Part shown: one piece after another, positions 1 through 64,000 of the stretch
Position numbering within the stretch: position 1 is the first letter of the stretch
Layout: each line of letters starts with the position of its first letter
Source of the DNA: Hahella sp. KA22
GTDB lineage: Bacteria > Pseudomonadota > Gammaproteobacteria > Pseudomonadales > Oleiphilaceae
Length of the DNA stretch: 64,000 nt
Direction of reading: 5' to 3'
NCBI RefSeq assembly: GCF_004135205.1
Contig: NZ_CP035490.1
Location: forward strand, 6,005,501 to 6,069,500
Translations under genes and position numbers: made by a program
The notes under the pieces: generated by a model
Databases searched by the model: none
What the model saw: the letters and a program-made list of their open reading frames with translations, nothing else
What the model was told of the DNA's origin: nothing

Positions 1-1
1 T

Positions 2-574
2 AAAGAAACTGTCGATGGTTTGCGCAATATCCGCATCGAAGGCGACAAAGCCTATCTGGAGCAAATTCGTCGCCATGTGACGCCGCTGACGGCGGAGCAA
101 CAGGAAGCCGCCGCCCACGCCCTGGGACTGGAAGCGGAGCAGTTAAACGCGCTGGCGGCGCCCCATGTAGTCAATGTCGGCGTCTCTTTTCTGGTGATTG
201 CGCTCCACACCATGGATGATCTACGCCGTATCAAACCTGATATGCAACGCATCGCCGCCTTAAGCGAAACGCTCGATCTTATCGGCTTTTATGTTATCAG
301 CCCGGAGACGGAAGTCAGCGAACGCACCATCAGCGCCCGTATGTTCGCTCCCTATTACGGCATAGAGGAAGAGTCCGCCACCGGCATGGGCGCCGGCTGC
401 GCCTCGGTATACCTGTATGAAGTTCTGGGCCAGCGAAGCGAGCATTACCTCATCGAGCAGGGCCGTTTGATGACGCCGCGCTCCCCCAGCCTGATCGAGG
501 CGGAGCTGGAAATCACAGACGGTTTGCCGCATCGTCTATGGATCGGCGGCGTCGCCAAAATCATGGAGGGGTAA
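2..574 (+). CDS. PhzF family isomerase/epimerase, 3' part (cut by window edge)
   Basis: The reading frame is open from the first base, so the 5' end lies outside the window; about 190 residues are visible. The C-terminal half carries the family's Gly-rich signature (MGAGCASVYLYEVLG) followed by an EQGRLM-RPS stretch and a final WIGGVAKI, as in the second half of PhzF-like proteins, which adopt a diaminopimelate epimerase fold. Family members catalyse isomerisation such as the phenazine precursor step, but most chromosomal copies have no known substrate. The stop lies 3 bases before the start of the next gene (LysE-type exporter), so the two were probably co-transcribed. Confidence in the family is high; the specific reaction is unknown. 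Confidence 0.85.
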   Translation, partial: KETVDGLRNIRIEGDKAYLEQIRRHVTPLTAEQQEAAAHALGLEAEQLNALAAPHVVNVGVSFLVIALHTMDDLRRIKPDMQRIAALSETLDLIGFYVISPETEVSERTISARMFAPYYGIEEESATGMGAGCASVYLYEVLGQRSEHYLIEQGRLMTPRSPSLIEAELEITDGLPHRLWIGGVAKIMEG

Positions 575-577
575 GTC

Positions 578-1220
578 ATGATCGATACCCTGCTCTCCGC
601 AGAACTGGTGCAGGTCAGCATGATCGCGGTGTTTATGGCGATCAGCCCCGGCGCCGACTTCGCTATGATCACCCGCAACAGCCTGTTCTATTCGCGCCGC
701 GCCGGCCTGATGGCGGCGCTCGGCGGCGCTCGGCGTCGCCAGCGCCACCTGGGTGCATACCGCGTATACCCTCGCCGGACTGGTCGTCTTGATGGCGAGT
801 TCGGTATGGCTATTTACGGCGGTGAAGTGGATGGGCGGGCTTTATCTGGTTTATATCGGTTGGAAAACCTGGAAAAGCCGCCTGGAAATCCCACTACAGC
901 ATGAGCTTTCGAACAGCGCAAAATCAGACTGGGCGTATTTCCGCCAGGGTTTCATCACCAACGCCACGAATCCCAAAACCACCCTTTTCTACCTGAGTAT
1001 TTTTACCCAGGTAGTGAAACCGGACACCTCATTGGCGGCGCAGTTACTCTATGGACTGATCATCAGCCTGGCGCACGGGCTGTGGTTCTCGATCCTGGCA
1101 ATCAGCATTACGCACCAGCGCGTGTTGGAAAAATTGCGGGCAGGCGGACGCCATATCGGCCGCGCCCTGGGCGGAGCCCTCATGGCGATGGGCGTGGGCC
1201 TGATGGCGTCTCACAGATAA
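578..1220 (+). pseudogene. LysE/RhtB family amino-acid exporter, frameshifted
   Basis: The N-terminal part (578 to about 730) reads as a LysE/RhtB translocator start with the typical SPGADFAMITRNS motif. From about 735 the same protein continues in another frame through further membrane segments to the stop at 1220. The break coincides with a perfect 10-bp tandem duplication, GGCGGCGCTC at 712-721 and 722-731. Removing one copy restores a continuous protein of about 210 residues reading LMAALGVASATWVHTAY across the junction. Intact family members are inner-membrane exporters of amino acids or small metabolites. As written the gene gives only a truncated 108-residue product. It directly follows the PhzF-like gene. 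A sequencing or assembly error is possible, though an exact 10-bp duplication is a plausible real slippage mutation. Confidence 0.85.
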
Positions 1221-1230
1221 ACCGTCTCAA

Positions 1231-1578
1231 TCAATCCAGGTGGACAGCGCGGCTGTCCTCCGGCGCCTGCGCCCGGTCCGTCATGCCATAGTCTCTGACC
1301 ACCGCAGCAACACGCAGCCGATAATCAGAGAACACATCCGCACGGCCACACTGCTGCGCCATGCGGTGCTCCACCTGATTGCGCCAGACTTTCGCCCCCT
1401 CTTCATCCCGCCAGAAAGACAGGGACAACAGTTTTTCCGGCTGACTCAGGCTTTGAAAACGCTCGATGGAAATAAAACCGTCGATGTTTTCCAGCAGAGG
1501 CTTGAGGTCCTCGGCTAGACGCAAATACTGGTTTTTTCGCTCCGGCTTGGGCTCCAGCTCGAAGATAACCGCAAACAT
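1231..1578 (-). CDS. antibiotic biosynthesis monooxygenase (ABM) domain protein
   Basis: A 115-residue protein of the dimeric alpha-beta-barrel ABM type: N-terminal strand [10 protein letters not shown], a GFISIERF segment, then LSLSFWRDEEG and a VWRNQVEHRMAQ helix, the usual layout of this family. Members are small cofactor-free monooxygenases or heme-related enzymes, and many are uncharacterised stress proteins. Its start ATG overlaps the stop of the upstream NIPSNAP gene (ATGA at 1578), implying translational coupling. The pair is divergent from an ArsR-type regulator gene that probably controls it. Substrate unknown. Confidence 0.8.
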   Translation of the reverse strand: MFAVIFELEPKPERKNQYLRLAEDLKPLLENIDGFISIERFQSLSQPEKLLSLSFWRDEEGAKVWRNQVEHRMAQQCGRADVFSDYRLRVAAVVRDYGMTDRAQAPEDSRAVHLD

Positions 1579-1931
1579 CAGCTTACCTTCCCAAGCGCCT
1601 GAGCACTCAACTTCAATAACGTATCCGGCGCCGCAGTGAGAAACGTGCGACGTTCCTGCAGAATGAATTTATGCGCCTGGGCGAACTGAAAGTTCTCCCG
1701 ACCGGCGGGATCGCTTTTCAGGCGGGTCCGATAAGCTTCATAGGCGGCCAGGCTGTCGAAACCAATAAGTCCGTAGGCGACATAGTTAGTTCCCTCATGA
1801 GGAAGGAAATAACCGATCAGTTCCCCGCCGCACTCCGGAATAATACGCCCCCAATTTCCCGCATAGGTTCTGAATGCGTCCAACTGGAAAGGATCGATGT
1901 TGTATTCAATAAAGCAGATCAGATTCATCAT
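1578..1931 (-). CDS. NIPSNAP family protein
   Basis: About 117 residues, with motifs [19 protein letters not shown] and [30 protein letters not shown] typical of bacterial NIPSNAP proteins (dimeric alpha-beta-barrel fold). A longer in-frame reading to 1970 exists, but two adjacent ATGs at 1931 and 1928 fit the domain start, and the longer version would run into the divergent promoter region. The stop overlaps the start of the ABM-domain gene by the ATGA arrangement. Both encoded proteins share the dimeric barrel fold, so they may act on related substrates or form a hetero-oligomer (inference). Biochemical role unknown. Confidence 0.8.
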
Positions 1932-2016
1932 CGTTGTCTCTGTTTGGGTTTTCCGGCAGTCTAACCGCACCAGGAAGCCATGCTTCGACGCTCATCGAAC
2001 TGTCATTGAACCTCTC

Positions 2017-2742
2017 ATGCCGAACGAACCGCATTTCAGCCCAGACCCAAACCAGGCTCCGGACATAACAAAAGTCGCAGCCCTTATCGGCGACGCCGCT
2101 CGCGCTAACATGCTCATCGCCCTGCTGGGCGGAAAAGCGCTGACGGCGACAGAGCTGGCTGCTGAAGCGGACATCACCGCCGCCACCGCCAGCAGTCACC
2201 TGAAAAAGCTGACAGACGCCCACCTGGTGATCGCGCAAAAACAAGGGCGTCATAAATACTTTCAACTTCGCAGTCGCGTAATCGCCGAGTTCCTGGAAAC
2301 GCTGCTGAATGTTTCAGCCACCATGGAGCACAGCCGCACGCTGACTGGCCCAAAAGATCCAGCGTTGCGGCATGCCCGCATCTGCTACGACCACTTGGCG
2401 GGAGAAGTTGGCGTCAGCCTGTTGGACGCCCTCAAAAGTAGTGCCGTATTGATCGAACAGGATCAGCAACTGCTGCTGACCTCAAGCGGTCGCGATCTGT
2501 TTAATTCATTGGGCGCGGATGTGGGCAATCTGGAGAAACTGCGCCGACCGGTATGCAAAAACTGTTTGGATTGGAGCGAACGTCGACACCACCTGGCGGG
2601 CTCGCTCGGGCAATGGGTTTTACGGGACATTCTCAATCGGGGCTGGGCGCGGAAAGATCTGGATTCTCGGGTGATCCGTTTTACTCCCGGCGGCCTGCAG
2701 GCACTGCGCAAACGCTACGCGCTGACAGACCTTCCCGCCTGA
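2017..2742 (+). CDS. ArsR family winged-helix transcriptional regulator
   Basis: A 241-residue protein. Residues about 15-100 form an ArsR-type winged helix: VAALIGDAARANMLIALLGG, then the HTH helices LTATELAAEADITAATASSHLKKL and the wing region around KQGRHKYFQL. The remaining half is a longer C-terminal domain found in one ArsR subgroup, ending in VIRFTPGGLQALRKRY. The ATG at 2017 is preferred over an upstream in-frame start at 1897, which would overlap the divergent gene. Two clustered cysteines (residues about 183-186, CKNC) could sense metal or redox, though this is only suggestive. It is divergent from the NIPSNAP/ABM pair and likely regulates it from the 85-bp gap between them. Confidence 0.85.
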   Translation: MPNEPHFSPDPNQAPDITKVAALIGDAARANMLIALLGGKALTATELAAEADITAATASSHLKKLTDAHLVIAQKQGRHKYFQLRSRVIAEFLETLLNVSATMEHSRTLTGPKDPALRHARICYDHLAGEVGVSLLDALKSSAVLIEQDQQLLLTSSGRDLFNSLGADVGNLEKLRRPVCKNCLDWSERRHHLAGSLGQWVLRDILNRGWARKDLDSRVIRFTPGGLQALRKRYALTDLPA

Positions 2743-2816
2743 GTTTTCATCCTGGCATAAAGCTTGTAGCAGCTTAAGTGATCATCACATTCATACAAGC
2801 CATAGGGAGAAACGCC

Positions 2817-3026
2817 ATGAGCAAGCCAACCAAGGAAAAAGACACGGATAAAACACCCGATAACACAGAAACAGACATCGTAGACGAAGTCTCCGATCAG
2901 TCCTTTCCCGCCAGCGATCCGCCCTCTTTCACGCCAGTGGATCACTCCGGCCCGCCTCAGCATGAGGAAGACGATAAAGACAAGTCCAAGAAGAAAAAGT
3001 CCACGGCGAATACCGCCGAGTCCTGA
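2817..3026 (+). CDS. small acidic protein with SFPASDPPS motif
   Basis: A 69-residue, highly charged, probably disordered protein. It starts at the ATG preceded by AGGGAGAAACGCC, a good ribosome site. The central VDEVSDQSFPASDPPSF is a motif I recognise from many short uncharacterised bacterial proteins, where an acidic patch precedes a SFPASDPP core. The ends are Lys/Asp/Glu-rich (KEKDTDKTPD and DDKDKSKKKK). No enzymatic fold, signal peptide or membrane segment is visible. It has its own gap on both sides and is not obviously part of an operon. Function unknown. Confidence 0.7.
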   Translation: MSKPTKEKDTDKTPDNTETDIVDEVSDQSFPASDPPSFTPVDHSGPPQHEEDDKDKSKKKKSTANTAES

Positions 3027-3094
3027 TGCGCCCCTCCTGGGGCTGATTTGTAATTCTTACACGCATGATCATGAAAAATAGAAAATGCGCTGAA

Positions 3095-3116
3095 GACGGA
3101 CCTCGTCAGGTCCGTC
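3095..3116. terminator. hairpin between convergent genes
   Basis: Perfect 9-bp stem GACGGACCT / AGGTCCGTC with a 4-base loop, lying between the + strand small acidic protein gene and the end of the - strand protease gene. There is no immediate T-run on the + side. On the - strand a T-rich stretch follows about ten bases later. It is likely a bidirectional 3'-end hairpin. Confidence 0.5.
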
Positions 3117-3148
3117 CCAGGAGCCAGGGATACGACGTTTTTTCATTG

Positions 3149-4210
3149 TTAATAGATCGTGATGCTTCTGGGCATTTCCATATAGTTATTGCTTTCAACC
3201 GATTCTGATATCGCATTGTTCGGGTCGACTATGAACCCAAGCCAATAGGTCCCCGGCGCCACCGTAGTGGGGATATACAACGTACGACTGAATGTCCCCA
3301 TCGCGCCCTCGGAGCCCCAGGCGCCGTAGTTGGAGCCTAGATACGTGTCTCCTGTACTGATGTAATTATTTGTGGACAGATAGAAGTTGATATCGAATGT
3401 CTTGGTCGCCGTACTTTGATTGCTGAACGTGAACTGGATAGTGACGTTCGTACCGCGATAAGCGTAGGTAGGGCTGGACACCAATCCGGATGTGCCTGTG
3501 CCGGTGCGTTTAAATGCCGAGCCGGCGATGTCGGTCTCCGTGGTGCTGTCTGGATAAATCACCCGTGAGCCAAGACGATCATCCGCCAAGGGGTCCCATT
3601 CCTTGTAGTGACCCAGGGGGCCGCTATTCGGGTAATAGGAGTTCATAGTGGCCATCCAGCGGTTTTCATGCAGTAAACCCAGGGCATGCCCAAGTTCGTG
3701 CAGAGCGACGCTTTCAAAGCTGTAGGGCGATCCCAGACTGGCGTAATTCAGGTCTCCCAGGTTCCAACTGATATTGTTATTGAAACCGATATCAGTTTCG
3801 TCAATGCCATACTGATAGCCGAACAGCCAGTAACAGTGGTAACGGGTCAGGGTCACCGCCAGGGTGCTGCCTCCCAGGCTGTTATCAAGATAGACTTCAT
3901 TACGCCCGTTATTATCGTTATGACTGCCATCCGTATCGCGATTGACATAGTAAAGAAAGCGGGAGCCTTTAACGTTATTCCAATGCCACATGGCGTTCTG
4001 CAACCGCGAATCCCAAGTGCTGCCTGCCGGGAATGAGGTAGTGCTGATATACATCGTGGTCTGGTTGCCGTTCCACTTGATCGCATTGCCGTCGCAAGTG
4101 CGGTAGGTATAGGCTCCGGCGAACGGCGCCGCCAGGCAGAGAGTCGCCAGCAAAATCAGCCGGACGTCGCTCAGCCCCGATAGAAATGTGTGAATAGCTT
4201 GACGATACAT
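3149..4210 (-). CDS. secreted matrixin-type zinc metalloprotease with CARDB domain
   Basis: 353 residues. A signal peptide spans about 1-33 (hydrophobic LILLATLCLAAPFAGA). The catalytic domain contains the full metzincin site HELGHALGLLH at 171-181 and a downstream Met-turn candidate (MATMN, 186-190). The region from about 240 to 345 has the beta-sandwich pattern of a CARDB adhesion domain, with the typical ending APGTYWLGFIVDPNNAISESVESNNY. It is thus an exported zinc endopeptidase, probably cleaving extracellular protein. The start has a strong ribosome site (AAGGAGGACTTTCT-ATG). It lies 73 bases downstream of a secreted unknown protein gene on the same strand, so the two probably form an operon. 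Confidence 0.88.
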   Translation of the reverse strand: MYRQAIHTFLSGLSDVRLILLATLCLAAPFAGAYTYRTCDGNAIKWNGNQTTMYISTTSFPAGSTWDSRLQNAMWHWNNVKGSRFLYYVNRDTDGSHNDNNGRNEVYLDNSLGGSTLAVTLTRYHCYWLFGYQYGIDETDIGFNNNISWNLGDLNYASLGSPYSFESVALHELGHALGLLHENRWMATMNSYYPNSGPLGHYKEWDPLADDRLGSRVIYPDSTTETDIAGSAFKRTGTGTSGLVSSPTYAYRGTNVTIQFTFSNQSTATKTFDINFYLSTNNYISTGDTYLGSNYGAWGSEGAMGTFSRTLYIPTTVAPGTYWLGFIVDPNNAISESVESNNYMEMPRSITIY

Positions 4211-4282
4211 AGAAAGTCCTCCTTCTAAACGTACCTGTCTTCGAATAGCCGCTCGTGACTGGTTTGCGCTTGACGCGCATGA

Positions 4283-5143
4283 TCAGTCCCGATCCATGGA
4301 CGACCTTGCCCCTTGGAGAGTTCTACGAGGCAATGCGGAGGCGGCGGAATCGTCGCTCATGGTGTTGGCGGAGGCGGCGGAGCCTGCATCACGGGCCTGA
4401 CGTTCAAGCCCCTGTCCCACTTTCACGGAGCGCAACTCCTGAGCGAACGCGCGCGATTGCGCCTGGCTCCGCACCATGCCAAGAAAGCGTTCGGCGCTCA
4501 TCGGCTCGCCTTTAGCTTCCTGCGGCGCCAGCATCGCTGCGCCGCCGTCAGAACGACCGGCGCTGGCTTTGCCTTGCGCGCTGCTGGCGTTGGCCAGATG
4601 CGCCGAACTGGCGATTTGCGCGCGTTGAGCATGACGGTTCGACTTCAGAATTTCGCCTTTCTTGCCGACGCCAAATACTTCATTGCCAACCTCATCAGTG
4701 ACGATAGCGGCGCCGCGTTCATCATTCTGCAGGCGGAATACGCCCTGCCCCCAGCCAACCAGAGGCACCATGCGCTGGCCGTTGCCTTCGACAAACAAGA
4801 CGACCCGTTCGCCAGCGCTGAACTCAGGGCTGCCTTCAACGTGCAGGCCAGTACGACCGTCATAACCGCCGCTCATCATCAGCGTAAGTTCATTATCGTG
4901 ATAAACCCCGGCCAGGGTCTCAACGTCCGCCAGGCGGACATAGGTGTACAACTGCCGGTCTTCAGCCCGTTGCGATACCACTTCCTTCACCGTTCCAACC
5001 ACAATGCCCTGCGCCTCAGCGACCAACGAATTAAAGTCTTTGTAGATTAACGTCGTCGCCTGCGCGGTAGCCGCAAGCATCAATGCGGCGAGCAATGGAA
5101 GGAGCAACAGACCCGCACCTGAATGTAGGAGTAATTTCTTCAT
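4283..5143 (-). CDS. secreted protein of unknown function, partner of matrixin protease
   Basis: 286 residues. The signal peptide is MKKLLLHSGAGLLLLPLLAALMLAATAQA. The mature N-terminal domain (about 30-160) holds patterns such as LVAEAQGIVVGTVKEVVS, YVRLADVETLAGV and FSAGERVVLFVEG, a beta-rich module I have seen encoded beside matrixin genes in other bacteria. The remainder is Ala/Ser-rich, low complexity and probably flexible. The ATG at 5143 is chosen because AAGGAG lies 8 bases upstream; an in-frame TTG six bases earlier would be too close to that site. It precedes the metalloprotease gene in the same orientation. It could be an inhibitor, chaperone or substrate of the protease, but that is inference only. 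Confidence 0.7.
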   Translation of the reverse strand: MKKLLLHSGAGLLLLPLLAALMLAATAQATTLIYKDFNSLVAEAQGIVVGTVKEVVSQRAEDRQLYTYVRLADVETLAGVYHDNELTLMMSGGYDGRTGLHVEGSPEFSAGERVVLFVEGNGQRMVPLVGWGQGVFRLQNDERGAAIVTDEVGNEVFGVGKKGEILKSNRHAQRAQIASSAHLANASSAQGKASAGRSDGGAAMLAPQEAKGEPMSAERFLGMVRSQAQSRAFAQELRSVKVGQGLERQARDAGSAASANTMSDDSAASALPRRTLQGARSSMDRD

Positions 5144-5290
5144 TTCCAATCTCCTTTTAGAGAAATGAGGTGGGTGTTACTAGCAGAGGGCATGAAAGCC
5201 CTCAAAGGTGATAATAACTCACGTACAAATCATGAAAAGTGCAAAGATTTTGGCGCCCCTTAGTGATTGAGACCGTTCGCCAAGACCCTA

Positions 5291-5875
5291 TCAAAGCTTT
5301 TTCAGGTGGTATTGGACTAACTGGCGGGAAATCCCCAAAAGACGCCCCAGCCCCTTCTTGGAGCCGGTGATGGCGATCGCCATCTTAAATATCAGCGTCT
5401 CAATTTCCGCGGTAAGTTTTTTCAGGTCCAGCTCATCATCATCGCTGTATAACAGCGGGCTGACGATTCTGTTGATGCTGGAAGCCAATGACATAGGAGA
5501 GGAAACCGTCTGCAGCACAGCTTGCTCAAATGTACCCAGATCAAAAGGTTTATCGATAACGTAAGAAAAGCCACAGCGCATCGCCAGGACAGTATCCGCC
5601 CGTGAGCCGTTGGACGTAACGCCAAGGACAAAGGGAGCGACGGGAAATAACCTTATATCATTAAGCAGGGAGGCGACGCCGCCGCCTTCCAGCGTGAAGT
5701 TGATCACCGCCAGTACCGGGCGCCACTCCAGTAATTCCCGGCGGGTTTGCTCTACCGATGCGGAAACGTGGATGTCCGCATGAGGCGCCATTTGCGCCAG
5801 AGTATGCCGCAGCCTGGCGCATAAAACCGGACTCTCCTCCGCCAACAATATTCGGTTGATTCGCACACTCAACAT
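5291..5875 (-). CDS. pseudo-receiver regulator with Fis-type HTH
   Basis: About 195 residues. The N-terminal part (1-120) has a response-regulator receiver layout: RILLAEESPVLCARL, then VLAVINFTLEGGG, then VIDKPFD with the conserved Lys. The residue at the phosphoacceptor Asp position is Asn (AVINF), so normal phosphorylation is unlikely. The C-terminal 45 residues form a Fis/NtrC-type helix-turn-helix (LIFKMAIAITGSKKGLGRLLGISRQLVQYHLKKL). No sigma-54 AAA+ domain lies between. It is therefore a probable DNA-binding regulator working without phosphorylation. The start at 5875 skips a hydrophobic in-frame extension to 5935. It is divergent from the secreted RCC1-repeat protein gene and lies near the secreted protease pair, so it may control either. 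Confidence 0.75.
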   Translation of the reverse strand: MLSVRINRILLAEESPVLCARLRHTLAQMAPHADIHVSASVEQTRRELLEWRPVLAVINFTLEGGGVASLLNDIRLFPVAPFVLGVTSNGSRADTVLAMRCGFSYVIDKPFDLGTFEQAVLQTVSSPMSLASSINRIVSPLLYSDDDELDLKKLTAEIETLIFKMAIAITGSKKGLGRLLGISRQLVQYHLKKL

Positions 5876-6347
5876 AATCCCAGCCGCTCCTGCCAAAAGC
5901 ATTGGACTCAGCGGGAAAAGAAGCGAGATCAACAATTTCCCTGTTAACGCCGTGCTTCCCTGTTACATTCGGAGAGCGCCGCAAAACTGTATCTTGGTTA
6001 CATACCGGTATATCAGTCACACAACGATATATCAGCGGAGCAGCCTCTCCGTTTCGCATAAAATTCGAAATCGCTCACAGGCTTCCCCTGACTTAAAGTC
6101 TACGACTGCGCCCTAAGAATAGGCATCCCGCGTTATGGGTAAACGATGGTTTAGTCTCGCCGCAACAATAAGCCGGTCAGACCTCGCAACCTCTATGCAT
6201 CCTACAACTGTAGGATTATCAGATTGGCTGATGTCGATGAGAATACGTGCTCCTTCGTCTTCATACAGGCACTAGCATGAGTGACGTTTACGAAGGGGAT
6301 AGGACATCCAACAGGAAATTATTCAATATGGAAATAGGGTATAGATC
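5876..6347. other. 472-bp gene-free divergent control region
   Basis: It lies between the pseudo-receiver gene and the RCC1-repeat secreted protein gene. It holds two direct copies of TATATCAG (6009-6016 and 6028-6035, 19 bases apart) and an 18-bp perfect palindrome at 6199-6216. No convincing reading frame or RNA gene is seen. The length suggests complex regulation of one or both flanking genes. Confidence 0.6.
6199..6216. promoter_or_regulatory. 18-bp palindrome, putative operator (copy 1)
   Basis: ATCCTACAACTGTAGGAT: 8-base arms that are perfect reverse complements around a 2-base centre, 132 bases before the start of the RCC1-repeat secreted protein gene. A second version differing at two positions lies at 12711-12728, upstream of the LuxR-type regulator gene. 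There is no T-run after it, so a terminator is unlikely. It is probably a binding site for a dimeric regulator. Confidence 0.55.
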
Positions 6348-8483
6348 ATGAACAATAATACTCTCATCAAGGCGCTCGCCCTCTCGCTTCCGACGCTCAT
6401 CAGCCCCGATGCGCTGGCCTTGACCAACTGCGCCAGTGACTTTCAGTTTTCAAAGGATCACAACCTTCCAGATAACGTGGTTTCTCTCCAGGTCAGCGCC
6501 TCCGACTTTAGCTCGCTGGCTTCCAAGGACTTGAGGGCGGCTGTGCTTGCCAATATCAACAACAAAGTATACGAGTGCTTTCAAGACGACTTTCACTTTG
6601 TGAACGTAATTAGAAACTTGGACAGAAGCGTAAGCGACGGAGCCAATCAGACTAACTACCATCGACTTGGAAATTCGAATACTCAACTCGCCACAATCTT
6701 TTACCCTAATCGCAGCAACATCGCTTATGGCGCCAGTCTGCATGAAATAGGTCATACTTGGTCCAATCGCATCGTTGAAGCCAACGATCTGCAAGGCAAG
6801 TCCGTGGGCGGACATTGGGGGCTATCAGACGCTAATGGCGCAGTTGGCGGTTTCGATCCAGATAAACTCACATTCTCATCAGGCGTCTACCGCTACGCCG
6901 GGTCCAGCATTAACACCCAGTGGGGAACGAACGCAATTCCGTACTCAGACCTTGAGTTGTACATGATGGGCATAATGGATAAGACATCCGTTTCCCCTCT
7001 TAATGTCTACAGAAATCCACGCAATGTATCTATTGGCGCCGACGCCATTACCTTCAATGCCGACAAGCACGTTTACTCTGTTGAGGACATAGAGGAACTG
7101 GCGTTCAGCAACGTCAACGGATTTACAGGATCAAGCGCCAGCAAATCCTTCCGCTCCATTCACATTGTCGCCACGGTCAGTCCACTAACCCAGTCAGAGT
7201 GGGAAGAGGTCAGCACTCAGGTAAGCTGGTTCAGTCACCCCGGAGATGACAGTATATTCGCGGATAAACTGGGCGATAGCGCAGTTGAAAGACTCAATAA
7301 CTTTTGGGAAGCCACCAAAGGAAAAGGAAAATTAAATGCGGGAGGTTTGTCCGACTTTCTGCTCGGCGCAGGTGAAACCAACCCTCCCCGCGCTTCTCGC
7401 AAACCCGTCAATATATGTTGGACTGGGAACACAGATGAATATGACGCTTATATCAATGAATCCGTAAACGAATTAAATCAGAACTATAACTATAAGTATG
7501 GATTCAGACTGAGCTGTGGTCTTGATAGCGATTCATTCGGGATGTTGAATATCGATGCTGGCGCTTCATTTCAGGTATCTCTGGCAACGATGGATAAGGT
7601 CAGCATCAATACAAATACGACCGACCCCAGCTGCACTCAAAAATGTTACAAAAACCAAGTTAAAGAGCTCATTTTTAAAGGCCTTGCCGTTATAGCCGCT
7701 CTTAAAAGTGAAGCGCCTGAGAAAGTAGCCGCCAAACATTACCACAGCTGTCAATTAAAGGATGACGCCTCTGTTTCGTGCTGGGGAAGTAACTCATTCG
7801 GCGGAACGGACGCGCCTATGGAAAGCTTCAAGCAGGTTACTGTCGGCAACTTCCACTCTTGCGGGATCAAATTAAACGACGAAGTGCAATGCTGGGGTTA
7901 CAACGGTAACGGTCAAACCCAGCCCATTCAGGGCGTCTACAAAAATATTGTCGGCGGAGACTATGCGACTTGCGGCATTAATAACGATAACGAAGCGGTT
8001 TGCTGGGGTAGATTAAGTTACCTGCCTCCACAGAAAACTAAGGTGAAGCAGCTAAAACTAGGCTCTTATCATAGTTGCGCCATTATGTTAGATGACTCTA
8101 TTCAATGCTGGGGAAGCAACTTCAGCGGTTCCGCAACGCCTCCTGCCGGTAAATTTTCCAAACTCAGCACGAACTACTCTCAAAACTGCGCAGTAAGCTT
8201 TGATGGAAACGTCACCTGCTGGGGACAGAACAACTACGGTCAGACTAATTCCCCTGCAGGAAACTTCGTAGACGTATCCATGGGCTGGGGTCACGCATGC
8301 GCTCTTCGCGCCGATGGGGCAATTAATTGCTGGGGCCTAAATGAAGACGGCCAGGCGACGCCCCCCAATCAAAGTTTCACCGAAGTTCACGCCGGCATGA
8401 GACACACTTGCGGCGTTACTTCTGACAATACCGTCCAATGCTGGGGCAGAAATGCTGATGGCGAGACTAACGTTCCGCTTTAA
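6348..8483 (+). CDS. secreted HEIGH zinc-peptidase-like protein with RCC1-type repeats
   Basis: 711 residues. The signal peptide is about 1-25 (ending DALA). The N-terminal domain has a putative zinc site LHEIGHTW (H132, E133, H136) followed by GGHWG at 154-158, resembling a gluzincin or metzincin-type active site. From about 460 to the end there are seven RCC1/BNR-like repeats, each with a HSC-x(9-10)-CWG signature and a following G-N-G-Q/ATPP stretch. Two cysteines per repeat suggest a disulfide-stabilised beta-propeller. The protein is probably an exported peptidase or binding protein. It is followed 71 bases later by another large secreted protein gene in the same direction. By eye the DNA is more AT-rich than its neighbours. 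The substrate is unknown. Confidence 0.75.
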   Translation: MNNNTLIKALALSLPTLISPDALALTNCASDFQFSKDHNLPDNVVSLQVSASDFSSLASKDLRAAVLANINNKVYECFQDDFHFVNVIRNLDRSVSDGANQTNYHRLGNSNTQLATIFYPNRSNIAYGASLHEIGHTWSNRIVEANDLQGKSVGGHWGLSDANGAVGGFDPDKLTFSSGVYRYAGSSINTQWGTNAIPYSDLELYMMGIMDKTSVSPLNVYRNPRNVSIGADAITFNADKHVYSVEDIEELAFSNVNGFTGSSASKSFRSIHIVATVSPLTQSEWEEVSTQVSWFSHPGDDSIFADKLGDSAVERLNNFWEATKGKGKLNAGGLSDFLLGAGETNPPRASRKPVNICWTGNTDEYDAYINESVNELNQNYNYKYGFRLSCGLDSDSFGMLNIDAGASFQVSLATMDKVSINTNTTDPSCTQKCYKNQVKELIFKGLAVIAALKSEAPEKVAAKHYHSCQLKDDASVSCWGSNSFGGTDAPMESFKQVTVGNFHSCGIKLNDEVQCWGYNGNGQTQPIQGVYKNIVGGDYATCGINNDNEAVCWGRLSYLPPQKTKVKQLKLGSYHSCAIMLDDSIQCWGSNFSGSATPPAGKFSKLSTNYSQNCAVSFDGNVTCWGQNNYGQTNSPAGNFVDVSMGWGHACALRADGAINCWGLNEDGQATPPNQSFTEVHAGMRHTCGVTSDNTVQCWGRNADGETNVPL

Positions 8484-8509
8484 CGCATAAAGGCCGCCCC
8501 ACTCAAAAA

Positions 8510-8539
8510 GAGGATCAGTTGCAGGTGCGGCTGATCCTC
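8510..8539. other. intercistronic hairpin
   Basis: 9-bp perfect stem GAGGATCAG / CTGATCCTC with a 12-base loop, between the RCC1-repeat gene and the AbfB/Vps62 gene. On the + strand no T-run follows, so readthrough is expected; it may set relative transcript levels. On the - strand CTTTTT follows the stem, so it could also stop antisense transcription. Confidence 0.45.
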
Positions 8540-8554
8540 CCATAACAATCCACG

Positions 8555-10654
8555 ATGGAGAACAAGAAGTTGCAACTAATACGGAACATTAGCCTGCTTA
8601 TTGCCGGCGCTACCATTGCTTCAGGAACAATGGCGGCGGAGTTAGGCGATGAAGTGAAATTGGTGGACATCACCAACCAGAACGTTTTCAGGCACAGCAG
8701 TTACTGGCTGTGGCAAAATCCCTTGCCGGTGGGCGCCAGTGAGCTGGATATTCAGGACGCTACGTTTGTCTTGAGAGCAGGCTTGGCGGAGAGTAACTGT
8801 TACTCATTTGAATCCAAAAACTATCCGAATCATTTCATCCGTCACACCGGATCAAGATTACGTATTTCCCAGAGCGATAATTCACAACCATTCAAAGAAG
8901 ACGCCACATTCTGCTTTGGCTCTGACCAAACGCTTAACTCGTTTAACTCCCCCAATAGCAAGTTGACGGTAAACAGCAATAACGAAGCGTGGATTTCCGG
9001 CGACTACAGCCACAGCACGTTATTGCGTCTGCGGGAAAACAGAGAGTCGCAGGCCTGTTGGAACGGCGTGACGGGCCAGTTCAATAACGTATCGGGCAAT
9101 AACGCCCTTAACCTGGCCTGCCAGGCCCAGTTTGGCGCAGGCTCCGCCATGACAACCGCCGGCGCCGCGCGCTACGTCTGCGTCACACCTGGAGGCGCAA
9201 CTCAGTCGATCAACTACAAGCCTTGCTCTTCCTCCTTGTCAGACATCCTCCTGAAAGCGGGATGGCGCACTTATCAATACCTGGATGACATGTCCGAAGG
9301 CGACAAGCGCAATACCTTGATCGTGGAGCTGTACAATCGCAGCGCCGACGATATCGCCAGCCTGCAACAGCGCAGCGACGAGGACCTTGTCGCACGCGGA
9401 GAAACATATTTGTCCCTGCTAAACAGAGTGGGCTACGGCGAAAAAACAAGAATCGAACAGCTCACCACGGATCAGCAGTATCAGGAACTAAACGGCGACA
9501 AGGCTGAGTATCTTGCGCAACACTTGCCGGTGGCGAGAGTATCGCAGCTTCCCCTGGCGCAACGTCAGGCGCTGATTCGCGATAACCTGCCCATCTGGAT
9601 ATTGCACGGTTCCGAGGATTACTATCCGAAGGCCTTCCAGCAATATTTATCCGCAGACGTAAAGTTCGGCCGCGCTGACGGCGTTTACTACAATCTGCGC
9701 GCGTGGGTGGACAAGCGTCATCACGACAAAAACGGTTCCCAAAATTCCGTCAGACCCGGCGAAAACAGAATTACGCCCAATATTTTCGTGGACAGAATGG
9801 GAGACAGAAGCGACGTCAATGTCTCTTCCATGGCGCCGCAGGCTGCGCCCACCTACGCCACTTATCTCGAAACCCAAAGCGGGGAAGTCTGGATCAGATA
9901 TTTCCTCTTCGCAGGCTACAATGACACCTCCGCCACCAACCCTGGCAGCGCCATCGCAGGCAATCACTTTGCTGACTGGGGACATATTTCCGTCAAGTTA
10001 ACGAATCAGGGCGGAAAATATATTCCTGCTGAGTACTATTTCTCTGCGCACGCAGGCGGCGAGCATTTCGCGGCGAACGACGGCCGGCTGACCTTTTACG
10101 ACGCCAACCTGAACGCAAGTACGCCATCATTGAAAGAAGTGGGCTTTGACGCAGCGAGACAGAGCGGAAAACATCACGTTGGCGTCTATCTCGCGCTGGG
10201 GACTCATGAGGCTTATGCGCAGGCGGGCAACCATAGCTTTCTGGACGGGGCCAGCACATTCTGGGATATCACGCAGTTCGGCTCCCTGGTGATTCCATTC
10301 GCCGATACGCTGCCCAATAACTCCAAGTACTCCTATCACCCTTATCCTGCCTGGGATATGGGCAGCCCTATGAACAACGCTTATTTCCAGTCTCACACGA
10401 TGACGCCGGAACAAGCTCAGGTGCATTGGCTGCAAAAGGTTCCTGAAGTCATCTTCGGATCAAGCGATCCCAGCCATCAGGATAGCTTTATGCAGATATT
10501 CACGACCAAGTACAAAGCGAGTGAGAGCGAGAGCAACCGCAGAGCCATCCAGAACTGCGGGCAAGACGACGGACTGTTTGAAAATAACGAGAACTTTACG
10601 GCTAAAAATCCGATCACGAAGATTTTTGAGTGGGGCGGTAATTTCAACAACTAA
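8555..10654 (+). CDS. secreted AbfB (CBM42-like) and Vps62-domain protein
   Basis: 699 residues with a signal peptide (about 1-28, hydrophobic SLLIAGATIASGTMA). Residues about 35-140 match the AbfB beta-trefoil module that binds arabinofuranose side chains (VFRHSSYWLW, then DATFVLRAGLA, then SFESKNYPNHFIRH). The C-terminal portion, about 380-620, has the Vps62/DUF946 pattern, WIRYFLFAGYND, HFADWGHISVKL and YLALGTHEAYAQAG. The function of the Vps62 domain in bacteria is unknown. The ATG has no clear ribosome site; a TTG at 8570 lies 9 bases after GGAG and would also give a good signal peptide. It is followed by a good intrinsic terminator. It is likely co-expressed with the upstream RCC1-repeat gene. 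Confidence 0.78.
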   Translation: MENKKLQLIRNISLLIAGATIASGTMAAELGDEVKLVDITNQNVFRHSSYWLWQNPLPVGASELDIQDATFVLRAGLAESNCYSFESKNYPNHFIRHTGSRLRISQSDNSQPFKEDATFCFGSDQTLNSFNSPNSKLTVNSNNEAWISGDYSHSTLLRLRENRESQACWNGVTGQFNNVSGNNALNLACQAQFGAGSAMTTAGAARYVCVTPGGATQSINYKPCSSSLSDILLKAGWRTYQYLDDMSEGDKRNTLIVELYNRSADDIASLQQRSDEDLVARGETYLSLLNRVGYGEKTRIEQLTTDQQYQELNGDKAEYLAQHLPVARVSQLPLAQRQALIRDNLPIWILHGSEDYYPKAFQQYLSADVKFGRADGVYYNLRAWVDKRHHDKNGSQNSVRPGENRITPNIFVDRMGDRSDVNVSSMAPQAAPTYATYLETQSGEVWIRYFLFAGYNDTSATNPGSAIAGNHFADWGHISVKLTNQGGKYIPAEYYFSAHAGGEHFAANDGRLTFYDANLNASTPSLKEVGFDAARQSGKHHVGVYLALGTHEAYAQAGNHSFLDGASTFWDITQFGSLVIPFADTLPNNSKYSYHPYPAWDMGSPMNNAYFQSHTMTPEQAQVHWLQKVPEVIFGSSDPSHQDSFMQIFTTKYKASESESNRRAIQNCGQDDGLFENNENFTAKNPITKIFEWGGNFNN

Positions 10655-10681
10655 GACGTTTTCATAACTCCTTATTCGCCA

Positions 10682-10729
10682 TTAGCTCCTTGAGCCAGCC
10701 TTGCAGTGGAGCTAATTGGCGCTTTTTTT
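10682..10729 (+). terminator. intrinsic terminator after AbfB/Vps62 gene
   Basis: Stem TTAGCTCC (10682-10689) / GGAGCTAA (10708-10715), followed after a short spacer by a run of seven T (10723-10729). It sits just after the stop at 10654 and before the convergent binding-protein gene. Confidence 0.7.
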
Positions 10730-10732
10730 GGA

Positions 10733-11803
10733 CTATCTTTTCTTCTCCTGCGATGCAACTTCTTGCGTCCAGCGATCCAACAGGCGTTGTCGGTTTATCC
10801 CCGCCCACTCGAAATCCAATGGCAGCAGTTTTACATCCTGCAATTTAATCTGCTGGTTTTGCTCTTTATACAGCTTGCTGTATGTGGGTATGCGATCGCT
10901 GCCCGCGTTTTTTATTAACGACTGGCCTTCCCAGGAGAGCGCGAAGTCAATAAACGCCTGCGCTTTCTGCACATCCTGGCCATCGTGCTTGATGATGCTC
11001 AATCCGCCAATTTCATATCCCACGCCTTCAGGTGGGACGATAAACGCCACATCGCCGTCCTCGATGGACTTCACGACCTCATGATAAAAGGTAATGACGA
11101 TGCCGATCTGTCCCGTCGAAACACGATAAGTCTGGCCTTTGCCGTAATATTCCACGTTCTGATGCAGTGCTTTGAAGTAATCGAAGGCGGCGTCTTCTCC
11201 CATCAACGCGATCATACTGATCAGGGTGGTAAAAGCCGTACCTGAAACCAGAGGGCTTTTCATACCGATCATGTCGCGATACACAGGGTCTGCAAGATCC
11301 TTCCATGTTTGCGGAATCGGCGCGCCCCTCTCCTGCAGGAACGGCTTACTCACGACAATTCCCAGAATACCGCCATACAATCCATTCACCGTTCCCTCCA
11401 TAAAAGGGCCGCCCAGCAAAGGCTCCAGCTTCGTCGTCTGCGGCGAGACATAGGGGACCAGATATCCTTCCGCGCCCGCCTGAATATGCGACCCCAGACT
11501 GCCGCCGAACCAGATATCGCCATTACCGGAACGCCGCTCATACTGCAGTCTGGCCATCGCCGCGCCGCTGCCGCGCATCTCAATGATTTCCACAGGTATC
11601 CCCGTTTTTCGGGTGAATGCATAACTCACCACATTCGGATACTCCGACAGCACGCTGTATAAAATCAGAGGCTTAGTCGCCGGACCGGTCTGACTTGCAG
11701 CTTCAGCAGGAAGTTCAGCGCCTTGCGCGAATGACAGCGGCGCGAGCAAAACAGTAAGGGAAAGCAGCCGCCGGAAATGGCGACATCGGTTGGCGAAATC
11801 CAT
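10733..11803 (-). CDS. periplasmic solute-binding protein (Fe3+/PgtC-like family 1)
   Basis: 356 residues with a signal peptide (LLSLTVLLAPLSFAQGAE). The mature protein has the layout of family-1 extracellular binding proteins related to ferric-iron and phosphoglycerate-type binding proteins: PLILYSVLSEYPNVVSYAFTRKTGIPVEI, then RRSGNGDIWFGGSLGSH, then WKDLADPVYRDMIGMKSP and AQAFIDFALSWEGQ. No permease or ATPase gene is adjacent. Instead a LuxR response regulator and a hybrid sensor kinase follow upstream on the same strand. This arrangement recalls PgtC-type proteins, in which a periplasmic binding protein feeds a sensor kinase, so it may be a ligand-presenting accessory (inference). The ligand is unknown. 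Confidence 0.82.
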   Translation of the reverse strand: MDFANRCRHFRRLLSLTVLLAPLSFAQGAELPAEAASQTGPATKPLILYSVLSEYPNVVSYAFTRKTGIPVEIIEMRGSGAAMARLQYERRSGNGDIWFGGSLGSHIQAGAEGYLVPYVSPQTTKLEPLLGGPFMEGTVNGLYGGILGIVVSKPFLQERGAPIPQTWKDLADPVYRDMIGMKSPLVSGTAFTTLISMIALMGEDAAFDYFKALHQNVEYYGKGQTYRVSTGQIGIVITFYHEVVKSIEDGDVAFIVPPEGVGYEIGGLSIIKHDGQDVQKAQAFIDFALSWEGQSLIKNAGSDRIPTYSKLYKEQNQQIKLQDVKLLPLDFEWAGINRQRLLDRWTQEVASQEKKR

Positions 11804-11992
11804 TGCATGACCACGTGTATCGACCGTCTAAACTCAACGCTTCCAGTAAGGTTCCGGAAGCAACATCCGCCGCTTTCTGCAATACGAATCAGACAGTTAA
11901 GTGCGCGCAACAGAAAGAAATACGGGTAAGGAAGGGTAAGGCGCCGGGAAACAGGTTGTCAAAAGAGGGAGAGTTAAAAGGCCAAGCGGTTC

Positions 11993-12616
11993 TCAGTCGA
12001 TAATGATGCCGCGCTTTTTCGCCGCCATCACCGCCTGCGTGCGGTTCTCCACGCCAAGATGATCGATAATGTCGGAGACGTACTGCCGAACGGTAATATC
12101 AGAAATGCCGAGGTTCCTGGCGATTTCTTTATTCGATAATCCCTGAGTCAGGTACTCCAGGGTCTCAAGATGCCGAGGCGAAAACGATGGCAGTTGATCA
12201 TGACATTGCGTCACGGTCACCAGCTCTCCGCGCAATATCGCCAATAAGCCTTCCTGCATTTCATGCTTTTTGGCGGATTTGGCGATAAATCCATTCACGC
12301 CCAGCGCCATCACGTTCTGCACGTTAGGCCCCATTTCCAACGCGGACACCACCACTATCGGCAACAACGGATAAGCGCCGCGCAACTGCTTCACGCCATC
12401 CAGGCGTTGCGTGCCGGGTAGCTGGATATCCAGAATCAACAGAGACAGATCCGGATGTAATACGAGCTGCTCGCTCGCCCTATAAAAGTCAGACGCCTCC
12501 ACGATCTTGGCGTCCGGAAAAATTTCCATAACCAAGTGCCGCAGGCCGTCTCGATACAAGTCATGATCTTCGGCGATGAGTATTTTTTTTGAAGCCATCA
12601 TAAGGAAAGTTCTCAA
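11993..12616 (-). CDS. NarL/LuxR family response regulator
   Basis: About 207 residues. The receiver domain (about 8-125) has the acidic pocket AEDHD, the phosphoacceptor in LLILDIQLPG, and a conserved Lys in FIAKSAKK. The C-terminal LuxR-type HTH (about 145-205) is FSPRHLETLEYLTQGLSNKEIARNLGISDITVRQYVSDI. The start is uncertain: a TTG at 12616 has AGGGA five bases upstream, while ATGs at 12601 and 12598 lack a nearby site. The gene sits directly after the hybrid histidine kinase gene in the same orientation, and the two most likely form a two-component pair. A palindrome at 12711-12728, about 95 bases upstream, suggests autoregulation. Likely targets include the binding-protein gene and genes sharing that palindrome. 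Confidence 0.88.
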   Translation of the reverse strand: MRTFLMMASKKILIAEDHDLYRDGLRHLVMEIFPDAKIVEASDFYRASEQLVLHPDLSLLILDIQLPGTQRLDGVKQLRGAYPLLPIVVVSALEMGPNVQNVMALGVNGFIAKSAKKHEMQEGLLAILRGELVTVTQCHDQLPSFSPRHLETLEYLTQGLSNKEIARNLGISDITVRQYVSDIIDHLGVENRTQAVMAAKKRGIIID

Positions 12617-12710
12617 TAGTCCCTTAAATTAGACCAAACAGGTAGCCGCCCAGCTGATACCCCCAGCCGGAATAATGCGCGCAGCCTAGTCAAAACCCCT
12701 CTTGGTTCCA

Positions 12711-12728
12711 ATCCTGCAAATGTAGGAT
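12711..12728. promoter_or_regulatory. 18-bp palindrome, putative operator (copy 2)
   Basis: ATCCTGCAAATGTAGGAT: 16 of 18 bases equal the perfect palindrome at 6199-6216, with one mismatch between arms. It lies in the 187-bp gap between the sensor kinase gene and the LuxR regulator gene, about 95 bases before the latter's start. A binding site for the LuxR regulator itself would fit this position. Confidence 0.55.
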
Positions 12729-12803
12729 ATCCCAACGTTGGCAGAGGAATCGGCGGATCATCGACGACATTTCTTATCTCTAATGAGTTCATTGACGCGG
12801 CGC

Positions 12804-15218
12804 TCATACCGTTTCGGACTGCCGCTGGTTTTGCGCATGCATCAACAAAGAGCGCAACTGGGCTGGCGCGACAGGTTTGTACAACATCAACAATCCCATC
12901 TTCGCCGCTTCCTGCATGCGCGCCACAGAAGTGTCTCCAGTGATCAATGCTGGCGTAAACGGCGTTTGCAGCCGCTGCGACATAAGTTCAATCGCAGCCA
13001 CGCCGTTCTCGCCATTCGCCAGCTCCACATCCGCAAGCAGCAAGTCTGGCGCGCCGGAAAGCGTATCCAGTTTATCGCCTAATTCCATCAGGCTGCGCGC
13101 CAGCACAACGTCACAACCCCACCCTGTCAGCAACGCTTCCATCGCCTGCAGTATCTCTTGGTCATCATCCAATACGATGACCAATTGACGCGCAGGGACG
13201 GCCGCCAGCTCTGTCTGCGCGTCAACTTGCGGCATGTCCGGTTTGGCGACCCGCGGCGCTTCGAGAGTGAAGACAGAGCCTTTGCCTGATGCCGATTGCA
13301 GGCTCAACGGAAGCTCCAGCAATTTCGCAGTTTTCTCCACGATGGATAAGCCCAGCCCTAACCCATCGCTGCGCTTATCCAATTGCACAAACGCTTTGAA
13401 TACTTCCTGCTGCTGCTCTCGCGTCATCCCCACGCCGTTGTCACAGACCTGAATAAATAGCCTGTCGCCCCGGCGTCGACATCCCATCAGCACCTTGCCG
13501 CCCTCGGCATATCGTAAGGCGTTGGTCAGGAGATTGCGCAGCATACGCTCCAGCAGCAGAGAATCCGTGTGAATATAGACGCCACAATGCGCGACGCGCA
13601 GCCGTACGCCCTGGGCTTTCGCCTGAGCGCGATACTCGCCCTCCAAAGTGCTGAGCAGGGAGTCCACGCAAAACGTCTCTTTATTCACCGTCACTGCGCA
13701 GGCTTCGAGCCGCGCCATGTCCATCAGGGCGTTAAACAGTTTGGTGAGAGAATCGTGGGAGGACTTGAGTCGACGCATATGCTTGGCGCCAGTGGCGTCC
13801 TCCACATAAGGCTCCAGCGCAGAGATAAACAGTCCCATGGCGTGCAAGGGCTGGCGCAGATCATGACTGGCCGCCGCCAGAAAACGGGACTTCGCCTGAT
13901 TGGACGCTTCCTCCGACAGCATCGCTTCCCGCATGGCGTAAAAATAACGCTCTATGCGGCGAATATCATCCTGCTGCTCGTCGCCCTTCGCCCCCGCGCC
14001 CTGCTGCTCCAACAACTCGTCTCCCAGCAGCGTCAACTGCTTTATCGGGCGAGTGATCACCCCCGAGTAGTGCCAGGCGACGACGCCAATGATAAAGATC
14101 ACGCCGATGACGATAGCCAGCCCAACGCCCAAAGTGGCGTACATCTCATTGAAAATGGGTTGACTGGGTATCTCCGTCACCAGCGCCCAGGTTTCGCCAT
14201 AGACGTCCACCGGCGTGGAAACCGCGAGCACCTGGGCGCCATCATAGGACGAATACGTCTGTCGCGCGCTCAGTCCCGCCAAAGCGGACGCAACCGCCGG
14301 ATTATCCATGCTGGCGGGGCGCTCGGTTATTCGCGTCAAGGCGGAATGCAGTCGATGATCCGGCGCGACCAGATAGGTTTCGCTCAAGCCGGCCAGATGC
14401 GCAAACCCGCCCAGCAGACGACAGACGCTTTCATTGCTGTATTGCAAAACCACTACACCCACCAGCTCGCCGAATTCAAACAAGGGCTTGGCGACATAAT
14501 TCACGAAGTGGTTGCGGCCAGGATAGGGATAAAATCCGGTGAACACGCTATCGGTAGAGAGGGCTTCGGTGTGAGTGGCCACTTTCTCGAACATGCTCGC
14601 CAAACCGGCATCAACACCGGTTGAGTAACGCCCTGATTTAAGGTCTTCACCGAAATAGGCGCCTTTCTTTACCGAGTAAACTACCCGGCCGCGTCGCTCA
14701 ATCAGATACATATCGTCAATGGCGAAGCGTTCGCTGAACGAACGCAACCGGGTATGGAAATCGGCGTGAATATTATCGTAATAGGCGCGGCGAATGAGGC
14801 CGCCTGCAGAGGTCGATAATGATGACGCGCTGGAAGCCGCCGCCCGTTCAGCGAACAAGGACTTCAGGATAGCCGTGCGTTCACTGTCATCAGGCGTCAG
14901 ATGCATGACGCCAATACTGAACTCTTTCAGATAATGCAGAGCCGGCGTGTTATTTTCTGACATCCCATGGCTGGGGGCTTCGCCCACAAACACTTGCGCA
15001 GTGGCCACCCGTTCTTTGAACAGCTCCGACACCTGATTGCGCTTAACGTCCTGCACGGAAGCCAGGTGTTCATATCCCTGCGCCGTCATATTTTCCGAAA
15101 AAGTAAACGCGAGGATCGCCGCAAATAACAACAACGGCAGCACGCTCAGGCTGAGGCAGATCAGGATAAGTTTGCTGCGAACGCTCAGGTTCCGCTGAGC
15201 AATCAAGGTAAGGGCCAT
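12804..15218 (-). CDS. membrane hybrid sensor histidine kinase
   Basis: 804 residues. In order: a first membrane segment (about 16-40), a large periplasmic sensing region (about 41-360, dCache-like, containing DMYLIERRGRVVYSVKK and LVGVVVLQYSNESV), a second membrane segment (about 363-385), a HAMP-like linker, the HisKA H-box with H452 in SHDLRQPLHAM, an HATPase domain with N-box NLLTNALRYA, G1 DNGVGM and G2 GLGLGLSI, then a receiver domain with the phosphoacceptor in LLLADVELANG. The start has GGGGGTGAG just upstream. It is encoded directly upstream of the LuxR regulator and near the orphan binding protein, so the ligand signal may arrive through that periplasmic protein. It is a full-length, intact gene. 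Confidence 0.9.
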   Translation of the reverse strand: MALTLIAQRNLSVRSKLILICLSLSVLPLLLFAAILAFTFSENMTAQGYEHLASVQDVKRNQVSELFKERVATAQVFVGEAPSHGMSENNTPALHYLKEFSIGVMHLTPDDSERTAILKSLFAERAAASSASSLSTSAGGLIRRAYYDNIHADFHTRLRSFSERFAIDDMYLIERRGRVVYSVKKGAYFGEDLKSGRYSTGVDAGLASMFEKVATHTEALSTDSVFTGFYPYPGRNHFVNYVAKPLFEFGELVGVVVLQYSNESVCRLLGGFAHLAGLSETYLVAPDHRLHSALTRITERPASMDNPAVASALAGLSARQTYSSYDGAQVLAVSTPVDVYGETWALVTEIPSQPIFNEMYATLGVGLAIVIGVIFIIGVVAWHYSGVITRPIKQLTLLGDELLEQQGAGAKGDEQQDDIRRIERYFYAMREAMLSEEASNQAKSRFLAAASHDLRQPLHAMGLFISALEPYVEDATGAKHMRRLKSSHDSLTKLFNALMDMARLEACAVTVNKETFCVDSLLSTLEGEYRAQAKAQGVRLRVAHCGVYIHTDSLLLERMLRNLLTNALRYAEGGKVLMGCRRRGDRLFIQVCDNGVGMTREQQQEVFKAFVQLDKRSDGLGLGLSIVEKTAKLLELPLSLQSASGKGSVFTLEAPRVAKPDMPQVDAQTELAAVPARQLVIVLDDDQEILQAMEALLTGWGCDVVLARSLMELGDKLDTLSGAPDLLLADVELANGENGVAAIELMSQRLQTPFTPALITGDTSVARMQEAAKMGLLMLYKPVAPAQLRSLLMHAQNQRQSETV

Positions 15219-15481
15219 CTCACCCCCACTGCGCCCTGTGCTGCGGACTTGTGCGCAGGATCAGAACGACGGATAAGGGGTGACATTTCTGTACAGGTGA
15301 AATAAATGGCGTCTTTCAACATCTTCAAACCAGTCCATTTTAGTGGGCGCGCGGTTCCTGCGCTGTTCGGCGCAGCCTGGATCGACAATCAGACAGACTG
15401 TCAGGCCATAGCGCCTATCGAATTGATCTTAATCGTTTTTTCTCGCCTCCGACAACATACCGACGCCAATGGTGTGAACGG

Positions 15482-16594
15482 TTACGACAAGTAGGCTTTG
15501 TAGTTTTGCAGATAGAACGTCGAGATGCAGGAGTCCGATAGAGGAAAGCGCGTTGCATTCAGCGCATGCAGGACATCCGCTATAAGAGAAGGCGCGATGG
15601 ACATGGTGTCGCCGGTATTGCGGTAAGGTTCTGCGCAAACCAGGGCAAGCAGCTCCAGCAGTCGCTTTTCCGTTGCCTGGCAAGGCGCAGGATTAGCGAA
15701 AAAGAGACCACAGATAGCAGACAGAAAGGCGCCCTCTTTTTCAAACAAATTGATGAAGCAAGGTTCGCCCTGATTCCTGCTCTTAGCTTTCGCCTCTACG
15801 AGAAGATCGTTGATTCGGCCGATCAATGCGTCATCTATCTGCGGTCGGGCGTCCGCCAGCGCACTTTCATATTTGCTAATCAGGTCGGCATGCAGGACCG
15901 GCCGGTCTGAACCGGTATACAGGTAATAATCAGCGACCTTTTGCAGCAATGCGTCAAAGTCGGACAGGTCCTGCTCTTCCACGGTGATAACTTGAGTAGG
16001 TCCGAACACTTTATCGAACACGTCATCGGCGATGGTTTGTTTAGCCAAAGCCACACTTTCCGCTTCATCCAGGTCCCAACTTGCTGCAACAAACGCCACG
16101 AAATCATCGACCGTATTCATTGTACGCAACTCCGCGCTTGCTTCTTTCAGAGCGTCGACGTGCGCCTCCAGGTAGAGATCAGGGAGGAGCGAGAGAAGAC
16201 GTCCGGCGGTTTCCCGCTCATCCGTTCCTGCGTCCTCGTCTTCCGACACATCAAAATAGTCACGACAGAGCTCATTAAGCAATACGCTGAATTCTCCCAG
16301 CTCATCATTGCCTTCCGCCCGAATGGAAAAGTCGTCCACATTGAATTTGCGTCCGCTAAAACCCAGTAAATCTGCGGCGGAGTGACTCTCACTTTCGGTA
16401 AAAGACTGATAGCCAGCCAGATTATTTACGCCAACCACACAGTAATAGTGATGTACGCGCACATCGATAATGAACGCGTAGATATCTTCGTTATAGGGCG
16501 ACTGCTTGATCTTTGCGATCAAGTCCAGCAGATACCCGCGCAGCGCTTGCCGATAGCTTTGTATTGTTTCGCGCAACGCCTGTTCGCTTTGCAT
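15482..16594 (-). CDS. hypothetical protein, N-terminus DUF4303-like
   Basis: 370 residues with no signal peptide or membrane segment. The N-terminal region (about 20-80, LLDLIAKIKQSPYNEDIYAFIIDVRVHHYYCVVGVNN) resembles DUF4303-type proteins, which are often linked to polymorphic toxin immunity, but the match is by eye only. The rest is acidic and helical without a recognised motif. A strong ribosome site (GGAGGCGACTC-ATG) supports the start. The gene lies 29 bases downstream of a small HTH/zinc-ribbon protein gene on the same strand and is likely co-transcribed with it. Function unknown. Confidence 0.6.
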   Translation of the reverse strand: MQSEQALRETIQSYRQALRGYLLDLIAKIKQSPYNEDIYAFIIDVRVHHYYCVVGVNNLAGYQSFTESESHSAADLLGFSGRKFNVDDFSIRAEGNDELGEFSVLLNELCRDYFDVSEDEDAGTDERETAGRLLSLLPDLYLEAHVDALKEASAELRTMNTVDDFVAFVAASWDLDEAESVALAKQTIADDVFDKVFGPTQVITVEEQDLSDFDALLQKVADYYLYTGSDRPVLHADLISKYESALADARPQIDDALIGRINDLLVEAKAKSRNQGEPCFINLFEKEGAFLSAICGLFFANPAPCQATEKRLLELLALVCAEPYRNTGDTMSIAPSLIADVLHALNATRFPLSDSCISTFYLQNYKAYLS

Positions 16595-16623
16595 GAGTCG
16601 CCTCCAAACGTTTTATCTATGCC

Positions 16624-16938
16624 CTATCGGGACTTTGCGGAGAATACCGGCTCGTCAATAAACGTGCCTTTGCACTTGGGGCATTTGCCCGGCTTTTTGA
16701 CTCGGGAGCGGTCTTCGAATACGTAGTCGCACTTGCCGCAACGGGCAGGTTCAATGTTCAGAGACCCAGTCTTCTGCAAATGCTCCAGATGACCATAAAT
16801 TTCTTTTTCGGATTTTCCTATCAGCTTGGATAAAGAGCCGACTGTAAAAGCGCCATCCTGCAACACGGACATCAGTTCCCGCCTGACCGTTTCATTGCGT
16901 TCTTGTGGAATGGGGGTCTTTGATTTCATGTGTTCCAT
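16624..16938 (-). CDS. HTH plus zinc-ribbon predicted regulator (COG3357-like)
   Basis: About 104 residues. The N-terminal winged-helix region (ETVRRELMSVLQDGAFTVGSLSKLIGKSEKEIYGHLEHLQKTG) is followed by a zinc ribbon with two CxxC knuckles, CGKC and CPKC, separated by about 18 residues. This matches the small archaeal/bacterial group of predicted transcriptional regulators in which an HTH is fused to a Zn ribbon. The start is ambiguous among ATGs at 16938 and 16929 and a TTG at 16953; the first ATG is given. It is followed at 29 bases by the DUF4303-like gene. Target unknown. Confidence 0.75.
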   Translation of the reverse strand: MEHMKSKTPIPQERNETVRRELMSVLQDGAFTVGSLSKLIGKSEKEIYGHLEHLQKTGSLNIEPARCGKCDYVFEDRSRVKKPGKCPKCKGTFIDEPVFSAKSR

Positions 16939-17054
16939 GCATTGTTTTGGCAATCGCCACTGCGCCGGTCATGAAGCGCAATAAGTTCGTCATTACTTAC
17001 ACTGACGCAGGGCTTCATCGTGCTCAAGTGGGCAATAATAAACCAGCGGCGCCC

Positions 17055-17522
17055 CTACTTGGCCTTACCGGCTTCCAGTATCGGCAGCCCGGCTTCAGTG
17101 GGAATATAAATCCGTTCGCCATTCCCGTCCTGCAAGCCTTTAATCCAGACGTAGCGCAGATAGGCTTCATTGTCTTTCAGTGACGCGCCGATTATTTTGT
17201 TGGCTTCGGCGGCGGCTTTGGCTCTTTCAATATCCGCCTGCCCTTCGGCTTTGGCGCGCGCAATCGTCGCCCTGCCTTCCGCTTCGGCCAACGTGACTTG
17301 AGCTTTCGCCTGCAAAAGCGACGCCTGTTCCTTGGCTTTGGCTTCTTCTATCAGAATCTTCTTGGTCCATTCCGCTTCCCGCAGCGCGGCTAATCCGTCC
17401 GCCTCCATTTTGTAGATTTTGTACTTTGGCCATCCCCATAACGCCAGAAGAATGAACGCCACAAATGCGACAGCCAAAAATATCAGAGATCCTAACGCCA
17501 GTGCTTGTCGGTTTTGATGCAT
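17055..17522 (-). CDS. membrane-anchored coiled-coil protein, SPFH/stomatin-like
   Basis: 155 residues. A single N-terminal membrane helix (about 8-32, ALGSLIFLAVAFVAFILLALWGW) is followed by a long charged Ala/Glu/Lys-rich coiled coil (about 40-110, with repeated EAKAKE and ERAKAAAEANK blocks). A C-terminal segment EAYLRYVWIKGLQDGNGERIYIPTEAGLPIL resembles the end of stomatin/prohibitin-type membrane proteins. The SPFH core itself is not evident, so this is a short relative or fragment-like member. It follows a lipoprotein gene by 47 bases on the same strand. Probable role: inner-membrane scaffold (inference). Confidence 0.65.
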   Translation of the reverse strand: MHQNRQALALGSLIFLAVAFVAFILLALWGWPKYKIYKMEADGLAALREAEWTKKILIEEAKAKEQASLLQAKAQVTLAEAEGRATIARAKAEGQADIERAKAAAEANKIIGASLKDNEAYLRYVWIKGLQDGNGERIYIPTEAGLPILEAGKAK

Positions 17523-17569
17523 CTAAAATTCAAGTCCAAGAAGTTTACAAAAAGAAATTCGACCGAAGA

Positions 17570-18400
17570 TCAATCCTCACTCAACGTATCCAGGTCCTCG
17601 TAGCTGTAATAGCTCCTGCCATGGTCGTTTTCATTCACCCACACACCAGCGCCGCCTGAATCGAACTCAATCGTCATACTGGAGCCTTCAGCGCCATTTA
17701 CTGTCAATACGCCGTCGGTGGGCGCAGCTCCTATATAGCCAGTGACTTTTCGACTGGTCATGACACTGAAAGTATTGCCTTCAACCAAAGAGCCCGTCAC
17801 ATAATAAGACTGGGTATAGCTATACTCGTCATATTCCAAGTCCATTTTCAAACTTAAGCCGCCGATAGTAACACTTTTGCTGGAAGACGCCTCTCTCAGA
17901 CTCACGCTTCCACCCATATTTACATTGCCTCTGTCGCCACCTCCGTATAGGTTTCCAGACGTAGACAACACACCGTTAATAAAAAAGTCTCCATCATTGG
18001 AGCAGTTATTGAAGCCGAACTTACCAGAAAAGTTGACCGTATCGCCGCCATCATTAGAGGAACCTGTGATATCAAGATTCAACGTGCCGCTGACGTCGCA
18101 GGCGAACGTCTCGTTAAACCTCTCCGTCGCATTGGCGGACCGTCCCGCCTCCAGCGCTTCAAAATATTTCTTTTGCTCAGGGATAGCGGACACTGCCGCA
18201 GCGCCATCGAATCCGCTTTCAATCCCTCCAGTAAAATCGGAAGCCACAACAATCGCAGCCACTGCCGGCGCGTTATCTTCATTGATAACCAGAGTGTTGG
18301 CTGGCTGATTACTGCTGGAGCCACCGCCGCCTCCACCACCGCAACCGACTAAAGAAACGGAAAGCGTAAGAAGACTACATGCCAAAGTTTGGATTTTCAT
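17570..18400 (-). CDS. putative lipoprotein of unknown function
   Basis: 276 residues. The N-terminus MKIQTLACSLLTLSVSLVGC ends in a lipobox (LVGC), followed by a Gly-rich linker typical of outer-membrane lipoproteins. The mature part is Ser/Gly/Asp-rich and beta-structured, with repeated short segments such as SGNLYGGGDRGNVNMGGSVSL and SVTIGGLSLKMDLEYDEYSY. No catalytic motif is recognised. The start at 18400 places the signal peptide correctly; a longer frame to 18436 would put extra charged residues before it. It lies upstream of the stomatin-like gene and is perhaps in one operon with it. The DNA is AT-richer than average by eye. Confidence 0.7.
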   Translation of the reverse strand: MKIQTLACSLLTLSVSLVGCGGGGGGGSSSNQPANTLVINEDNAPAVAAIVVASDFTGGIESGFDGAAAVSAIPEQKKYFEALEAGRSANATERFNETFACDVSGTLNLDITGSSNDGGDTVNFSGKFGFNNCSNDGDFFINGVLSTSGNLYGGGDRGNVNMGGSVSLREASSSKSVTIGGLSLKMDLEYDEYSYTQSYYVTGSLVEGNTFSVMTSRKVTGYIGAAPTDGVLTVNGAEGSSMTIEFDSGGAGVWVNENDHGRSYYSYEDLDTLSED

Positions 18401-18734
18401 ATTGATATCTCTGGAAATTTTGGAATTCATCCACATTGAATTAAAGGATAAGTGAGAGAGGAAAATTTAACGACCAAATCTCACGTCCTGCATTCTAAAC
18501 AAATGTTAACTTGGCAGGCAAACCTTATAGTTTAACCCTGTTCAGCGTCCATTAATGTAGGCCCCACAAAGCCCCATCTCACACAACACCTTCAAGTTGA
18601 TTCCTGTTTTTTTTAATAAAGGTAAACCGCCAGTCCAAGAAAAAAGAAAGCAGCTTCATCCCAAGAGACCCGAAATACTGAACGATACCGATGCCGCCCC
18701 AAGTTTTAATTAGATAGTAAGGCAAAGTAACCAG
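18401..18734. other. 334-bp gap without identified feature
   Basis: AT-rich sequence between the lipoprotein gene start and the end of a small membrane protein gene. I see no reading frame of note, no strong hairpin with a T-run and no RNA gene. It presumably carries the lipoprotein promoter. Confidence 0.4.
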
Positions 18735-18962
18735 CTATAAGAAAAGCATGAAGGCGTGAAACCCAAATGACGCTTTAAACAATTGTCTCTTTCGCTTCTT
18801 CGATACCCAAAGAGCGATTAAAGCTGCAAATACAAAACTCCATAACATATCTGTCGAGTTAGAAACATCGAAACCCTGCAGATTCAAATATACTTGAGAC
18901 TGCGCATATAGAATGGATAAGGCAATCAGGAGCGCCAATATCATATTGTGGATTTTGTTCAT
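18735..18962 (-). CDS. small two-helix membrane protein
   Basis: 75 residues with two predicted membrane helices: residues about 7-22 (MILALLIALSILYAQS) and 42-55 (LWSFVFAALIALWV), followed by a Lys/Arg cluster (KKRKRQ) that should face the cytoplasm. A GGGAAG sequence lies about 5 bases before the ATG. No family recognised. It lies 18 bases downstream of the DUF6559-like gene on the same strand and may share its transcript. Confidence 0.5.
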   Translation of the reverse strand: MNKIHNMILALLIALSILYAQSQVYLNLQGFDVSNSTDMLWSFVFAALIALWVSKKRKRQLFKASFGFHAFMLFL

Positions 18963-18980
18963 TAAACTTCCCGTACGCTT

Positions 18981-19340
18981 TTAATCCGATCCGCCACAGG
19001 TGGGCGTACCTCCTGGGGCATTTCCAGCTGAGGAGAGCCTTCTGATATTCACTTTAAAGTCTAAATCGCCAGCGAAAAACCTGTCCGCCAACTCTTTCCG
19101 AACTCTCTCGTACTCCAATTCTGGAAAGTGCTCTGTGAAAGCCGCCTCAATATTTTCCTGAACGGCAAACAGCGCGACGGCGTAATGAGTATACTTGCCA
19201 GACAAGCCGTATTTAGAAATCGCTGTCATAATCTGTCCAACTGTATATTGAGGTCCACCGCCATAATCCTTACGCAACGCAGACGGGAGCACCCGCAAGT
19301 ATTTATTCAGCGCACGGCGCTTAAAAAAACCACTTAACAT
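18981..19340 (-). CDS. DUF6559-like small protein
   Basis: 119 residues beginning MLSGFFKRRALNKYLRVLPSALRKDYG. The pattern of a basic start, a YTVGQIMTAISKYGLSGKYTHYAVALFA segment and a following acidic region with FFAGDLDFKV matches what I recall of DUF6559, a family without known function. The ATG at 19340 is chosen for its AAAGGACTAAT ribosome site; the longer frame to 19442 overlaps the upstream SRPBCC gene. It is 34 bases downstream of that gene and likely in the same operon. No signal peptide or membrane helix. Confidence 0.65.
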   Translation of the reverse strand: MLSGFFKRRALNKYLRVLPSALRKDYGGGPQYTVGQIMTAISKYGLSGKYTHYAVALFAVQENIEAAFTEHFPELEYERVRKELADRFFAGDLDFKVNIRRLSSAGNAPGGTPTCGGSD

Positions 19341-19374
19341 ATTAGTCCTTTGGAAGATTAATTTGTTTGAATTA

Positions 19375-19815
19375 TTACTGGATAGCTTCAGCATAATGTT
19401 TAAGCGCGGACAGTCTACGTTCAGCGCTACGACCAAATACAAAGTTAATTACTGGCGTCACAATATAACGCAACCATGATGGCGCGCCAGTGATGTTATA
19501 TTTGAAGGTCACTTTACTGCTGTCAGGGGATATTTGCTGAAATGTCCAGGAGCCGGCGAATTTGGCGAACGCCCAGGGACCTCGCATCATTTTTATCGCG
19601 ACAACGGATGGTCGTTTATAAGAAACATACTCCACGGTCATGGAGAAACCGTTTTTCGCTACGATTTCAAGCTGCAATCCCTTTGCAGGCTGGTTCCCAT
19701 TTAAAAAACGATAAGATTCTGGAAACGGGTCCCATGCCATGCGTTGACTGTAGTCCTGGCTGAGGTCAAACAGCATCTCGGGAGACGCTTTTATTTCCAA
19801 ACTCCGCTCTATCAT
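19375..19815 (-). CDS. SRPBCC family lipid-binding-fold protein
   Basis: 146 residues with the START/polyketide-cyclase pattern: MIERSLEIKASPEMLFDLSQDYSQRMAWDPF at the N-terminus, the central GLQLEIVAKNGFSMTVEYV strands and WTFQQISPDSSKVTFKYNI, then a long C-terminal helix (RSAERRLSALKHYAEAI). The fold makes a hydrophobic ligand pocket. Members include polyketide cyclases and stress proteins; the ligand here is unknown. First gene of a probable small operon with the DUF6559-like and two-helix membrane protein genes. Confidence 0.8.
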   Translation of the reverse strand: MIERSLEIKASPEMLFDLSQDYSQRMAWDPFPESYRFLNGNQPAKGLQLEIVAKNGFSMTVEYVSYKRPSVVAIKMMRGPWAFAKFAGSWTFQQISPDSSKVTFKYNITGAPSWLRYIVTPVINFVFGRSAERRLSALKHYAEAIQ

Positions 19816-20086
19816 TTTTCACCGCACCAGATCGACACGCGCAGACCACTGCTCACCCGCCTCGGCATCGCCTTCCCGGCAATTTTCCTCTGGTCGCAAG
19901 CAGCGGTCTCATTTAAAGTAGAAAGGCTTTCCATCACTCCCACAGACTTCCCGGCGACAAGGAGTTTCCGTGAAGCGCGCAGTTGTTCACCTGATGGATA
20001 AGCGCCGTACGTATAACTATTAATCCTATAGCTTTCAAGAAGATTACTCCTTTAATCAGGCTGAAATCCGAAAAAATGGAGCCGCC

Positions 20087-20992
20087 ATGGACGATCAATG
20101 GATAAATAGAGAGGAATACCCTTTCGCATCGCACTATATTGAGCTCGGACCGGGACGTATGCATTACGTCGACGAAGGTCAGGGCAAGCCTATTGTCATG
20201 CTGCATGGCAATCCCACCTGGTCCTTTCTGTATCGCAACATGATCAAAGGCTTGTCCGGACAGTATCGCTGTATTGTCCCGGATCATATCGGCTTCGGCT
20301 TATCCGACAAGCCTCGCAACTGGTCTTATCTGCCGCAAGATCACGCCAAAAACCTGGAAACGCTAATTGAGCGGCTGAACCTGCAGGACGTCACGCTGGT
20401 GGTGCAGGACTGGGGCGGCCCAATCGGCCTTTCCTACGCCCTGAACAACCCTCATAACGTGCGCCGGCTGGTGATTATGAACACCTGGATGTGGTCCGCG
20501 CACGGCGACGTCAAATATGAGACCTTCAGCGCCTTGATGGGAGGACTGTTCGGGCGCTTTATGATCAAGCGCTTCAATGTTTTCGTCAGCGTCTTGCTCA
20601 AGCAGGCGGTGCAGCAAAAGCTGAGCGCAGATGTCTACAAACACTATTCGGAGCCGCTGAAAAACCCTGCGGAGCGCAAAGGCTGCTGGGTGTTTCCCAA
20701 GCAGATCATCAAAGCGGACGAGTGGCTGGAAGAGCTCTGGGAAAAGCGCGCCAACATCGCCAACATTCCTGCGTTGTTATTATGGGGGATGAAAGACTTC
20801 GCCTTTCAGGAGAGGGAGTTGCGCACCTGGATGCAGCTGCTCAATCACCACACTGCGGTGACTTTCGATGACGCTGGCCATTTCCTGCCCGAGGACAAGG
20901 GCGTGGAGGTTTGCCCTCTCATCGCCGACTTCCTGCGGGACGCAGAGCCGACGTTTCAGCGTGAAGCCAGCGCACCCGCGCCGGCGATCTAG
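20087..20992 (+). CDS. alpha/beta hydrolase, haloalkane dehalogenase-like
   Basis: 301 residues. The features of haloalkane dehalogenases are present: HGNPTWSFLYR (N42 as halide-binding candidate), nucleophile D108 within VVQDWGG with the adjacent W109, a catalytic acid candidate D237 in LLWGMKDFAF, and H265 in DAGHFLPED. The acid after the seventh strand, rather than the sixth, places it with subfamily I/III enzymes. Such enzymes hydrolyse carbon-halogen bonds to alcohols; subfamily III also includes OleB-type beta-lactone decarboxylases, but no ole genes are nearby. GGAGCCGCC-ATG supports the start. It is transcribed alone, convergent with the polyphosphate kinase gene. Substrate not predictable. 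Confidence 0.82.
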   Translation: MDDQWINREEYPFASHYIELGPGRMHYVDEGQGKPIVMLHGNPTWSFLYRNMIKGLSGQYRCIVPDHIGFGLSDKPRNWSYLPQDHAKNLETLIERLNLQDVTLVVQDWGGPIGLSYALNNPHNVRRLVIMNTWMWSAHGDVKYETFSALMGGLFGRFMIKRFNVFVSVLLKQAVQQKLSADVYKHYSEPLKNPAERKGCWVFPKQIIKADEWLEELWEKRANIANIPALLLWGMKDFAFQERELRTWMQLLNHHTAVTFDDAGHFLPEDKGVEVCPLIADFLRDAEPTFQREASAPAPAI

Positions 20993-21019
20993 GCTGGAAT
21001 GAGTCATCATCGAAGGAGT

Positions 21020-21038
21020 CAGGGCGCAGACCGCCCTG
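21020..21038. terminator. hairpin between convergent genes
   Basis: 7-bp GC-rich stem CAGGGCG / CGCCCTG with a 5-base loop in the 47-bp gap between the dehalogenase-like gene (+) and the polyphosphate:AMP phosphotransferase gene (-). No T-run follows on either strand. Confidence 0.45.
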
Positions 21039-21039
21039 G

Positions 21040-22539
21040 CTACCCGCGCTTTTCCTGCAACGCTTTCTCCAACCTGTCGCACAACGTCTCAAGCACAGTT
21101 ACTCGGGCATGTCGTTTGCTGTTGGCCGGAACCAGCGTCCAGGGCGCATAGTCCGTACTGGTGCGCATGATCATCTCGTGAGCCGCCTGCTCATAAGCCG
21201 GCCATTTTTCTCTATTGCGCCAGTCCTCATCCGTGATTTTGTAGCGCTTACGAGGCGTCGCCTTACGCTCTTCAAACCGTCTTAGCTGCTCTTCCTGATC
21301 GATATGTAGCCAGAACTTCAGCAGCACGTTACCGTGATCGCAAAGCTGCTCTTCAAAATCATTAATCTCAGAATAAGCGCGACGCCATTCGTCTACGCTG
21401 GCGAATCCTTCCACACGCTCGACCAGCACCCGCCCGTACCAGCTACGATCATAGAGGGTGGCGCGCCCCGCCCGCGGCACATGCCGCCAGAAACGCCAAA
21501 GATAGTGATGCGCTTTCTCCTCATCCGTCGGCGCGGCGATGGATATGACTCTGGCGATGCGCGCATCGACCGCCTCCATAATGCGCCGGATAGCGCCGCC
21601 CTTCCCCGCGGCATCCCAACCTTCGAACAACAAGACCGTAGAGACGCCCTGGTGATAAGCGCGCCAGCTCAGACTGTTCAGCCGCGTCTGCGCCAGCGCC
21701 AGTCGCTCTTCGTACTCCTCCCGCGACAGATCTGCAGAGAGGTCGATCTGGTTCAGTACAGTTTCCGTCGGAAAGTCGCCGGGAGGCTTTTTGCTGGAGG
21801 CGGCCTTGACTGTTGCAACCTCTTCCTTCTCCTCAGCCAGACGCTTTTCCAACGCCTGCAGAATCGTTTTCGCCACCATGATATTGCGGAAGTAGTCATC
21901 CTCGGACTCCACCACGATCCATGGGGTTTCAGGCTGGTCGGTCAGGCGCACCGCGCGTTCGGCGGCCTTGATGTAATCGGAATACCGTTCGTGCAGCGCC
22001 TCGTCCAGTTCCGACACCTGCCAACGGCCGTGTTTATCCTTTTTCAGTTCTTTAAACTTGCGCTTCTGATACGCCTTGGAGGTGTGCAGCCAGAACTTCA
22101 GAATCAGCGCGCCGTCCTGAGCCAGCATGCTTTCAAGACGATTAATGCGCAGCATATGGCTGTCGAAGTCGACCTTGCTTTGCTTTTCCAAGGAGCGTTT
22201 GATCAACTCCCCGGTATACCAGGAGCCATAGAACAAGCCAACGCGTCCACGGGCGGGAAAGGTGCGCCAATAACGCCAGAAACGGGGCCGTTCCGCCTCT
22301 TCATCCGTTTTGGGACCAAAGCCGGTAACCTCAAGCCCCCGTGTATCCAGCCATTGATTCAGCAGGTTGACGACTTCACCTTTGCATGTGTTGTCGACGC
22401 CTTCCAGCAAGATGTACACAGGCACGCCCGCATTGACCAGGGCGAACTGCGCGAACAACAGCTTGTCCCTGTAATACGCGGCCTGCTTCTTGTAGTCCTT
22501 CTTGTCCAGCTTGCGCCCCAGCTCCACTGCTTCAAACAT
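21040..22539 (-). CDS. pap: polyphosphate:AMP phosphotransferase (two-domain PPK2)
   Basis: 499 residues made of two PPK2 domains, the architecture of class II PPK2 (PAP) enzymes, which phosphorylate AMP to ADP with polyphosphate. The C-terminal domain has an intact Walker A GWDAAGKGG (307-315) and lid DRSWYGRVLVERV (364-376). The N-terminal domain has degenerate equivalents, GVDNTCKGE (47-55) and YGSWYTGEL, where the Asp and Arg are lost; this degeneracy is known in the family, with the C-terminal half catalytic. Cytoplasmic. It stands alone between the dehalogenase-like and fatty-acid hydroxylase genes. The start ATG at 22539 fits the family N-terminus. Confidence 0.92.
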   Translation of the reverse strand: MFEAVELGRKLDKKDYKKQAAYYRDKLLFAQFALVNAGVPVYILLEGVDNTCKGEVVNLLNQWLDTRGLEVTGFGPKTDEEAERPRFWRYWRTFPARGRVGLFYGSWYTGELIKRSLEKQSKVDFDSHMLRINRLESMLAQDGALILKFWLHTSKAYQKRKFKELKKDKHGRWQVSELDEALHERYSDYIKAAERAVRLTDQPETPWIVVESEDDYFRNIMVAKTILQALEKRLAEEKEEVATVKAASSKKPPGDFPTETVLNQIDLSADLSREEYEERLALAQTRLNSLSWRAYHQGVSTVLLFEGWDAAGKGGAIRRIMEAVDARIARVISIAAPTDEEKAHHYLWRFWRHVPRAGRATLYDRSWYGRVLVERVEGFASVDEWRRAYSEINDFEEQLCDHGNVLLKFWLHIDQEEQLRRFEERKATPRKRYKITDEDWRNREKWPAYEQAAHEMIMRTSTDYAPWTLVPANSKRHARVTVLETLCDRLEKALQEKRG

Positions 22540-22645
22540 GCTACAACCCTCTGATTCCCATACTCTTTACGACGCATAGCGGACGTCGCCTGTGTGTCCT
22601 TTAACTATAGTGGATTCAGGGACAGGGAGTCGAAAAAGTATGCGT

Positions 22646-23545
22646 TCAGGTCGAGGCTGCGTTCATCGGCGTTTTAGTCTGACTCTCTGATTGCGCATCA
22701 GATGACGCAGCCTCCGGCGGACCGAACAGCGCCCTTAATCTGTTCCCCAGAGAAAGTCCGGGCATAAAGGCGTCACGCCACATATCCCGCCATTCATGAA
22801 ACGTTAGCAAGAGCGGATTATGGCTGCGCACCGGCTTCACCACTCCATACTCGCAAGGCAACTCATCTTTTTCCGCGACAAAAGTGCCGAACAGTTTGTC
22901 CCAGATAATCAGAATGCCGGCGAAGTTCTTGTCGATATACTCCGGATTGCGCGCATGGTGTACGCGGTGATGGGAAGGAGTGTTAAAAATTGCCTCCAGC
23001 CAGCCGAGTCGCTTCACCACCTGGGTATGAATAAAGAACTGAAACGCCAGACTCAGCATCACCATTGTTACGGCTTGCTGTGGCGTAAACCCAACCAGTA
23101 TTACCGGCAGCCAGAACAGCCACATACCGGAAACAGGATAAGTCAGACTCTGCCGAAACGCAGTGGAGAGATTAAGCGATTCCGAAGAATGGTGCACCAC
23201 ATGGGACGCCCACATCCAGCGAATGCGATGACTTCCGCGGTGAAACCAGTAGTAACAAAAATCCTGCAGCACAAACAACAGGATGAAACTCCACCAGGTA
23301 GCGGGAATATCAAACAGGCGTATCGAGAAAACCGCATCGTAAACATAAATCAGCACGATGGCGGCTACCGCCTCGGAACCCTCATGCATTAGCGCCAACG
23401 CAGCGTTGCTGAGCGTATCCGGCCAGGTATAGCGCGCGGTCGGAAAGCGTGCGCCTCTGCTTCGCAGATACCAGGCTTCCCAGGCGATAAAGCCGAGAAA
23501 TACGGGCGCTAACGCAAGTAGCAAATATTGAAGTTCAAACTGCAT
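22646..23545 (-). CDS. sterol desaturase/fatty acid hydroxylase family membrane protein
   Basis: 299 residues with several membrane helices and the di-iron histidine boxes of this superfamily: HRGSHR, HVVHHS and HHRVHH, the last followed by HARNPEYIDKNFAGILIIWDKLFGTF, a very conserved stretch. Members hydroxylate or desaturate lipids using molecular oxygen. Lipid substrate unknown. The C-terminal tail (about 275-299) is Ser/Thr-rich and probably disordered. It is downstream of the five-gene VWA cassette on the other side and on the same strand as the polyphosphate gene, but with a 100-base gap, so probably an independent unit. Confidence 0.88.
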   Translation of the reverse strand: MQFELQYLLLALAPVFLGFIAWEAWYLRSRGARFPTARYTWPDTLSNAALALMHEGSEAVAAIVLIYVYDAVFSIRLFDIPATWWSFILLFVLQDFCYYWFHRGSHRIRWMWASHVVHHSSESLNLSTAFRQSLTYPVSGMWLFWLPVILVGFTPQQAVTMVMLSLAFQFFIHTQVVKRLGWLEAIFNTPSHHRVHHARNPEYIDKNFAGILIIWDKLFGTFVAEKDELPCEYGVVKPVRSHNPLLLTFHEWRDMWRDAFMPGLSLGNRLRALFGPPEAASSDAQSESQTKTPMNAAST

Positions 23546-23700
23546 CCGAACACTCCGTTAAGTCCATACATAACCGGCCTGCGCCAGTGTGGACATTTTC
23601 TGTTGCGGAGACAGTTTGATTATAGATGTTTCACGCCGGGATTATTGACATGAGACGACAGCAAGAAGTTGTGATGGCCTGCACTGGATGAGCGCAGCGC

Positions 23701-23727
23701 GCGGCAAGGGCGCGCTACCCTTGCCGC
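23701..23727 (-). terminator. hairpin at end of VWA cassette
   Basis: 10-bp perfect stem GCGGCAAGGG / CCCTTGCCGC with a 7-base loop. The stop codon of the VWA gene (23715-23717) lies in the loop. No T-run follows. It is probably a 3'-end stabilising or Rho-assisted structure closing the operon. Confidence 0.5.
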
Positions 23728-24866
23728 TCCATCACAATATCCTGACTCGCCGTCCAGTCCGCGACCGAGCCGCCGCCAAGAGCCACCGCCATCAGATCCG
23801 GGAACTGGTCCGGCGTACAGGCGAAAGTGGGGACATCCAGACTGGCGAACTGTTGCGCCAGACGTTTATCAAAGTACGGCGCGCCGTCATCATTGAGCGC
23901 CAGCAAAGTGATGACGTTAACGCCGGCGTGCTTCAGCTCCGCCACGCGCTGCACCAGTTGCTTCTGGTCGCCGCCTTCATACAGGTCCGTGATCAGAATG
24001 AACGAGGTGTCCTGCGGCTTGGTGATTTGCTGCTGGCAATAGGTGACGGCTTTGTTGATATCCGTGCCGCCCCCCAGTTGCACGCCGAATAAGACGTCCA
24101 CCGGGTCCTGCAGTTTTTCCGTCAGATCCACCACAGCGGTGTCGAACACCACCAGCTGGGTTTTCAATGCAGAAATGGACGCCATCACCGCCGCAAAAAT
24201 ACTGGCGTAGATCACGCTCGACGCCATGGAGCCTGACTGGTCCACGCACAGCATCACTTCTTTCAGCGCGCTCGGCTGTTTACGGCCGTATCCGATCAAA
24301 CGTTCCGGCACGATAGTGCGATATTCCGGCTGATAGTGCTTGAGATTCGCACGAATGGTGCGCGCCCAGTCGATATCCGCGTGACGCGGACGTTGCTTGC
24401 GCATGGCGCGATTGAGGCTGCCGCGAATGGCTTGCTCAGTATTGCTCTGCAACTTGCGCATCAACTCTTCGACTATCTTGCGCACCACTTGCCGCGCAGT
24501 TTCCTTGGAGCGCTCGGGAATCAGATGCCCCAGCGACATAAGGTTGGCCACCAGATGGATATCCGGCTGCACCGCTTCCAGCATCTCCGGCTCCAACAAC
24601 ATGCGCTCCAGATTCAGACGCTCGAAAGCGTCTTTCTGCATTACCCGCACAACAGAGCTGGGGAAACGCTCGCGAATATCTCCCAGCCAACGCGCAACCT
24701 TCGGCGCGGAGGAGGATAAATCCGCGCCGCGCTCATCATCAGAGCCATACAGCGCGTTGAGAATCTGATCCAGCTGCATATCCTCAGCGCTCATCGACGC
24801 GTTGTCCTGATTATCGCCGCCGAGCAACAACCGCCAGCGTCTTTCTCGTTCGGAAAGCAGAGTCAT
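23715..24866 (-). CDS. VWA domain protein (CoxE-like), last gene of MoxR cassette
   Basis: 383 residues. The C-terminal half is a von Willebrand A domain with a complete MIDAS metal site: DQSGSM at 209-214, the Thr in LGGGTDINKA, and the Asp in FILITDLYEGG. The N-terminal 190 residues are helical and charged, as in CoxE/VWA partners of MoxR ATPases, where the VWA protein bridges the ATPase to its client. Its ATG overlaps the stop of the DUF5682 gene (ATGA, 24863-24866), so translation is coupled. Cytoplasmic; no signal peptide. Probable role: metal-dependent adaptor for the cassette's AAA+ machine. Confidence 0.88.
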   Translation of the reverse strand: MTLLSERERRWRLLLGGDNQDNASMSAEDMQLDQILNALYGSDDERGADLSSSAPKVARWLGDIRERFPSSVVRVMQKDAFERLNLERMLLEPEMLEAVQPDIHLVANLMSLGHLIPERSKETARQVVRKIVEELMRKLQSNTEQAIRGSLNRAMRKQRPRHADIDWARTIRANLKHYQPEYRTIVPERLIGYGRKQPSALKEVMLCVDQSGSMASSVIYASIFAAVMASISALKTQLVVFDTAVVDLTEKLQDPVDVLFGVQLGGGTDINKAVTYCQQQITKPQDTSFILITDLYEGGDQKQLVQRVAELKHAGVNVITLLALNDDGAPYFDKRLAQQFASLDVPTFACTPDQFPDLMAVALGGGSVADWTASQDIVMERQG

Positions 24867-27298
24867 GAGGATGAGTTCTCCGTATCGTTGTTAGCCCCAA
24901 GGCCAAGCAGGGTTTCCAGCAAAGGCAACATGGCGTTCACCCTGGTGTAGTCAAAATCAGGATCAGCAATAATCCCCGCGGCGGTCGCCGTAGCAGAGCG
25001 AGATTTGCGTTTCAGGTTGGCCCGCTCGCCATCGGCGAAGCTGGAGAAAGTCCGCCGCAGTAACGGCAGCAACAGCATGAAGCGTTCTTCCGGCAGGGCG
25101 CATAAATAGGCGTCCAGCACAGTCCACAAACGGTCATCGTGAATCAACAGCAACCCGGAGCCTTCCAGCAACCCTTCGATCCAGGCCGCTGCGTGAGAAG
25201 GTTCCTCCGCCGCAGACAGCGCAAAGGACAGTGCATTCGCAGCGTCTTCGCCACTGATCTGATCCGCCCCCAGCAGCAATCGGTAACAGCGTCCCAGAAT
25301 CACGCCATTCACTTCGGTTTGCCGCGCCAGACGAGACAGCTCTCGCCACCACTCAGTGAGACGCTCTGCATCCGCATAGAGCTTGAGAGCGTCCGAAACG
25401 TCTGCGATCAGCTTGGCGTGCGCCTTGGCGGCGTCCTCATCCACATTGCGGCACTGATACACCAGTCCGATATTGATGCGGGCGCAGAAGCCTTCGATGA
25501 CATGATGCAATATTGAGGTATCCGCGCCGCGCACGTCGCCGTAACGCACGATGTTCACCAGTCGCGGCAGCGCCGCCATTAACTGATCCACATCATTGAC
25601 CGTGGCGGCCTGCTGTTGCAGGAAGATAATCGCATCCTGTATGGCGTCTGGCAGATCCGCCAGCAGCAGTCGATCCACCCAGGCGGTGATATCGCTTAAC
25701 TTGCTGGCGTTGCGCAGCTGCTCCAATGCGTATCCCATGGCGGCGGTGGCGATGTTATTGCCCCACGGACTTTGTTCGATCAGGTTGAGTTCAAACTCCG
25801 GCCGCCACTGCAGACGCCAGATCTCCTTGAACGTGCCTTTGCCGCTGCGATCGCTGACCAGACGCGCCCACTTCACCCCCAGCAGGTTCAGTCGATGGAA
25901 CAAAGCGGAGCGCAGCTTGCCGTTGTCCTTACGCAGATCCAGCTCCAGGTCCTCCTCCACCGTTGAGACTTTCAGACGCAGAGATTTCTGTTGCGCCTGC
26001 AAGTCCGCCTGCAGCGGCGTCTTGGGCAGGTTTTCCGGCACGGTTCCAATGCGGTCGCCGACCAGCAACTTGCGTTGCAATAACGTCAGAGGAGCGGCGT
26101 CGCCGAAACAAAACAGGGTCTGAATGGTTTCATTCATCTCATCCAGGCTGGGCTGCGGTTTTTCCCGCAACGCCGCCAGCGTATCCGCCATGCGCACCGC
26201 TTCGATGACGCTGGAGGGCGCTACGTCAAAACCTTGCTCCCGTAACTCCCGCGCCGCCCGCGTCAGCCAGGAAGCGGAAATACCGTCGCGCACTGGCTCA
26301 CCGTTTTCACTGCTACGCACCGCGTAGCGCCAGATATGCTCATACCATCCTGGGGCGTCCACCCCTGCGCCATAACCGCTGCGATAGCTGATCCGGTCAT
26401 AGGTCCAGGGAATCCATGTTGCGCTCAACTTGATTTTGGGCAAGCCTTTGATCAGGGCGTTGTCGTCTTTGATCGCAACTTTTTTCACCAGCGCCGGGAC
26501 GTGCCAGGCGCCGCAAATAACCGCAATGCGCTGAAAGCCCTCTTTCTCCGCTTTGCGCACCATTGAGCGCATCCAGGCCTCACGCCGCGCTTCCCGGTCA
26601 CTAAGCTTCTGTGCGGAGGCTTCCGCGCGCAAGGCGCCCATGGCGTCCGCAATCGCAGCGAACACTTCAGCGCCCTGGCTGTGCTGCTCCACCACATGCT
26701 CCCACCAGCGCTCGCCATCGGAAAAACCGGCCGCCGCCGCCAACGCGTCGAGGGGATCGCCGCTGAGGGCCAATGAATCAATACTGGGCTCACTGTCTAG
26801 TTCAGAGCAGACATTCTCGTCGGTCAGCTCTTCCGCCGCAGGCGCATCAGTTTCCGTCTCATTCTGGCTCGCTGGACTTTTATCCAACGCTTCTGCGTTC
26901 TGTTCCTGCGCCATCTCCCGCTCGGCCGCTTCCACAGCCGCCGCGGCTTCCTGTCGAGCTTGTCGCGCCAACGCCAGACTGTGGATTTGCGGCAGGTCTA
27001 TAAAACGCAGCGGCAGATTGTTGCGTCGCGCAAACTGCATGGCCTGCCATTCCGGCGAAAATTCCGTGAATGGATAAAACACGCTGTCGCGATAGTCATC
27101 GCTGGCGTATATCAATTGCGCCACCGGCGGTTGCAACTGATCATTGTGCAGGTGCTCCAACAATGGTTCCGCTTCCTGCGGTCCCTCCACCAGCAGAATC
27201 TCCGGCTGGAAATCCGCCAGCGCCTTCAGCATGCTGGCGGTGGAGCCCGGCCCGTGATGGCGGATACCGAGGTATAAAATCTTGTCGTTGATAAGCAT
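24863..27298 (-). CDS. DUF5682 family protein, TraB/EreA-like fold suspected
   Basis: 811 residues, matching the DUF5682 family by its N-terminal ILYLGIRHHGPGSTASMLKAL. I see two GxxH motifs, GIRH (11-14) and GAWH (263-266), plus an acidic residue in LLVEGP (E38), with WWEHVVEQ and REAWM in between. This is the signature of the TraB/EreA/ChaN/TIKI hydrolase superfamily, so an enzymatic, perhaps metal-dependent, role is plausible (inference). Residues about 118-180 form an acidic low-complexity insert. The C-terminal 400 residues are helical, HEAT-like. It is placed between the MoxR gene (102-base gap) and the VWA gene (4-base overlap). Confidence 0.8.
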   Translation of the reverse strand: MLINDKILYLGIRHHGPGSTASMLKALADFQPEILLVEGPQEAEPLLEHLHNDQLQPPVAQLIYASDDYRDSVFYPFTEFSPEWQAMQFARRNNLPLRFIDLPQIHSLALARQARQEAAAAVEAAEREMAQEQNAEALDKSPASQNETETDAPAAEELTDENVCSELDSEPSIDSLALSGDPLDALAAAAGFSDGERWWEHVVEQHSQGAEVFAAIADAMGALRAEASAQKLSDREARREAWMRSMVRKAEKEGFQRIAVICGAWHVPALVKKVAIKDDNALIKGLPKIKLSATWIPWTYDRISYRSGYGAGVDAPGWYEHIWRYAVRSSENGEPVRDGISASWLTRAARELREQGFDVAPSSVIEAVRMADTLAALREKPQPSLDEMNETIQTLFCFGDAAPLTLLQRKLLVGDRIGTVPENLPKTPLQADLQAQQKSLRLKVSTVEEDLELDLRKDNGKLRSALFHRLNLLGVKWARLVSDRSGKGTFKEIWRLQWRPEFELNLIEQSPWGNNIATAAMGYALEQLRNASKLSDITAWVDRLLLADLPDAIQDAIIFLQQQAATVNDVDQLMAALPRLVNIVRYGDVRGADTSILHHVIEGFCARINIGLVYQCRNVDEDAAKAHAKLIADVSDALKLYADAERLTEWWRELSRLARQTEVNGVILGRCYRLLLGADQISGEDAANALSFALSAAEEPSHAAAWIEGLLEGSGLLLIHDDRLWTVLDAYLCALPEERFMLLLPLLRRTFSSFADGERANLKRKSRSATATAAGIIADPDFDYTRVNAMLPLLETLLGLGANNDTENSSS

Positions 27299-27400
27299 GC
27301 TTCGCTTGTCGCCCTTTATTGGCGCACGCCTTCAAACCGTCATGGCCCCGCCGCAAATAGCAGCGATTGCCTAAGGCGCGCGTTCGTCAGACCGGATGTT

Positions 27401-28486
27401 TCAGCTCAGTTCGCGACAGGCGCGATATACGTCTTTCCAACCGTCGCGCTCTTTCACCACGGTTTCCAGATACTCACGCCAAACCACTGCATCCTGCACA
27501 GGATCTTTCACCACGGCTCCAATCAAACCTGATGCGAGATCCGAAGCCGATAGCTTTCCGTCGCCAAAGTGATGGGCCAGACTCATGCCGCTGTTCATGA
27601 CAGAAATGGCTTCAGCAGTGCTGAGCGTAGCGCTGGGGGACTTCAGTTTTTCCTTGCCATCCAGGGTTTTGCCTTCACGCAGTTCGCGGAAGATGGTCAC
27701 CACGCGCTGGATTTCCGCAATAGCGTTGACCTCCACCGGCAACTCCAGCGCGCGCCCCATATCACTGACGCGTTTGGAGACGATGCTCACTTCTTCTTCG
27801 ATGGTGGCGGGCGTAGGCAGAATCACCGTGTTGAAGCGACGCTTGAGGGCGCTGGACAGTTCGTTGACGCCACGGTCGCGGTTATTGGCGGTGGCGATAA
27901 CGTTGAAGCCGCGCACCGCCTGCACTTCGTCATTGAGCTCAGCGATAGGCAGGTGTTTTTCCGACAGGACTGTGATGAGCGTGTCCTGCACGTCGGACGG
28001 AATTCGCGTCAATTCCTCGATACGGCAGATCTTGCCTTGAGACATGGCGCGCATCAGCGGCGATTCCACCAGTGCGTCCCGGCTGGGGCCATGAGCCAAC
28101 AGTTGCGCATAGTTCCAGCCGTAACGCATGGCTTCTTCGCTGGTGCCGGCGGTGCCCTGCACGACCAGCGTGGAGTCGCCCGACACCGCCGCCGCCAGAT
28201 GCTCGGACACCCAGGATTTGGCCGTACCGGGCACACCGTAAAGCAGCAGCGCGCGATCGGTAGTCAGCGTCGCCACCGCGATTTCCATCAGCCTGCGCGA
28301 ACCGATGTACTTGGGCGTTACTTCAAAACCGTTATCCAGCTTGCCACCCATCAAATAAGTGCAGACCGCCCAAGGGGACAGCGCCCAGTTAGCAGGGCGC
28401 TGACGCTTGTCCACTTCACGCAATGCCTCCAGTTCCTGCTGGAACAGTTGCTCCGCGTGCTGTCTTAAAATGGCTTGTTCGGTCAT
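27401..28486 (-). CDS. MoxR-family AAA+ ATPase
   Basis: 361 residues. Walker A GVPGTAKS is at 84-91. The Walker B region reads ICRIEEL at 153-159, with Glu where Asp is usual before the catalytic Glu. Sensor 1 is ATANNRDRGVN (about 198-208) and the arginine finger region is ALKRRF. MoxR proteins are chaperone-like ATPases that work with VWA partners to activate or insert cofactors into client complexes. The ATG overlaps the DUF5691 gene stop (ATGA), so the two are translationally coupled. It is the motor of a five-gene cassette including SWIM, DUF5691, DUF5682 and VWA proteins. Confidence 0.9.
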   Translation of the reverse strand: MTEQAILRQHAEQLFQQELEALREVDKRQRPANWALSPWAVCTYLMGGKLDNGFEVTPKYIGSRRLMEIAVATLTTDRALLLYGVPGTAKSWVSEHLAAAVSGDSTLVVQGTAGTSEEAMRYGWNYAQLLAHGPSRDALVESPLMRAMSQGKICRIEELTRIPSDVQDTLITVLSEKHLPIAELNDEVQAVRGFNVIATANNRDRGVNELSSALKRRFNTVILPTPATIEEEVSIVSKRVSDMGRALELPVEVNAIAEIQRVVTIFRELREGKTLDGKEKLKSPSATLSTAEAISVMNSGMSLAHHFGDGKLSASDLASGLIGAVVKDPVQDAVVWREYLETVVKERDGWKDVYRACRELS

Positions 28487-29988
28487 GACTGTAGCTCCTT
28501 ATGGAAATCAACGCGGTTCTTGTACACCGCCAGCAAAGGGTTGGTTCGATCGTCTTGCAGGGGCTCCAGCAGGGAGCGAATTTTTTCGTAAGACGTCAAC
28601 GAGAACTGGTAAGCCAGTTGATCAATAGTCTGGTGAGCGTCGTAATACCAACTCTCACCTTCGAGGATCTTGGCGCGAATCATCTCTGCGATGGCTTCGG
28701 ATAATTTGGGCGTCAGACGGGAGAAGGCTTTGAGCTGATACAGCACCGGCAGCCAGAACTGGCTGTCCTTCTTCATCGCCGCCTGCAGCGCGGGCAATAT
28801 CAGCGGCTCGATCTTTTCGGCGGCGAAACCGGCGGCCAACCCACCCAGATATTCGGTACGTTCAACTTCCGTCAGCGCAGGAAACAGCGTTTCAAAATAA
28901 GTCACGTCGCCGTGCAACATAGCGCCTTCGGACAAGGCCAGCAGCGCCGCCTCCGCGTAGTCGCTGCGACGATACAGATCAATGGTCTGTTCTAAAGACG
29001 TTTGCAAAATCTCAGCGCTGACACGCGGGGGCAGCAAAGCCAGCACTTGATAGAACCAGCCCGCCCGTTTGCCCACCTTGGTGCGGTTGGGCAAATGCGT
29101 CAGATCTTCTTTAACGCCCCACTTCTCCCAGGCTTTATCAAATTCCTTGGGAGGCTCGATGTTCAGTTGGGACTTCTTCAGCAAAGCTTTCTTTAGCTGC
29201 AAAGAACTGGCGAGCCACTCCCGTAACGGCGTCAACACGGACGCATCGCCCAACTGCGCTAAAAACCGCGTCGCCTGATATCGCACAGGCAGGCTGCGAT
29301 CATCAACGCAGGCGGCCAGAAATACAGTGTCGCTGGGGTTCAGACCGACTTTCATCACTTCCAGTAACGCGGCGCGTTCCTTGGCGGGCTCATCTTTCCA
29401 AATCGCACTCAACTGATTCAGCGCTGCGGCCGGGTCCGCCTCACGCAGACGACGGAACGCATCCACTCGGGCCACGCCGCTGAGGTGAGCTAGTTCCTCC
29501 GATGCGGGAGCGTCGCTGCGCAACGCCTCCCACTTGAGATTGAGCCCGCATAGCCAGCGCCCGCGCTCACCCATGACGTGGCGCAGACTGACCTGCAATC
29601 GCGGCTGGTTAAGCGCCGCGTCAAACAGATCCGCCAACGCCGCCGGAGGCGACACCCGTCCGGCGTCGGCCAGCGTAGTCAGATACTCCGCCAGCAAACG
29701 CGTATCTTTGGCGCGCAAGGCGGCGCGTAGTAATTCTTCCGCACGTTCGCTGCATTGCTCAACGCTGTCACTCTGAGCCGGCGCCACCGCTAAAGCGCGC
29801 TGATGAGACTGTCCCACCAAACGCGTAAAGTTGAACATAACGGCGGCCTTCAGCAGGCGACGTTCCGCCGGCTCTGCGGCCATTTTATCCAGCGCCGCGC
29901 CCAACTCCGCTGATGGCGCGGTCCAGGGCGCATCCTGGGCGTCGCAGCCCAATATCAGGCGCTTAACGCTATCGTTCCATTCCTGCAT
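28483..29988 (-). CDS. DUF5691 family protein, HEAT-like helical repeats
   Basis: 501 residues, almost entirely helical, with HEAT-like units (for example RSLPVRYQATRFLAQLGDASVLTPLREWLAS). This matches the DUF5691 proteins that recur beside SWIM, MoxR and VWA genes. No catalytic motif is evident, so it is probably a scaffold. It follows the SWIM gene by a 56-base gap and overlaps the MoxR gene start by 4 bases. No signal peptide or membrane helix; cytoplasmic. Confidence 0.8.
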   Translation of the reverse strand: MQEWNDSVKRLILGCDAQDAPWTAPSAELGAALDKMAAEPAERRLLKAAVMFNFTRLVGQSHQRALAVAPAQSDSVEQCSERAEELLRAALRAKDTRLLAEYLTTLADAGRVSPPAALADLFDAALNQPRLQVSLRHVMGERGRWLCGLNLKWEALRSDAPASEELAHLSGVARVDAFRRLREADPAAALNQLSAIWKDEPAKERAALLEVMKVGLNPSDTVFLAACVDDRSLPVRYQATRFLAQLGDASVLTPLREWLASSLQLKKALLKKSQLNIEPPKEFDKAWEKWGVKEDLTHLPNRTKVGKRAGWFYQVLALLPPRVSAEILQTSLEQTIDLYRRSDYAEAALLALSEGAMLHGDVTYFETLFPALTEVERTEYLGGLAAGFAAEKIEPLILPALQAAMKKDSQFWLPVLYQLKAFSRLTPKLSEAIAEMIRAKILEGESWYYDAHQTIDQLAYQFSLTSYEKIRSLLEPLQDDRTNPLLAVYKNRVDFHKELQS

Positions 29989-30044
29989 GATGATTCCTGA
30001 CCTACATGATAATTTCTGAATAGATCCGACGGCTCAGGCGTCGC

Positions 30045-31397
30045 TTAAGCAGCGAGCGCCTGACGCGAGGTAACATCGAAATACTGGTGTTCGGCCCATA
30101 CGCCGAGGGGATTGAAACGATCCCCGCACCACTCGCCTACGACGCGCACCGGGTGGCCGCCACTGACGGCCAGCAGTTTCCAAAGATCCCCTGCGCGCTC
30201 GGCCAGCGGGACGGCTTTACCGTCAGCGTCAACCAGCCAGAATGCGTCATCCTGCCGCCAGGGAATGACTGCGTCGACGATAAAGGGGTAAGGACCTACC
30301 CAGGGATTCCGCGCGAGCAATTGCTCATACTGGTTGAACATCGCGTCCAGGCTTATTCCGGCTGGAGTCGCCGGCGTATCGCCGACATGCTCCGGCGACA
30401 GGGTCGCAGCGTCCGCAAATATCGCCCGCAACGGTGAACCGGAGGGATAAAAGTGAGCGTTGCCCCGAATCAGCTGACCGCCGCGCCATCCCATCACCAG
30501 GCTGGCGCGTTGCGTTTCATGCGCGAAATTAACCACTTTGGCCATCCGCCCGCTGTCCAGTCCCACCAGATGGATCACCTGCATCACCAGCCGCTCTTCC
30601 TGGGTCTGACTGTGCGACAACGCCAGCCAGACGTCTTCCACCGGAGGCGTGGCCAACAGCTCGTCCTGGCTCCATGGCCAGCCTATTTGCGTACGGATGT
30701 CCGCCTGCAGATCATCCGCCAATTGCTCCATTCTGCCGTAGGCGTTTAACAGCAGATACAAACGGCTCAGCGACGCCGCCAGCTCTGACATGCGATCGCC
30801 GGTAATAGCCAGAGAGGCCATCTGGCGCACATGATTGGCCAAGCCCGGCGCCTGCGCATCCACCATGCGCGACTCCAGATTTTTCCAGTACTGGTAATTC
30901 TTGTTCTGCAAGTCCGCCAACCCGGTACGAGCTACGTCTTCAGCCCAGAGCGTGAGTTCTTCCACCCCGCGACTGACTTTTTGCTCGCGCTGCTCTTTAC
31001 GTTTTTCCTGCGCGGCGGCGTCAACCGGCTTCTTGTTCTGGGCGCGCTCGACTTTCTTCTGTTCCCGGTCGGCGCGGCTATCCAGCCATTCAGCGACCCA
31101 ATCGGGCGCGTCTTGCTGGCGAGTAAAGCCATTCTGTTGCTGGGCATACAGGAGAAAGAGCGCAAGCCCGTGCTTACAGGGAAACTTACGGCTCGGACAG
31201 GAGCATTTGAATGCAGGACCGGACAGGTCGATACGGGACAGATAAGGCTTCGATCCGCTTCCCTGACAGTGTCCCCAAATGGCTTCATCGTTATATTCCA
31301 ATAACGGCCACTTACTTGTGTTGGTGAGTTTCTGTGCGGCTTTGACTGAGGCGCTATCCGGCGCCATGGCGATAATTTGTTCTTGATTCCAGGACAC
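30045..31397 (-). CDS. SWIM zinc-finger protein, first gene of MoxR cassette
   Basis: 450 residues. A SWIM zinc finger of CxCx(n)CxH form is at C65-C67-C74-H76, within CSCPSRKFPCKHGLAL; SWIM domains bind DNA or proteins. A charged helical segment (about 105-140, REQKKVERAQNKK) follows, then a long unrecognised C-terminal region ending in a beta-rich part (PVRVVGEWCGDRFNPLGVWAEHQYFDV). The start codon is GTG (31395-31397) with GGAAAG upstream. As the promoter-proximal gene of the SWIM-DUF5691-MoxR-DUF5682-VWA operon, it may supply target recognition. There is a divergent AraC-type regulator gene 197 bases away. Confidence 0.85.
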   Translation of the reverse strand: MSWNQEQIIAMAPDSASVKAAQKLTNTSKWPLLEYNDEAIWGHCQGSGSKPYLSRIDLSGPAFKCSCPSRKFPCKHGLALFLLYAQQQNGFTRQQDAPDWVAEWLDSRADREQKKVERAQNKKPVDAAAQEKRKEQREQKVSRGVEELTLWAEDVARTGLADLQNKNYQYWKNLESRMVDAQAPGLANHVRQMASLAITGDRMSELAASLSRLYLLLNAYGRMEQLADDLQADIRTQIGWPWSQDELLATPPVEDVWLALSHSQTQEERLVMQVIHLVGLDSGRMAKVVNFAHETQRASLVMGWRGGQLIRGNAHFYPSGSPLRAIFADAATLSPEHVGDTPATPAGISLDAMFNQYEQLLARNPWVGPYPFIVDAVIPWRQDDAFWLVDADGKAVPLAERAGDLWKLLAVSGGHPVRVVGEWCGDRFNPLGVWAEHQYFDVTSRQALAA

Positions 31398-31593
31398 GAA
31401 TTACAACTTTCCAGTATGGGTGGTTGATTAGTGACGAGCGGCGGCTTATTTAAAACAGAATCGGCGGTAATTGTATAGGGCCGTCATTCATAATTCATAT
31501 TTGCGCTTCACGGGCGAAGGTTGGTTAGAATAAGTTCGCCCGTGACCGTATAAAAACACAAACTCGTTCCAACAAGCAGCTCAAAGACGCGCC

Positions 31594-32610
31594 ATGATTA
31601 TTCGAGACAGTCAGATTTCCGCCGCCTATCTCCGCGGCCTGGTAGATTATCTCATTCTGAAACGACAGGATGCGTCTTTATTTCTAAAGCCTTTCCAGAT
31701 TTCCGAAGCGGCCATTGGCGAACCACAACAACGCCTGCCGACCCGATTATTCGGGGCCATGCTGGAAGCCGCCGGCGCTTTGCTAAATGACAAAAATATC
31801 GGGCTGCATGTCGGCGAACAGATCAAACCTGGGCAGTACGGCGTCCTCGGACTCAGCGTCATGAACTGTAAAACCCTGCGAGAAGCAATCGTAAGACATG
31901 AGCGCTACGAACGACTGGTATGTGATGTCGGACATACCACTTACCGGCTCGCCGGCGATGAAGTCATTCTAAGTTGGGACAGTTGTTCGCCAGACCTGTC
32001 GCGGCATATCGCGGAAGAGAATATCGCCAGCTGGACCACATTCGCCCGCTGGATTACCGGCGCGGATGTGTCCCCTGCGCTCATCCGCTTTCAACATTCG
32101 CGCCCACAGGATATTCAGGAGCACGAGCGTCTTTTCCGTTGCCCCCTGCAATTCTCCTGCGACAGCATTGAAGTGCGCTTTCCCGCCGCCTATCTGGATC
32201 TGCCCTTACGCCAACATGACCCCGCCATGCTGGTGTTGCTGGACGAATACGCGGACCGCCTGCTCTTGCAGCTCAACCCGGAGGCGGACTTCAGGGATAA
32301 AGTGAAAGCTGCGCTGACGGATCTGCTGCAGGCCGGCGATATCAGTCTGAAGAAAACGGCGCAGACATTGGAGCTTTCTGAAAGGGCGCTGCAACGTCGG
32401 CTACAGGAAGAGGGATGCAACTATCAGCAGATTCTCGACGACACGCGCCGGGAGTTGGCGCTCAGGCAAATCAGCGATAAGCGTCTGGACCTGTCGGAAA
32501 TTACGTTCTTTCTCGGGTTCGCGGATCAAAGCGCGTTTCAGCGAGCGTTCAAACGCTGGACCGGGCGAACGCCGGGGCAATATCGCCGCGAACTGGAACC
32601 TGTAAGCTAA
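31594..32610 (+). CDS. AraC family regulator with arabinose-binding-type N-terminus
   Basis: 338 residues. The N-terminal 200 residues resemble the ligand/dimer domain of OruR/ArgR-like AraC regulators (FGAMLEAAGALLNDKNIGLHVGEQIKPGQYGVLGLSVMNC). The C-terminal 100 residues hold the two helix-turn-helix motifs, with LTDLLQAGDISLKKTAQTLELSERALQRRLQEEG and the signature FADQSAFQRAFKRWTGRTPGQYRR. It is divergent from the SWIM-MoxR-VWA cassette across 196 bp, so it could regulate that operon (positional inference). Full-length gene. Ligand unknown. Confidence 0.88.
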   Translation: MIIRDSQISAAYLRGLVDYLILKRQDASLFLKPFQISEAAIGEPQQRLPTRLFGAMLEAAGALLNDKNIGLHVGEQIKPGQYGVLGLSVMNCKTLREAIVRHERYERLVCDVGHTTYRLAGDEVILSWDSCSPDLSRHIAEENIASWTTFARWITGADVSPALIRFQHSRPQDIQEHERLFRCPLQFSCDSIEVRFPAAYLDLPLRQHDPAMLVLLDEYADRLLLQLNPEADFRDKVKAALTDLLQAGDISLKKTAQTLELSERALQRRLQEEGCNYQQILDDTRRELALRQISDKRLDLSEITFFLGFADQSAFQRAFKRWTGRTPGQYRRELEPVS

Positions 32611-32624
32611 ATATTCGCTGGCGG

Positions 32625-32951
32625 CTAATGATAGCTGATGCGATGCGCATCCAGACGCACATCCTTGACCCAGCGCCCCAAAGTGTCCACTTCGCCGTTG
32701 TAGCGTTCTTCCCCGGTTGAGGAAAACTCAAACGTATAGGTTCGCGCCAGACGCATGGAGCCCCGCGTATCCCGTCGCAAACCCAGCTTACGCAGGGCCA
32801 CGCTGCCGTCGAGAAATTGCAGATCAAGCTCCTGACATTGACGCCTCGCGGCGCCAAGAGCGATCTCCCGCACCTTTAGCGCTTCCCACCATCCCCAGAG
32901 CGCGATGGCGCAAAGCGTCAGCCAGAACAGGTCGATCAATTGCAGATTCAT
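32625..32951 (-). CDS. DUF3301 family membrane protein
   Basis: 108 residues with one N-terminal membrane helix (MNLQLIDLFWLTLCAIALWGWWEALKVRE). The rest matches the DUF3301 pattern, A..QC-x-LDLQFLDGSVALRKLGLRRD-x(5)-LARTYTFEFSSTGEERYNG. These proteins occur widely in gammaproteobacteria and have no assigned role. The ATG at 32951 with GGAAA upstream is chosen; a longer frame to 33038 adds a hydrophilic tail without support. Transcribed opposite to the AraC gene. Confidence 0.82.
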   Translation of the reverse strand: MNLQLIDLFWLTLCAIALWGWWEALKVREIALGAARRQCQELDLQFLDGSVALRKLGLRRDTRGSMRLARTYTFEFSSTGEERYNGEVDTLGRWVKDVRLDAHRISYH

Positions 32952-33086
32952 AGGGTTTCCATCTTTACTATGGAGATAGTTTTCATCATAACGATTTTGC
33001 CGCAGGGGGCGCCAATCGCCAGCAGCGCATCTGATCATTTTTACGCAGTTGAAGTAACGACGCAGATCACTTCTTGTGGGGGCGAG

Positions 33087-33530
33087 TCAGGCGTACGTCA
33101 AGTGCATCAACAGATATTCGCCCGTCGGCATATCCACGCCGCGTTCGATCTCGCGCCAGCCCCGATGGCGATAAAAGGCCACTGCCGGCTCATTTTTGGC
33201 GGCGACTTTCAGTTGCAGGGGAGAGTCAAAGCGCTGGCGACAATACTCCAGCAGCGCCGTACCAACGCCTTTGTTTTTAAAGGGTTTGTCTACATACAGG
33301 TTGTGAATGAAGCTTTCCGGCTTCCAGATAGAGATAAATCCCACCGCCACGCCTGCGTGATCGGCGACATACACCTCTTCGTCCCGAACGCTGCCCAAAA
33401 AGTCATGAATCGAAAACGTATCAGCTTCAATCCAGTAAAACGTCTCCTTGCGCGACTCAAAAAATATCCTGCTCAAATCAGGCGTATCCGCCGCCGTTGC
33501 AGCGCGGATGACCAGCTCATTCAGCTTCAT
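33087..33530 (-). CDS. GNAT family N-acetyltransferase
   Basis: 147 residues. The acetyl-CoA binding motif A is clear: FIHNLYVDKPFKNKGVGTALLEYCRQ (the Q/R-x-x-G-x-G/A site reads NKGVGT). The AVAFYRHRGWREIERG motif near the C-terminus is the usual GNAT ending. The substrate cannot be predicted. The ATG at 33530 begins the domain; an in-frame upstream ATG at 33584 adds 18 residues of doubtful value. Monocistronic, in the minus direction after a gene-free cold-shock leader region. Confidence 0.85.
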   Translation of the reverse strand: MKLNELVIRAATAADTPDLSRIFFESRKETFYWIEADTFSIHDFLGSVRDEEVYVADHAGVAVGFISIWKPESFIHNLYVDKPFKNKGVGTALLEYCRQRFDSPLQLKVAAKNEPAVAFYRHRGWREIERGVDMPTGEYLLMHLTYA

Positions 33531-33914
33531 CTGATACCAATCACTCAGTCCTTTTCCAAACCGACAACATGGTTCCAGAGCCAATGATCGAATGCAATGT
33601 TGGATTGCTCACGCTCACCCGCGCTCCAGTTTCGCCGCCGGATTACTCGCAACCCGTTCTATTCAAAGCATATCCTTCGACATTTGAGATAACGGCGCTG
33701 ACATTAATAATATTTTTAATAATTTATTCATTGACAATCAGAATCAAAACTATAGACTCGTGGAAAGGTAGAAAGAAAGCCTCTAGTTTTATTTAACACT
33801 CCGCTCGATGTTTTAGTCATAATCTTCGTCCTGTAGTTTTAAATTCCAGTCTTGTTTTTCCACTTTAAATCGCCCGCAAGGCAAATTTTTATTCATTTAT
33901 TTCAGGAGATTTTT
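33531..33914. other. 384-bp leader region of cold-shock gene
   Basis: AT-rich sequence between the GNAT start and the cspA-like gene. A possible -35 TTGACA lies at 33731-33736, with TATAGA 14 bases downstream, a shorter spacing than ideal. A long 5' untranslated leader is characteristic of CspA genes and carries thermosensor structure in E. coli. No reliable reading frame seen. Confidence 0.5.
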
Positions 33915-34124
33915 ATGTCCGATACAGTTAAAGGCACTGTTAAATGGTTCAACGAAACTAAAGGTTTTGGTTTCATTCAACAAGAATCCGGCCCAGACGT
34001 TTTCGCTCATTTCAGCGCAATCACTGGCAACGGATTCAAAACCCTGACGGAAGGTCAGCAGGTTGAGTTCACTGTCGCCAAAGGTCCAAAAGGTCCGCAG
34101 GCTGAGAACATTGTTTGCTTATAA
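33915..34124 (+). CDS. CspA-family cold-shock protein
   Basis: 69 residues, the normal length for the family, with RNP1 KGFGFI (16-21) and RNP2 DVFAHF. These OB-fold proteins bind single-stranded RNA and DNA and melt secondary structure in cold-stressed cells. The start follows AGGAG (33904-33908) and lies inside a longer frame from 33852 that would not fit the family. It is followed by a strong hairpin and then the RNase R gene, a partner in cold-stress RNA metabolism. Confidence 0.95.
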
Positions 34125-34443
34125 GCAGCAATAATCGGAGCTATCAAAAATATTCTTTTTGTTAGCCCTTTTTCTCAATGCGAGACCGGGGCGGATATAT
34201 CGCCGCCCCGGCCGCATGAGTTTAAACTAAATTTGTTCCGCTTTTATCCGCTAAAAGCTACTCGGCCTTTCGCCATCGCCTTCCACGAACATATCTTTAT
34301 AAGCGCCCGCCGCTTATTTCTTAATAAATTAAAGCATTACCAGCCAATATATCTTGTCGAGTTTTATCTGAACTACACTGAAGCCTTCCTTCATATATTA
34401 TCCAGAGCAAGTTATCGGCTGTCTTTTCCAAAGAGGAAACACC
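34125..34443. other. 319-bp gap between cold-shock and RNase R genes
   Basis: It contains the perfect hairpin at 34186-34211 and an AT-rich stretch that probably holds the RNase R promoter and leader. No gene seen. Confidence 0.5.
34186..34211 (+). terminator. GC-rich hairpin after cold-shock gene
   Basis: 9-bp perfect stem CCGGGGCGG / CCGCCCCGG with an 8-base loop (ATATATCG). It is not followed by a clear T-run. It probably ends or stabilises the cspA transcript, with possible readthrough to the RNase R gene. Confidence 0.55.
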
Positions 34444-36858
34444 ATGAGCACAGCCTCAATAACTGCAATTAGCGCGCAAGACGCGCAAAAATACGATAAT
34501 CCGATCCCCAACCGCGAGTTCATTCTCAATGTGCTCAGTCAGCAAGGCGGACGTCTCAACCGTGAACAATTGGCTGAACGCCTCAAGCTGAGCAGCGATC
34601 AGGACCTGGAAGCGCTACGACGTCGCCTGCGCGCAATGGAGCGTGACGGACAGATCCTTTTCGATCGCGGAGACTACACGCCAATCAACCCGAATGAGCT
34701 GATTAGCGGTCGCGTCATCGGCCGCCGCGAAGGACACGGTTTTCTGGCTCGGGATGAAGGGGGGGATGATCTGGTTCTGGGCAAAAGCCAAATGCGCAAA
34801 GCGATGGACGGCGATCGCGTCCAGGTTCGCATCAGTGGCGTCGATCACCGAGGCCGACAGGAGGCCCAGATCGTCAACGTACTGGAGCGCAACACCACGC
34901 AGTTGGTGGGTCGCCTGAAAACCGAATCCGGCGTTCATACTCTGATTCCTGACAATGACCGCATCTGCAACGAGATTATCGTTGCGCCGGAAAGCCTTGG
35001 CGACGCTGTTGACGGACAGTATGTCGTGGTAAGCATCGCCAAGTACGCCAGAAACCGTTCGCCAATGCTGACGGAAGTGATTGAAGTGCTTGGCGACGCC
35101 ATGGCTCCGGGCATGGAAATCGACATAGCTCTCCGTAATCACGACATCCCCTTTGTCTGGCCCAAAGAAGCCATTCAGGCGGCGAAGAAACTGGGCTCAA
35201 CGGTCTCTGAAGAAGACAAACTACACCGGTATGACTTACGCAGCGTTCCCCTGGTCACGATTGATGGCGAAGACTCCATGGACTTTGACGATGCGCTTTT
35301 CTGCCAGCCGCGCAGCAATGGCGGATGGCGTTTGTTTGTCGCTATCGCAGACGTCTCTCACTATGTGAAGCCGGGCAGCCCGCTGGACCTGGAAGCTCAG
35401 AAACGCGGGACATCCGTTTACTTTCCCGGTCGCGTAGAACCCATGTTGCCGGAGGCGCTGTCCAATGGACTGTGCTCACTGAATCCCAATGTGGATCGTC
35501 TGGCCATGGTCTGCGAAATGTTCATCGACTCTGCTGGCAATCTCGGCAAGTTCCAGTTCTACGAAGGGATCATGCGTTCTCATGCCCGCCTGACCTATAC
35601 AGAAGTCGGCGCGTTGCTGGAGCAACCGGAATCCAGACTTGGTCAGCAGGTCCAACAGCGCTACAGCGATCTGGTTCCGCACCTGCAGGCGTTGCATCAG
35701 TTGTATGGCGCGCTACGGCAGGCTCGCAGCAAACGCGGCGCTATTGACTTTGAAACCACAGAAAGCAAGTTTCAATTCGACGCTCAACGCAAGATTCGCC
35801 GCATTGACCCCGTCGTGCGCAATGACGCTCACAAGCTGGTGGAAGAATGCATGCTATGCGCCAATGTGGCGACGGCGCGCTTCCTGCAGAAGCTCAAGCT
35901 TCCCGCGCTGTATCGGGTTCACCAGGGACCTCTGCAGAAAAAGCTGGAAAGCCTGCGTGCGTTCCTCGGGGAATTGGGATTGTCTCTGGGTGGCGGCAAG
36001 CAACCGACGGCCACGCACTATCGCCGCCTGTTGAACAGCATCAGCGAGCGTCCTGACGCGGACGTCATACAATCCATTATGCTGAGATCGCTTAGCCAGG
36101 CAGCGTACAGTCCGGATAACCAAGGACATTTCGGGCTGGCTTACAGCGCTTACGCCCATTTCACATCGCCGATCCGGCGTTATCCTGATCTTCTGACGCA
36201 CCGCGCAATTCGTTCGGTGATCAGGGGGGATGAAAGCGGCGGCAAGCTAAAGCGCGCATTAAAGTCGATCACCGGATTGGGCGTGGATCCCGTTCGCCGC
36301 GTCGACAGCGCCGCCTCTTTATCGCCGTCGCAAAGTTATCCTTACAACCTGGAGGAGATGCTGAAGCTGGGTGAGCAATGCTCTCTCGCATCCCGCCGGG
36401 CGGATATGGCCAGTTGGGATGTGGAAGCATGGCTGAAGTGCGAATACATGCAGGATCGCATTGGCGACGCCTTCGCCGGCACAATCTGCGGAGTAACCAA
36501 CTTCGGCCTGTTCGTGGAGCTGAAAGGCGTGATGGTCGAAGGTTTGATTCATATCTCTGCGCTAGAGGGCGACTATTATCAATTCGACGCCGCCAAGCAG
36601 CGCCTGACTGGCGAACGCAGTAAAAAAAGCTACGGGCTTGGGGACGCGATTCAGGTAAGAGTCGTTCGCGTTGATCTGGAGCAGCGCAAAATCGAACTTG
36701 AAATGGATGGTCGCTGGCAAGCGTCTGGTAACGGCAAAAACGTCTCCGGCGGCAGACGACGCAGTAATGACAAGTCGCCCGGCCGACGCTCAGGAAAACC
36801 GAAGTCCAGCGGTCGGTATGCGAACAAAAAACCCGCCGTGGCTGAGAGCGCCCACTAA
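34444..36858 (+). CDS. rnr: ribonuclease R
   Basis: 804 residues with the full RNase R layout: an N-terminal winged-helix region (about 20-85), cold-shock OB domains, the RNB catalytic domain with the DGEDSMDFDDAL acid cluster (D274, D280, D282, D283), a C-terminal S1 domain (FAGTICGVTNFGLFVELKGVMVEGLIHISALE) and a basic Lys/Arg-rich tail. The enzyme degrades structured RNA 3' to 5'. GAGGAAACACC-ATG supports the start. It is preceded by a cold-shock gene, a sensible pairing since RNase R is cold-induced in relatives (known for E. coli). The S1 domain is followed by a longer tail than in some homologues. Confidence 0.95.
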   Translation: MSTASITAISAQDAQKYDNPIPNREFILNVLSQQGGRLNREQLAERLKLSSDQDLEALRRRLRAMERDGQILFDRGDYTPINPNELISGRVIGRREGHGFLARDEGGDDLVLGKSQMRKAMDGDRVQVRISGVDHRGRQEAQIVNVLERNTTQLVGRLKTESGVHTLIPDNDRICNEIIVAPESLGDAVDGQYVVVSIAKYARNRSPMLTEVIEVLGDAMAPGMEIDIALRNHDIPFVWPKEAIQAAKKLGSTVSEEDKLHRYDLRSVPLVTIDGEDSMDFDDALFCQPRSNGGWRLFVAIADVSHYVKPGSPLDLEAQKRGTSVYFPGRVEPMLPEALSNGLCSLNPNVDRLAMVCEMFIDSAGNLGKFQFYEGIMRSHARLTYTEVGALLEQPESRLGQQVQQRYSDLVPHLQALHQLYGALRQARSKRGAIDFETTESKFQFDAQRKIRRIDPVVRNDAHKLVEECMLCANVATARFLQKLKLPALYRVHQGPLQKKLESLRAFLGELGLSLGGGKQPTATHYRRLLNSISERPDADVIQSIMLRSLSQAAYSPDNQGHFGLAYSAYAHFTSPIRRYPDLLTHRAIRSVIRGDESGGKLKRALKSITGLGVDPVRRVDSAASLSPSQSYPYNLEEMLKLGEQCSLASRRADMASWDVEAWLKCEYMQDRIGDAFAGTICGVTNFGLFVELKGVMVEGLIHISALEGDYYQFDAAKQRLTGERSKKSYGLGDAIQVRVVRVDLEQRKIELEMDGRWQASGNGKNVSGGRRRSNDKSPGRRSGKPKSSGRYANKKPAVAESAH

Positions 36859-36929
36859 ACCCAGGTTAATTACTTACTGCAGCGTTCAGGGTAGGCTTAG
36901 GGAAAATTGATTGAAGAAGGATACATTCA

Positions 36930-37745
36930 ATGACTTTGACCGAAATCTCCAACGCCTATTTTACTGACCTGGACGTTAATCCAAACCTTCCGCCCCTGGA
37001 AGTGATCCGCGATATGCAGAGTCGGCATATCGCCAAGTACAGCTTCAATAATCTGGCGGTGGCGTTGTCCCAGGACATCCAGATAGACAGTGAGTCTGTG
37101 TTTAACAAAATCGTGCGTCAGGGCTTCGGGGGCTATTGCTTCGAACACAACAAACTGACATTCGACGCGCTTTCCGCGCTGGACCTGGATGTACGCATTC
37201 TGCTGGCGCGCGTGGTGTATAACACCGACAACGACGTTCCCCGCACTCATCGCATCACCTTACTCACACTGGATGACGCTCAGTACATTGTCGACACCGG
37301 CTTCGGTCACTTCGGCGCGCGCTTTCCTATCAAACTTGAAGAAGGTCTGGAACAGGATCTGGGAGACGCCATCTATCGCATCGTCAAAAATGCGCGGGGG
37401 GATTATTGCTACCAGATTCTTAAAGACGGCGTGTTTTTCACCCTGTACACCTTTGATCTGGGACGCTATACCGAAGCGGATTGCCTGACGGGACATTTTT
37501 ACTCCCACAAGCACCCGAACGCCGCGTTTCTGCACAATCTGGTGGTATGCCGCAAGTACTTCAACGACGTGCAGTCTCTGCGTAATGGCGAGCTGCATCG
37601 CATGCGCCAGGGTGAAACCACCGTAGAACCGGTCGCCGACATTGAAACGCTGCACCGCCACCTGACGCAGACATTTGAGTTGAACGTAGACGCCGCCGTC
37701 TCGGAATTCCTGTTCAATAAGTTTATCGCTGAAAAGTCCGCTTAA
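36930..37745 (+). CDS. arylamine N-acetyltransferase (NAT)
   Basis: 271 residues with the catalytic triad of NAT enzymes: C70 in GGYCFEHN, H107 in PRTHRI and D122 in YIVDTGFG. NATs transfer acetyl from acetyl-CoA to arylamines, arylhydrazines or related amines. AAGGATACATTCA-ATG gives a good start. The gene is downstream of rnr after 71 bases and upstream of an EamA transporter gene, which may be co-transcribed with it. It is a soluble enzyme; the natural substrate is unknown. Confidence 0.93.
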   Translation: MTLTEISNAYFTDLDVNPNLPPLEVIRDMQSRHIAKYSFNNLAVALSQDIQIDSESVFNKIVRQGFGGYCFEHNKLTFDALSALDLDVRILLARVVYNTDNDVPRTHRITLLTLDDAQYIVDTGFGHFGARFPIKLEEGLEQDLGDAIYRIVKNARGDYCYQILKDGVFFTLYTFDLGRYTEADCLTGHFYSHKHPNAAFLHNLVVCRKYFNDVQSLRNGELHRMRQGETTVEPVADIETLHRHLTQTFELNVDAAVSEFLFNKFIAEKSA

Positions 37746-37819
37746 CCGCGGACGCCCCTCGCGCGGCGCGCGAACCTCCCGTTTTACCCTGACATTATTC
37801 ATTCAATTGGATTCGACTT

Positions 37820-38737
37820 ATGCACGCGCTCACGAAAGATACGCTGACGCTGTTGCTATGGGTGGCGCTGATGGCGTCCTCCTTCGTGGTTTCAGCCGAC
37901 CTGCCTCAATACGCCAGCCCTATCGCCGGTACTGAGCTGCGTTTTATTTTAGCGACACTGCTGCTGGCGCCGTTGGCGCTGACCCGTTACGCCTTGTTCC
38001 GCGACCTTGGCCTGCTCATGCGCTACGGCATGATCAGCCTGTTCCTGGTGCTGTTCTTTATCGGATTGTTTGAAGCGCTGAAAACCACCACCGCGCTGAA
38101 TACCTCCGTGATCTACACGTTGGTTCCACTGATGAGCGTAGCGATCAGCCGTCTATTTCTGGGAGCTGGCGTCAACGCCGTTATGCTATGTGGATTCGTT
38201 CTCGGCGCCGGCGGCGCGCTCTGGGTTTTGCTCGCCACTCATGGAAACAGCGCGGAAACGCTCGCCTGGAACGACGGCGACGCGCTATTCCTGCTCGCCT
38301 GCGCAAGCCTTGCGCTGCATGTCACGCTGGTCAAGAAATGGGGCTCCAATACGCCTCCCATTCAGGGCGCTTTCTACATCATGCTGATGGGCGCAATCCT
38401 GATGGCGCCGGTTATGATTGTCGCCGGCGATATTGAGCAGGTCGCCTGGGGCGAGTTCGACTTCTGGCGGGTATTGTTGTATCTGACGCTGTTCGCCACC
38501 ATCGCCACCTTTTACCTGCAGCAGCATCTGGTGCAGAAAGTCGGCCCTAACCGTCTGCTGGCGTTCAGTTATCTCATCCCTACATTCGTCGCCATCGGAC
38601 AGGGTTTCATGCAAGGCCCAGGGCTGTGGTACAGTCTGCCCGGCGTGGCACTGACGCTGCTCGCCCTGCTGCTGATCTCCGGCGCCTGGTCGCCAGCGGC
38701 GCGTAAGCCCCATGTTAGCGACGCACCGGCAAATTGA
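37820..38737 (+). CDS. EamA/DMT family membrane transporter
   Basis: 305 residues with ten predicted membrane helices in two EamA repeats, beginning TLTLLLWVALMASSFVVSADLPQYASPIAGTELRFILATLLL and ending SGAWSP. Members of the drug/metabolite transporter superfamily export amino acids, metabolites or drugs; the substrate is unknown. The Crp/Fnr-type regulator gene starts 20 bases after its stop, so the two may form an operon. It differs from the broken second EamA gene at 54.4 kb. Confidence 0.88.
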   Translation: MHALTKDTLTLLLWVALMASSFVVSADLPQYASPIAGTELRFILATLLLAPLALTRYALFRDLGLLMRYGMISLFLVLFFIGLFEALKTTTALNTSVIYTLVPLMSVAISRLFLGAGVNAVMLCGFVLGAGGALWVLLATHGNSAETLAWNDGDALFLLACASLALHVTLVKKWGSNTPPIQGAFYIMLMGAILMAPVMIVAGDIEQVAWGEFDFWRVLLYLTLFATIATFYLQQHLVQKVGPNRLLAFSYLIPTFVAIGQGFMQGPGLWYSLPGVALTLLALLLISGAWSPAARKPHVSDAPAN

Positions 38738-38757
38738 TGTAGAGATGAGGGGACACG

Positions 38758-39354
38758 ATGAATCAGCGGGAAATCGAACGGAGTTTCCTGAATTTTCTCA
38801 AGCAATCATTCCACCTGATTGACGCCGTCGACCTGACGGATTTGGATCTGCAGGGCGAAGTGCATTGCTACCGCAAGGGCGACCTGCTGATTCAGCAAGG
38901 TCGACCCGCCCCCAAGCTTTACTACTTCGCCAAAGGTTTCGCCCGCTATGTCTGCGTCTCCCCTGAAGGCAAAGAGTTTACTCAGTCCTTCGCCTGCTCG
39001 CCCAATATCGCCGGCTCCACCCGCGCCATGGTGCTCAATGCCCCAGCGTTATTCAGCATAGAAGCGCTGGACGACGTACTTTGTCTGGAGTTCGACTGGA
39101 GTCATTTCAGCCAGAGCCTGCAACGTCATCCCGGGCTGCTCGCCACTTACACCAAAATGCTGGAAGCCCTGTTCATTGGCAAAGAAGAACGTATCTATGG
39201 CTTTGTGCAACTGACGGCGGAGCAACGCTATCTCAACTTCCTGGAACAAAATCCTCAACTGAGCGACAAAATTCCCCTGCAATACATCGCCTCCTACATC
39301 GGCATTACCCCCGTGGCGCTCAGCCGCATCCGCAAAAAGCTACGCCTGGACTGA
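38758..39354 (+). CDS. Crp/Fnr family transcriptional regulator
   Basis: 198 residues. A cyclic-nucleotide-binding-type sensory barrel (about 25-120, with KGDLLIQQGRPAPKLYYFAKGFARY) is followed by a dimer helix and a short C-terminal HTH (IPLQYIASYIGITPVALSRIRKKL). No Fnr-type cysteine cluster is present, so oxygen sensing through an iron-sulfur centre is unlikely. GAGGGGACACG-ATG gives the start. It follows the EamA transporter gene closely and may regulate it or itself. Confidence 0.88.
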   Translation: MNQREIERSFLNFLKQSFHLIDAVDLTDLDLQGEVHCYRKGDLLIQQGRPAPKLYYFAKGFARYVCVSPEGKEFTQSFACSPNIAGSTRAMVLNAPALFSIEALDDVLCLEFDWSHFSQSLQRHPGLLATYTKMLEALFIGKEERIYGFVQLTAEQRYLNFLEQNPQLSDKIPLQYIASYIGITPVALSRIRKKLRLD

Positions 39355-39479
39355 ATCAGGCTTATGGTCCGGCGCGTTGGTGGACGATTCGAATTTGAAA
39401 GCAATCCTCAGAGTGCGAGCAAAAACGTCCATTGCTAAATTTTCCGCCATCAGGTAGACCTTAACCAAGGAGCGCCACC

Positions 39480-40547
39480 ATGAACGCACCAACCAAAGCC
39501 ATCGCCACAGAAAATGATCCCCGCTGGCGCGCGCTGCTGGAGCGCGACGCCCAGGCGGACGGCAGTTTCTATTACTCAGTGAAGACCACCGGCGTTTATT
39601 GTCGTCCGTCCTGCGCCGCCAGGACGCCGCGCCCGGAGAATGTATGCTTCTACGACAGTATTGAGGAGGCGGAGCAAGCGGGTTTCCGTCCCTGCCGGCG
39701 TTGCCGCCCTGACGCGCCTTCACTGGCCGCGCGGCAAGCGGAAAAAATTGCTGCAGCCTGCCGGTTGATCGCTGACGCAGAAGCCATCCCCAGTCTGGAT
39801 GAATTGGCCCAAAGCGTAGGCATGAGCAAGTTTCACTTTCATCGACTGTTCAAACAGATCACCGGCCTCACCCCGCGCGGCTACGCCGCCGCACAACGTC
39901 AGCAACGCCTCAACAGCGCCCTGCAGAATGCAGAGACGGTGACGGACGCCATTTATGACGCCGGGTACAGTTCCAATGGGCATTTTTATGGGGAATCGGA
40001 TCACTTTCTCGGCATGACGCCAAGTGACTATCGTCGGGGCGGGACCAATGCGGAAATCCGTTTCGCGGTGGGCGAATGCGGCCTGGGAGCTATCCTGGTG
40101 GCGCAAAGCGTCCGCGGCGTCTGCGCCATTTTACTGGGAGACGAACCGGAAGCCCTTGTGCATGAGTTACAGGATCGCTTTCCCAAAGCGCAACTGATAG
40201 GCGACGATGCCGACTTCGAGCGCTTGATCGCCAAAGTCGTGGGATTTGTGGAGGCGCCTCAGATCGGGCTCGACCTTCCCCTTGACGTGCGCGGCACCGC
40301 CTTTCAACAGCGCGTGTGGCGCGCTTTACAGGAGATTCCGTCAGGCGCGACGGCGAGTTACGCCGATATCGCCCAGCGCATCGGCTCTCCAAAATCCGTT
40401 CGCGCCGTGGCGCAGGCTTGCGCCGCCAACCTGCTGGCCGTGGCCATTCCCTGCCATCGTGTAGTGCGCAGTGACGGCGCTCTGTCGGGCTATCGCTGGG
40501 GCGTCGAGCGCAAGCAGGCGCTGCTGGAGCGGGAGGCGCAGGAATGA
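39480..40547 (+). CDS. ada: Ada-type methylated-DNA repair protein and regulator
   Basis: 355 residues with the classic Ada order. The N-terminal zinc/methyl-acceptor domain has C41, C45, C72 and C75 in CRPSCAARTPR and CRRCRPD. It is followed by an AraC-type HTH (LDELAQSVGMSKFHFHRLFKQITGLTPRGY), then a C-terminal O6-methylguanine methyltransferase domain with the active-site Cys325 in AIPCHRVV. It removes methyl groups from phosphotriesters and O6-methylguanine and, when methylated, activates its own regulon. The AAGGAGCGCCACC-ATG start is strong. The stop overlaps the start of the 2OG-oxygenase gene by ATGA, so the two form an alkylation-repair operon. Confidence 0.95.
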   Translation: MNAPTKAIATENDPRWRALLERDAQADGSFYYSVKTTGVYCRPSCAARTPRPENVCFYDSIEEAEQAGFRPCRRCRPDAPSLAARQAEKIAAACRLIADAEAIPSLDELAQSVGMSKFHFHRLFKQITGLTPRGYAAAQRQQRLNSALQNAETVTDAIYDAGYSSNGHFYGESDHFLGMTPSDYRRGGTNAEIRFAVGECGLGAILVAQSVRGVCAILLGDEPEALVHELQDRFPKAQLIGDDADFERLIAKVVGFVEAPQIGLDLPLDVRGTAFQQRVWRALQEIPSGATASYADIAQRIGSPKSVRAVAQACAANLLAVAIPCHRVVRSDGALSGYRWGVERKQALLEREAQE

Positions 40548-41296
40548 ACGGTTTTACGGACTCCGCAGTGATGCCAACGCCCGCTAAAAGCCTGTCCGCG
40601 CGTTTGAGCAGCTACAACTGGGAGCAAGCCAGTCATGAGTTAACTCAACGCGGCGCGACCCTGCTTGGCGGATTGCTGAGGGAACAGGAGTGCGCGGCAC
40701 TGATCTCCCTGTACGATGAGGCGGAACTCTATCGCAGCAAAGTGATCATGGCGCGTCACGGCTTCGGACAGGGCGAATACCAATACTTCCGATATCCCCT
40801 GCCCCATCTGGTCTCGGAGCTGCGGGGCCTGGCTTATCCCTATCTTGCGCCTGTGGCGAACCAATGGAACGCCGCCATGAATCTGGACATCCGCTACCCC
40901 GAAGCGCACCAGGACTTTATCGCGCGCTGCCACAATGATGGGCAGACGCGCCCCACACCGCTGATCCTTCAATATCAGAAAGGCGACTACAATTGTCTGC
41001 ACCAGGATTTATACGGTGAACATGTCTTCCCACTGCAACTGGCGGTGTTGCTGTCCGCGCCAGAGCGCGACTTTAGCGGTGGTGAGTTTGTGCTGACCGA
41101 ACAGCGGCCGCGCATGCAGTCTCGCGCGGAAGTGGTTCCACTGCGGCAGGGCGATGGGGTAATCTTCGCAGTGCATCACCGCCCGGTACGAGGCGTCCGA
41201 GGCGTGTATCGCGTCACCATGCGCCATGGCGTCAGCCGGGTGCGCTCAGGCAGGCGCTACGCGCTGGGAGTGATTTTTCATGACGCCAAGGGTTAA
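40544..41296 (+). CDS. 2OG-Fe(II) oxygenase, Ada-linked (COG3826-like)
   Basis: 250 residues. The iron site shows the H153-x-D155 motif in CLHQDLYGEH, a distal His in FAVHHRP (211 or 212), and a likely 2-oxoglutarate Arg soon after. It belongs to the prolyl-hydroxylase-like family often encoded next to ada, distinct from AlkB itself by length and the surrounding motif. It overlaps the ada stop by 4 bases, so translation is coupled. The probable role is oxidative repair or modification of alkylated substrates, though the actual substrate is unproven. Confidence 0.85.
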   Translation: MNGFTDSAVMPTPAKSLSARLSSYNWEQASHELTQRGATLLGGLLREQECAALISLYDEAELYRSKVIMARHGFGQGEYQYFRYPLPHLVSELRGLAYPYLAPVANQWNAAMNLDIRYPEAHQDFIARCHNDGQTRPTPLILQYQKGDYNCLHQDLYGEHVFPLQLAVLLSAPERDFSGGEFVLTEQRPRMQSRAEVVPLRQGDGVIFAVHHRPVRGVRGVYRVTMRHGVSRVRSGRRYALGVIFHDAKG

Positions 41297-41357
41297 ATTT
41301 CGCAGCAAGATCCAGGTCTGAACAAAACGGCCGACATTGACATTGATGGACATATTC

Positions 41358-41825
41358 ATGACAGCAGAGCACAGCGACAAACAGTTCCATATCCAACCCG
41401 GCGTTGGCATCGGCGATTTGATATTCGGCCTCGGCAGAGAAGACGTGGAAAAATTGCTGGGCGCGCCGGATAAAGAACATGTCAACGACTACAACGACGT
41501 CTTCCTGCATTACCACGAAAAACAACTGGCGCTGAGGTTTGACCATGACAGCGACCTGCGCCTGTCGTGGATTGAGTGTCACAACCCCAAGGCGGTTTTG
41601 TTTGGACAAACACTGATCGGAGAACCCCAGGGAGAGGTCCTCACAGTGATCCAAAATCATCATGCAGGAAAGTCTGAAATAGATGAGTTCCTGTCGTTCG
41701 CAAGCCACACCTATCACGGTATCTGGACAGAGTTCCAGTTCAACGACGGCCGTCTGACCCACATTAACCTCGGCTATGTGTTTGACGAAGACCATGAGCC
41801 CGTCTGGCCTGAGCGCGGCAGTTAA
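41358..41825 (+). CDS. hypothetical protein
   Basis: About 155 residues, soluble, with a repeated beta-type layout (IQPGVGIGDLIFGLGREDVEKLLGAPDKEH, then FLHYHEKQLALRFDHDSDLRLSWIECHNPKAVLFGQTLIG). The first segment resembles the start of small SMI1/immunity-like or DUF-type proteins in which a GLGR..VE.LLG.PD repeat occurs, but I cannot name the family. The start at 41358 is preferred over two upstream codons. It lies 61 bases after the oxygenase gene in the same direction, but a shared function is not implied. Confidence 0.55.
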   Translation: MTAEHSDKQFHIQPGVGIGDLIFGLGREDVEKLLGAPDKEHVNDYNDVFLHYHEKQLALRFDHDSDLRLSWIECHNPKAVLFGQTLIGEPQGEVLTVIQNHHAGKSEIDEFLSFASHTYHGIWTEFQFNDGRLTHINLGYVFDEDHEPVWPERGS

Positions 41826-42213
41826 GCTGCGCCTTCCACTCAACCTTCACCTGTTCTTCTACGCGCTCGCCGCGACCTGATTTGGGCGCGTCGAAAAAAT
41901 TGGCAGTCGCCTTCTCACCCGCCAAATGCATATCTGCAAGGGTCCGCAAGCTGATCTTTCTTTGATGGGATCTTTCCCAGCCTCCGAATTCCCAGACAGT
42001 CCCGTCAGGTTACTTTACAACCAGCCCTGATCAACCTCGCCCAAAAGCTGACAATTACTCGATTTATAAAGCCCATACCCCTGACTGGCTCAAGACTTGC
42101 TGCTTGTCACAGTTCATCACATTAGCAGTGGAAGTACGTGATTATAAAAGTCAGGGCGCCACTCGCTGTATCCAGGCGCTGCTCCGATAAGATCTACCAA
42201 GGAGAAGGGATAT
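41826..42213. other. 388-bp gap before secreted transglutaminase-like gene
   Basis: No convincing gene. A minus-strand frame (41764-41949) has a protein-like composition and could be a gene remnant. The 3' part is AT-richer and probably holds the promoter. The next gene has a good ribosome site, AAGGAGAAGGGATAT. Confidence 0.4.
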
Positions 42214-45200
42214 ATGGTGGACAAAAAGCGCACGATCTCCTTCCTGTATATTGCAGTTCATGTTTTTGTTTTTCTGATTGGCTGTCTGTTAATTCAGACA
42301 TCCTTCGCACAAGAAGATGGCGACGTCTGGCCCACGCCGAACGGGCTTCTCGCGCCCTCGATGCTATTGACCCGCAGCTCACCGTTCGATCCTCCGGACA
42401 CTGACAGTTTCGTCGCGGACGATGGCCCTGGTCTGGATACGGGATGTACGTTCAATACCAGCCCTGAGCATCCGCTCATGATCGACGTCATGATTGACGT
42501 CTCCGTCGGGCCGGTTGACGGGGACGGCTATTTGATCGATCCCGCTCCCCTTATCGCCCAGGGAATCATTCCCGCTACCGTGGACATCATCATGCCCGGC
42601 TACGACGTGGATTATAACGGCTCACCGCCTCCTGAGCGGGATGAGGTGATTTTCAACGGGACCAGCCTGGGGCTATTGACGGGCGACAACAACGTCTGGA
42701 AGTTAAGCACCTTCACAGTGAGTATCGATAACATCAAGTTCCCGGCGCCGCCCGCGCCCGGCTCTCCGCCAACCCCGCGCGCCAACCGCATTCAAATTAA
42801 TGTCGATACGCTCAGCACCGGCCGCTGGTGCACCGCCGTCGATTGGGTTGCGCTGATTCTCCCGGTGGAGCCGAAAGTCGCGCTTACGCTGGAGCCCACT
42901 ATCTCCAACCCCGTGCGCGTCAATAACCTCGCCTCTAATGACTTGATTGACGTGATCTATCAGCAAACCAGCGACGCCAGTTGCAACCTGACGGAAGTGA
43001 TTGGGCCGAAAGACGACTACCCGTTCTCAGGTCCGGCGGAGTCCGGTTGGTTCGGCTCCGGCGAGGTTAAAATACGCACTCGTCTGGACGCCTGCCCCAC
43101 AGGCAGCCTGCCATCGGATGCGGAAGTCGAAGCCTCATGGACTATCGTCGGCACGTCGTTGCACGGAACGGAAGTCTGGTCGGGACCGGAAGGCGACATG
43201 ACGCTTACCATGCCGAACGTCATCGGCAGTTATGATGTCGAGTTCGAATACAAGGTCGACGGCGACGCCCTGCCTACGGTCACCCGCAAACTCTATGTCA
43301 CCAAGACCACGCCAATCACCGTCGGCGCTCCCCGTATTTCCTGGTACGAACACGCCACTGACTGGGCCAGCGGCTTGATTGACGAGGCCGATGTACTGGA
43401 GCACTTGCTCAGCGGCGGTTACGCCTACGGCGGCTTGAACTGGCGCTACGGCTACAGCTTCGGCGCCGTCGCCAAGTGCCATTGGACCCAGCTCAGCGCC
43501 GACCCGATTACCTGCGACTACTCCGACTGCTATGTATTCAGCGATGTGTTTGAAAACATGGCGGCCACGTTGGGAATCGGCGGCCTCAGCGCTGTTCGCA
43601 CTGACGGGCGCGGCAATGGCTTCGTCACTACTGGCGCGCCGTCGCTCGATCCCGCCTTTACCGGCAGCGCCCGCCCCTTCGCCGGCGGGCCTTATGACAA
43701 GTATGAGTTCTCCAGTCACAGCCTGCGCAGTCGCGGTTTTTTCTTTCCCGATTATTACGACGCCACCTTTAACGGCATTTATTCCGCCGTGGATGAGTTC
43801 ATCCTCTGGAACCATAACGGCGCGGTCGACTATGACGCCGACGGCGGTTATCTGGAAACCTTCGAAGGCGCCAAGGTGTATCCGGTTCCCGGCGCCCACT
43901 CTTACGATTCATGGGGGGATTACAAATACAAAGCGCCGGCGCCACTGGCCTTGCTCGCCTCAGCCAACAACGATCAGGGAGTAATGATGATAGAGCCTGA
44001 CCTCAGTATCCCCGGCGATGTCGACTACGTGACGCCGGACTCCAACAGCGACGGGGCGTATGAAGCCTTGATCGCCAATGTGCGTGTGGACGTCAATCGC
44101 GCAGGCGTCTATCTGGTGATGGCGACATTGAACAAAGACGGCGAAGTCGTCGCCAATATGCCTGAGTTCGAGTCGATGAAATTCACCCAGGACACCCTTG
44201 GCAACGCCCCGGGAACGTATACCGCCGAGCTGAAGTTTTCCGGCGAGCAGATCCTGCGCGCCGGTAAAAACGGGCCCTATGACGTCAAGGTGATCGCCTT
44301 TGCGGAAGGCTCTACGCCGGTGCAGGCCATGTTGCCCACCCCCGCGTACGCCTACACTCAATTCGGCGAAAAAGGCTCCTATCTGACTGATATGACCGAT
44401 ACGGCGGTGGATACCGACGGCGACGCCCGCTATGACTATCTTGAAGCTATCGTGCAGGCGAAAGTCGCCACAGCGGGCGAATACGTCCTGCAAGGAACCC
44501 TGATGAAGGCAGGCAAAACCGTCGCCAACACCATAGAGCGCTTCTCCCTGGACAACGGCTCCCACAGTTTGTCCCTGCGCTTCCTCGGCTCTACCATATT
44601 CCGTTCCGGCGAAGATGGTCCCTACGAGCTGGTGGTCGGTCTGTTCAATGCAGATGGAGAGCGTCAGGCGGATATTGGCGCGATGACTCAGGCGTATCAC
44701 CATGGCGAGTTCGAGGGATTACTGGACGTCACCGGCGCCTTTTCCGATCAGGGCGTGGACACCAATGGCAACGGACTGTTCGAGCAACTGAAAATCCAGT
44801 TCAACGCAGACCTGAGAGCGGCCGGAACCTTCCTGGCGTCCGCCGCGTTGCGCAACGCATCCGGTCCTTTGGCGGTCTACCTGGATGAGGTCAAGACCTT
44901 CAGCCACGGCGAACAAACCGTCACGCTGAACTTCTCCGGCCCTGAGATTAACCAGTTGGAATTGGATGGCCCCTATTTCGTCAGAGTAACGCTGCGTCAT
45001 CCCGATACACTGGAGATTATCGACCAGGTCGCCATCAGCGATGCAACCGCACCTTATAGCCACAGCGACTTTGAACCTATATCAACCCCTGGCGCCATCG
45101 TGCTGACCGGCGCTTCCAGCGACGCCGGAGTCGATAACAACGGCAACGGGCTTTTTGACTTGCTTCGCGTCAAGGTCGGCGTCTCTCTCGCCAAGTCCGA

Positions 45201-45651
45201 CGTTTACACCTGGAGCGCAAGGCTGGTGGACGTTAAGGGCAATGAGATCGGCTTTAACGCCAAAACCGGCGCGCTCAATAAGGGAGATTCAGAAATTGAA
45301 TTCAATTTCGCCGGACTTCCCATCGGCCAAAACGGCATTGCCGGCCCTTACTACGTGCGGGGCTTACTGATGTACGGCTCCAGCGGCGGCAATCTGGTGG
45401 CCAGCAGTGTAGCGACGACCAAGAGTTACGCCGCCAGCGAGTTTGAGGGCTTTGTCGGCCCGGTCAAAGGCGATATTGATGGCGACGGCGATGTGGATCG
45501 GGATGATCTGGACGCCGTGGTGTCCGCCCGTAACACACCGGCGACAGGCAGTGATGACCCCAGGGATCTGGATGGCGACGGCATGATCACCAGTCTGGAC
45601 GCCCGCCAGCTGCGGCTACTGTGCACCCGGCCGTACTGCGCGACGCACTGA
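42214..45651 (+). CDS. secreted transglutaminase-like protein with four repeats and dockerin tail
   Basis: 1145 residues. The signal peptide spans about 1-32. The domain around 370-560 has a transglutaminase-like triad: C439 in CDYSDCYVFSDVFENM, H502 in FSSHSLRSRG and D516 in YDATFN. Residues about 615-1080 hold four repeats of about 110 residues, each opening with a Ca-loop-like xDxxGDG or VDTNGNGLFE and ending in an EDGPYELVVGLF-type strand. The C-terminus (about 1086-1140) is a type I dockerin with two Ca loops, DIDGDGDVDRDD and DLDGDGMITSLD, and a terminal CTRPYC. It is followed directly by a cohesin-like gene, the natural binding partner for a dockerin. The protein is probably exported and assembled extracellularly. 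The enzymatic claim is motif-level. Confidence 0.75.
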   Translation: MVDKKRTISFLYIAVHVFVFLIGCLLIQTSFAQEDGDVWPTPNGLLAPSMLLTRSSPFDPPDTDSFVADDGPGLDTGCTFNTSPEHPLMIDVMIDVSVGPVDGDGYLIDPAPLIAQGIIPATVDIIMPGYDVDYNGSPPPERDEVIFNGTSLGLLTGDNNVWKLSTFTVSIDNIKFPAPPAPGSPPTPRANRIQINVDTLSTGRWCTAVDWVALILPVEPKVALTLEPTISNPVRVNNLASNDLIDVIYQQTSDASCNLTEVIGPKDDYPFSGPAESGWFGSGEVKIRTRLDACPTGSLPSDAEVEASWTIVGTSLHGTEVWSGPEGDMTLTMPNVIGSYDVEFEYKVDGDALPTVTRKLYVTKTTPITVGAPRISWYEHATDWASGLIDEADVLEHLLSGGYAYGGLNWRYGYSFGAVAKCHWTQLSADPITCDYSDCYVFSDVFENMAATLGIGGLSAVRTDGRGNGFVTTGAPSLDPAFTGSARPFAGGPYDKYEFSSHSLRSRGFFFPDYYDATFNGIYSAVDEFILWNHNGAVDYDADGGYLETFEGAKVYPVPGAHSYDSWGDYKYKAPAPLALLASANNDQGVMMIEPDLSIPGDVDYVTPDSNSDGAYEALIANVRVDVNRAGVYLVMATLNKDGEVVANMPEFESMKFTQDTLGNAPGTYTAELKFSGEQILRAGKNGPYDVKVIAFAEGSTPVQAMLPTPAYAYTQFGEKGSYLTDMTDTAVDTDGDARYDYLEAIVQAKVATAGEYVLQGTLMKAGKTVANTIERFSLDNGSHSLSLRFLGSTIFRSGEDGPYELVVGLFNADGERQADIGAMTQAYHHGEFEGLLDVTGAFSDQGVDTNGNGLFEQLKIQFNADLRAAGTFLASAALRNASGPLAVYLDEVKTFSHGEQTVTLNFSGPEINQLELDGPYFVRVTLRHPDTLEIIDQVAISDATAPYSHSDFEPISTPGAIVLTGASSDAGVDNNGNGLFDLLRVKVGVSLAKSDVYTWSARLVDVKGNEIGFNAKTGALNKGDSEIEFNFAGLPIGQNGIAGPYYVRGLLMYGSSGGNLVASSVATTKSYAASEFEGFVGPVKGDIDGDGDVDRDDLDAVVSARNTPATGSDDPRDLDGDGMITSLDARQLRLLCTRPYCATH

Positions 45652-45707
45652 GCGCCGTCGCCCTGTCGTTTTGACGTTTATATTCACTCACAAGCACTAA
45701 CCGGAAA

Positions 45708-45738
45708 CCGGAGCGACGGCGCAAGCCGCCCGCTCCGG
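45708..45738. other. intercistronic hairpin before cohesin-like gene
   Basis: 8-bp stem CCGGAGCG / CGCTCCGG with a GC-rich loop in the 112-bp gap between the dockerin protein gene and the cohesin-like gene, ending 25 bases before the next start. No T-run, so it may stabilise or tune the downstream message rather than terminate. Confidence 0.45.
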
Positions 45739-45763
45739 CCTCAACCCCACAGGGAGAGCATCT

Positions 45764-46438
45764 ATGTCCACCTCTCGGTTTTTGTCTATCGCACATGTGT
45801 TGAAAAGCGTTCTGGCGTCGCTTCTATTAACTCTCGGCATACTGGTGTTTTGCGGCATGCAGGCCCAGGCCGCAGTCATTACCGTTCTGCCCTCCTCCTC
45901 CACCGTGCTGCCGGGCCAGCTGTTTACTGTGGATATTTCTATCAGCGGCCTGGCGCCGGGCGGCGCGCCATCGCTATCCACCTTTGATCTGAATTTAAAC
46001 TTTGATCCCGGCGCCGTCGCTATCGACGCCACCGATGCGGACGGCAATGGCGTGATGGACAGCGTCTCGCTGGACCCTGGCGGCCAGTTGGATGTTCTGG
46101 GACTTGGGCTCAATCCCATGTCCGCCGAGCTTCTCGCACCCGGGGAGCTGAACCTGTTCGATCTATCTCTGGATATTCCGGCGGACCTGGACGCCCATCA
46201 GGACAATTCCTTTCTGCTAGCGTCTCTCAGTTTCACCGCCCTGTCGTCGGGATTCAGCTATTTCTCCGTGGTCGTCAACGCATTGGGAAATTCTCTCGGC
46301 AATCCTATTGCGGCGACCGTCAATAATGGCGATGTAACAGTGGTGGCGGAGCCCGGCCTATTGCAGAGTCTGTTTATCGGCGGTCTGATGTGGATCGGTA
46401 TGGCGGGATTGCGTAAACGAGGCGCACAGGTCGTATAA
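45764..46438 (+). CDS. cohesin-like exported protein with PEP-CTERM-like tail
   Basis: 224 residues. The signal peptide is about 1-36 (LLLTLGILVFCGMQAQA). The core (about 37-185) is a cohesin-type beta-sandwich by pattern: TVLPGQLFTVDISISGL, then STFDLNLNFDPGAVAI and SFLLASLSFTA, ending VNNGDVTVV. The C-terminus VAEPGLLQSLFIGGLMWIGMAGLRKRG mimics a PEP-CTERM sorting signal (EP motif, transmembrane helix, basic end), though the first Pro of PEP is Ala. PEP-CTERM proteins are processed by exosortase; no exosortase gene is in this window. The upstream gene encodes a dockerin, so the two proteins may bind each other (inference). Confidence 0.72.
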   Translation: MSTSRFLSIAHVLKSVLASLLLTLGILVFCGMQAQAAVITVLPSSSTVLPGQLFTVDISISGLAPGGAPSLSTFDLNLNFDPGAVAIDATDADGNGVMDSVSLDPGGQLDVLGLGLNPMSAELLAPGELNLFDLSLDIPADLDAHQDNSFLLASLSFTALSSGFSYFSVVVNALGNSLGNPIAATVNNGDVTVVAEPGLLQSLFIGGLMWIGMAGLRKRGAQVV

Positions 46439-46456
46439 AGGGCCAGTCTGACGTTC

Positions 46457-46487
46457 GCCACTGCCGGAGTCCAATCCCGGCAGTGGC
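46457..46487. terminator. hairpin between convergent genes
   Basis: 11-bp perfect stem GCCACTGCCGG / CCGGCAGTGGC with a 9-base loop between the cohesin-like gene (+) and the metallophosphoesterase gene (-). Strong, but no T-run on either strand. Confidence 0.55.
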
Positions 46488-46507
46488 GCTAACAGCTTGA
46501 TGTCAGT

Positions 46508-48514
46508 CTACTCAAACACTTCCTTGCGGAAATACGGCGCCGGCCGCTCGTCCATCACTTCAAAGGCTTTAACGCTGGTGAAGATCTGGCCGTAGCCGTC
46601 ACTCACGATGACTCTCAATATGTGCGCGCCTTGCTCCAGGTCCGCGGGAATAGCAACGCTCCAGATATGATTAGAGGATTCCGTCCACATGGACGCGCCG
46701 GAGGGTTGTGGATCGGCGACGCCAAAACGGGAGCCGTTAAACAACTCAAATCCCTGCGCCCGCTCCTCTCCTGACTCGCTCCTAGCGGCATAGCGGTATA
46801 CATACATCTGCTTCTTCAGGGCGAAAGGATCGAGACTATTGCTCTTGCCTTCACCAGTCCCACTCTGAGTACGCACTGCTTCAACCAGGGGACCATCGTC
46901 GATATGCGTCCATACCTGGGTATTCTTGGAGCCGTTCCACACATTGATAATCGCACTGACGCCGCCAGCGAAATCAGCGTCGGTCAAAATGCTGGTGTCC
47001 GGTAAGTCATTCAGATTCAATGGCGGCGTTGGCGAACGAGACCCTTCGGGAGTCAACGCCCACTCTTTCAGGGATTGATACCAGTTCATAAAGGTCGGCG
47101 ACAAAAAGTCCACGGACATTTGCTCCTGCGGACCTTTACCGGCGGCTTTGAAAGTACTGGTGAATTGCGAGCCCTTAAACTCAAACAGCATATATCCGCG
47201 CGGCGCTCCCATGCGCTGGATGGACATCGGCAGGTTGTTATCGTCAAAGTCGCCGGACCACCATGAGCCCGCCGTGGCGCCGGTAATAATGTGCGGAATC
47301 GGCGTTGGCCCCGCTCCTACTGCTTCATCCCAGCCCTGATAGAACTCGCCGGCGACGATGTTTTCCAGGTTATGCGTATGCCCCGCGAGCGCCAGCGCGG
47401 GACGCCCCTGCAACAGTTCATACAGCCAGGCGACGTTATCCGTCTGATGCTTGGTGGAGCCCATATCCGAGAACGACACCAACGGAATATGCATGTTCAG
47501 CACGATCAACTTATGTTCCGACGTCGCGGCTATATCATTGGCCAGCCATTCCACCTGCGCTTCGTCAATGACGCCGTTATAGGTGGGAGCAGTCGCCGGA
47601 TTGTCGCAATAGTCGTGCTTGCCGTCAGCATTGTCCGACTCCGGCGTACAGGGATAGCGCACATTATCCAGCACCACAAAATGCACGTCGCCGACTTCAA
47701 AGGAGTAGTAGGCGGGGCCCCACTCACGCTTGAACGTATCCAGGCTGTGCTTATCGCTGGTGGCGTCATTGTCGATATCATGATTGCCCGGCGTCAGATA
47801 AACCGGCACGCCGGCTACGCTCATCGTTTTCTTCAGACGGGGATACAGCCCCAGATCATCGCCAATGATGTCGCCTTCAATCATCACCAGCTCCAGATCC
47901 TCCCTCGCCGCCAGCTCTGCGGCCAGAGAGTCGCGCACGTAGCCGACTTCGTTGTTGGAATAAGGCTGCGTGTCGCCGGATACAGCAATTTTGAAGCGTT
48001 TCTTATAAGGGCCCCTCACCATGGGGAAATTCACCGCCTTCGGCTGCGGTCCGCTGGCCGGCAATCCGCCAAAGCGCAGTTCAGGCGAACCGTTGGGAAT
48101 ATGGTGATAGGAAAACTGCGGGACGTTGTCTTCGTTGACCGGCAACTCAAAACCGGCCGGCTTGGTGACAAACAAGGTGAATGCATTCAAGCCGCGGGAT
48201 TTCGCAGGTAATTTGTAATAACCGCGATGATCCGTCAGCGCCACATCATATCCGTTCGACACTCGCACGCGCGGCAATCCGCGTTCGCCGCGGTCCAGTT
48301 TACCGTTACGATTTCGATCTTCAAAAACCCGACCTTCCGCAAACTCCCGCGTGACCTCACCGTTGTCGGAGGGAATCACTTCCACTCCGCCACGGTACAG
48401 TTCCTGGCGTCCGCCCAACCCGTTGAAAGCGTCCGCTGATACCGTCGGCGCCGCATCAGCCAGCCCGGCGAACGCCGTGCTCACGCCTATAATGAATGGG
48501 GTTATGGTTTTCAC
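46508..48514 (-). CDS. secreted calcineurin-like metallophosphoesterase
   Basis: About 668 residues with a signal peptide (MKTITPFIIGVSTAFAGLADAA). The N-terminal module (about 55-130) has FAEGRVFEDRNRNGKLDRGERGLPRVRVSNGYDVALTDHRGYYKLPA, a SdrD/collagen-like carrier beta-domain. The middle is a metallophosphoesterase with SGDTQPYSN, IEGDIIGDDL, TPGNHDID, LNMHIPLVSF and AGHTHNLE. A C-terminal beta domain follows. The start is GTG at 48514, preceded by AAAGGAGGCATT, a strong site; the upstream extension lacks support. Family members hydrolyse phosphodiesters or nucleotides outside the cell. It is convergent with the cohesin-like gene; a link to that pair is not shown. Confidence 0.85.
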   Translation of the reverse strand: MKTITPFIIGVSTAFAGLADAAPTVSADAFNGLGGRQELYRGGVEVIPSDNGEVTREFAEGRVFEDRNRNGKLDRGERGLPRVRVSNGYDVALTDHRGYYKLPAKSRGLNAFTLFVTKPAGFELPVNEDNVPQFSYHHIPNGSPELRFGGLPASGPQPKAVNFPMVRGPYKKRFKIAVSGDTQPYSNNEVGYVRDSLAAELAAREDLELVMIEGDIIGDDLGLYPRLKKTMSVAGVPVYLTPGNHDIDNDATSDKHSLDTFKREWGPAYYSFEVGDVHFVVLDNVRYPCTPESDNADGKHDYCDNPATAPTYNGVIDEAQVEWLANDIAATSEHKLIVLNMHIPLVSFSDMGSTKHQTDNVAWLYELLQGRPALALAGHTHNLENIVAGEFYQGWDEAVGAGPTPIPHIITGATAGSWWSGDFDDNNLPMSIQRMGAPRGYMLFEFKGSQFTSTFKAAGKGPQEQMSVDFLSPTFMNWYQSLKEWALTPEGSRSPTPPLNLNDLPDTSILTDADFAGGVSAIINVWNGSKNTQVWTHIDDGPLVEAVRTQSGTGEGKSNSLDPFALKKQMYVYRYAARSESGEERAQGFELFNGSRFGVADPQPSGASMWTESSNHIWSVAIPADLEQGAHILRVIVSDGYGQIFTSVKAFEVMDERPAPYFRKEVFE

Positions 48515-48712
48515 AATGCCTCCTTTTGTTGCATGAATTCCTTTGTCTTGAGCTAAGGAGTGTACATCGTAAAAGTGCAAAGTGACGTTATAAGGTCATG
48601 TTTGTAAAAGTTATTTTGCAGGGATCAAATTAATGACGGATGGGCTGGACGGCAGCCCTATTGCGTGCTTCAACAAGCAGGTTAGGACGCTGGTTAGAGG
48701 ATATTTCAGCTT

Positions 48713-49039
48713 ATGAGTATGTCTGGCTTTCTATCTCAACTGTTCAGGGAAATCATCATCCCCCTCGCCATCGTAGCGGCGTTGATCTGCTCCGTTATCG
48801 CCCTGCGATGGGGTCTGGAGCATTCAATCCAGACATTTTGCGATGACCTCCCGCAAGGCGCGTTAATGGAGACCGTCATTCAGGAAGCCGAGGCCGAGGG
48901 ATTCACTGTGATGCGCGACGGCGCCGCGTCAGACAGAGTAAGCATCCTGAATCATCAGGCGCCGTTCTTCCGGCTGGCCTGTCAGTGTGAGTTTTCGGGT
49001 GGGAGGCTGCAAACCAAGCGACTATTGCAGGCGGATTAG
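48713..49039 (+). CDS. hypothetical protein with one membrane helix
   Basis: 108 residues. A membrane helix is likely at about 14-33 (IIIPLAIVAALICSVIALRWG), followed by a soluble tail of roughly 70 residues ending in CQCEFSGGRLQTKRLLQ. No family recognised. AGAGGATATTTCAGCTT precedes the ATG. It ends only 3 bases before the convergent DUF3885 gene ends, so the pair forms a tail-to-tail arrangement with no terminator between. Confidence 0.5.
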   Translation: MSMSGFLSQLFREIIIPLAIVAALICSVIALRWGLEHSIQTFCDDLPQGALMETVIQEAEAEGFTVMRDGAASDRVSILNHQAPFFRLACQCEFSGGRLQTKRLLQAD

Positions 49040-49042
49040 CGC

Positions 49043-49705
49043 TTAGGGGTGTGGCGACTCATTCAGGAACAGCGCATCGATGCTCGGCTTATCCTGTTCC
49101 AGAATCCAGTCGTTACAGCGAACGTATACATTCCTCAGAGCGCTTCGATCTGTGGCAATAACATCCATGCCACGATCATCGTACATATGAAGGATCATGT
49201 CTTTAGTTCGGTTTACGAAGTAACAACGCCCGCGCAACGACGGACTCCGTTGAGGAAAGTCCGTGTTCACAATGGATAAGAATATGTTTGCGTAGTCCAC
49301 TTCTCCAGAGGTTACTCCGGTCACATACGCAGTTTTCCGATATAAGCCCCTCTTGCCGTCCACTTTTTCCGACTCAAAGGTTACATTCTTACGCGCCGAA
49401 TCAGATATCTGACGTAAAACATAACTCTTCCTTTTTATCTTGTGGCGACGATGGCCAATGATTTCGTATACAACGTCCACGTCATCGGATTCTGAAAAGG
49501 CTGCATGACAGATAGAGCGCGCTCGCCGTACCGCATTTTCAAAGTAATGGGTATTCAAAACGCCGTTTTCAAAATCGCTCCAGACACCTGTTTCCGGCGC
49601 CCCGATCTCGAAGCGGACTCCAATCGGCCACCTGTAAAACAAGGGCGGCGCCAGCGCGAGCCCTTTGAAGTTATTTTGAAGATAACTGCTCACTGAGTTT
49701 TCCAT
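49043..49705 (-). CDS. DUF3885 domain protein
   Basis: 220 residues. The N-terminal APPLFYRWPIGVRFEIG and the following ARSICHAAF match DUF3885 proteins, a family of unknown function found in Gram-positive and some Gram-negative genomes. GAGAGAGAAA-ATG supports the start. No signal peptide or membrane helix. The family is short and soluble and is sometimes reported near toxin-immunity islands, but nothing of that kind is recognised here. Confidence 0.75.
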   Translation of the reverse strand: MENSVSSYLQNNFKGLALAPPLFYRWPIGVRFEIGAPETGVWSDFENGVLNTHYFENAVRRARSICHAAFSESDDVDVVYEIIGHRRHKIKRKSYVLRQISDSARKNVTFESEKVDGKRGLYRKTAYVTGVTSGEVDYANIFLSIVNTDFPQRSPSLRGRCYFVNRTKDMILHMYDDRGMDVIATDRSALRNVYVRCNDWILEQDKPSIDALFLNESPHP

Positions 49706-49937
49706 TTTCTCTCTCTTTCAAACCCTTTCGCACTTAAAAGATCTTCGAGGACACAGAAAAAATTCATATCAGACAGTCCTTAAATTTTAAGCGGCGGTAC
49801 TAAATCAGCAGAGTCCAGGCTGGCCTTACACTTTCCGGCCATACCTGAGCAGCGTTATCACGCCGGGCTATAATAAGTAGGAACACCTATTCAAGAAAGG
49901 CTACAATAATTCACCACGTCCACTTTTTGAGAGCGCC

Positions 49938-51281
49938 GTGACCTCATTAAAAGCAAAACTCGTTTTGGCCCTGATTTCCACCAGTCTCCTCGTCGTAATC
50001 ATCATCGCCATTATGACGCCCATTATGGTGGAGCACGAATTCGTCGAGCATGCCAAGGACGCGCATTATGGGCGCTTTCAAGCCGCTATTGAACGCTATA
50101 TCCGGGAGAATAATTCCTGGGACACGGAAAAAGACGCGCTGCGTTTCGCCATAGCGGAAGAGAATAACCGCAAGTTGCATCGCACGCCTCGTAATCCTCC
50201 GCCGATGAGGCCACAGGGCCAGGGGGACGCGCCCTATTTCTCCGGGCTCCCCCCGCCTATGCTGCGCCCTGACCCCAATGCCTCAGATGAACGCCCCTTC
50301 GCATTCGTGCTGACGGACACCCAGGGCCATATTCTGCACGGAGGCAAGGATTATAAAATTGGTCAGAAGCTCACAGAAGAAGAGCTCTCAGGCGCTGATT
50401 CTCTGTGGTTGAAAGGCCGCCTTGTGGCCTATGCGCTTTCCAGCGGCGAACCAGATCTGTCGACAGCCGATCTCGCCTATTTGCATACGCTGAGGGAAAC
50501 GCTGTTCTTCTCCGCATTAGGCGCTATCGTATTCATCATTCCATTTGGGATCTGGGAAGGCAGCCGTCTCGTGCGCACGCTGAATCACCTGACATCCGCG
50601 GTTAACCGCATGGCGGAGGGAGACTTTAAGCAGCAGGTGCCGGTCAAGTCAGAAGACGAAGTCGGCGTTCTGGCGAAGGCGTTCAACCTGATGAACAACC
50701 AGTTGCGCGAGGCCTACAAGAACCTGGAGGACTCTCGCAACAAAGTCGCCAAGCAGGCGGAACAGCTAAGAGAACTCAGTATCCGCGATGAACTCACCGG
50801 GCTTTATAACCGCCGCTTTTTCAATGAAGAAGTCAAAGTGCTTCACGCCAACGCGCTGCGCTACGGCAACGGCTTTTGTCTGGTGCTGGGAGATATCGAC
50901 TTCTTCAAACGCATTAATGACGGCTATTCCCATGTCATTGGCGACGAGGTGCTGAAGCAGGTGTCGAAAATCCTCATGAACAGCATCCGCAACAGCGACA
51001 TCGTGGCCCGTTACGGCGGTGAAGAAATGGTGCTGGCGCTGCCCAACACCTCTCCCAAAGCTGCGATGGAAATGATGGAGAGAATCCGCAAAACCATTGA
51101 GCAACATCCGTGGGAAAAGACCGCCGATGGCTTGACTGTCACGATGAGCTTCGGCATCTGTGATGAAACCAACGGCGAACATTTTGAACACATGTTGGCC
51201 GTGGCGGACGAGCTGCTATACAAGGCCAAGAATAATGGCCGTAACCAGGTTTGCAGTCTGAGCTGCTCACAGGTTCATTGA
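49938..51281 (+). CDS. membrane diguanylate cyclase (HAMP-GGDEF)
   Basis: 447 residues starting at GTG. Membrane segments at about 9-31 and 185-205 enclose a periplasmic sensing region with a Pro-rich stretch (HRTPRNPPPMRPQG). It is followed by a HAMP domain (EGSRLVRTLNHLTSAVNRMAEGDFKQQVPVKSEDEVGVL), a coiled-coil linker, and a GGDEF domain with signature site YGGEEM (GGEEM replaces GGEEF/GGDEF, an accepted variant). It makes cyclic di-GMP, probably in response to a periplasmic cue. It is convergent with the membrane protein gene that follows, with a hairpin between them. Confidence 0.92.
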   Translation: MTSLKAKLVLALISTSLLVVIIIAIMTPIMVEHEFVEHAKDAHYGRFQAAIERYIRENNSWDTEKDALRFAIAEENNRKLHRTPRNPPPMRPQGQGDAPYFSGLPPPMLRPDPNASDERPFAFVLTDTQGHILHGGKDYKIGQKLTEEELSGADSLWLKGRLVAYALSSGEPDLSTADLAYLHTLRETLFFSALGAIVFIIPFGIWEGSRLVRTLNHLTSAVNRMAEGDFKQQVPVKSEDEVGVLAKAFNLMNNQLREAYKNLEDSRNKVAKQAEQLRELSIRDELTGLYNRRFFNEEVKVLHANALRYGNGFCLVLGDIDFFKRINDGYSHVIGDEVLKQVSKILMNSIRNSDIVARYGGEEMVLALPNTSPKAAMEMMERIRKTIEQHPWEKTADGLTVTMSFGICDETNGEHFEHMLAVADELLYKAKNNGRNQVCSLSCSQVH

Positions 51282-51294
51282 AGAGACATCAACC

Positions 51295-51316
51295 AGGCCG
51301 CCGCAGATGGCGGCCT
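51295..51316. terminator. hairpin between convergent genes
   Basis: 8-bp stem AGGCCGCC / GGCGGCCT with a 6-base loop, between the diguanylate cyclase gene (+) and the membrane protein gene (-). No T-run. Confidence 0.5.
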
Positions 51317-51331
51317 CGCTTCGCCTGACGG

Positions 51332-53209
51332 CTAATGCGAATCGTCCCGTTGTGACTCCTGCCTGAGGTAGCCAGCGGCCGCCTCATCATGCGCCAGGGT
51401 TTGCTGGGTCGGAATAGCCCGGGTTTGCTGATTAAGCTGGTGTATCTGCGACGCGTTGCCCAGATCTCGCTCGCTGGTGATCGCCGCAATGGACTCTCTG
51501 TCTTTCAAGAACGCCACCACGTCGTGCTTGATCTCCTGCAACTGCTCTTCATCCCGATGCATCTCCAGAATGTGTCTGGGATGCTCCAGGTTTCTCATAC
51601 CGGTGGCGGCGAAAGTGGTTGAGACGATGCGCGAGACGATGACCCATGGCGTAATGCTGCAGCGCACCAAGGTATTTTCTGACCGGGTGCTGTCGTGGAT
51701 GCCTGTGCCAGTGGAGATTTTCGACTCGGTAAAGGTGCCTTCGCACTTGAAGTAGACCAGCAGCGATTCAAACTGAATTTCCGCAAAGAACAAGTGCGCC
51801 GCGCCGCTGAGCAGCTTGGCGAAAGACTTGAGCAGAAAGCCGATCAGAAACATATGCGCACAACTCATCAGCAGCCCCGCCCACTCCTCAAAACGCGGCG
51901 TCCCCCAAATTTGCTTCAATGAAGAAATACCTGACTGCGCGGTAAAGGCGTATAGATCCACCAGCGCATACGCCAGCATCAAGGTATAGACAGTCGCAGC
52001 AACGAATAGAATATTGCCCGCCACCAGCGCCGCCAGACGCAGCTTTTTGAAGAGTTCGCCCAGTTCCAGGGTTCTGACTTTGGGCTGCACTTCCTGAATC
52101 ATTTCCCCTCTGAAGCCGCCTTTACCGTCCACCTGCTCGTCCAGTTTCGGATCGAGTTCGCGATATACGCGGTTAGGGACTTCTTTGTAACGGCGATTTG
52201 CCATGACAAGGTTGTCGAGATTGATGAAAATTTCCTTGGGATGGACAGATTCCTGCCAGTTCTCCCGCAGCTCGGACACTTCGGCGACAGGCTCAGCGCT
52301 GCTCAGGCGCCGCTTCAACATCAGCAATACAATCACACTGCAGGCGGCGGCGATCAGCAATGTGCCTACTATATAAAGCCCAGCATGCAAGTCAGGCAGC
52401 TGCGCCAGCCAACCTTCAACGTCCGTCCGCGCGATCTTCCACTGTGACATCGCCCAGGACAGCGCCAGACCAACGATCAATGGAATAATGAACGAGAGTG
52501 CAATCACCTTGGCGAGAGAACCGCCGCCCAGCGATTCAACCTGCTTCTCCGCTTTGCGGTCCAGTGGTTTGCCCGCCGCTCTCCAGGTAAACAACAAATA
52601 GGCCATCAACAGCGCCGTATACACGGGAAAGGCCAATTCTCCCGCCTCTCCCGCAAAACCGGCCAGAGACACAAATGCGACAAAAGCGTAGGCGACCAGC
52701 ATCACCACTGTATTGACCCAGGCGCCGAACAGGCGCTGCGACATATTCCTGACCGGATACGGCATAAATAACAGTTTGGGAACCAGACTGTGAATCAGAC
52801 GCGCCAGCAAACCTTTCGGCTCCACAAAAGTGATGTTCTTGCGCCCCATCAGCATTTCTTCCAGCTGCCGATGGTCATATCCCACGTAAGTCCTTTCTTC
52901 CTGCGCCGTGCTGGCCTGGGATTTACTCTGATTTATCGCCAGTGATGTGGGGTGATTGCGCCCGACAAAATAACGCAGCATCGCATAGACGCCCGAGGAT
53001 AAGGCGATGACGCCCATGCTCAGAACGAGCACGCCAAAGCCCATCAGAATCCAGCCTGAAGCGGCGTCGCCTTTGACCACGCTCGCCGCCGTCACCAGAA
53101 GATAAAGAGCGACCAAAACCTGAATCGCGCCTCTGCCCGCCGTCACGGCGCCTTCGAGTTTGAAAGGATTTTTCAGCCCCAGGTCGATGGAGCCATAATC
53201 AAATGCCAT
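51332..53209 (-). CDS. multi-pass membrane protein of unknown function
   Basis: 625 residues. Around eight hydrophobic helices alternate with charged loops: two near 26-80, several between 160 and 300 (GAWVNTVVMLVAYAFVAFVSLAG; VIALSFIIPLIVGLALSWA; LYIVGTLLIAAACSVIVLLML), and two more at about 400-460. The C-terminal 130 residues are charged and cytoplasmic. No family recognised by eye. AAGGATTAACGA-ATG gives the start. Likely a single-gene unit convergent with the diguanylate cyclase gene. Function unknown; no transporter signature seen. Confidence 0.6.
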   Translation of the reverse strand: MAFDYGSIDLGLKNPFKLEGAVTAGRGAIQVLVALYLLVTAASVVKGDAASGWILMGFGVLVLSMGVIALSSGVYAMLRYFVGRNHPTSLAINQSKSQASTAQEERTYVGYDHRQLEEMLMGRKNITFVEPKGLLARLIHSLVPKLLFMPYPVRNMSQRLFGAWVNTVVMLVAYAFVAFVSLAGFAGEAGELAFPVYTALLMAYLLFTWRAAGKPLDRKAEKQVESLGGGSLAKVIALSFIIPLIVGLALSWAMSQWKIARTDVEGWLAQLPDLHAGLYIVGTLLIAAACSVIVLLMLKRRLSSAEPVAEVSELRENWQESVHPKEIFINLDNLVMANRRYKEVPNRVYRELDPKLDEQVDGKGGFRGEMIQEVQPKVRTLELGELFKKLRLAALVAGNILFVAATVYTLMLAYALVDLYAFTAQSGISSLKQIWGTPRFEEWAGLLMSCAHMFLIGFLLKSFAKLLSGAAHLFFAEIQFESLLVYFKCEGTFTESKISTGTGIHDSTRSENTLVRCSITPWVIVSRIVSTTFAATGMRNLEHPRHILEMHRDEEQLQEIKHDVVAFLKDRESIAAITSERDLGNASQIHQLNQQTRAIPTQQTLAHDEAAAGYLRQESQRDDSH

Positions 53210-53358
53210 TCGTTAATCCTTAAGTCAGGGATGTAGTAAGAGGTGTAGTTGGTTTTTGTTGTATTAATTCGCCCTATTATATTCCGAGCCCAGGCGCTTT
53301 GGATAAACAAAAATCGTCCACCCAATAACGCCCGCCAACACAGGGGGAGACAACGCTG

Positions 53359-53760
53359 CTAGGCGACTTCAGGAAAGACAATTGTCGGATAAGAGTGCGA
53401 CAGGACACTGATACAGTCGTTTTCGCCAATGATCAGGTACTCCTGCAAACCTTCATGGTGCTGCGAAACAAACCCCGACCGCTGCGACTCCTGTTCCAAC
53501 CAGCCGCCGGCGTGAATCCTGAACGCCCATCCCTGCTCCGAAGTGAGACTACCCCAGAACTCCAGCAGATCTCCCTCATCAAGCACTCTGAATCCCGAAG
53601 GCCGCTCGAAAGTCATGCTGATCCGGCCATCCAGCGTCGGCGACGCCAAGTCGACCCGTAAAAACTGCAAATCATAGTGGACGCCAACGATTTCCAGTCC
53701 CTCGCTATGCTCGCTTTCAATAACGTCAAAAATAATCTGTTTATCTTTATCTACATCCAT
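53359..53760 (-). CDS. hypothetical protein
   Basis: About 133 residues, soluble, acidic. It starts at the ATG at 53760 preceded by GGAAGTGAG; longer starts at 53778 (ATG) and 53793 (TTG) exist. It begins MDVDKDKQIIFDVIESEHSEGLEIVGVHYDLQFLRVDLASP, a beta-rich pattern, and has EFWGSLTSEQGWAFRIHAGGWLEQESQRSGFV centrally. No family recognised; the size would fit a small immunity-type or cofactor-binding fold, but this is unsupported. It follows the GFA-family gene closely and is likely co-transcribed with it. Confidence 0.5.
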   Translation of the reverse strand: MDVDKDKQIIFDVIESEHSEGLEIVGVHYDLQFLRVDLASPTLDGRISMTFERPSGFRVLDEGDLLEFWGSLTSEQGWAFRIHAGGWLEQESQRSGFVSQHHEGLQEYLIIGENDCISVLSHSYPTIVFPEVA

Positions 53761-53789
53761 ACTCACTTCCGTACCCATATATATATCTA

Positions 53790-54128
53790 TCAATCGGCGC
53801 CATCAATTTCACGCACAGGAATAGCCGCAAGCACATCCAAAGGCGCCATGTTCATATTAATCGCCACGATTTCCCCCGGGCATTTAGGCGTCGTGACATA
53901 GTGGGTAACGCATCCGCAAAGATTGCAGCGATGGAACTCCAATTCCCTGTCTCCCCATATATAAAAGACAGATTTTTCTTTCTCATATCCAATCTCTACT
54001 TCTTCAGGAGAATAGTATCCCCATAAAGCAGCATACCTACGGCATATCGAACAATTGCACTTACCAACCTCAGCCGGCAGCTTTTCAATTGATAGCCTGA
54101 CGTTCCCACAGTGACAAGTTAACTGCAT
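53790..54128 (-). CDS. GFA/CENP-V family zinc protein
   Basis: 112 residues with the zinc-binding cysteines of the GFA family: CHCGNVRL (CxC), CNCSICRR (CxCxxC) and CNLCGC near the centre. The family is named for glutathione-dependent formaldehyde activation, but most members are of unknown function. It starts at the ATG at 54128. The downstream hypothetical gene follows immediately on the same strand, so the two are probably an operon. Confidence 0.85.
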   Translation of the reverse strand: MQLTCHCGNVRLSIEKLPAEVGKCNCSICRRYAALWGYYSPEEVEIGYEKEKSVFYIWGDRELEFHRCNLCGCVTHYVTTPKCPGEIVAINMNMAPLDVLAAIPVREIDGAD

Positions 54129-54436
54129 TTCATAGATCCTTTATAGCAAATAAATGGTCGAACTTTCTCGATAAGATTAATGGCCTCATAGGCCTCTACG
54201 CTACTTACTTCTTGTCCGCAAAAAGGAGGTGGCGCGCATTTTTTTATTCATCACTATCCCGCCAGCCTTAACCTTCCCATTAATCCATTTAGCATTTACA
54301 CACGGACCAATCAGAAATTGACTCGTTTATATAGGGCTTCGCATAATTGCTCCAGCAATTGGGCTGAGCTAACAACGCATGTAGAGCGTTCAACCTAACT
54401 TCCTACACATTCTAAGGACTTATCAGGGCAAACAGG
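54129..54436. other. 308-bp gap
   Basis: It holds the promoter regions of the GFA-family gene (-) and the broken EamA gene (+). It contains an AT-rich central stretch, but I see no clear operator or hairpin and no gene. Confidence 0.4.
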
Positions 54437-55365
54437 ATGCTATACAGATTTCTATGCGCTACTTTATGGGCGTCGACAGGGATTTTCGTTAAGTTTATTG
54501 ATGGTATGAGCGTTTTTCATATCATCTGGGGACGCTTTTTAGTCGCTTTCATTTTCGGCGCAGTATTATTAATCAGGCAGACAAATAGCTTCCTTCTATT
54601 TGTCTGCAACGACAGGGCCTGCACATGTCAGGCCCTGTCTCCCGCGGCTTAACGCCGCGCAGGCGCGTCCATGCGCCTGATGATTAACATGCCAATATCA
54701 TTGCCATGTTAATACTAAAAGCGAGGTCTTTCAGGCGCAGTGGGCGCTCCTCTTATCAGGCGCAAGAATTCCCATTGGCGTTGATGATGACGCTTTATTA
54801 TGTGTTGGCGACGTTTTCTTTCTATTACGCTCCTGTCGCTGTCGCCGCGCTGTTGATCGCCCTCGCTCCGCTGTTTACTTTTCTTCTGCGCTTTTTCCTG
54901 CAGAGAGAGTTCAATCAAAATGAACTCGTCGGATTTCTTGTCGCCTTTGCCGGTCTGGCGTTCTATTTCTATGGCAAAGACTATGCTGCGGAAGGTTACG
55001 CTATCAAAGATATATTACTTGGTTCTGCGCTTGGCTTGGGCGCCGCGCTTGTACTGCCGTTCCTGTTTCTTCAGCCAGGAGAGGCGCAAGTCACTCAGCA
55101 CAACCTGATATTAATCATCGGACTAGGACTGCTCGCCACCTTCCTGCCCAACTTGCTGAACAACCTGTCTTCCATGGAATTGAGCCCAACCCTGCACAAT
55201 ATCATTGGCATGACCACACCCATCTCAGCCAGCCTGATGGCCTGGGCGTTCCTGGATGAAGCTCAGGACCTGCAAGCGTTACTGGCCATCATCACCGTAT
55301 CAGGTATTTTTCTGTCCATGCGGCCTACCAAAAACCCGGTTCCCGTTGGCGCCACAAAAACCTAA
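54437..55365 (+). pseudogene. EamA/DMT transporter interrupted by a 140-bp insertion
   Basis: The first part (54437 to about 54573) encodes the opening of an EamA transporter (MLYRFLCATLWASTGIFVKFIDGMSVFHIIWGRFLVAFIFGAVLL). The second part (from about 54709 to 55365) continues the same protein with further helices to the end. Between them lies a multi-hairpin insert flanked by TTAAT at 54569-54573 and 54709-54713. Deleting 140 bases (insert plus one TTAAT) restores one open frame, reading FGAVLLILKARSFRRSG across the join. As it stands the frame stops within the insert at about 54650. The ancestral transporter was about 262 residues. The remnant may be non-functional. Confidence 0.85.
54574..54708. 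mobile_element. 135-bp insertion of five consecutive hairpins with TTAAT target duplication
   Basis: The insert is made almost entirely of inverted repeats. (1) 54577-54588/54596-54607, 12-bp perfect stem, 7-base loop. (2) 54611-54621/54629-54639, 11-bp perfect stem, 7-base loop. (3) 54643-54648/54654-54659, 6-bp stem. (4) 54660-54666/54673-54679, 7-bp stem. (5) 54683-54691/54705-54713, 9-bp stem running into the right TTAAT. The 5-bp flanking repeats and the exact frame restoration on removal indicate a real insertion event. No protein is encoded and terminal inverted repeats are weak, so it is a non-autonomous, structured element of unknown family. Confidence 0.75.
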
Positions 55366-55444
55366 TCTGATATCACGTATATGCCAACAACTGCCGCAAA
55401 ACTTGTCTATTCTTGCTTAGAGGAAAGCTATAGTCGCTGGGAAT

Positions 55445-57094
55445 ATGCGTATGAAGAACACTCTATGGGAGCAGTTCAAAGCGGGCCTGTTTCGTGGCAA
55501 AGCCGAGCGGGAGACGTTGCACAATGTAGTGGAGTACGCCCCTAACGCCATCATACTGATCGACCAGGACGGACTCATTCAAATGGTGAATGCGCAGACC
55601 GAACTGGGTTTTGGATATTCACGCAGTGAATTGATTGGTCAGCCGGTTGAGATACTGGTTCCTCACCGTTTCCGTAACGCTCACCCCGTACAACGCAACA
55701 GTTTTTTTGCGCATCCTGAGCGTCGCGCTATGGGCTCAGGGCGCGACCTGTTCGGATTGCGCAAAGACGGCGCGGAATTCCCTATAGAGATCGGCCTGAC
55801 GCCTGTTCCCTCGGGAGGCAAGACGCTGGCGATGGCCAGCATTATCGACATCACTGAGCGCAAGCGCGCCGAGGAGCGTTTTCGCCAGGTCATCGAATCC
55901 GCTCCCAACGCCATTGTGGTCGTCAATAGACAGGGCGAGGTGATGTTGGTGAATGCGCAAATGGAAAAGATATTCGACTATCCCAGGAGCGAAGTGATTG
56001 GCAAGCCTGTCGACTCTCTTATTCCAGAGCGTTTTCGCAGTCGCCACGCCAGCTTTATCAACTCCTTTTTCGCCTATCCCAGCACCCGCAGCATGGGCGC
56101 AGGTCGCGAACTATACGGGCGCAAACGAGACGGAACTGAGTTCCCCGTCGAGATTGGCTTGAATCCCATGGCGTCACAAGAAGGCCCGATGGTGCTGGCG
56201 AGTATTTTTGATATCTCCGAGCGCAAGCTGGCGGACGAAAAGGCCTCCCAACTACGCAAAGAACTGCATGACGTCATTTCCGTGCTTGCAACCGCCAACG
56301 ATGAAATCATGTGCTCTGTTAATCAGGCGGTGACAAGCAGCCAGGACACCGCCACCGCCATCAGTGAAATCGCCGCCACAGTTGAAGAGGTAAAGCAGAC
56401 TGCATTGATGGCGGGCAGTAAAGCCAAGACGGTCGTCGAAAGCGCCGAACAAACCCGTAAAGTCGCCAAAGAAGGGCACGCCGCAGTGAATGACGCGCTG
56501 CAGGGAATGCAGCAAATCCGCACCCAGATGGAGGGCATTGGCGAAAGCATTACGCAACTGTGCGATCAAACCCAGACCATCGGCGATGTGGTCGCCGCCG
56601 TGAACGATCTGGCGGAGCAGTCGAACCTGTTGGGCGTGAACGCCTCTATTGAAGCGGTTAAAGCCGGGGAAATCGGGCGCGGCTTCTCCGTCGTAGCGCA
56701 GGAGGTTAAATCCCTGGCGGAGCAGTCCAAAGTCGCGACCAAGCAGGTGCGCGCTATTCTGACGGATATTCAGAAGGCGATGAACAAGACGGTATTAGTC
56801 GCAGAACAAGGCCACAAAGCGGTCGCGATTGGAACCCAGCGGGCGCAATTCAGCGGCGAAGCAATCAAAGCGCTCATGGACAACGCCACTACCTCCAGCC
56901 AGATGGCGATACAGATCGCCGCCACCAGTCAGCAGCAAATCAGCGGCATGGATCAAATCGCCCAGGCGATAGAAAGCATCCGGGAAGCGAGCCAAGGTAA
57001 TGTCAGCGGTATCCGACAGGTGGAGGAAACCGTGCGCAACCTGCATCAATTGGCCGCAAGACTAAAAGAGCTGGCGGCGCACTTTAAACCTTAA
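55445..57094 (+). CDS. soluble methyl-accepting chemotaxis protein with two PAS domains
   Basis: 549 residues, no membrane helix. There are two PAS domains (about 25-135 and 145-265), both starting ESAPNAIIL/VVV and ending in DITERKRAEE- or DISERKLADE-type PAS-associated segments. The signalling domain holds the conserved hairpin NDLAEQSNLLGVNASIEAVKAGEIGRGFSVVAQEVKSLAEQS (about 395-437). It is a cytoplasmic chemoreceptor, likely sensing redox or a small ligand through PAS. No che genes are nearby. Complete gene. Confidence 0.92.
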   Translation: MRMKNTLWEQFKAGLFRGKAERETLHNVVEYAPNAIILIDQDGLIQMVNAQTELGFGYSRSELIGQPVEILVPHRFRNAHPVQRNSFFAHPERRAMGSGRDLFGLRKDGAEFPIEIGLTPVPSGGKTLAMASIIDITERKRAEERFRQVIESAPNAIVVVNRQGEVMLVNAQMEKIFDYPRSEVIGKPVDSLIPERFRSRHASFINSFFAYPSTRSMGAGRELYGRKRDGTEFPVEIGLNPMASQEGPMVLASIFDISERKLADEKASQLRKELHDVISVLATANDEIMCSVNQAVTSSQDTATAISEIAATVEEVKQTALMAGSKAKTVVESAEQTRKVAKEGHAAVNDALQGMQQIRTQMEGIGESITQLCDQTQTIGDVVAAVNDLAEQSNLLGVNASIEAVKAGEIGRGFSVVAQEVKSLAEQSKVATKQVRAILTDIQKAMNKTVLVAEQGHKAVAIGTQRAQFSGEAIKALMDNATTSSQMAIQIAATSQQQISGMDQIAQAIESIREASQGNVSGIRQVEETVRNLHQLAARLKELAAHFKP

Positions 57095-57226
57095 GCCAGC
57101 GCTCTGCCCCAAACCCAAACCATCATCACCTTTACTAATCAGCCCCATATAAAAGGTCAATTAGTCCTGTTTGCGTTTCGTCCCCATTATTGCCTCAGTT
57201 ACACATTTTCAGATTCGAGGTGAGCC

Positions 57227-57553
57227 ATGAGCGCATTCGTAAAGCATGTTTCAGATGCAGATTTTAAAGACGCCGTCATCAATTCAGACAAGCCAGTGCT
57301 GGTGGATTTCTGGGCTGAATGGTGCGGACCATGCCGGGCGATTGCGCCGGTGCTGGACGAATTAGCGGAAGAGATGGCGGACGATATTCAGGTCGTCAAA
57401 GTCAATGTGGATGATAATCAGGCGATCGCCAGCGCCATGGGCATTCGCAGCATCCCGACTCTGATTGTCTTTAAGGATGGCAAGGCCGTAGCTAACCACA
57501 GCGGCGCCGTGGGTATGGCGCAGTTAAAGAACTTTATTGCGCAAGCGATTTAG
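57227..57553 (+). CDS. trxA: thioredoxin
   Basis: 108 residues with the active site WCGPC in VDFWAEWCGPCRAIAPVLDEL and the cis-Pro loop SIPTLIVFKDG. It is the typical size of a single-domain thioredoxin that reduces protein disulfides in the cytoplasm. GAGGTGAGCC-ATG gives the start. It is followed by a good intrinsic terminator and is monocistronic. Other thioredoxin-type genes likely exist elsewhere in the genome, so trxA is used as a family-level name. Confidence 0.92.
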   Translation: MSAFVKHVSDADFKDAVINSDKPVLVDFWAEWCGPCRAIAPVLDELAEEMADDIQVVKVNVDDNQAIASAMGIRSIPTLIVFKDGKAVANHSGAVGMAQLKNFIAQAI

Positions 57554-57564
57554 TACCCCCTCTT

Positions 57565-57591
57565 GGAGCAACGCTCTGTTGCTCCTTTTTT
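57565..57591 (+). terminator. intrinsic terminator after thioredoxin gene
   Basis: 8-bp stem GGAGCAAC / GTTGCTCC with a 5-base loop, followed by six T. This is one of two classical intrinsic terminators recognised in the window. Confidence 0.85.
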
Positions 57592-57731
57592 AATTCATCC
57601 GCTACGCTTTTCCGCCACCACACCCCAACGAATGCTTCAGCCTGCGTTAAAAGCACGCCTCCACAAACGAAAAAACGCGCCGCCCGGAAGACGTCGGACG
57701 AACGCGTAATACAGCTAAGACCGTTGCCGGC

Positions 57732-58019
57732 TTAATCGACGCGACGCCAGTTAATCTGGATATCTTCCTTGCGTGCGAAGCGCACCAGGTGATCGTCAAG
57801 AATATATTGAACCACGCCAAGCGCTTCCTCGTTCTCCGCTTCGCAAACCATTTCCAGCGTCGCCTGATCGGCTTTCATCACGCAAGTACCGGGCTTGAAC
57901 TGCACCCGACCTTCATGATCGTCCCACTCCGCCGGCACTTTGTGGCGAAAGTGTTTGCAAAGTTTGTTGAGGTACAGGCTCGCAGAGTCCGTAGGTACAG
58001 TCGCGACAGATTTAAGCAT
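57732..58019 (-). CDS. DUF2218 domain protein
   Basis: 95 residues matching DUF2218 (LKSVATVPTDSASLYLNKLCKHFRHKVPAEW and GTCVMKADQATLEMVCEAENEEAL). DUF2218 proteins are small, often encoded beside siderophore receptor or iron-uptake genes, and have no assigned activity. AAGGAAACACCA-ATG supports the start. It is the first small gene after the TonB receptor on the same strand, with a 125-base gap, so it is probably in the same iron-regulated operon. Confidence 0.85.
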   Translation of the reverse strand: MLKSVATVPTDSASLYLNKLCKHFRHKVPAEWDDHEGRVQFKPGTCVMKADQATLEMVCEAENEEALGVVQYILDDHLVRFARKEDIQINWRRVD

Positions 58020-58144
58020 TGGTGTTTCCTTTTTATGTTAAGACCCTCAACGAAGAGAGCCGACGGCCCGGAGCTTACTTTTCGAAGTTCATCGCAACGC
58101 GTCCGGGGCCGGAATCACTGATAAGCGTCCTTGTTACACAAGCA

Positions 58145-60184
58145 TCAGAACGAATACGCCAGCGTCAATTTGTAGTTACGGCCTGGCTCATAGTCATTCA
58201 ACAACAGCTCACCAAATACAGGGTGATTGGTTCTCCCTGTGCGTGAAGCGTGGGCGGTGTATCGCTCATCAAACAGGTTTTCAATACCAAACGTCACCGC
58301 CACACCGTCAAGTTGACCTTTCGGCTGCCATTGCATGGACACATTATGCACTTGATAGCCGTCTTTATTTTCCGAACCTTCAGCTACGTTGTCTTCCTCT
58401 GATACGAATTGAGCGTTCCAGTCAAATGTCAGATCAGAGCTGGGTACGTAGTAAGTTACGATAACGCCTATAGTGTCTCCGATTTCCCGATCCAGGGGCG
58501 TAGTTGAACCATCATGACGACGCACTTCTGAGTCCATGGAGGCATAGGTCAGCATCAATGATAAATCCGTCAACGAGTACTTAAAGCTGGCTTCATAGCC
58601 ATCGATAACGGCGGTTCCCACATTTTCATCCATGTCGCTGGTCTCTGAAGCCTGAATCACATCATGGATCTTGGTGCGGTATAAAGTCACCCCACCAGCG
58701 ATAGACTTAGCCCCCCATACGTCAGGCTTGAAATAGTTAACGCCAAACTCTTCGTTATGACCGTCCTCAGGTCTAATGTCCGGATTAGGCGTTTTTATTC
58801 CCCCTGCGTTATTGAAAATCTCAGACAATTCAGGACCTTTAAACGTCTGAGTGGTTGAAACACGAACCGTCAGAGCATCAGTCACCGGCATCTCAGCCGC
58901 CAGCGCGCCGGATACTTCCGTATATGTCTTGTCCGCATTCACAGAATCAAGGTTATATCGATCAACTCTGACGCCAGGCGTAATGGCGAGGCCGCTGTCG
59001 AAGGTGGCGCGGTCTTCCGCAAACACAGCGATGTTGAGCGCCTTCTCTTTCGTCAGCTGCTCCCCGTCTTTATTGGAAACACCCTGTTGACGCAGGATAT
59101 CGGAGCCATAGGTGAACAAGTGTTCCAGACCGAACGCTTCGGTCAACGTCTGCGCTGTAGCGTTCGCCCCTGAGTTGATCGCCTCGCCTTCAATGATGCC
59201 GCCGGATACGATGGATTCATCCCGCCTTAAGTCCAGTACATTGTGAGACAGACTCAGACGCAAATTCAGCATATCGCCGCGATCCATGTCGTAGTTCAGA
59301 GTGTAAGTGTCACGGTTATATTCCGTTGGATAGGGCAATGAGCTACCAGGGATATTGGTGTTTGTCGCCGGTCCCATATCCGGACGATAGGTGTAGTCGC
59401 CTTCGTCCCGGTATGCGCCATAGCCGAATTCCAGACGATCATACTCGCCAATGTCATAACCCAGCTTGATCAGGTGGTCTTTGATTTTGCCGTCATTGCC
59501 GACGTTTTCCACTCCATCGCCGTCTTTCGGGTTGTCCCTGTCGTTCACCAGCATATAGGCCAGGAAGTCAAAGCTGTCGCCCAATTTTCCGTAGCCGGTC
59601 AGTGAGCCCTGTGTGGCGTCATTGGTGAAATGTGAAAAAGAAACTCTGCCGCCGAAGTCGCGGCCTGGCTTCAGCAGGTCTTTCGCATCTTTGGTTTCGA
59701 ATTTGACGCCGCCGCCTAATCCACCATGAACGATGGAATTAGCTCCCACCTGAATATCCACCGCTTTCAAAATATCCGCGTTGATCAGCAGATTGCCCAT
59801 GTGGTGGTACATGAAATTGCTTTGGCTGGCCCCATCAATACGGATGTCCAGGTCGGTATCGTCCAGACCGCGAATATTGATGCGCTGATTGACGGAGTGA
59901 GTGCCGCCTACTTCTACGCCGGGCTGGTCTCGTAACAGGTCGCTGAGGTGGTCCGCCTGTTTGATGGAAATGTCTTCTTCACCCAGATACACGGACGAGC
60001 TGGAAACCTCCGTCCCCCAGACTGTCACCGGCGCCAGATTGGTGCTCTCCTCCGCCTGAACGACGCCAGCCACTGGCGCCAGGGCGACAGCCAAAGACGC
60101 ACAACGCAATGCCAGCGGCAGCTTGGCGGGAGGGAAAGGAACGTGGGCGGAACGCGCTAACCTTCGGACAACATGAAAGGACAT
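58145..60184 (-). CDS. TonB-dependent outer-membrane receptor
   Basis: 679 residues. It has a signal peptide and an N-terminal plug (about 50-170, DHLSDLLRDQPGVEVGGTHSVNQRINIRGLDDTDLDIRIDG), followed by a beta-barrel whose last residues are the aromatic-ended YKLTLAYSF typical of outer-membrane proteins. It imports iron-siderophore, heme or other chelates; the specific ligand cannot be read. A Fur-box-like site lies about 100 bases upstream, and a PchR-like AraC regulator is divergently encoded, so regulation by iron is likely. GAGGTATTGAA-ATG gives the start. Confidence 0.9.
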   Translation of the reverse strand: MSFHVVRRLARSAHVPFPPAKLPLALRCASLAVALAPVAGVVQAEESTNLAPVTVWGTEVSSSSVYLGEEDISIKQADHLSDLLRDQPGVEVGGTHSVNQRINIRGLDDTDLDIRIDGASQSNFMYHHMGNLLINADILKAVDIQVGANSIVHGGLGGGVKFETKDAKDLLKPGRDFGGRVSFSHFTNDATQGSLTGYGKLGDSFDFLAYMLVNDRDNPKDGDGVENVGNDGKIKDHLIKLGYDIGEYDRLEFGYGAYRDEGDYTYRPDMGPATNTNIPGSSLPYPTEYNRDTYTLNYDMDRGDMLNLRLSLSHNVLDLRRDESIVSGGIIEGEAINSGANATAQTLTEAFGLEHLFTYGSDILRQQGVSNKDGEQLTKEKALNIAVFAEDRATFDSGLAITPGVRVDRYNLDSVNADKTYTEVSGALAAEMPVTDALTVRVSTTQTFKGPELSEIFNNAGGIKTPNPDIRPEDGHNEEFGVNYFKPDVWGAKSIAGGVTLYRTKIHDVIQASETSDMDENVGTAVIDGYEASFKYSLTDLSLMLTYASMDSEVRRHDGSTTPLDREIGDTIGVIVTYYVPSSDLTFDWNAQFVSEEDNVAEGSENKDGYQVHNVSMQWQPKGQLDGVAVTFGIENLFDERYTAHASRTGRTNHPVFGELLLNDYEPGRNYKLTLAYSF

Positions 60185-60282
60185 TTCAATACCTCTAATT
60201 AAGAACCAGCCGGATCGACGCGCAATAACGCCCCAGACAACAAAAAGCCGTCCGGATGCGATATTAGACGCCGGAATATATT

Positions 60283-60310
60283 AATGAGAATTATTATCAA
60301 TTATATTATC
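60283..60310. promoter_or_regulatory. putative Fur box in divergent promoter
   Basis: AATGAGAATTATTATCAATT at 60283-60302 is close to the Fur consensus (GATAATGATAATCATTATC), and a further ATATTATC completes the site by 60310. It is located between the TonB receptor gene (-) and the PchR-like regulator gene (+), a position that could repress both with iron. Confidence 0.7.
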
Positions 60311-60379
60311 GTTAACATGAGCTGCGATTAAGGCTCAATGCTTATGCAAAATCGTCGAAACGTTATGAGGTATCGCCAA

Positions 60380-61366
60380 ATGGCAAACGCGGCTCAGTCA
60401 ACCGGCCCGCGCATCAACGCGGATGAGCTGATCAGACTGGCAAACGACGCCGGCTACCGGCAGCAGGTCGAGTATTCAGAGTCCCATCGTAAAGACGCAA
60501 TCATGGAAGGACGCTTCGCGCTGACCAGTTATCCGTCAGGTCTTTCCGTGCATCTTAGCGACCTTAAAGAGCTGCAAACGCTGTCCACCAGCATGGAGCT
60601 ACCGCCAAAGCTGACCTTATCGGTCATACTGAGAGGCAAGCTGGATTTCGCTTTGGGAGACGCCAGCTTTGAAGCCGGTGGCGCAGGTCCGGAATGTTTC
60701 GCCTTATGCATTCCCAAACAGCAAACCTTCCACCGCCGGTTGCGCGCCAATCGCTGCCTCACCAAGGTGAATATCTCCGTCAGTCGCGAGTGGCTGGAAT
60801 GTCGCAGTCTGGAAGAAGGCGGCGCGGCTCTTGATCTGGAGGAGCTGTTCAGTGAGGAGGTGGCGTTCGCCAAGTGGCCAGCGTCCGCCCGCCTGATTGG
60901 GCTGGCGGAGCAAATCCTCAATCCCCCTCCCCTGAGTCGTCTGCTCATGAGCCTTTATATTGAAAGTCGCGCAATGGAATTACTCAGCGACGGCATGTTG
61001 ATGCTGCCGAAACATGTCAGCAAGCCCCATACGGAAACCGCTGGCGCCCTGAAGCCTCAGGAAAGCCGCCGCATCGCAACCGCCAGAGAGTTTATTGAAG
61101 CTCATCTGGATACCATTGATTCACTGGAAGAAACCGCCGCCGCCGTGGGCATGAGCGTCAGCACCTTACAGCGTCGCTTCAAGCTCGCCTATGGACGCAC
61201 GGTCTTCGAATACGTACGGCAACGAAAACTGGAGGCGGCCCGCGATGCGTTGCTGAAGAAAGAACTCAGCATTGGCGAAGCCGCTTACAGAGCCGGTTAT
61301 CGCCATCCTTCCAATTTCGTCACCGCGTTTAAGCGCGCCTTCGGCGCCACTCCCGGGGAGCTGTAG
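60380..61366 (+). CDS. AraC family regulator, PchR-like
   Basis: About 328 residues. The C-terminal HTH pair reads EETAAAVGMSVSTLQRRFKLAYGRTVFEYVRQRKLEAARDALLKKELSIGEAAYRAGYRHPSNFVTAFKRAFG, with the AraC signature at the end. The N-terminal half (about 30-230) resembles PchR-type regulators of siderophore receptor genes. The start at 60380 has GAGG 9 bases upstream; earlier in-frame starts at 60338 and 60344 are possible. It is divergent from the TonB receptor gene across a Fur box, so it probably activates that gene in response to the chelate. Confidence 0.85.
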   Translation: MANAAQSTGPRINADELIRLANDAGYRQQVEYSESHRKDAIMEGRFALTSYPSGLSVHLSDLKELQTLSTSMELPPKLTLSVILRGKLDFALGDASFEAGGAGPECFALCIPKQQTFHRRLRANRCLTKVNISVSREWLECRSLEEGGAALDLEELFSEEVAFAKWPASARLIGLAEQILNPPPLSRLLMSLYIESRAMELLSDGMLMLPKHVSKPHTETAGALKPQESRRIATAREFIEAHLDTIDSLEETAAAVGMSVSTLQRRFKLAYGRTVFEYVRQRKLEAARDALLKKELSIGEAAYRAGYRHPSNFVTAFKRAFGATPGEL

Positions 61367-61422
61367 GGCTTCATCGAACGAAGCCTTTACGAGTAGATTG
61401 CGTCTGGCCCAAGGGAAAGACT

Positions 61423-61437
61423 TGTTATAATATAACA
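61423..61437. promoter_or_regulatory. putative Zur box
   Basis: TGTTATAATATAACA is a perfect 15-bp palindrome matching the core of the gammaproteobacterial Zur site (TGTTATANTATAACA). It lies 39 bases before the start of the CobW/G3E GTPase gene, in position to block transcription when zinc is sufficient. Confidence 0.8.
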
Positions 61438-61476
61438 CCCGTTTCCACGGACCGACGACGCAAAGGGACTCGCATA

Positions 61477-62487
61477 ATGCCAACCAAAGAACAGAAAGCA
61501 GTGCCTAACAGAATCCCCACCAGTATTATCACCGGCTTTCTGGGAGCCGGAAAAACCACCGCCATTCTTCACCTTCTGGACCATAAGCCCACCAATGAGA
61601 CCTGGGCGGTTTTGGTGAATGAGTTCGGTGAAGTCGGCATCGACGGCGCCATTCTTTCCAGCAAGGGCGCGTTAGTGAAAGAAGTTCCTGGCGGTTGTAT
61701 GTGTTGCGTGAACGGGTTGCCAATGCAAATCGGGCTGAACATGCTGCTGGCGCGCAAGCCAGATCGTTTGCTGATTGAACCGACCGGACTTGGGCATCCC
61801 GATGAAATCATCGCAACGCTTAACGGCGAGCACTACCGGGATATCGTTAGTATTCAAGCGACCCTGACCCTGCTGGACCCAAGAAAGATCACAGACCCAC
61901 GTTATTACGAGAATGAGAATTTCAGGAAACAGGTTCAGGTCGCGGACATCCTGGTCGCCAATAAAACCGACTTATGCTCTGACGAGGATAAGCGGGTGTT
62001 TTATGAATGGGTAAAGACCACCAGACCCGACTTGCATGAAGACGCCATTGGCTGGGTCAATCACGGGCGCGTGAACCCGGGCTGGCTGGAACACTCCTCC
62101 GCCCCCAGCGACTACAGCATTCCGGCGGCGCCGGAAAGCAAGCTGCCATTTATCGACATTGCTCCCGCCCCCCAACAGGATATCGTACGCAAAGAAAATC
62201 GCGGCGATGGTTATTTCAGTTGCGGCTGGGTTTTCTCGCCCAAATACTGTTTCGATTTGAAGGAAGTGCTGAATCTCGTCTACTCTCTGGATGTGGAGCG
62301 CTGCAAAGGCGTGTTTCGCACAGCGGAAGGCGCTGCGGTGATCAACGCGGAGAATGGCGGAGTTACCGTTTATACCGTCACCGAAGCGCCAGACAGCCGC
62401 ATCGAGGTGATCGACAGTCAGCCTTTGCAAGTGGAGAGTCTGGAAAAGCTTCTAAAGGAGATTCTGGCCAGCGAGGCAGCGATTTAA
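61477..62487 (+). CDS. CobW/G3E-family GTPase, probable zinc metallochaperone
   Basis: 336 residues. Walker A GFLGAGKT is at 20-27, the metal-binding CMCC motif is within GGCMCCVNG (Cys74, 76, 77), the G4 motif is NKTD, and a CobW C-terminal domain follows. The family (COG0523) delivers metals to client enzymes; members under Zur control are zinc-starvation chaperones in related bacteria. The Zur-like palindrome upstream supports a zinc role. AAAGGGACTCGCATA-ATG gives the start. Full length. It is followed by a convergent sialidase-like gene. Confidence 0.9.
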   Translation: MPTKEQKAVPNRIPTSIITGFLGAGKTTAILHLLDHKPTNETWAVLVNEFGEVGIDGAILSSKGALVKEVPGGCMCCVNGLPMQIGLNMLLARKPDRLLIEPTGLGHPDEIIATLNGEHYRDIVSIQATLTLLDPRKITDPRYYENENFRKQVQVADILVANKTDLCSDEDKRVFYEWVKTTRPDLHEDAIGWVNHGRVNPGWLEHSSAPSDYSIPAAPESKLPFIDIAPAPQQDIVRKENRGDGYFSCGWVFSPKYCFDLKEVLNLVYSLDVERCKGVFRTAEGAAVINAENGGVTVYTVTEAPDSRIEVIDSQPLQVESLEKLLKEILASEAAI

Positions 62488-62520
62488 TCAATCAGCGCCG
62501 CCTTATCAATACAGACAGAA

Positions 62521-63468
62521 TCAGACCGCATCCAACAGGCTGCGTAACTCCTCCGCGGTGAAAGAGACATGCTTGATCGTTTTGCGCCGCCATGTGTAAG
62601 CGATATGGAGATCGCCACAGCGAGTCAAACAGGCGCATGGGTAAGAGAACTCTCCCTCGCCGTTTTCGAGCACATGAACAGGTCGCCATTGCTCGCCATC
62701 CGTTGAGGCGGACATAATCAACACGGAGCGACCTGCCGCGCCGGAGTTATGCAACAAGAGAAACCGGCCATCGTTGGCGCGCACCACATCAATGGCGGCG
62801 TCCAGCGCAGGTATTTGCGTCAGACGCAAATCGGTCCAGTTGCGGCCTTCATCAAACGACCAGCATTCACCCAGGAAACCTTCCGTCGTACGGCAAAGGC
62901 TCTGAATGGCTTGCCCATGAATCAGCAGTACGGGCTGAATCGCAGGCAAAGACGAGGCCTTCGGTCCATGCGCGCTCCAAGTTTTACCCCTGTCTTCACT
63001 GCGCTCAAAGCAGATCCGCCACACCTCATTTTCTGTGCTGGTTGGGATAAGCATTGCGCCGGAAGGCAACACGACTGGACGCCCACGCACCGGCCCTATT
63101 CTGCCGCTATCAAGCAAGCGCGGCTGCGACCAGGTCGCGCCCTCATCCACTGATTCGATATAGGCGCCCCACCAGCGGGAAGGACTTGGCCCCACTTGAT
63201 AGTACAGCAGCAAGCGACCATCGCCAGACCTTGAGAAAACAGGATTCCATAAGGGGTAACGGCGTCCGCTTGGCTGCAGGGGGTCAACCAGGAGGCGCTG
63301 GTTGCGCCAGCGTCCGTCACGATACTCAGCGCCCCAAATCCCCGTTTTCTGCGATCCTTCTCCAGGGCCTGCAAAGCAAGCCAGCAATAAGCCGTCCTCT
63401 ACGTCCTGAATGGTCGCAGCATGACATTGCTTCCCATCGTTAACATCGAAAACAAAGGCTTCCTGCAT
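62521..63468 (-). CDS. sialidase-like BNR-repeat protein
   Basis: 315 residues. Several Asp-box-type repeats are visible (SVDEGATWS, SEDRGKTWS, SFDEGRNWT and STDGEQW), forming a six-bladed beta-propeller of the sialidase/BNR family. No signal peptide is seen, so the protein is probably cytoplasmic, unusual for a true sialidase. Members act on sialic acid or other glycans or serve as binding modules; the substrate is unknown. AGAGGTGGTCGATC-ATG gives the start. It lies upstream of a small membrane protein gene in the other order and is convergent with the G3E GTPase gene. Confidence 0.8.
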   Translation of the reverse strand: MQEAFVFDVNDGKQCHAATIQDVEDGLLLACFAGPGEGSQKTGIWGAEYRDGRWRNQRLLVDPLQPSGRRYPLWNPVFSRSGDGRLLLYYQVGPSPSRWWGAYIESVDEGATWSQPRLLDSGRIGPVRGRPVVLPSGAMLIPTSTENEVWRICFERSEDRGKTWSAHGPKASSLPAIQPVLLIHGQAIQSLCRTTEGFLGECWSFDEGRNWTDLRLTQIPALDAAIDVVRANDGRFLLLHNSGAAGRSVLIMSASTDGEQWRPVHVLENGEGEFSYPCACLTRCGDLHIAYTWRRKTIKHVSFTAEELRSLLDAV

Positions 63469-63494
63469 GATCGACCACCTCTTCTGAAGCTTTC

Positions 63495-63788
63495 CTACAA
63501 ATCGATGTCGACATCTCCATCGCGGAACAGCATGCGAATAAGACGGAAAGGCAGCATGACCAGTTCAAAACCGATATCAATGATGAACTCCAGCCAATCC
63601 AGTGCGTCCAGCCAGCCGCTATCGCTGTGGCGATGCTTTTTACTTGGCCAGACATAATGAGCGAGGATAAATCCCGCGATAGATGCCGCCAGTATCCATC
63701 CATTAAAACCCTGGGTGAACTGACTTACAACGCCTATCACCGCGCCAACGAATAACGCCAGCGACAACAACACTCTCAACAAATCCAT
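63495..63788 (-). CDS. small membrane protein
   Basis: 97 residues with two clear membrane helices (LLRVLLSLALFVGAVIGVVSQ, and NGWILAASIAGFILAHYVW) and a possible third hydrophobic segment near the C-terminus (FELVMLPFRLIRMLF). It ends in an acidic DGDVDIDL. No family recognised. It lies 26 bases upstream of the sialidase-like gene on the same strand, so they may share an mRNA. Confidence 0.6.
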   Translation of the reverse strand: MDLLRVLLSLALFVGAVIGVVSQFTQGFNGWILAASIAGFILAHYVWPSKKHRHSDSGWLDALDWLEFIIDIGFELVMLPFRLIRMLFRDGDVDIDL

Positions 63789-63963
63789 AACGCCCGGTCA
63801 GACCTCTACAAAATATACGCCGACAGTACGGCGCCATATGAGCGGCCACAAGGCCGAAAGCTCATGCTCAATACTACGTCAAAGGTTAACCCAGTTTAAT
63901 GCGGAGGAAACGCCTCATCCTAATTCTTTCTGCTAACATACGAGCGCTAGTCGGTGAAGGCGC

Positions 63964-64000
63964 ATGATGAAGGCATGGGGATTTCGAACTATTCAAAATT
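63964..64000 (+). CDS. possible 5' end of a gene running off the window
   Basis: ATGATGAAGGCATGGGGA opens a frame that stays open to the last base. AAGGCGC lies just before the ATG, consistent with a ribosome site. Only 12 codons are visible, so this is weak; it may be chance. Confidence 0.25.
   Translation, partial: MMKAWGFRTIQN

Follow-up and report, generated by a model that had tools for sequence, protein, structure and literature searches.

Within the window, by which we mean the whole 64-kb stretch of Hahella DNA analysed here, a gene for an EamA-family transporter is interrupted by a short insertion consisting almost entirely of hairpins. The same-genus relatives G005 and G001 encode a 296-aa EamA protein at the same locus without interruption, in agreement with the first-pass annotation, which had described an insertion cleanly splitting a transporter gene. 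The features of the locus are as follows.

54437..54566, + strand: EamA-family transporter gene, 5' part (from ORFs and relatives' orthologues)
54567..54568, + strand: duplicated target TA, left copy (the empty site in G005 is a single TA)
54567..54588, + strand: element left end (TATTAATCAGGCAGAC...), sharing 15-17 of 22 positions, TA counted, with each of 14 IS630 ends
54569..54712, + strand: miniature element, 144 bp (ends from 108 aligned near-full copies and empty sites)
54577..54607, + strand: hairpin H1, 12-bp stem and 7-nt loop (folding)
54611..54639, + strand: hairpin H2, 11-bp stem (folding)
54643..54659, + strand: hairpin H3, 6-bp GC stem (folding)
54660..54679, + strand: hairpin H4, 7-8-bp GC stem (folding)
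54683..54713, + strand: hairpin H5, a quasi-palindrome that includes the element right end (folding)
54693..54714, - strand: element right end (TATTAACATGGCAATGATAT... on the - strand), sharing 14-18 of 22 positions, TA counted, with each of 14 IS630 ends
54713..54714, + strand: duplicated target TA, right copy (aligned copies and empty sites)
54715..55365, + strand: EamA gene, 3' part (ORFs, Pfam match to PF00892 and relatives' orthologues)

Boundaries of the insertion and state of the EamA gene

Compared with G005, whose site is empty, the window has gained 146 bases (TA, the 144-bp element and TA, in place of one TA), and the sizes of 135 and 140 bp given at first pass are therefore slightly off, the unit being the 144 bp between the duplicated TAs. 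Removal of 140 bases had been said to restore the transporter frame; the number gained is 146, not 140, but since both are 2 mod 3 the argument holds. The TTAAT repeat that had been noted at the two ends can indeed be read there (54569-54573 and 54709-54713) but must be rejected as a target duplication, for the empty sites show TA alone; TTAA is instead part of the element's short inverted ends. These terminal repeats, which had been called poor, do exist: the two ends agree at 14 of their first 22 positions and at 10 of their first 13 (the latter by eye), and the TATTAA..GGCA common to both makes for terminal inverted repeats that are short and imperfect. The statement that no protein is encoded stands, the ORF list of the window containing no frame of 60 aa or more inside the element.

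The EamA copy in the window also lacks about 35 residues of the 296-aa orthologues of G005 and G001, at a point downstream of the insertion (within 54715-55365). As judged by comparison with these orthologues the gene has at least two lesions, the insertion and the missing residues, so that excision of the insertion would mend the frame at that site and would not yield a full-length protein.

Target site and distribution of the family

For the analysis of targets we used 108 near-full copies of 138, leaving out 30 that do not reach both ends. Conservation over these 108 begins at TATTAATC and ends at GTTAATA, and the flanks follow the palindromic preference TRYTARYA (T-R-Y preceding the TA, R-Y-A following it), which is strongest beside the TA (Y in 98/108, R in 83/108) and weaker outward. 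Comparison of flanks with the corresponding loci of relatives gave a 2-base gap for six insertions, with the unit taken as TA-144-TA, and for four of these six at least one relative has a precise empty site with a single TA. At the site of the window copy G005 has a single TA, and G001 has TT next to an indel of 3 bases. In the window's own genome (G000, one 6.96-Mb contig) the copy at 44906 has a single TA in both G001 and G002 and TC in G005, and the copy at 42679 a single TA in G005, with a gap of 0 against G001 and of 3 against G002; the G002 copy at 6628600 has a single TA in G000 and G001 and a gap of 3 in G005. The remaining two of the six show CA (the G002 insertion in L249, against three relatives) and CG (L278 against G000). 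Excluded as empty sites were the pairs L017/L082 (gap -9, the sequences not corresponding) and L047/L187 (gap 5, 70-81% identity). Older copies are common to several genomes at the same site, one of them being present in G000, G001, G002 and G005, and some of these shared copies have decayed or are without parts.

Copies are numerous in G000, where the 40 candidates scored, of 159 from a DNA search, were all full or nearly full, with 95-100% identity, and where the H2 pattern, with up to three mismatches, gave 94 matches (51 forward, 43 reverse) as against none for a reversed control pattern. A total of 180 copies, with matches of at least about 60 positions, was reduced to 132 that are full-length (48 dropped), 99 that are unique and finally 44 divergent copies kept at 96.5% identity (alignment A1), from which a covariance model (R1) was built. 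With up to 150 candidates scored per genome, the model matched 137 in G000, 78 in G001, at least 150 in G002, 48 in G005 and 5 in G006, and none in G003, G004 and G015; over the 64-kb window its sole match is the copy described here (E up to 1). A DNA search of 58 genomes (that of the window and 57 relatives) found the element in five, all among the seven same-genus genomes, and in none of the 51 outside the genus. Scanning genome contigs for the H3 core yielded 37 stretches, of which eight are from Hahella sp. HN01 and, by BLAST, all contain the element, with matches spanning 113-148 query positions; among the other 29, three match solely within the GC hairpin core, over 28-41 positions, and 26 do not match (BLAST, E 0.001). 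Carriage by phages was considered and rejected, there being no match in a pattern scan of viral contigs.

Among full-length copies, an identical twin was found for 41 of the 89 sampled in G000, 3 of 25 in G002, and none of 14 in G001 or of 9 in G005. There has been a recent burst in G000. The difference in twin frequency between genomes is only indicative, because the samples are not random, good matches having been taken first in G000 and variants first in G001 and G005.

The earlier suggestion of an unnamed miniature mobile element is thus borne out by the many copies in G000 and four other same-genus genomes, the empty sites in relatives and the duplicated target. High copy number (137 model matches in G000), a length below 200 bp (144 bp) and the lack of a protein of its own are the properties of a MITE, and the copies make up a MITE family that is new and has been active recently, and that in this analysis was confined to genomes of the genus Hahella. 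No such family appears in the titles and abstract openings of the Hahella literature on repeats, insertion sequences and MITEs, subscription papers being outside the scope of this survey, and the name Hahella is absent from the main text of a 2024 review (PMC10969869) and from that of PMC3733652.

A probable IS630-family partner and the proposed mode of transposition

Of the seven same-genus genomes searched for PF13358 (DDE_3), five gave matches. They include a 1,102-bp IS with ends of about TATTAAYCNGGCATCGATATAG and a 344-aa ORF (in L184 at 1405-2439, - strand) that scores 235.5 bits against NF033545 (IS630 family transposase; cut-off 100). When the MITE was compared by BLAST with 28 DDE_3 loci, its ends were matched solely in loci of this IS, at the exact IS ends, although the matches are individually weak (E 0.03-0.6) except at L206 and L208, both of which contain a MITE remnant or copy. 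Across 22 positions the 14 IS ends agree with the left end of the MITE at 15-17, with the right end at 14-18 and with the better end at 15-18, compared with a mean of 8.2 and a maximum of 16 for 20,000 shuffled ends against the better MITE end; the weakest IS ends (15/22) fall within that shuffle extreme. The similarity is limited to about the terminal 20 bases. Complete copies of the IS number three in G000 (96-100%, with two more that are shortened), three in G001 and one in G002, which also has one that is nearly complete, with a stop. In G005 there are 28 matches, all of them fragmentary and none longer than 149 bases, and seven or more lie at contig ends; G006 has one 134-base remnant (73%), and the IS was not found in G003, G004 and G015. 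The IS and the MITE occur in the same five of the eight genomes searched, the IS in G006 as a remnant. These genomes also contain other IS630-family elements, and no MITE-end match was obtained by BLAST for the remaining DDE_3 groups, which include a group of 208-aa frames in G002 and another in G003. A resident IS630-family IS with ends similar to those of the MITE is therefore present, and on the strength of these ends the 1,102-bp IS is likely to be its partner.

At 275-340 of L326 (G000:3276174-3276239) two right ends of the 1,102-bp IS, inverted with respect to each other, form a palindrome of 66 bp bounded by TA, showing that minimal derivatives also arise from this IS. In L330 (G002:6031800-6033800) an IS630 copy is bordered on its right by a right end of the MITE type, probably a nested or recombined remnant.

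The duplicated TA, the palindromic target preference and the IS630-like ends together argue for double-strand DDE transposition. They give no support to the folding-based route, through RNA or single-stranded DNA, that the first-pass annotation had contemplated. The duplicated TA and the palindromic preference also speak against a hairpin element that an HUH tyrosine transposase (IS200/IS605 or RAYT) would mobilise in single-stranded form, in the manner of REP/REPIN. Such a route would fit the multiple hairpins of the element and the presence of Y1 proteins (PF01797) in all seven same-genus genomes searched. However, orientation is balanced, with 51 + and 45 - among 96 copies and no bias in either half of the contig (23+/22- and 28+/23-), halves that correspond only approximately to replichores, since the sign of the skew, as measured over the loci sampled, switches at about 0.5 and 4.0 Mb. 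Moreover, by BLAST only one of 20 Y1 loci (L160) has a copy of the element, at a distance of about 950 bases from a Y1 gene whose own flanking palindromes differ from those of the MITE (by eye), and the 233-aa Y1 protein of L161 has NEFNL where the 237-aa protein of L147 has NHVHM (by eye). We therefore reject membership of the IS200/IS605 or RAYT/REP types, the target being duplicated and the Y1 loci being without the element as ends, and consider single-stranded mobilisation extremely unlikely.

Two of these Y1 loci deserve description in their own right. The Y1 gene of L160 (1200-2210, in G002) lies between GGTAGGTCGGAAAAGCGCAGCGCCTTCCGAC-type palindromes and likely forms a RAYT/REP system distinct from the MITE. 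The Y1-family protein of L161 (1438-2139), with NEFNL at the HUH position, is probably not an active transposase.

The insertion in the window is very probably one copy of a non-autonomous MITE that is mobilised in trans by an IS630-type transposase, as its ends suggest; mobilisation in trans had been raised as a possibility at first pass, and the resident IS with similar ends supports it. The transposase would bind the shared terminal sequence (about TATTAAYCNGGCA), excise the 144-bp element as double-stranded DNA and insert it into a TA, and copy number would rise because the donor site would be refilled from the sister chromosome. In the weakest part of this scheme, the five hairpins would be dispensable for cutting, and transcripts through the element would be strongly folded, with effects of the RNase III or attenuation type, and may in this way limit interference with neighbouring transcription.

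The five-hairpin interior

Folding confirms the earlier description of five consecutive hairpins with arms that differ from one hairpin to the next. The stems are of 6-13 bp and the spacers of 0-3 nt, the RNA MFE is -75.2 kcal/mol compared with -38.0 +/- 3.7 for shuffles (z -10.1), and folding as DNA gives z -11.2; none of 200 shuffles was equally stable in either case. Both the MFE and centroid structures have five separate hairpins, not the single end-to-end stem-loop that is usual, though not defining, for such MITEs, and this row of independent hairpins is the unusual part of the element. Copies with additional or duplicated H1 segments occur at L100, L066, L104 and L039 and resemble products of replication slippage in palindromes.

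The conservation of this fold was assessed in the 44 representative copies, in which 92.8% of pair cells hold standard pairs (shuffles, 92.0 +/- 0.1). Changes on both sides affect 9 of 50 pairs, compared with 3.8 +/- 1.6 in shuffles and reached by 4 of 500 of them, and 17 cells as against 4.7; mean column identity is 0.944 in stems and 0.884 in loops and linkers (p = 3e-4). Folding is better than the mean of random-substitution controls in 32 of the 44 copies and not in 12 (mean z -0.67), the related copies being non-independent. A slide -3 control nearly matches the covariation, with 8 pairs and 12 cells, and RNAalifold on the same copies returned 24 scattered pairs and did not recover the five hairpins. 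In view of the RNAalifold result we rate the covariation support as modest, and modest too is the evidence that the hairpins have been kept in the mobile lineage.

The more conserved stems and the two-sided changes might also be expected of a host cassette, a structured regulatory RNA or terminator that is kept for its function and spreads only passively, by duplication and recombination. The same could be said of the depletion of copies in genes: 7 of 89 full-length G000 copies lie within an open frame that continues on both sides, whereas this holds for 114 of 226 YTAR sites taken as controls from the flanking sequence of those loci; the thresholds applied do not class the window's own copy as intragenic. 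However, passive spread sits poorly with precise insertion, TA duplication and IS630-like ends, and with orthologous sites that are empty or decayed in relatives. Nor does the window have an Rfam match at the gathering threshold or the hairpins a T-run terminator, the one terminator-like site in 54300-54900 being outside the element, and the slide control and RNAalifold results weaken the case for a conserved RNA. We consider such a cassette very unlikely.

Even for a MITE moved by an IS630-type transposase, the five-hairpin array could be functional cargo under selection, in the form of a folded RNA or DNA module needed by the element, which we regard as unlikely. Were it so, the module might render transcripts harmless, control the IS630 transposase or promote replication-coupled copying, and the MITE family would have evolved with this module at its centre and would not be a decayed IS.

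ISNpu3 is a member of the IS630 family. The relevant sections of PMC3049150 and PMC2229807 describe RUP, CIR, Correia and Nezha, together with the usual end-to-end stem-loop, and provide the following comparisons. RUP (repeat unit of pneumococcus; 107 bp, 108 copies, with IS630-Spn1 as the proposed mover) resembles the Hahella MITE in its TA-containing targets, in ends similar to those of a resident IS630-family IS and in having stops in all six frames (PMC2229807; PMC3049150), and by this analogy the Hahella MITE probably works as RUP does. The two, compared by description, differ in host and in sequence, and RUP forms one long stem-loop, whereas five independent hairpins fill the Hahella element. 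For the cyanobacterial Nezha MITE, compared by description, mobilisation by a resident IS, of ISNpu3 type, through similar terminal repeats has likewise been proposed (PMC3049150). Correia/NEMIS elements of Neisseria, with forms of about 107 and 155 bp, also have TA at their termini, and RNase III cleavage of their folded transcripts has been proposed (PMC2229807; PMC3049150); their inverted repeats are of 24-26 bp, in contrast to the 10/13 agreement at the Hahella ends. Transcripts of CIR (Caulobacter/Brucella), like those predicted here, fold as separate arms and not as one end-to-end stem (PMC2229807), but CIR has two arms and a linker, where the Hahella MITE has five hairpins and a likely IS630 partner.

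In summary, these findings add to the marine gammaproteobacteria a large MITE family with recent activity and a probable autonomous partner, and document insertions that are empty, shared and decayed across four genomes of the genus. With identical twins among its copies and a transposase frame that is open, G000 makes trans-mobilisation, which for bacterial MITEs is usually only inferred, directly testable, and the five-hairpin interior lends itself well to the question of why folding is so strong in bacterial MITEs.
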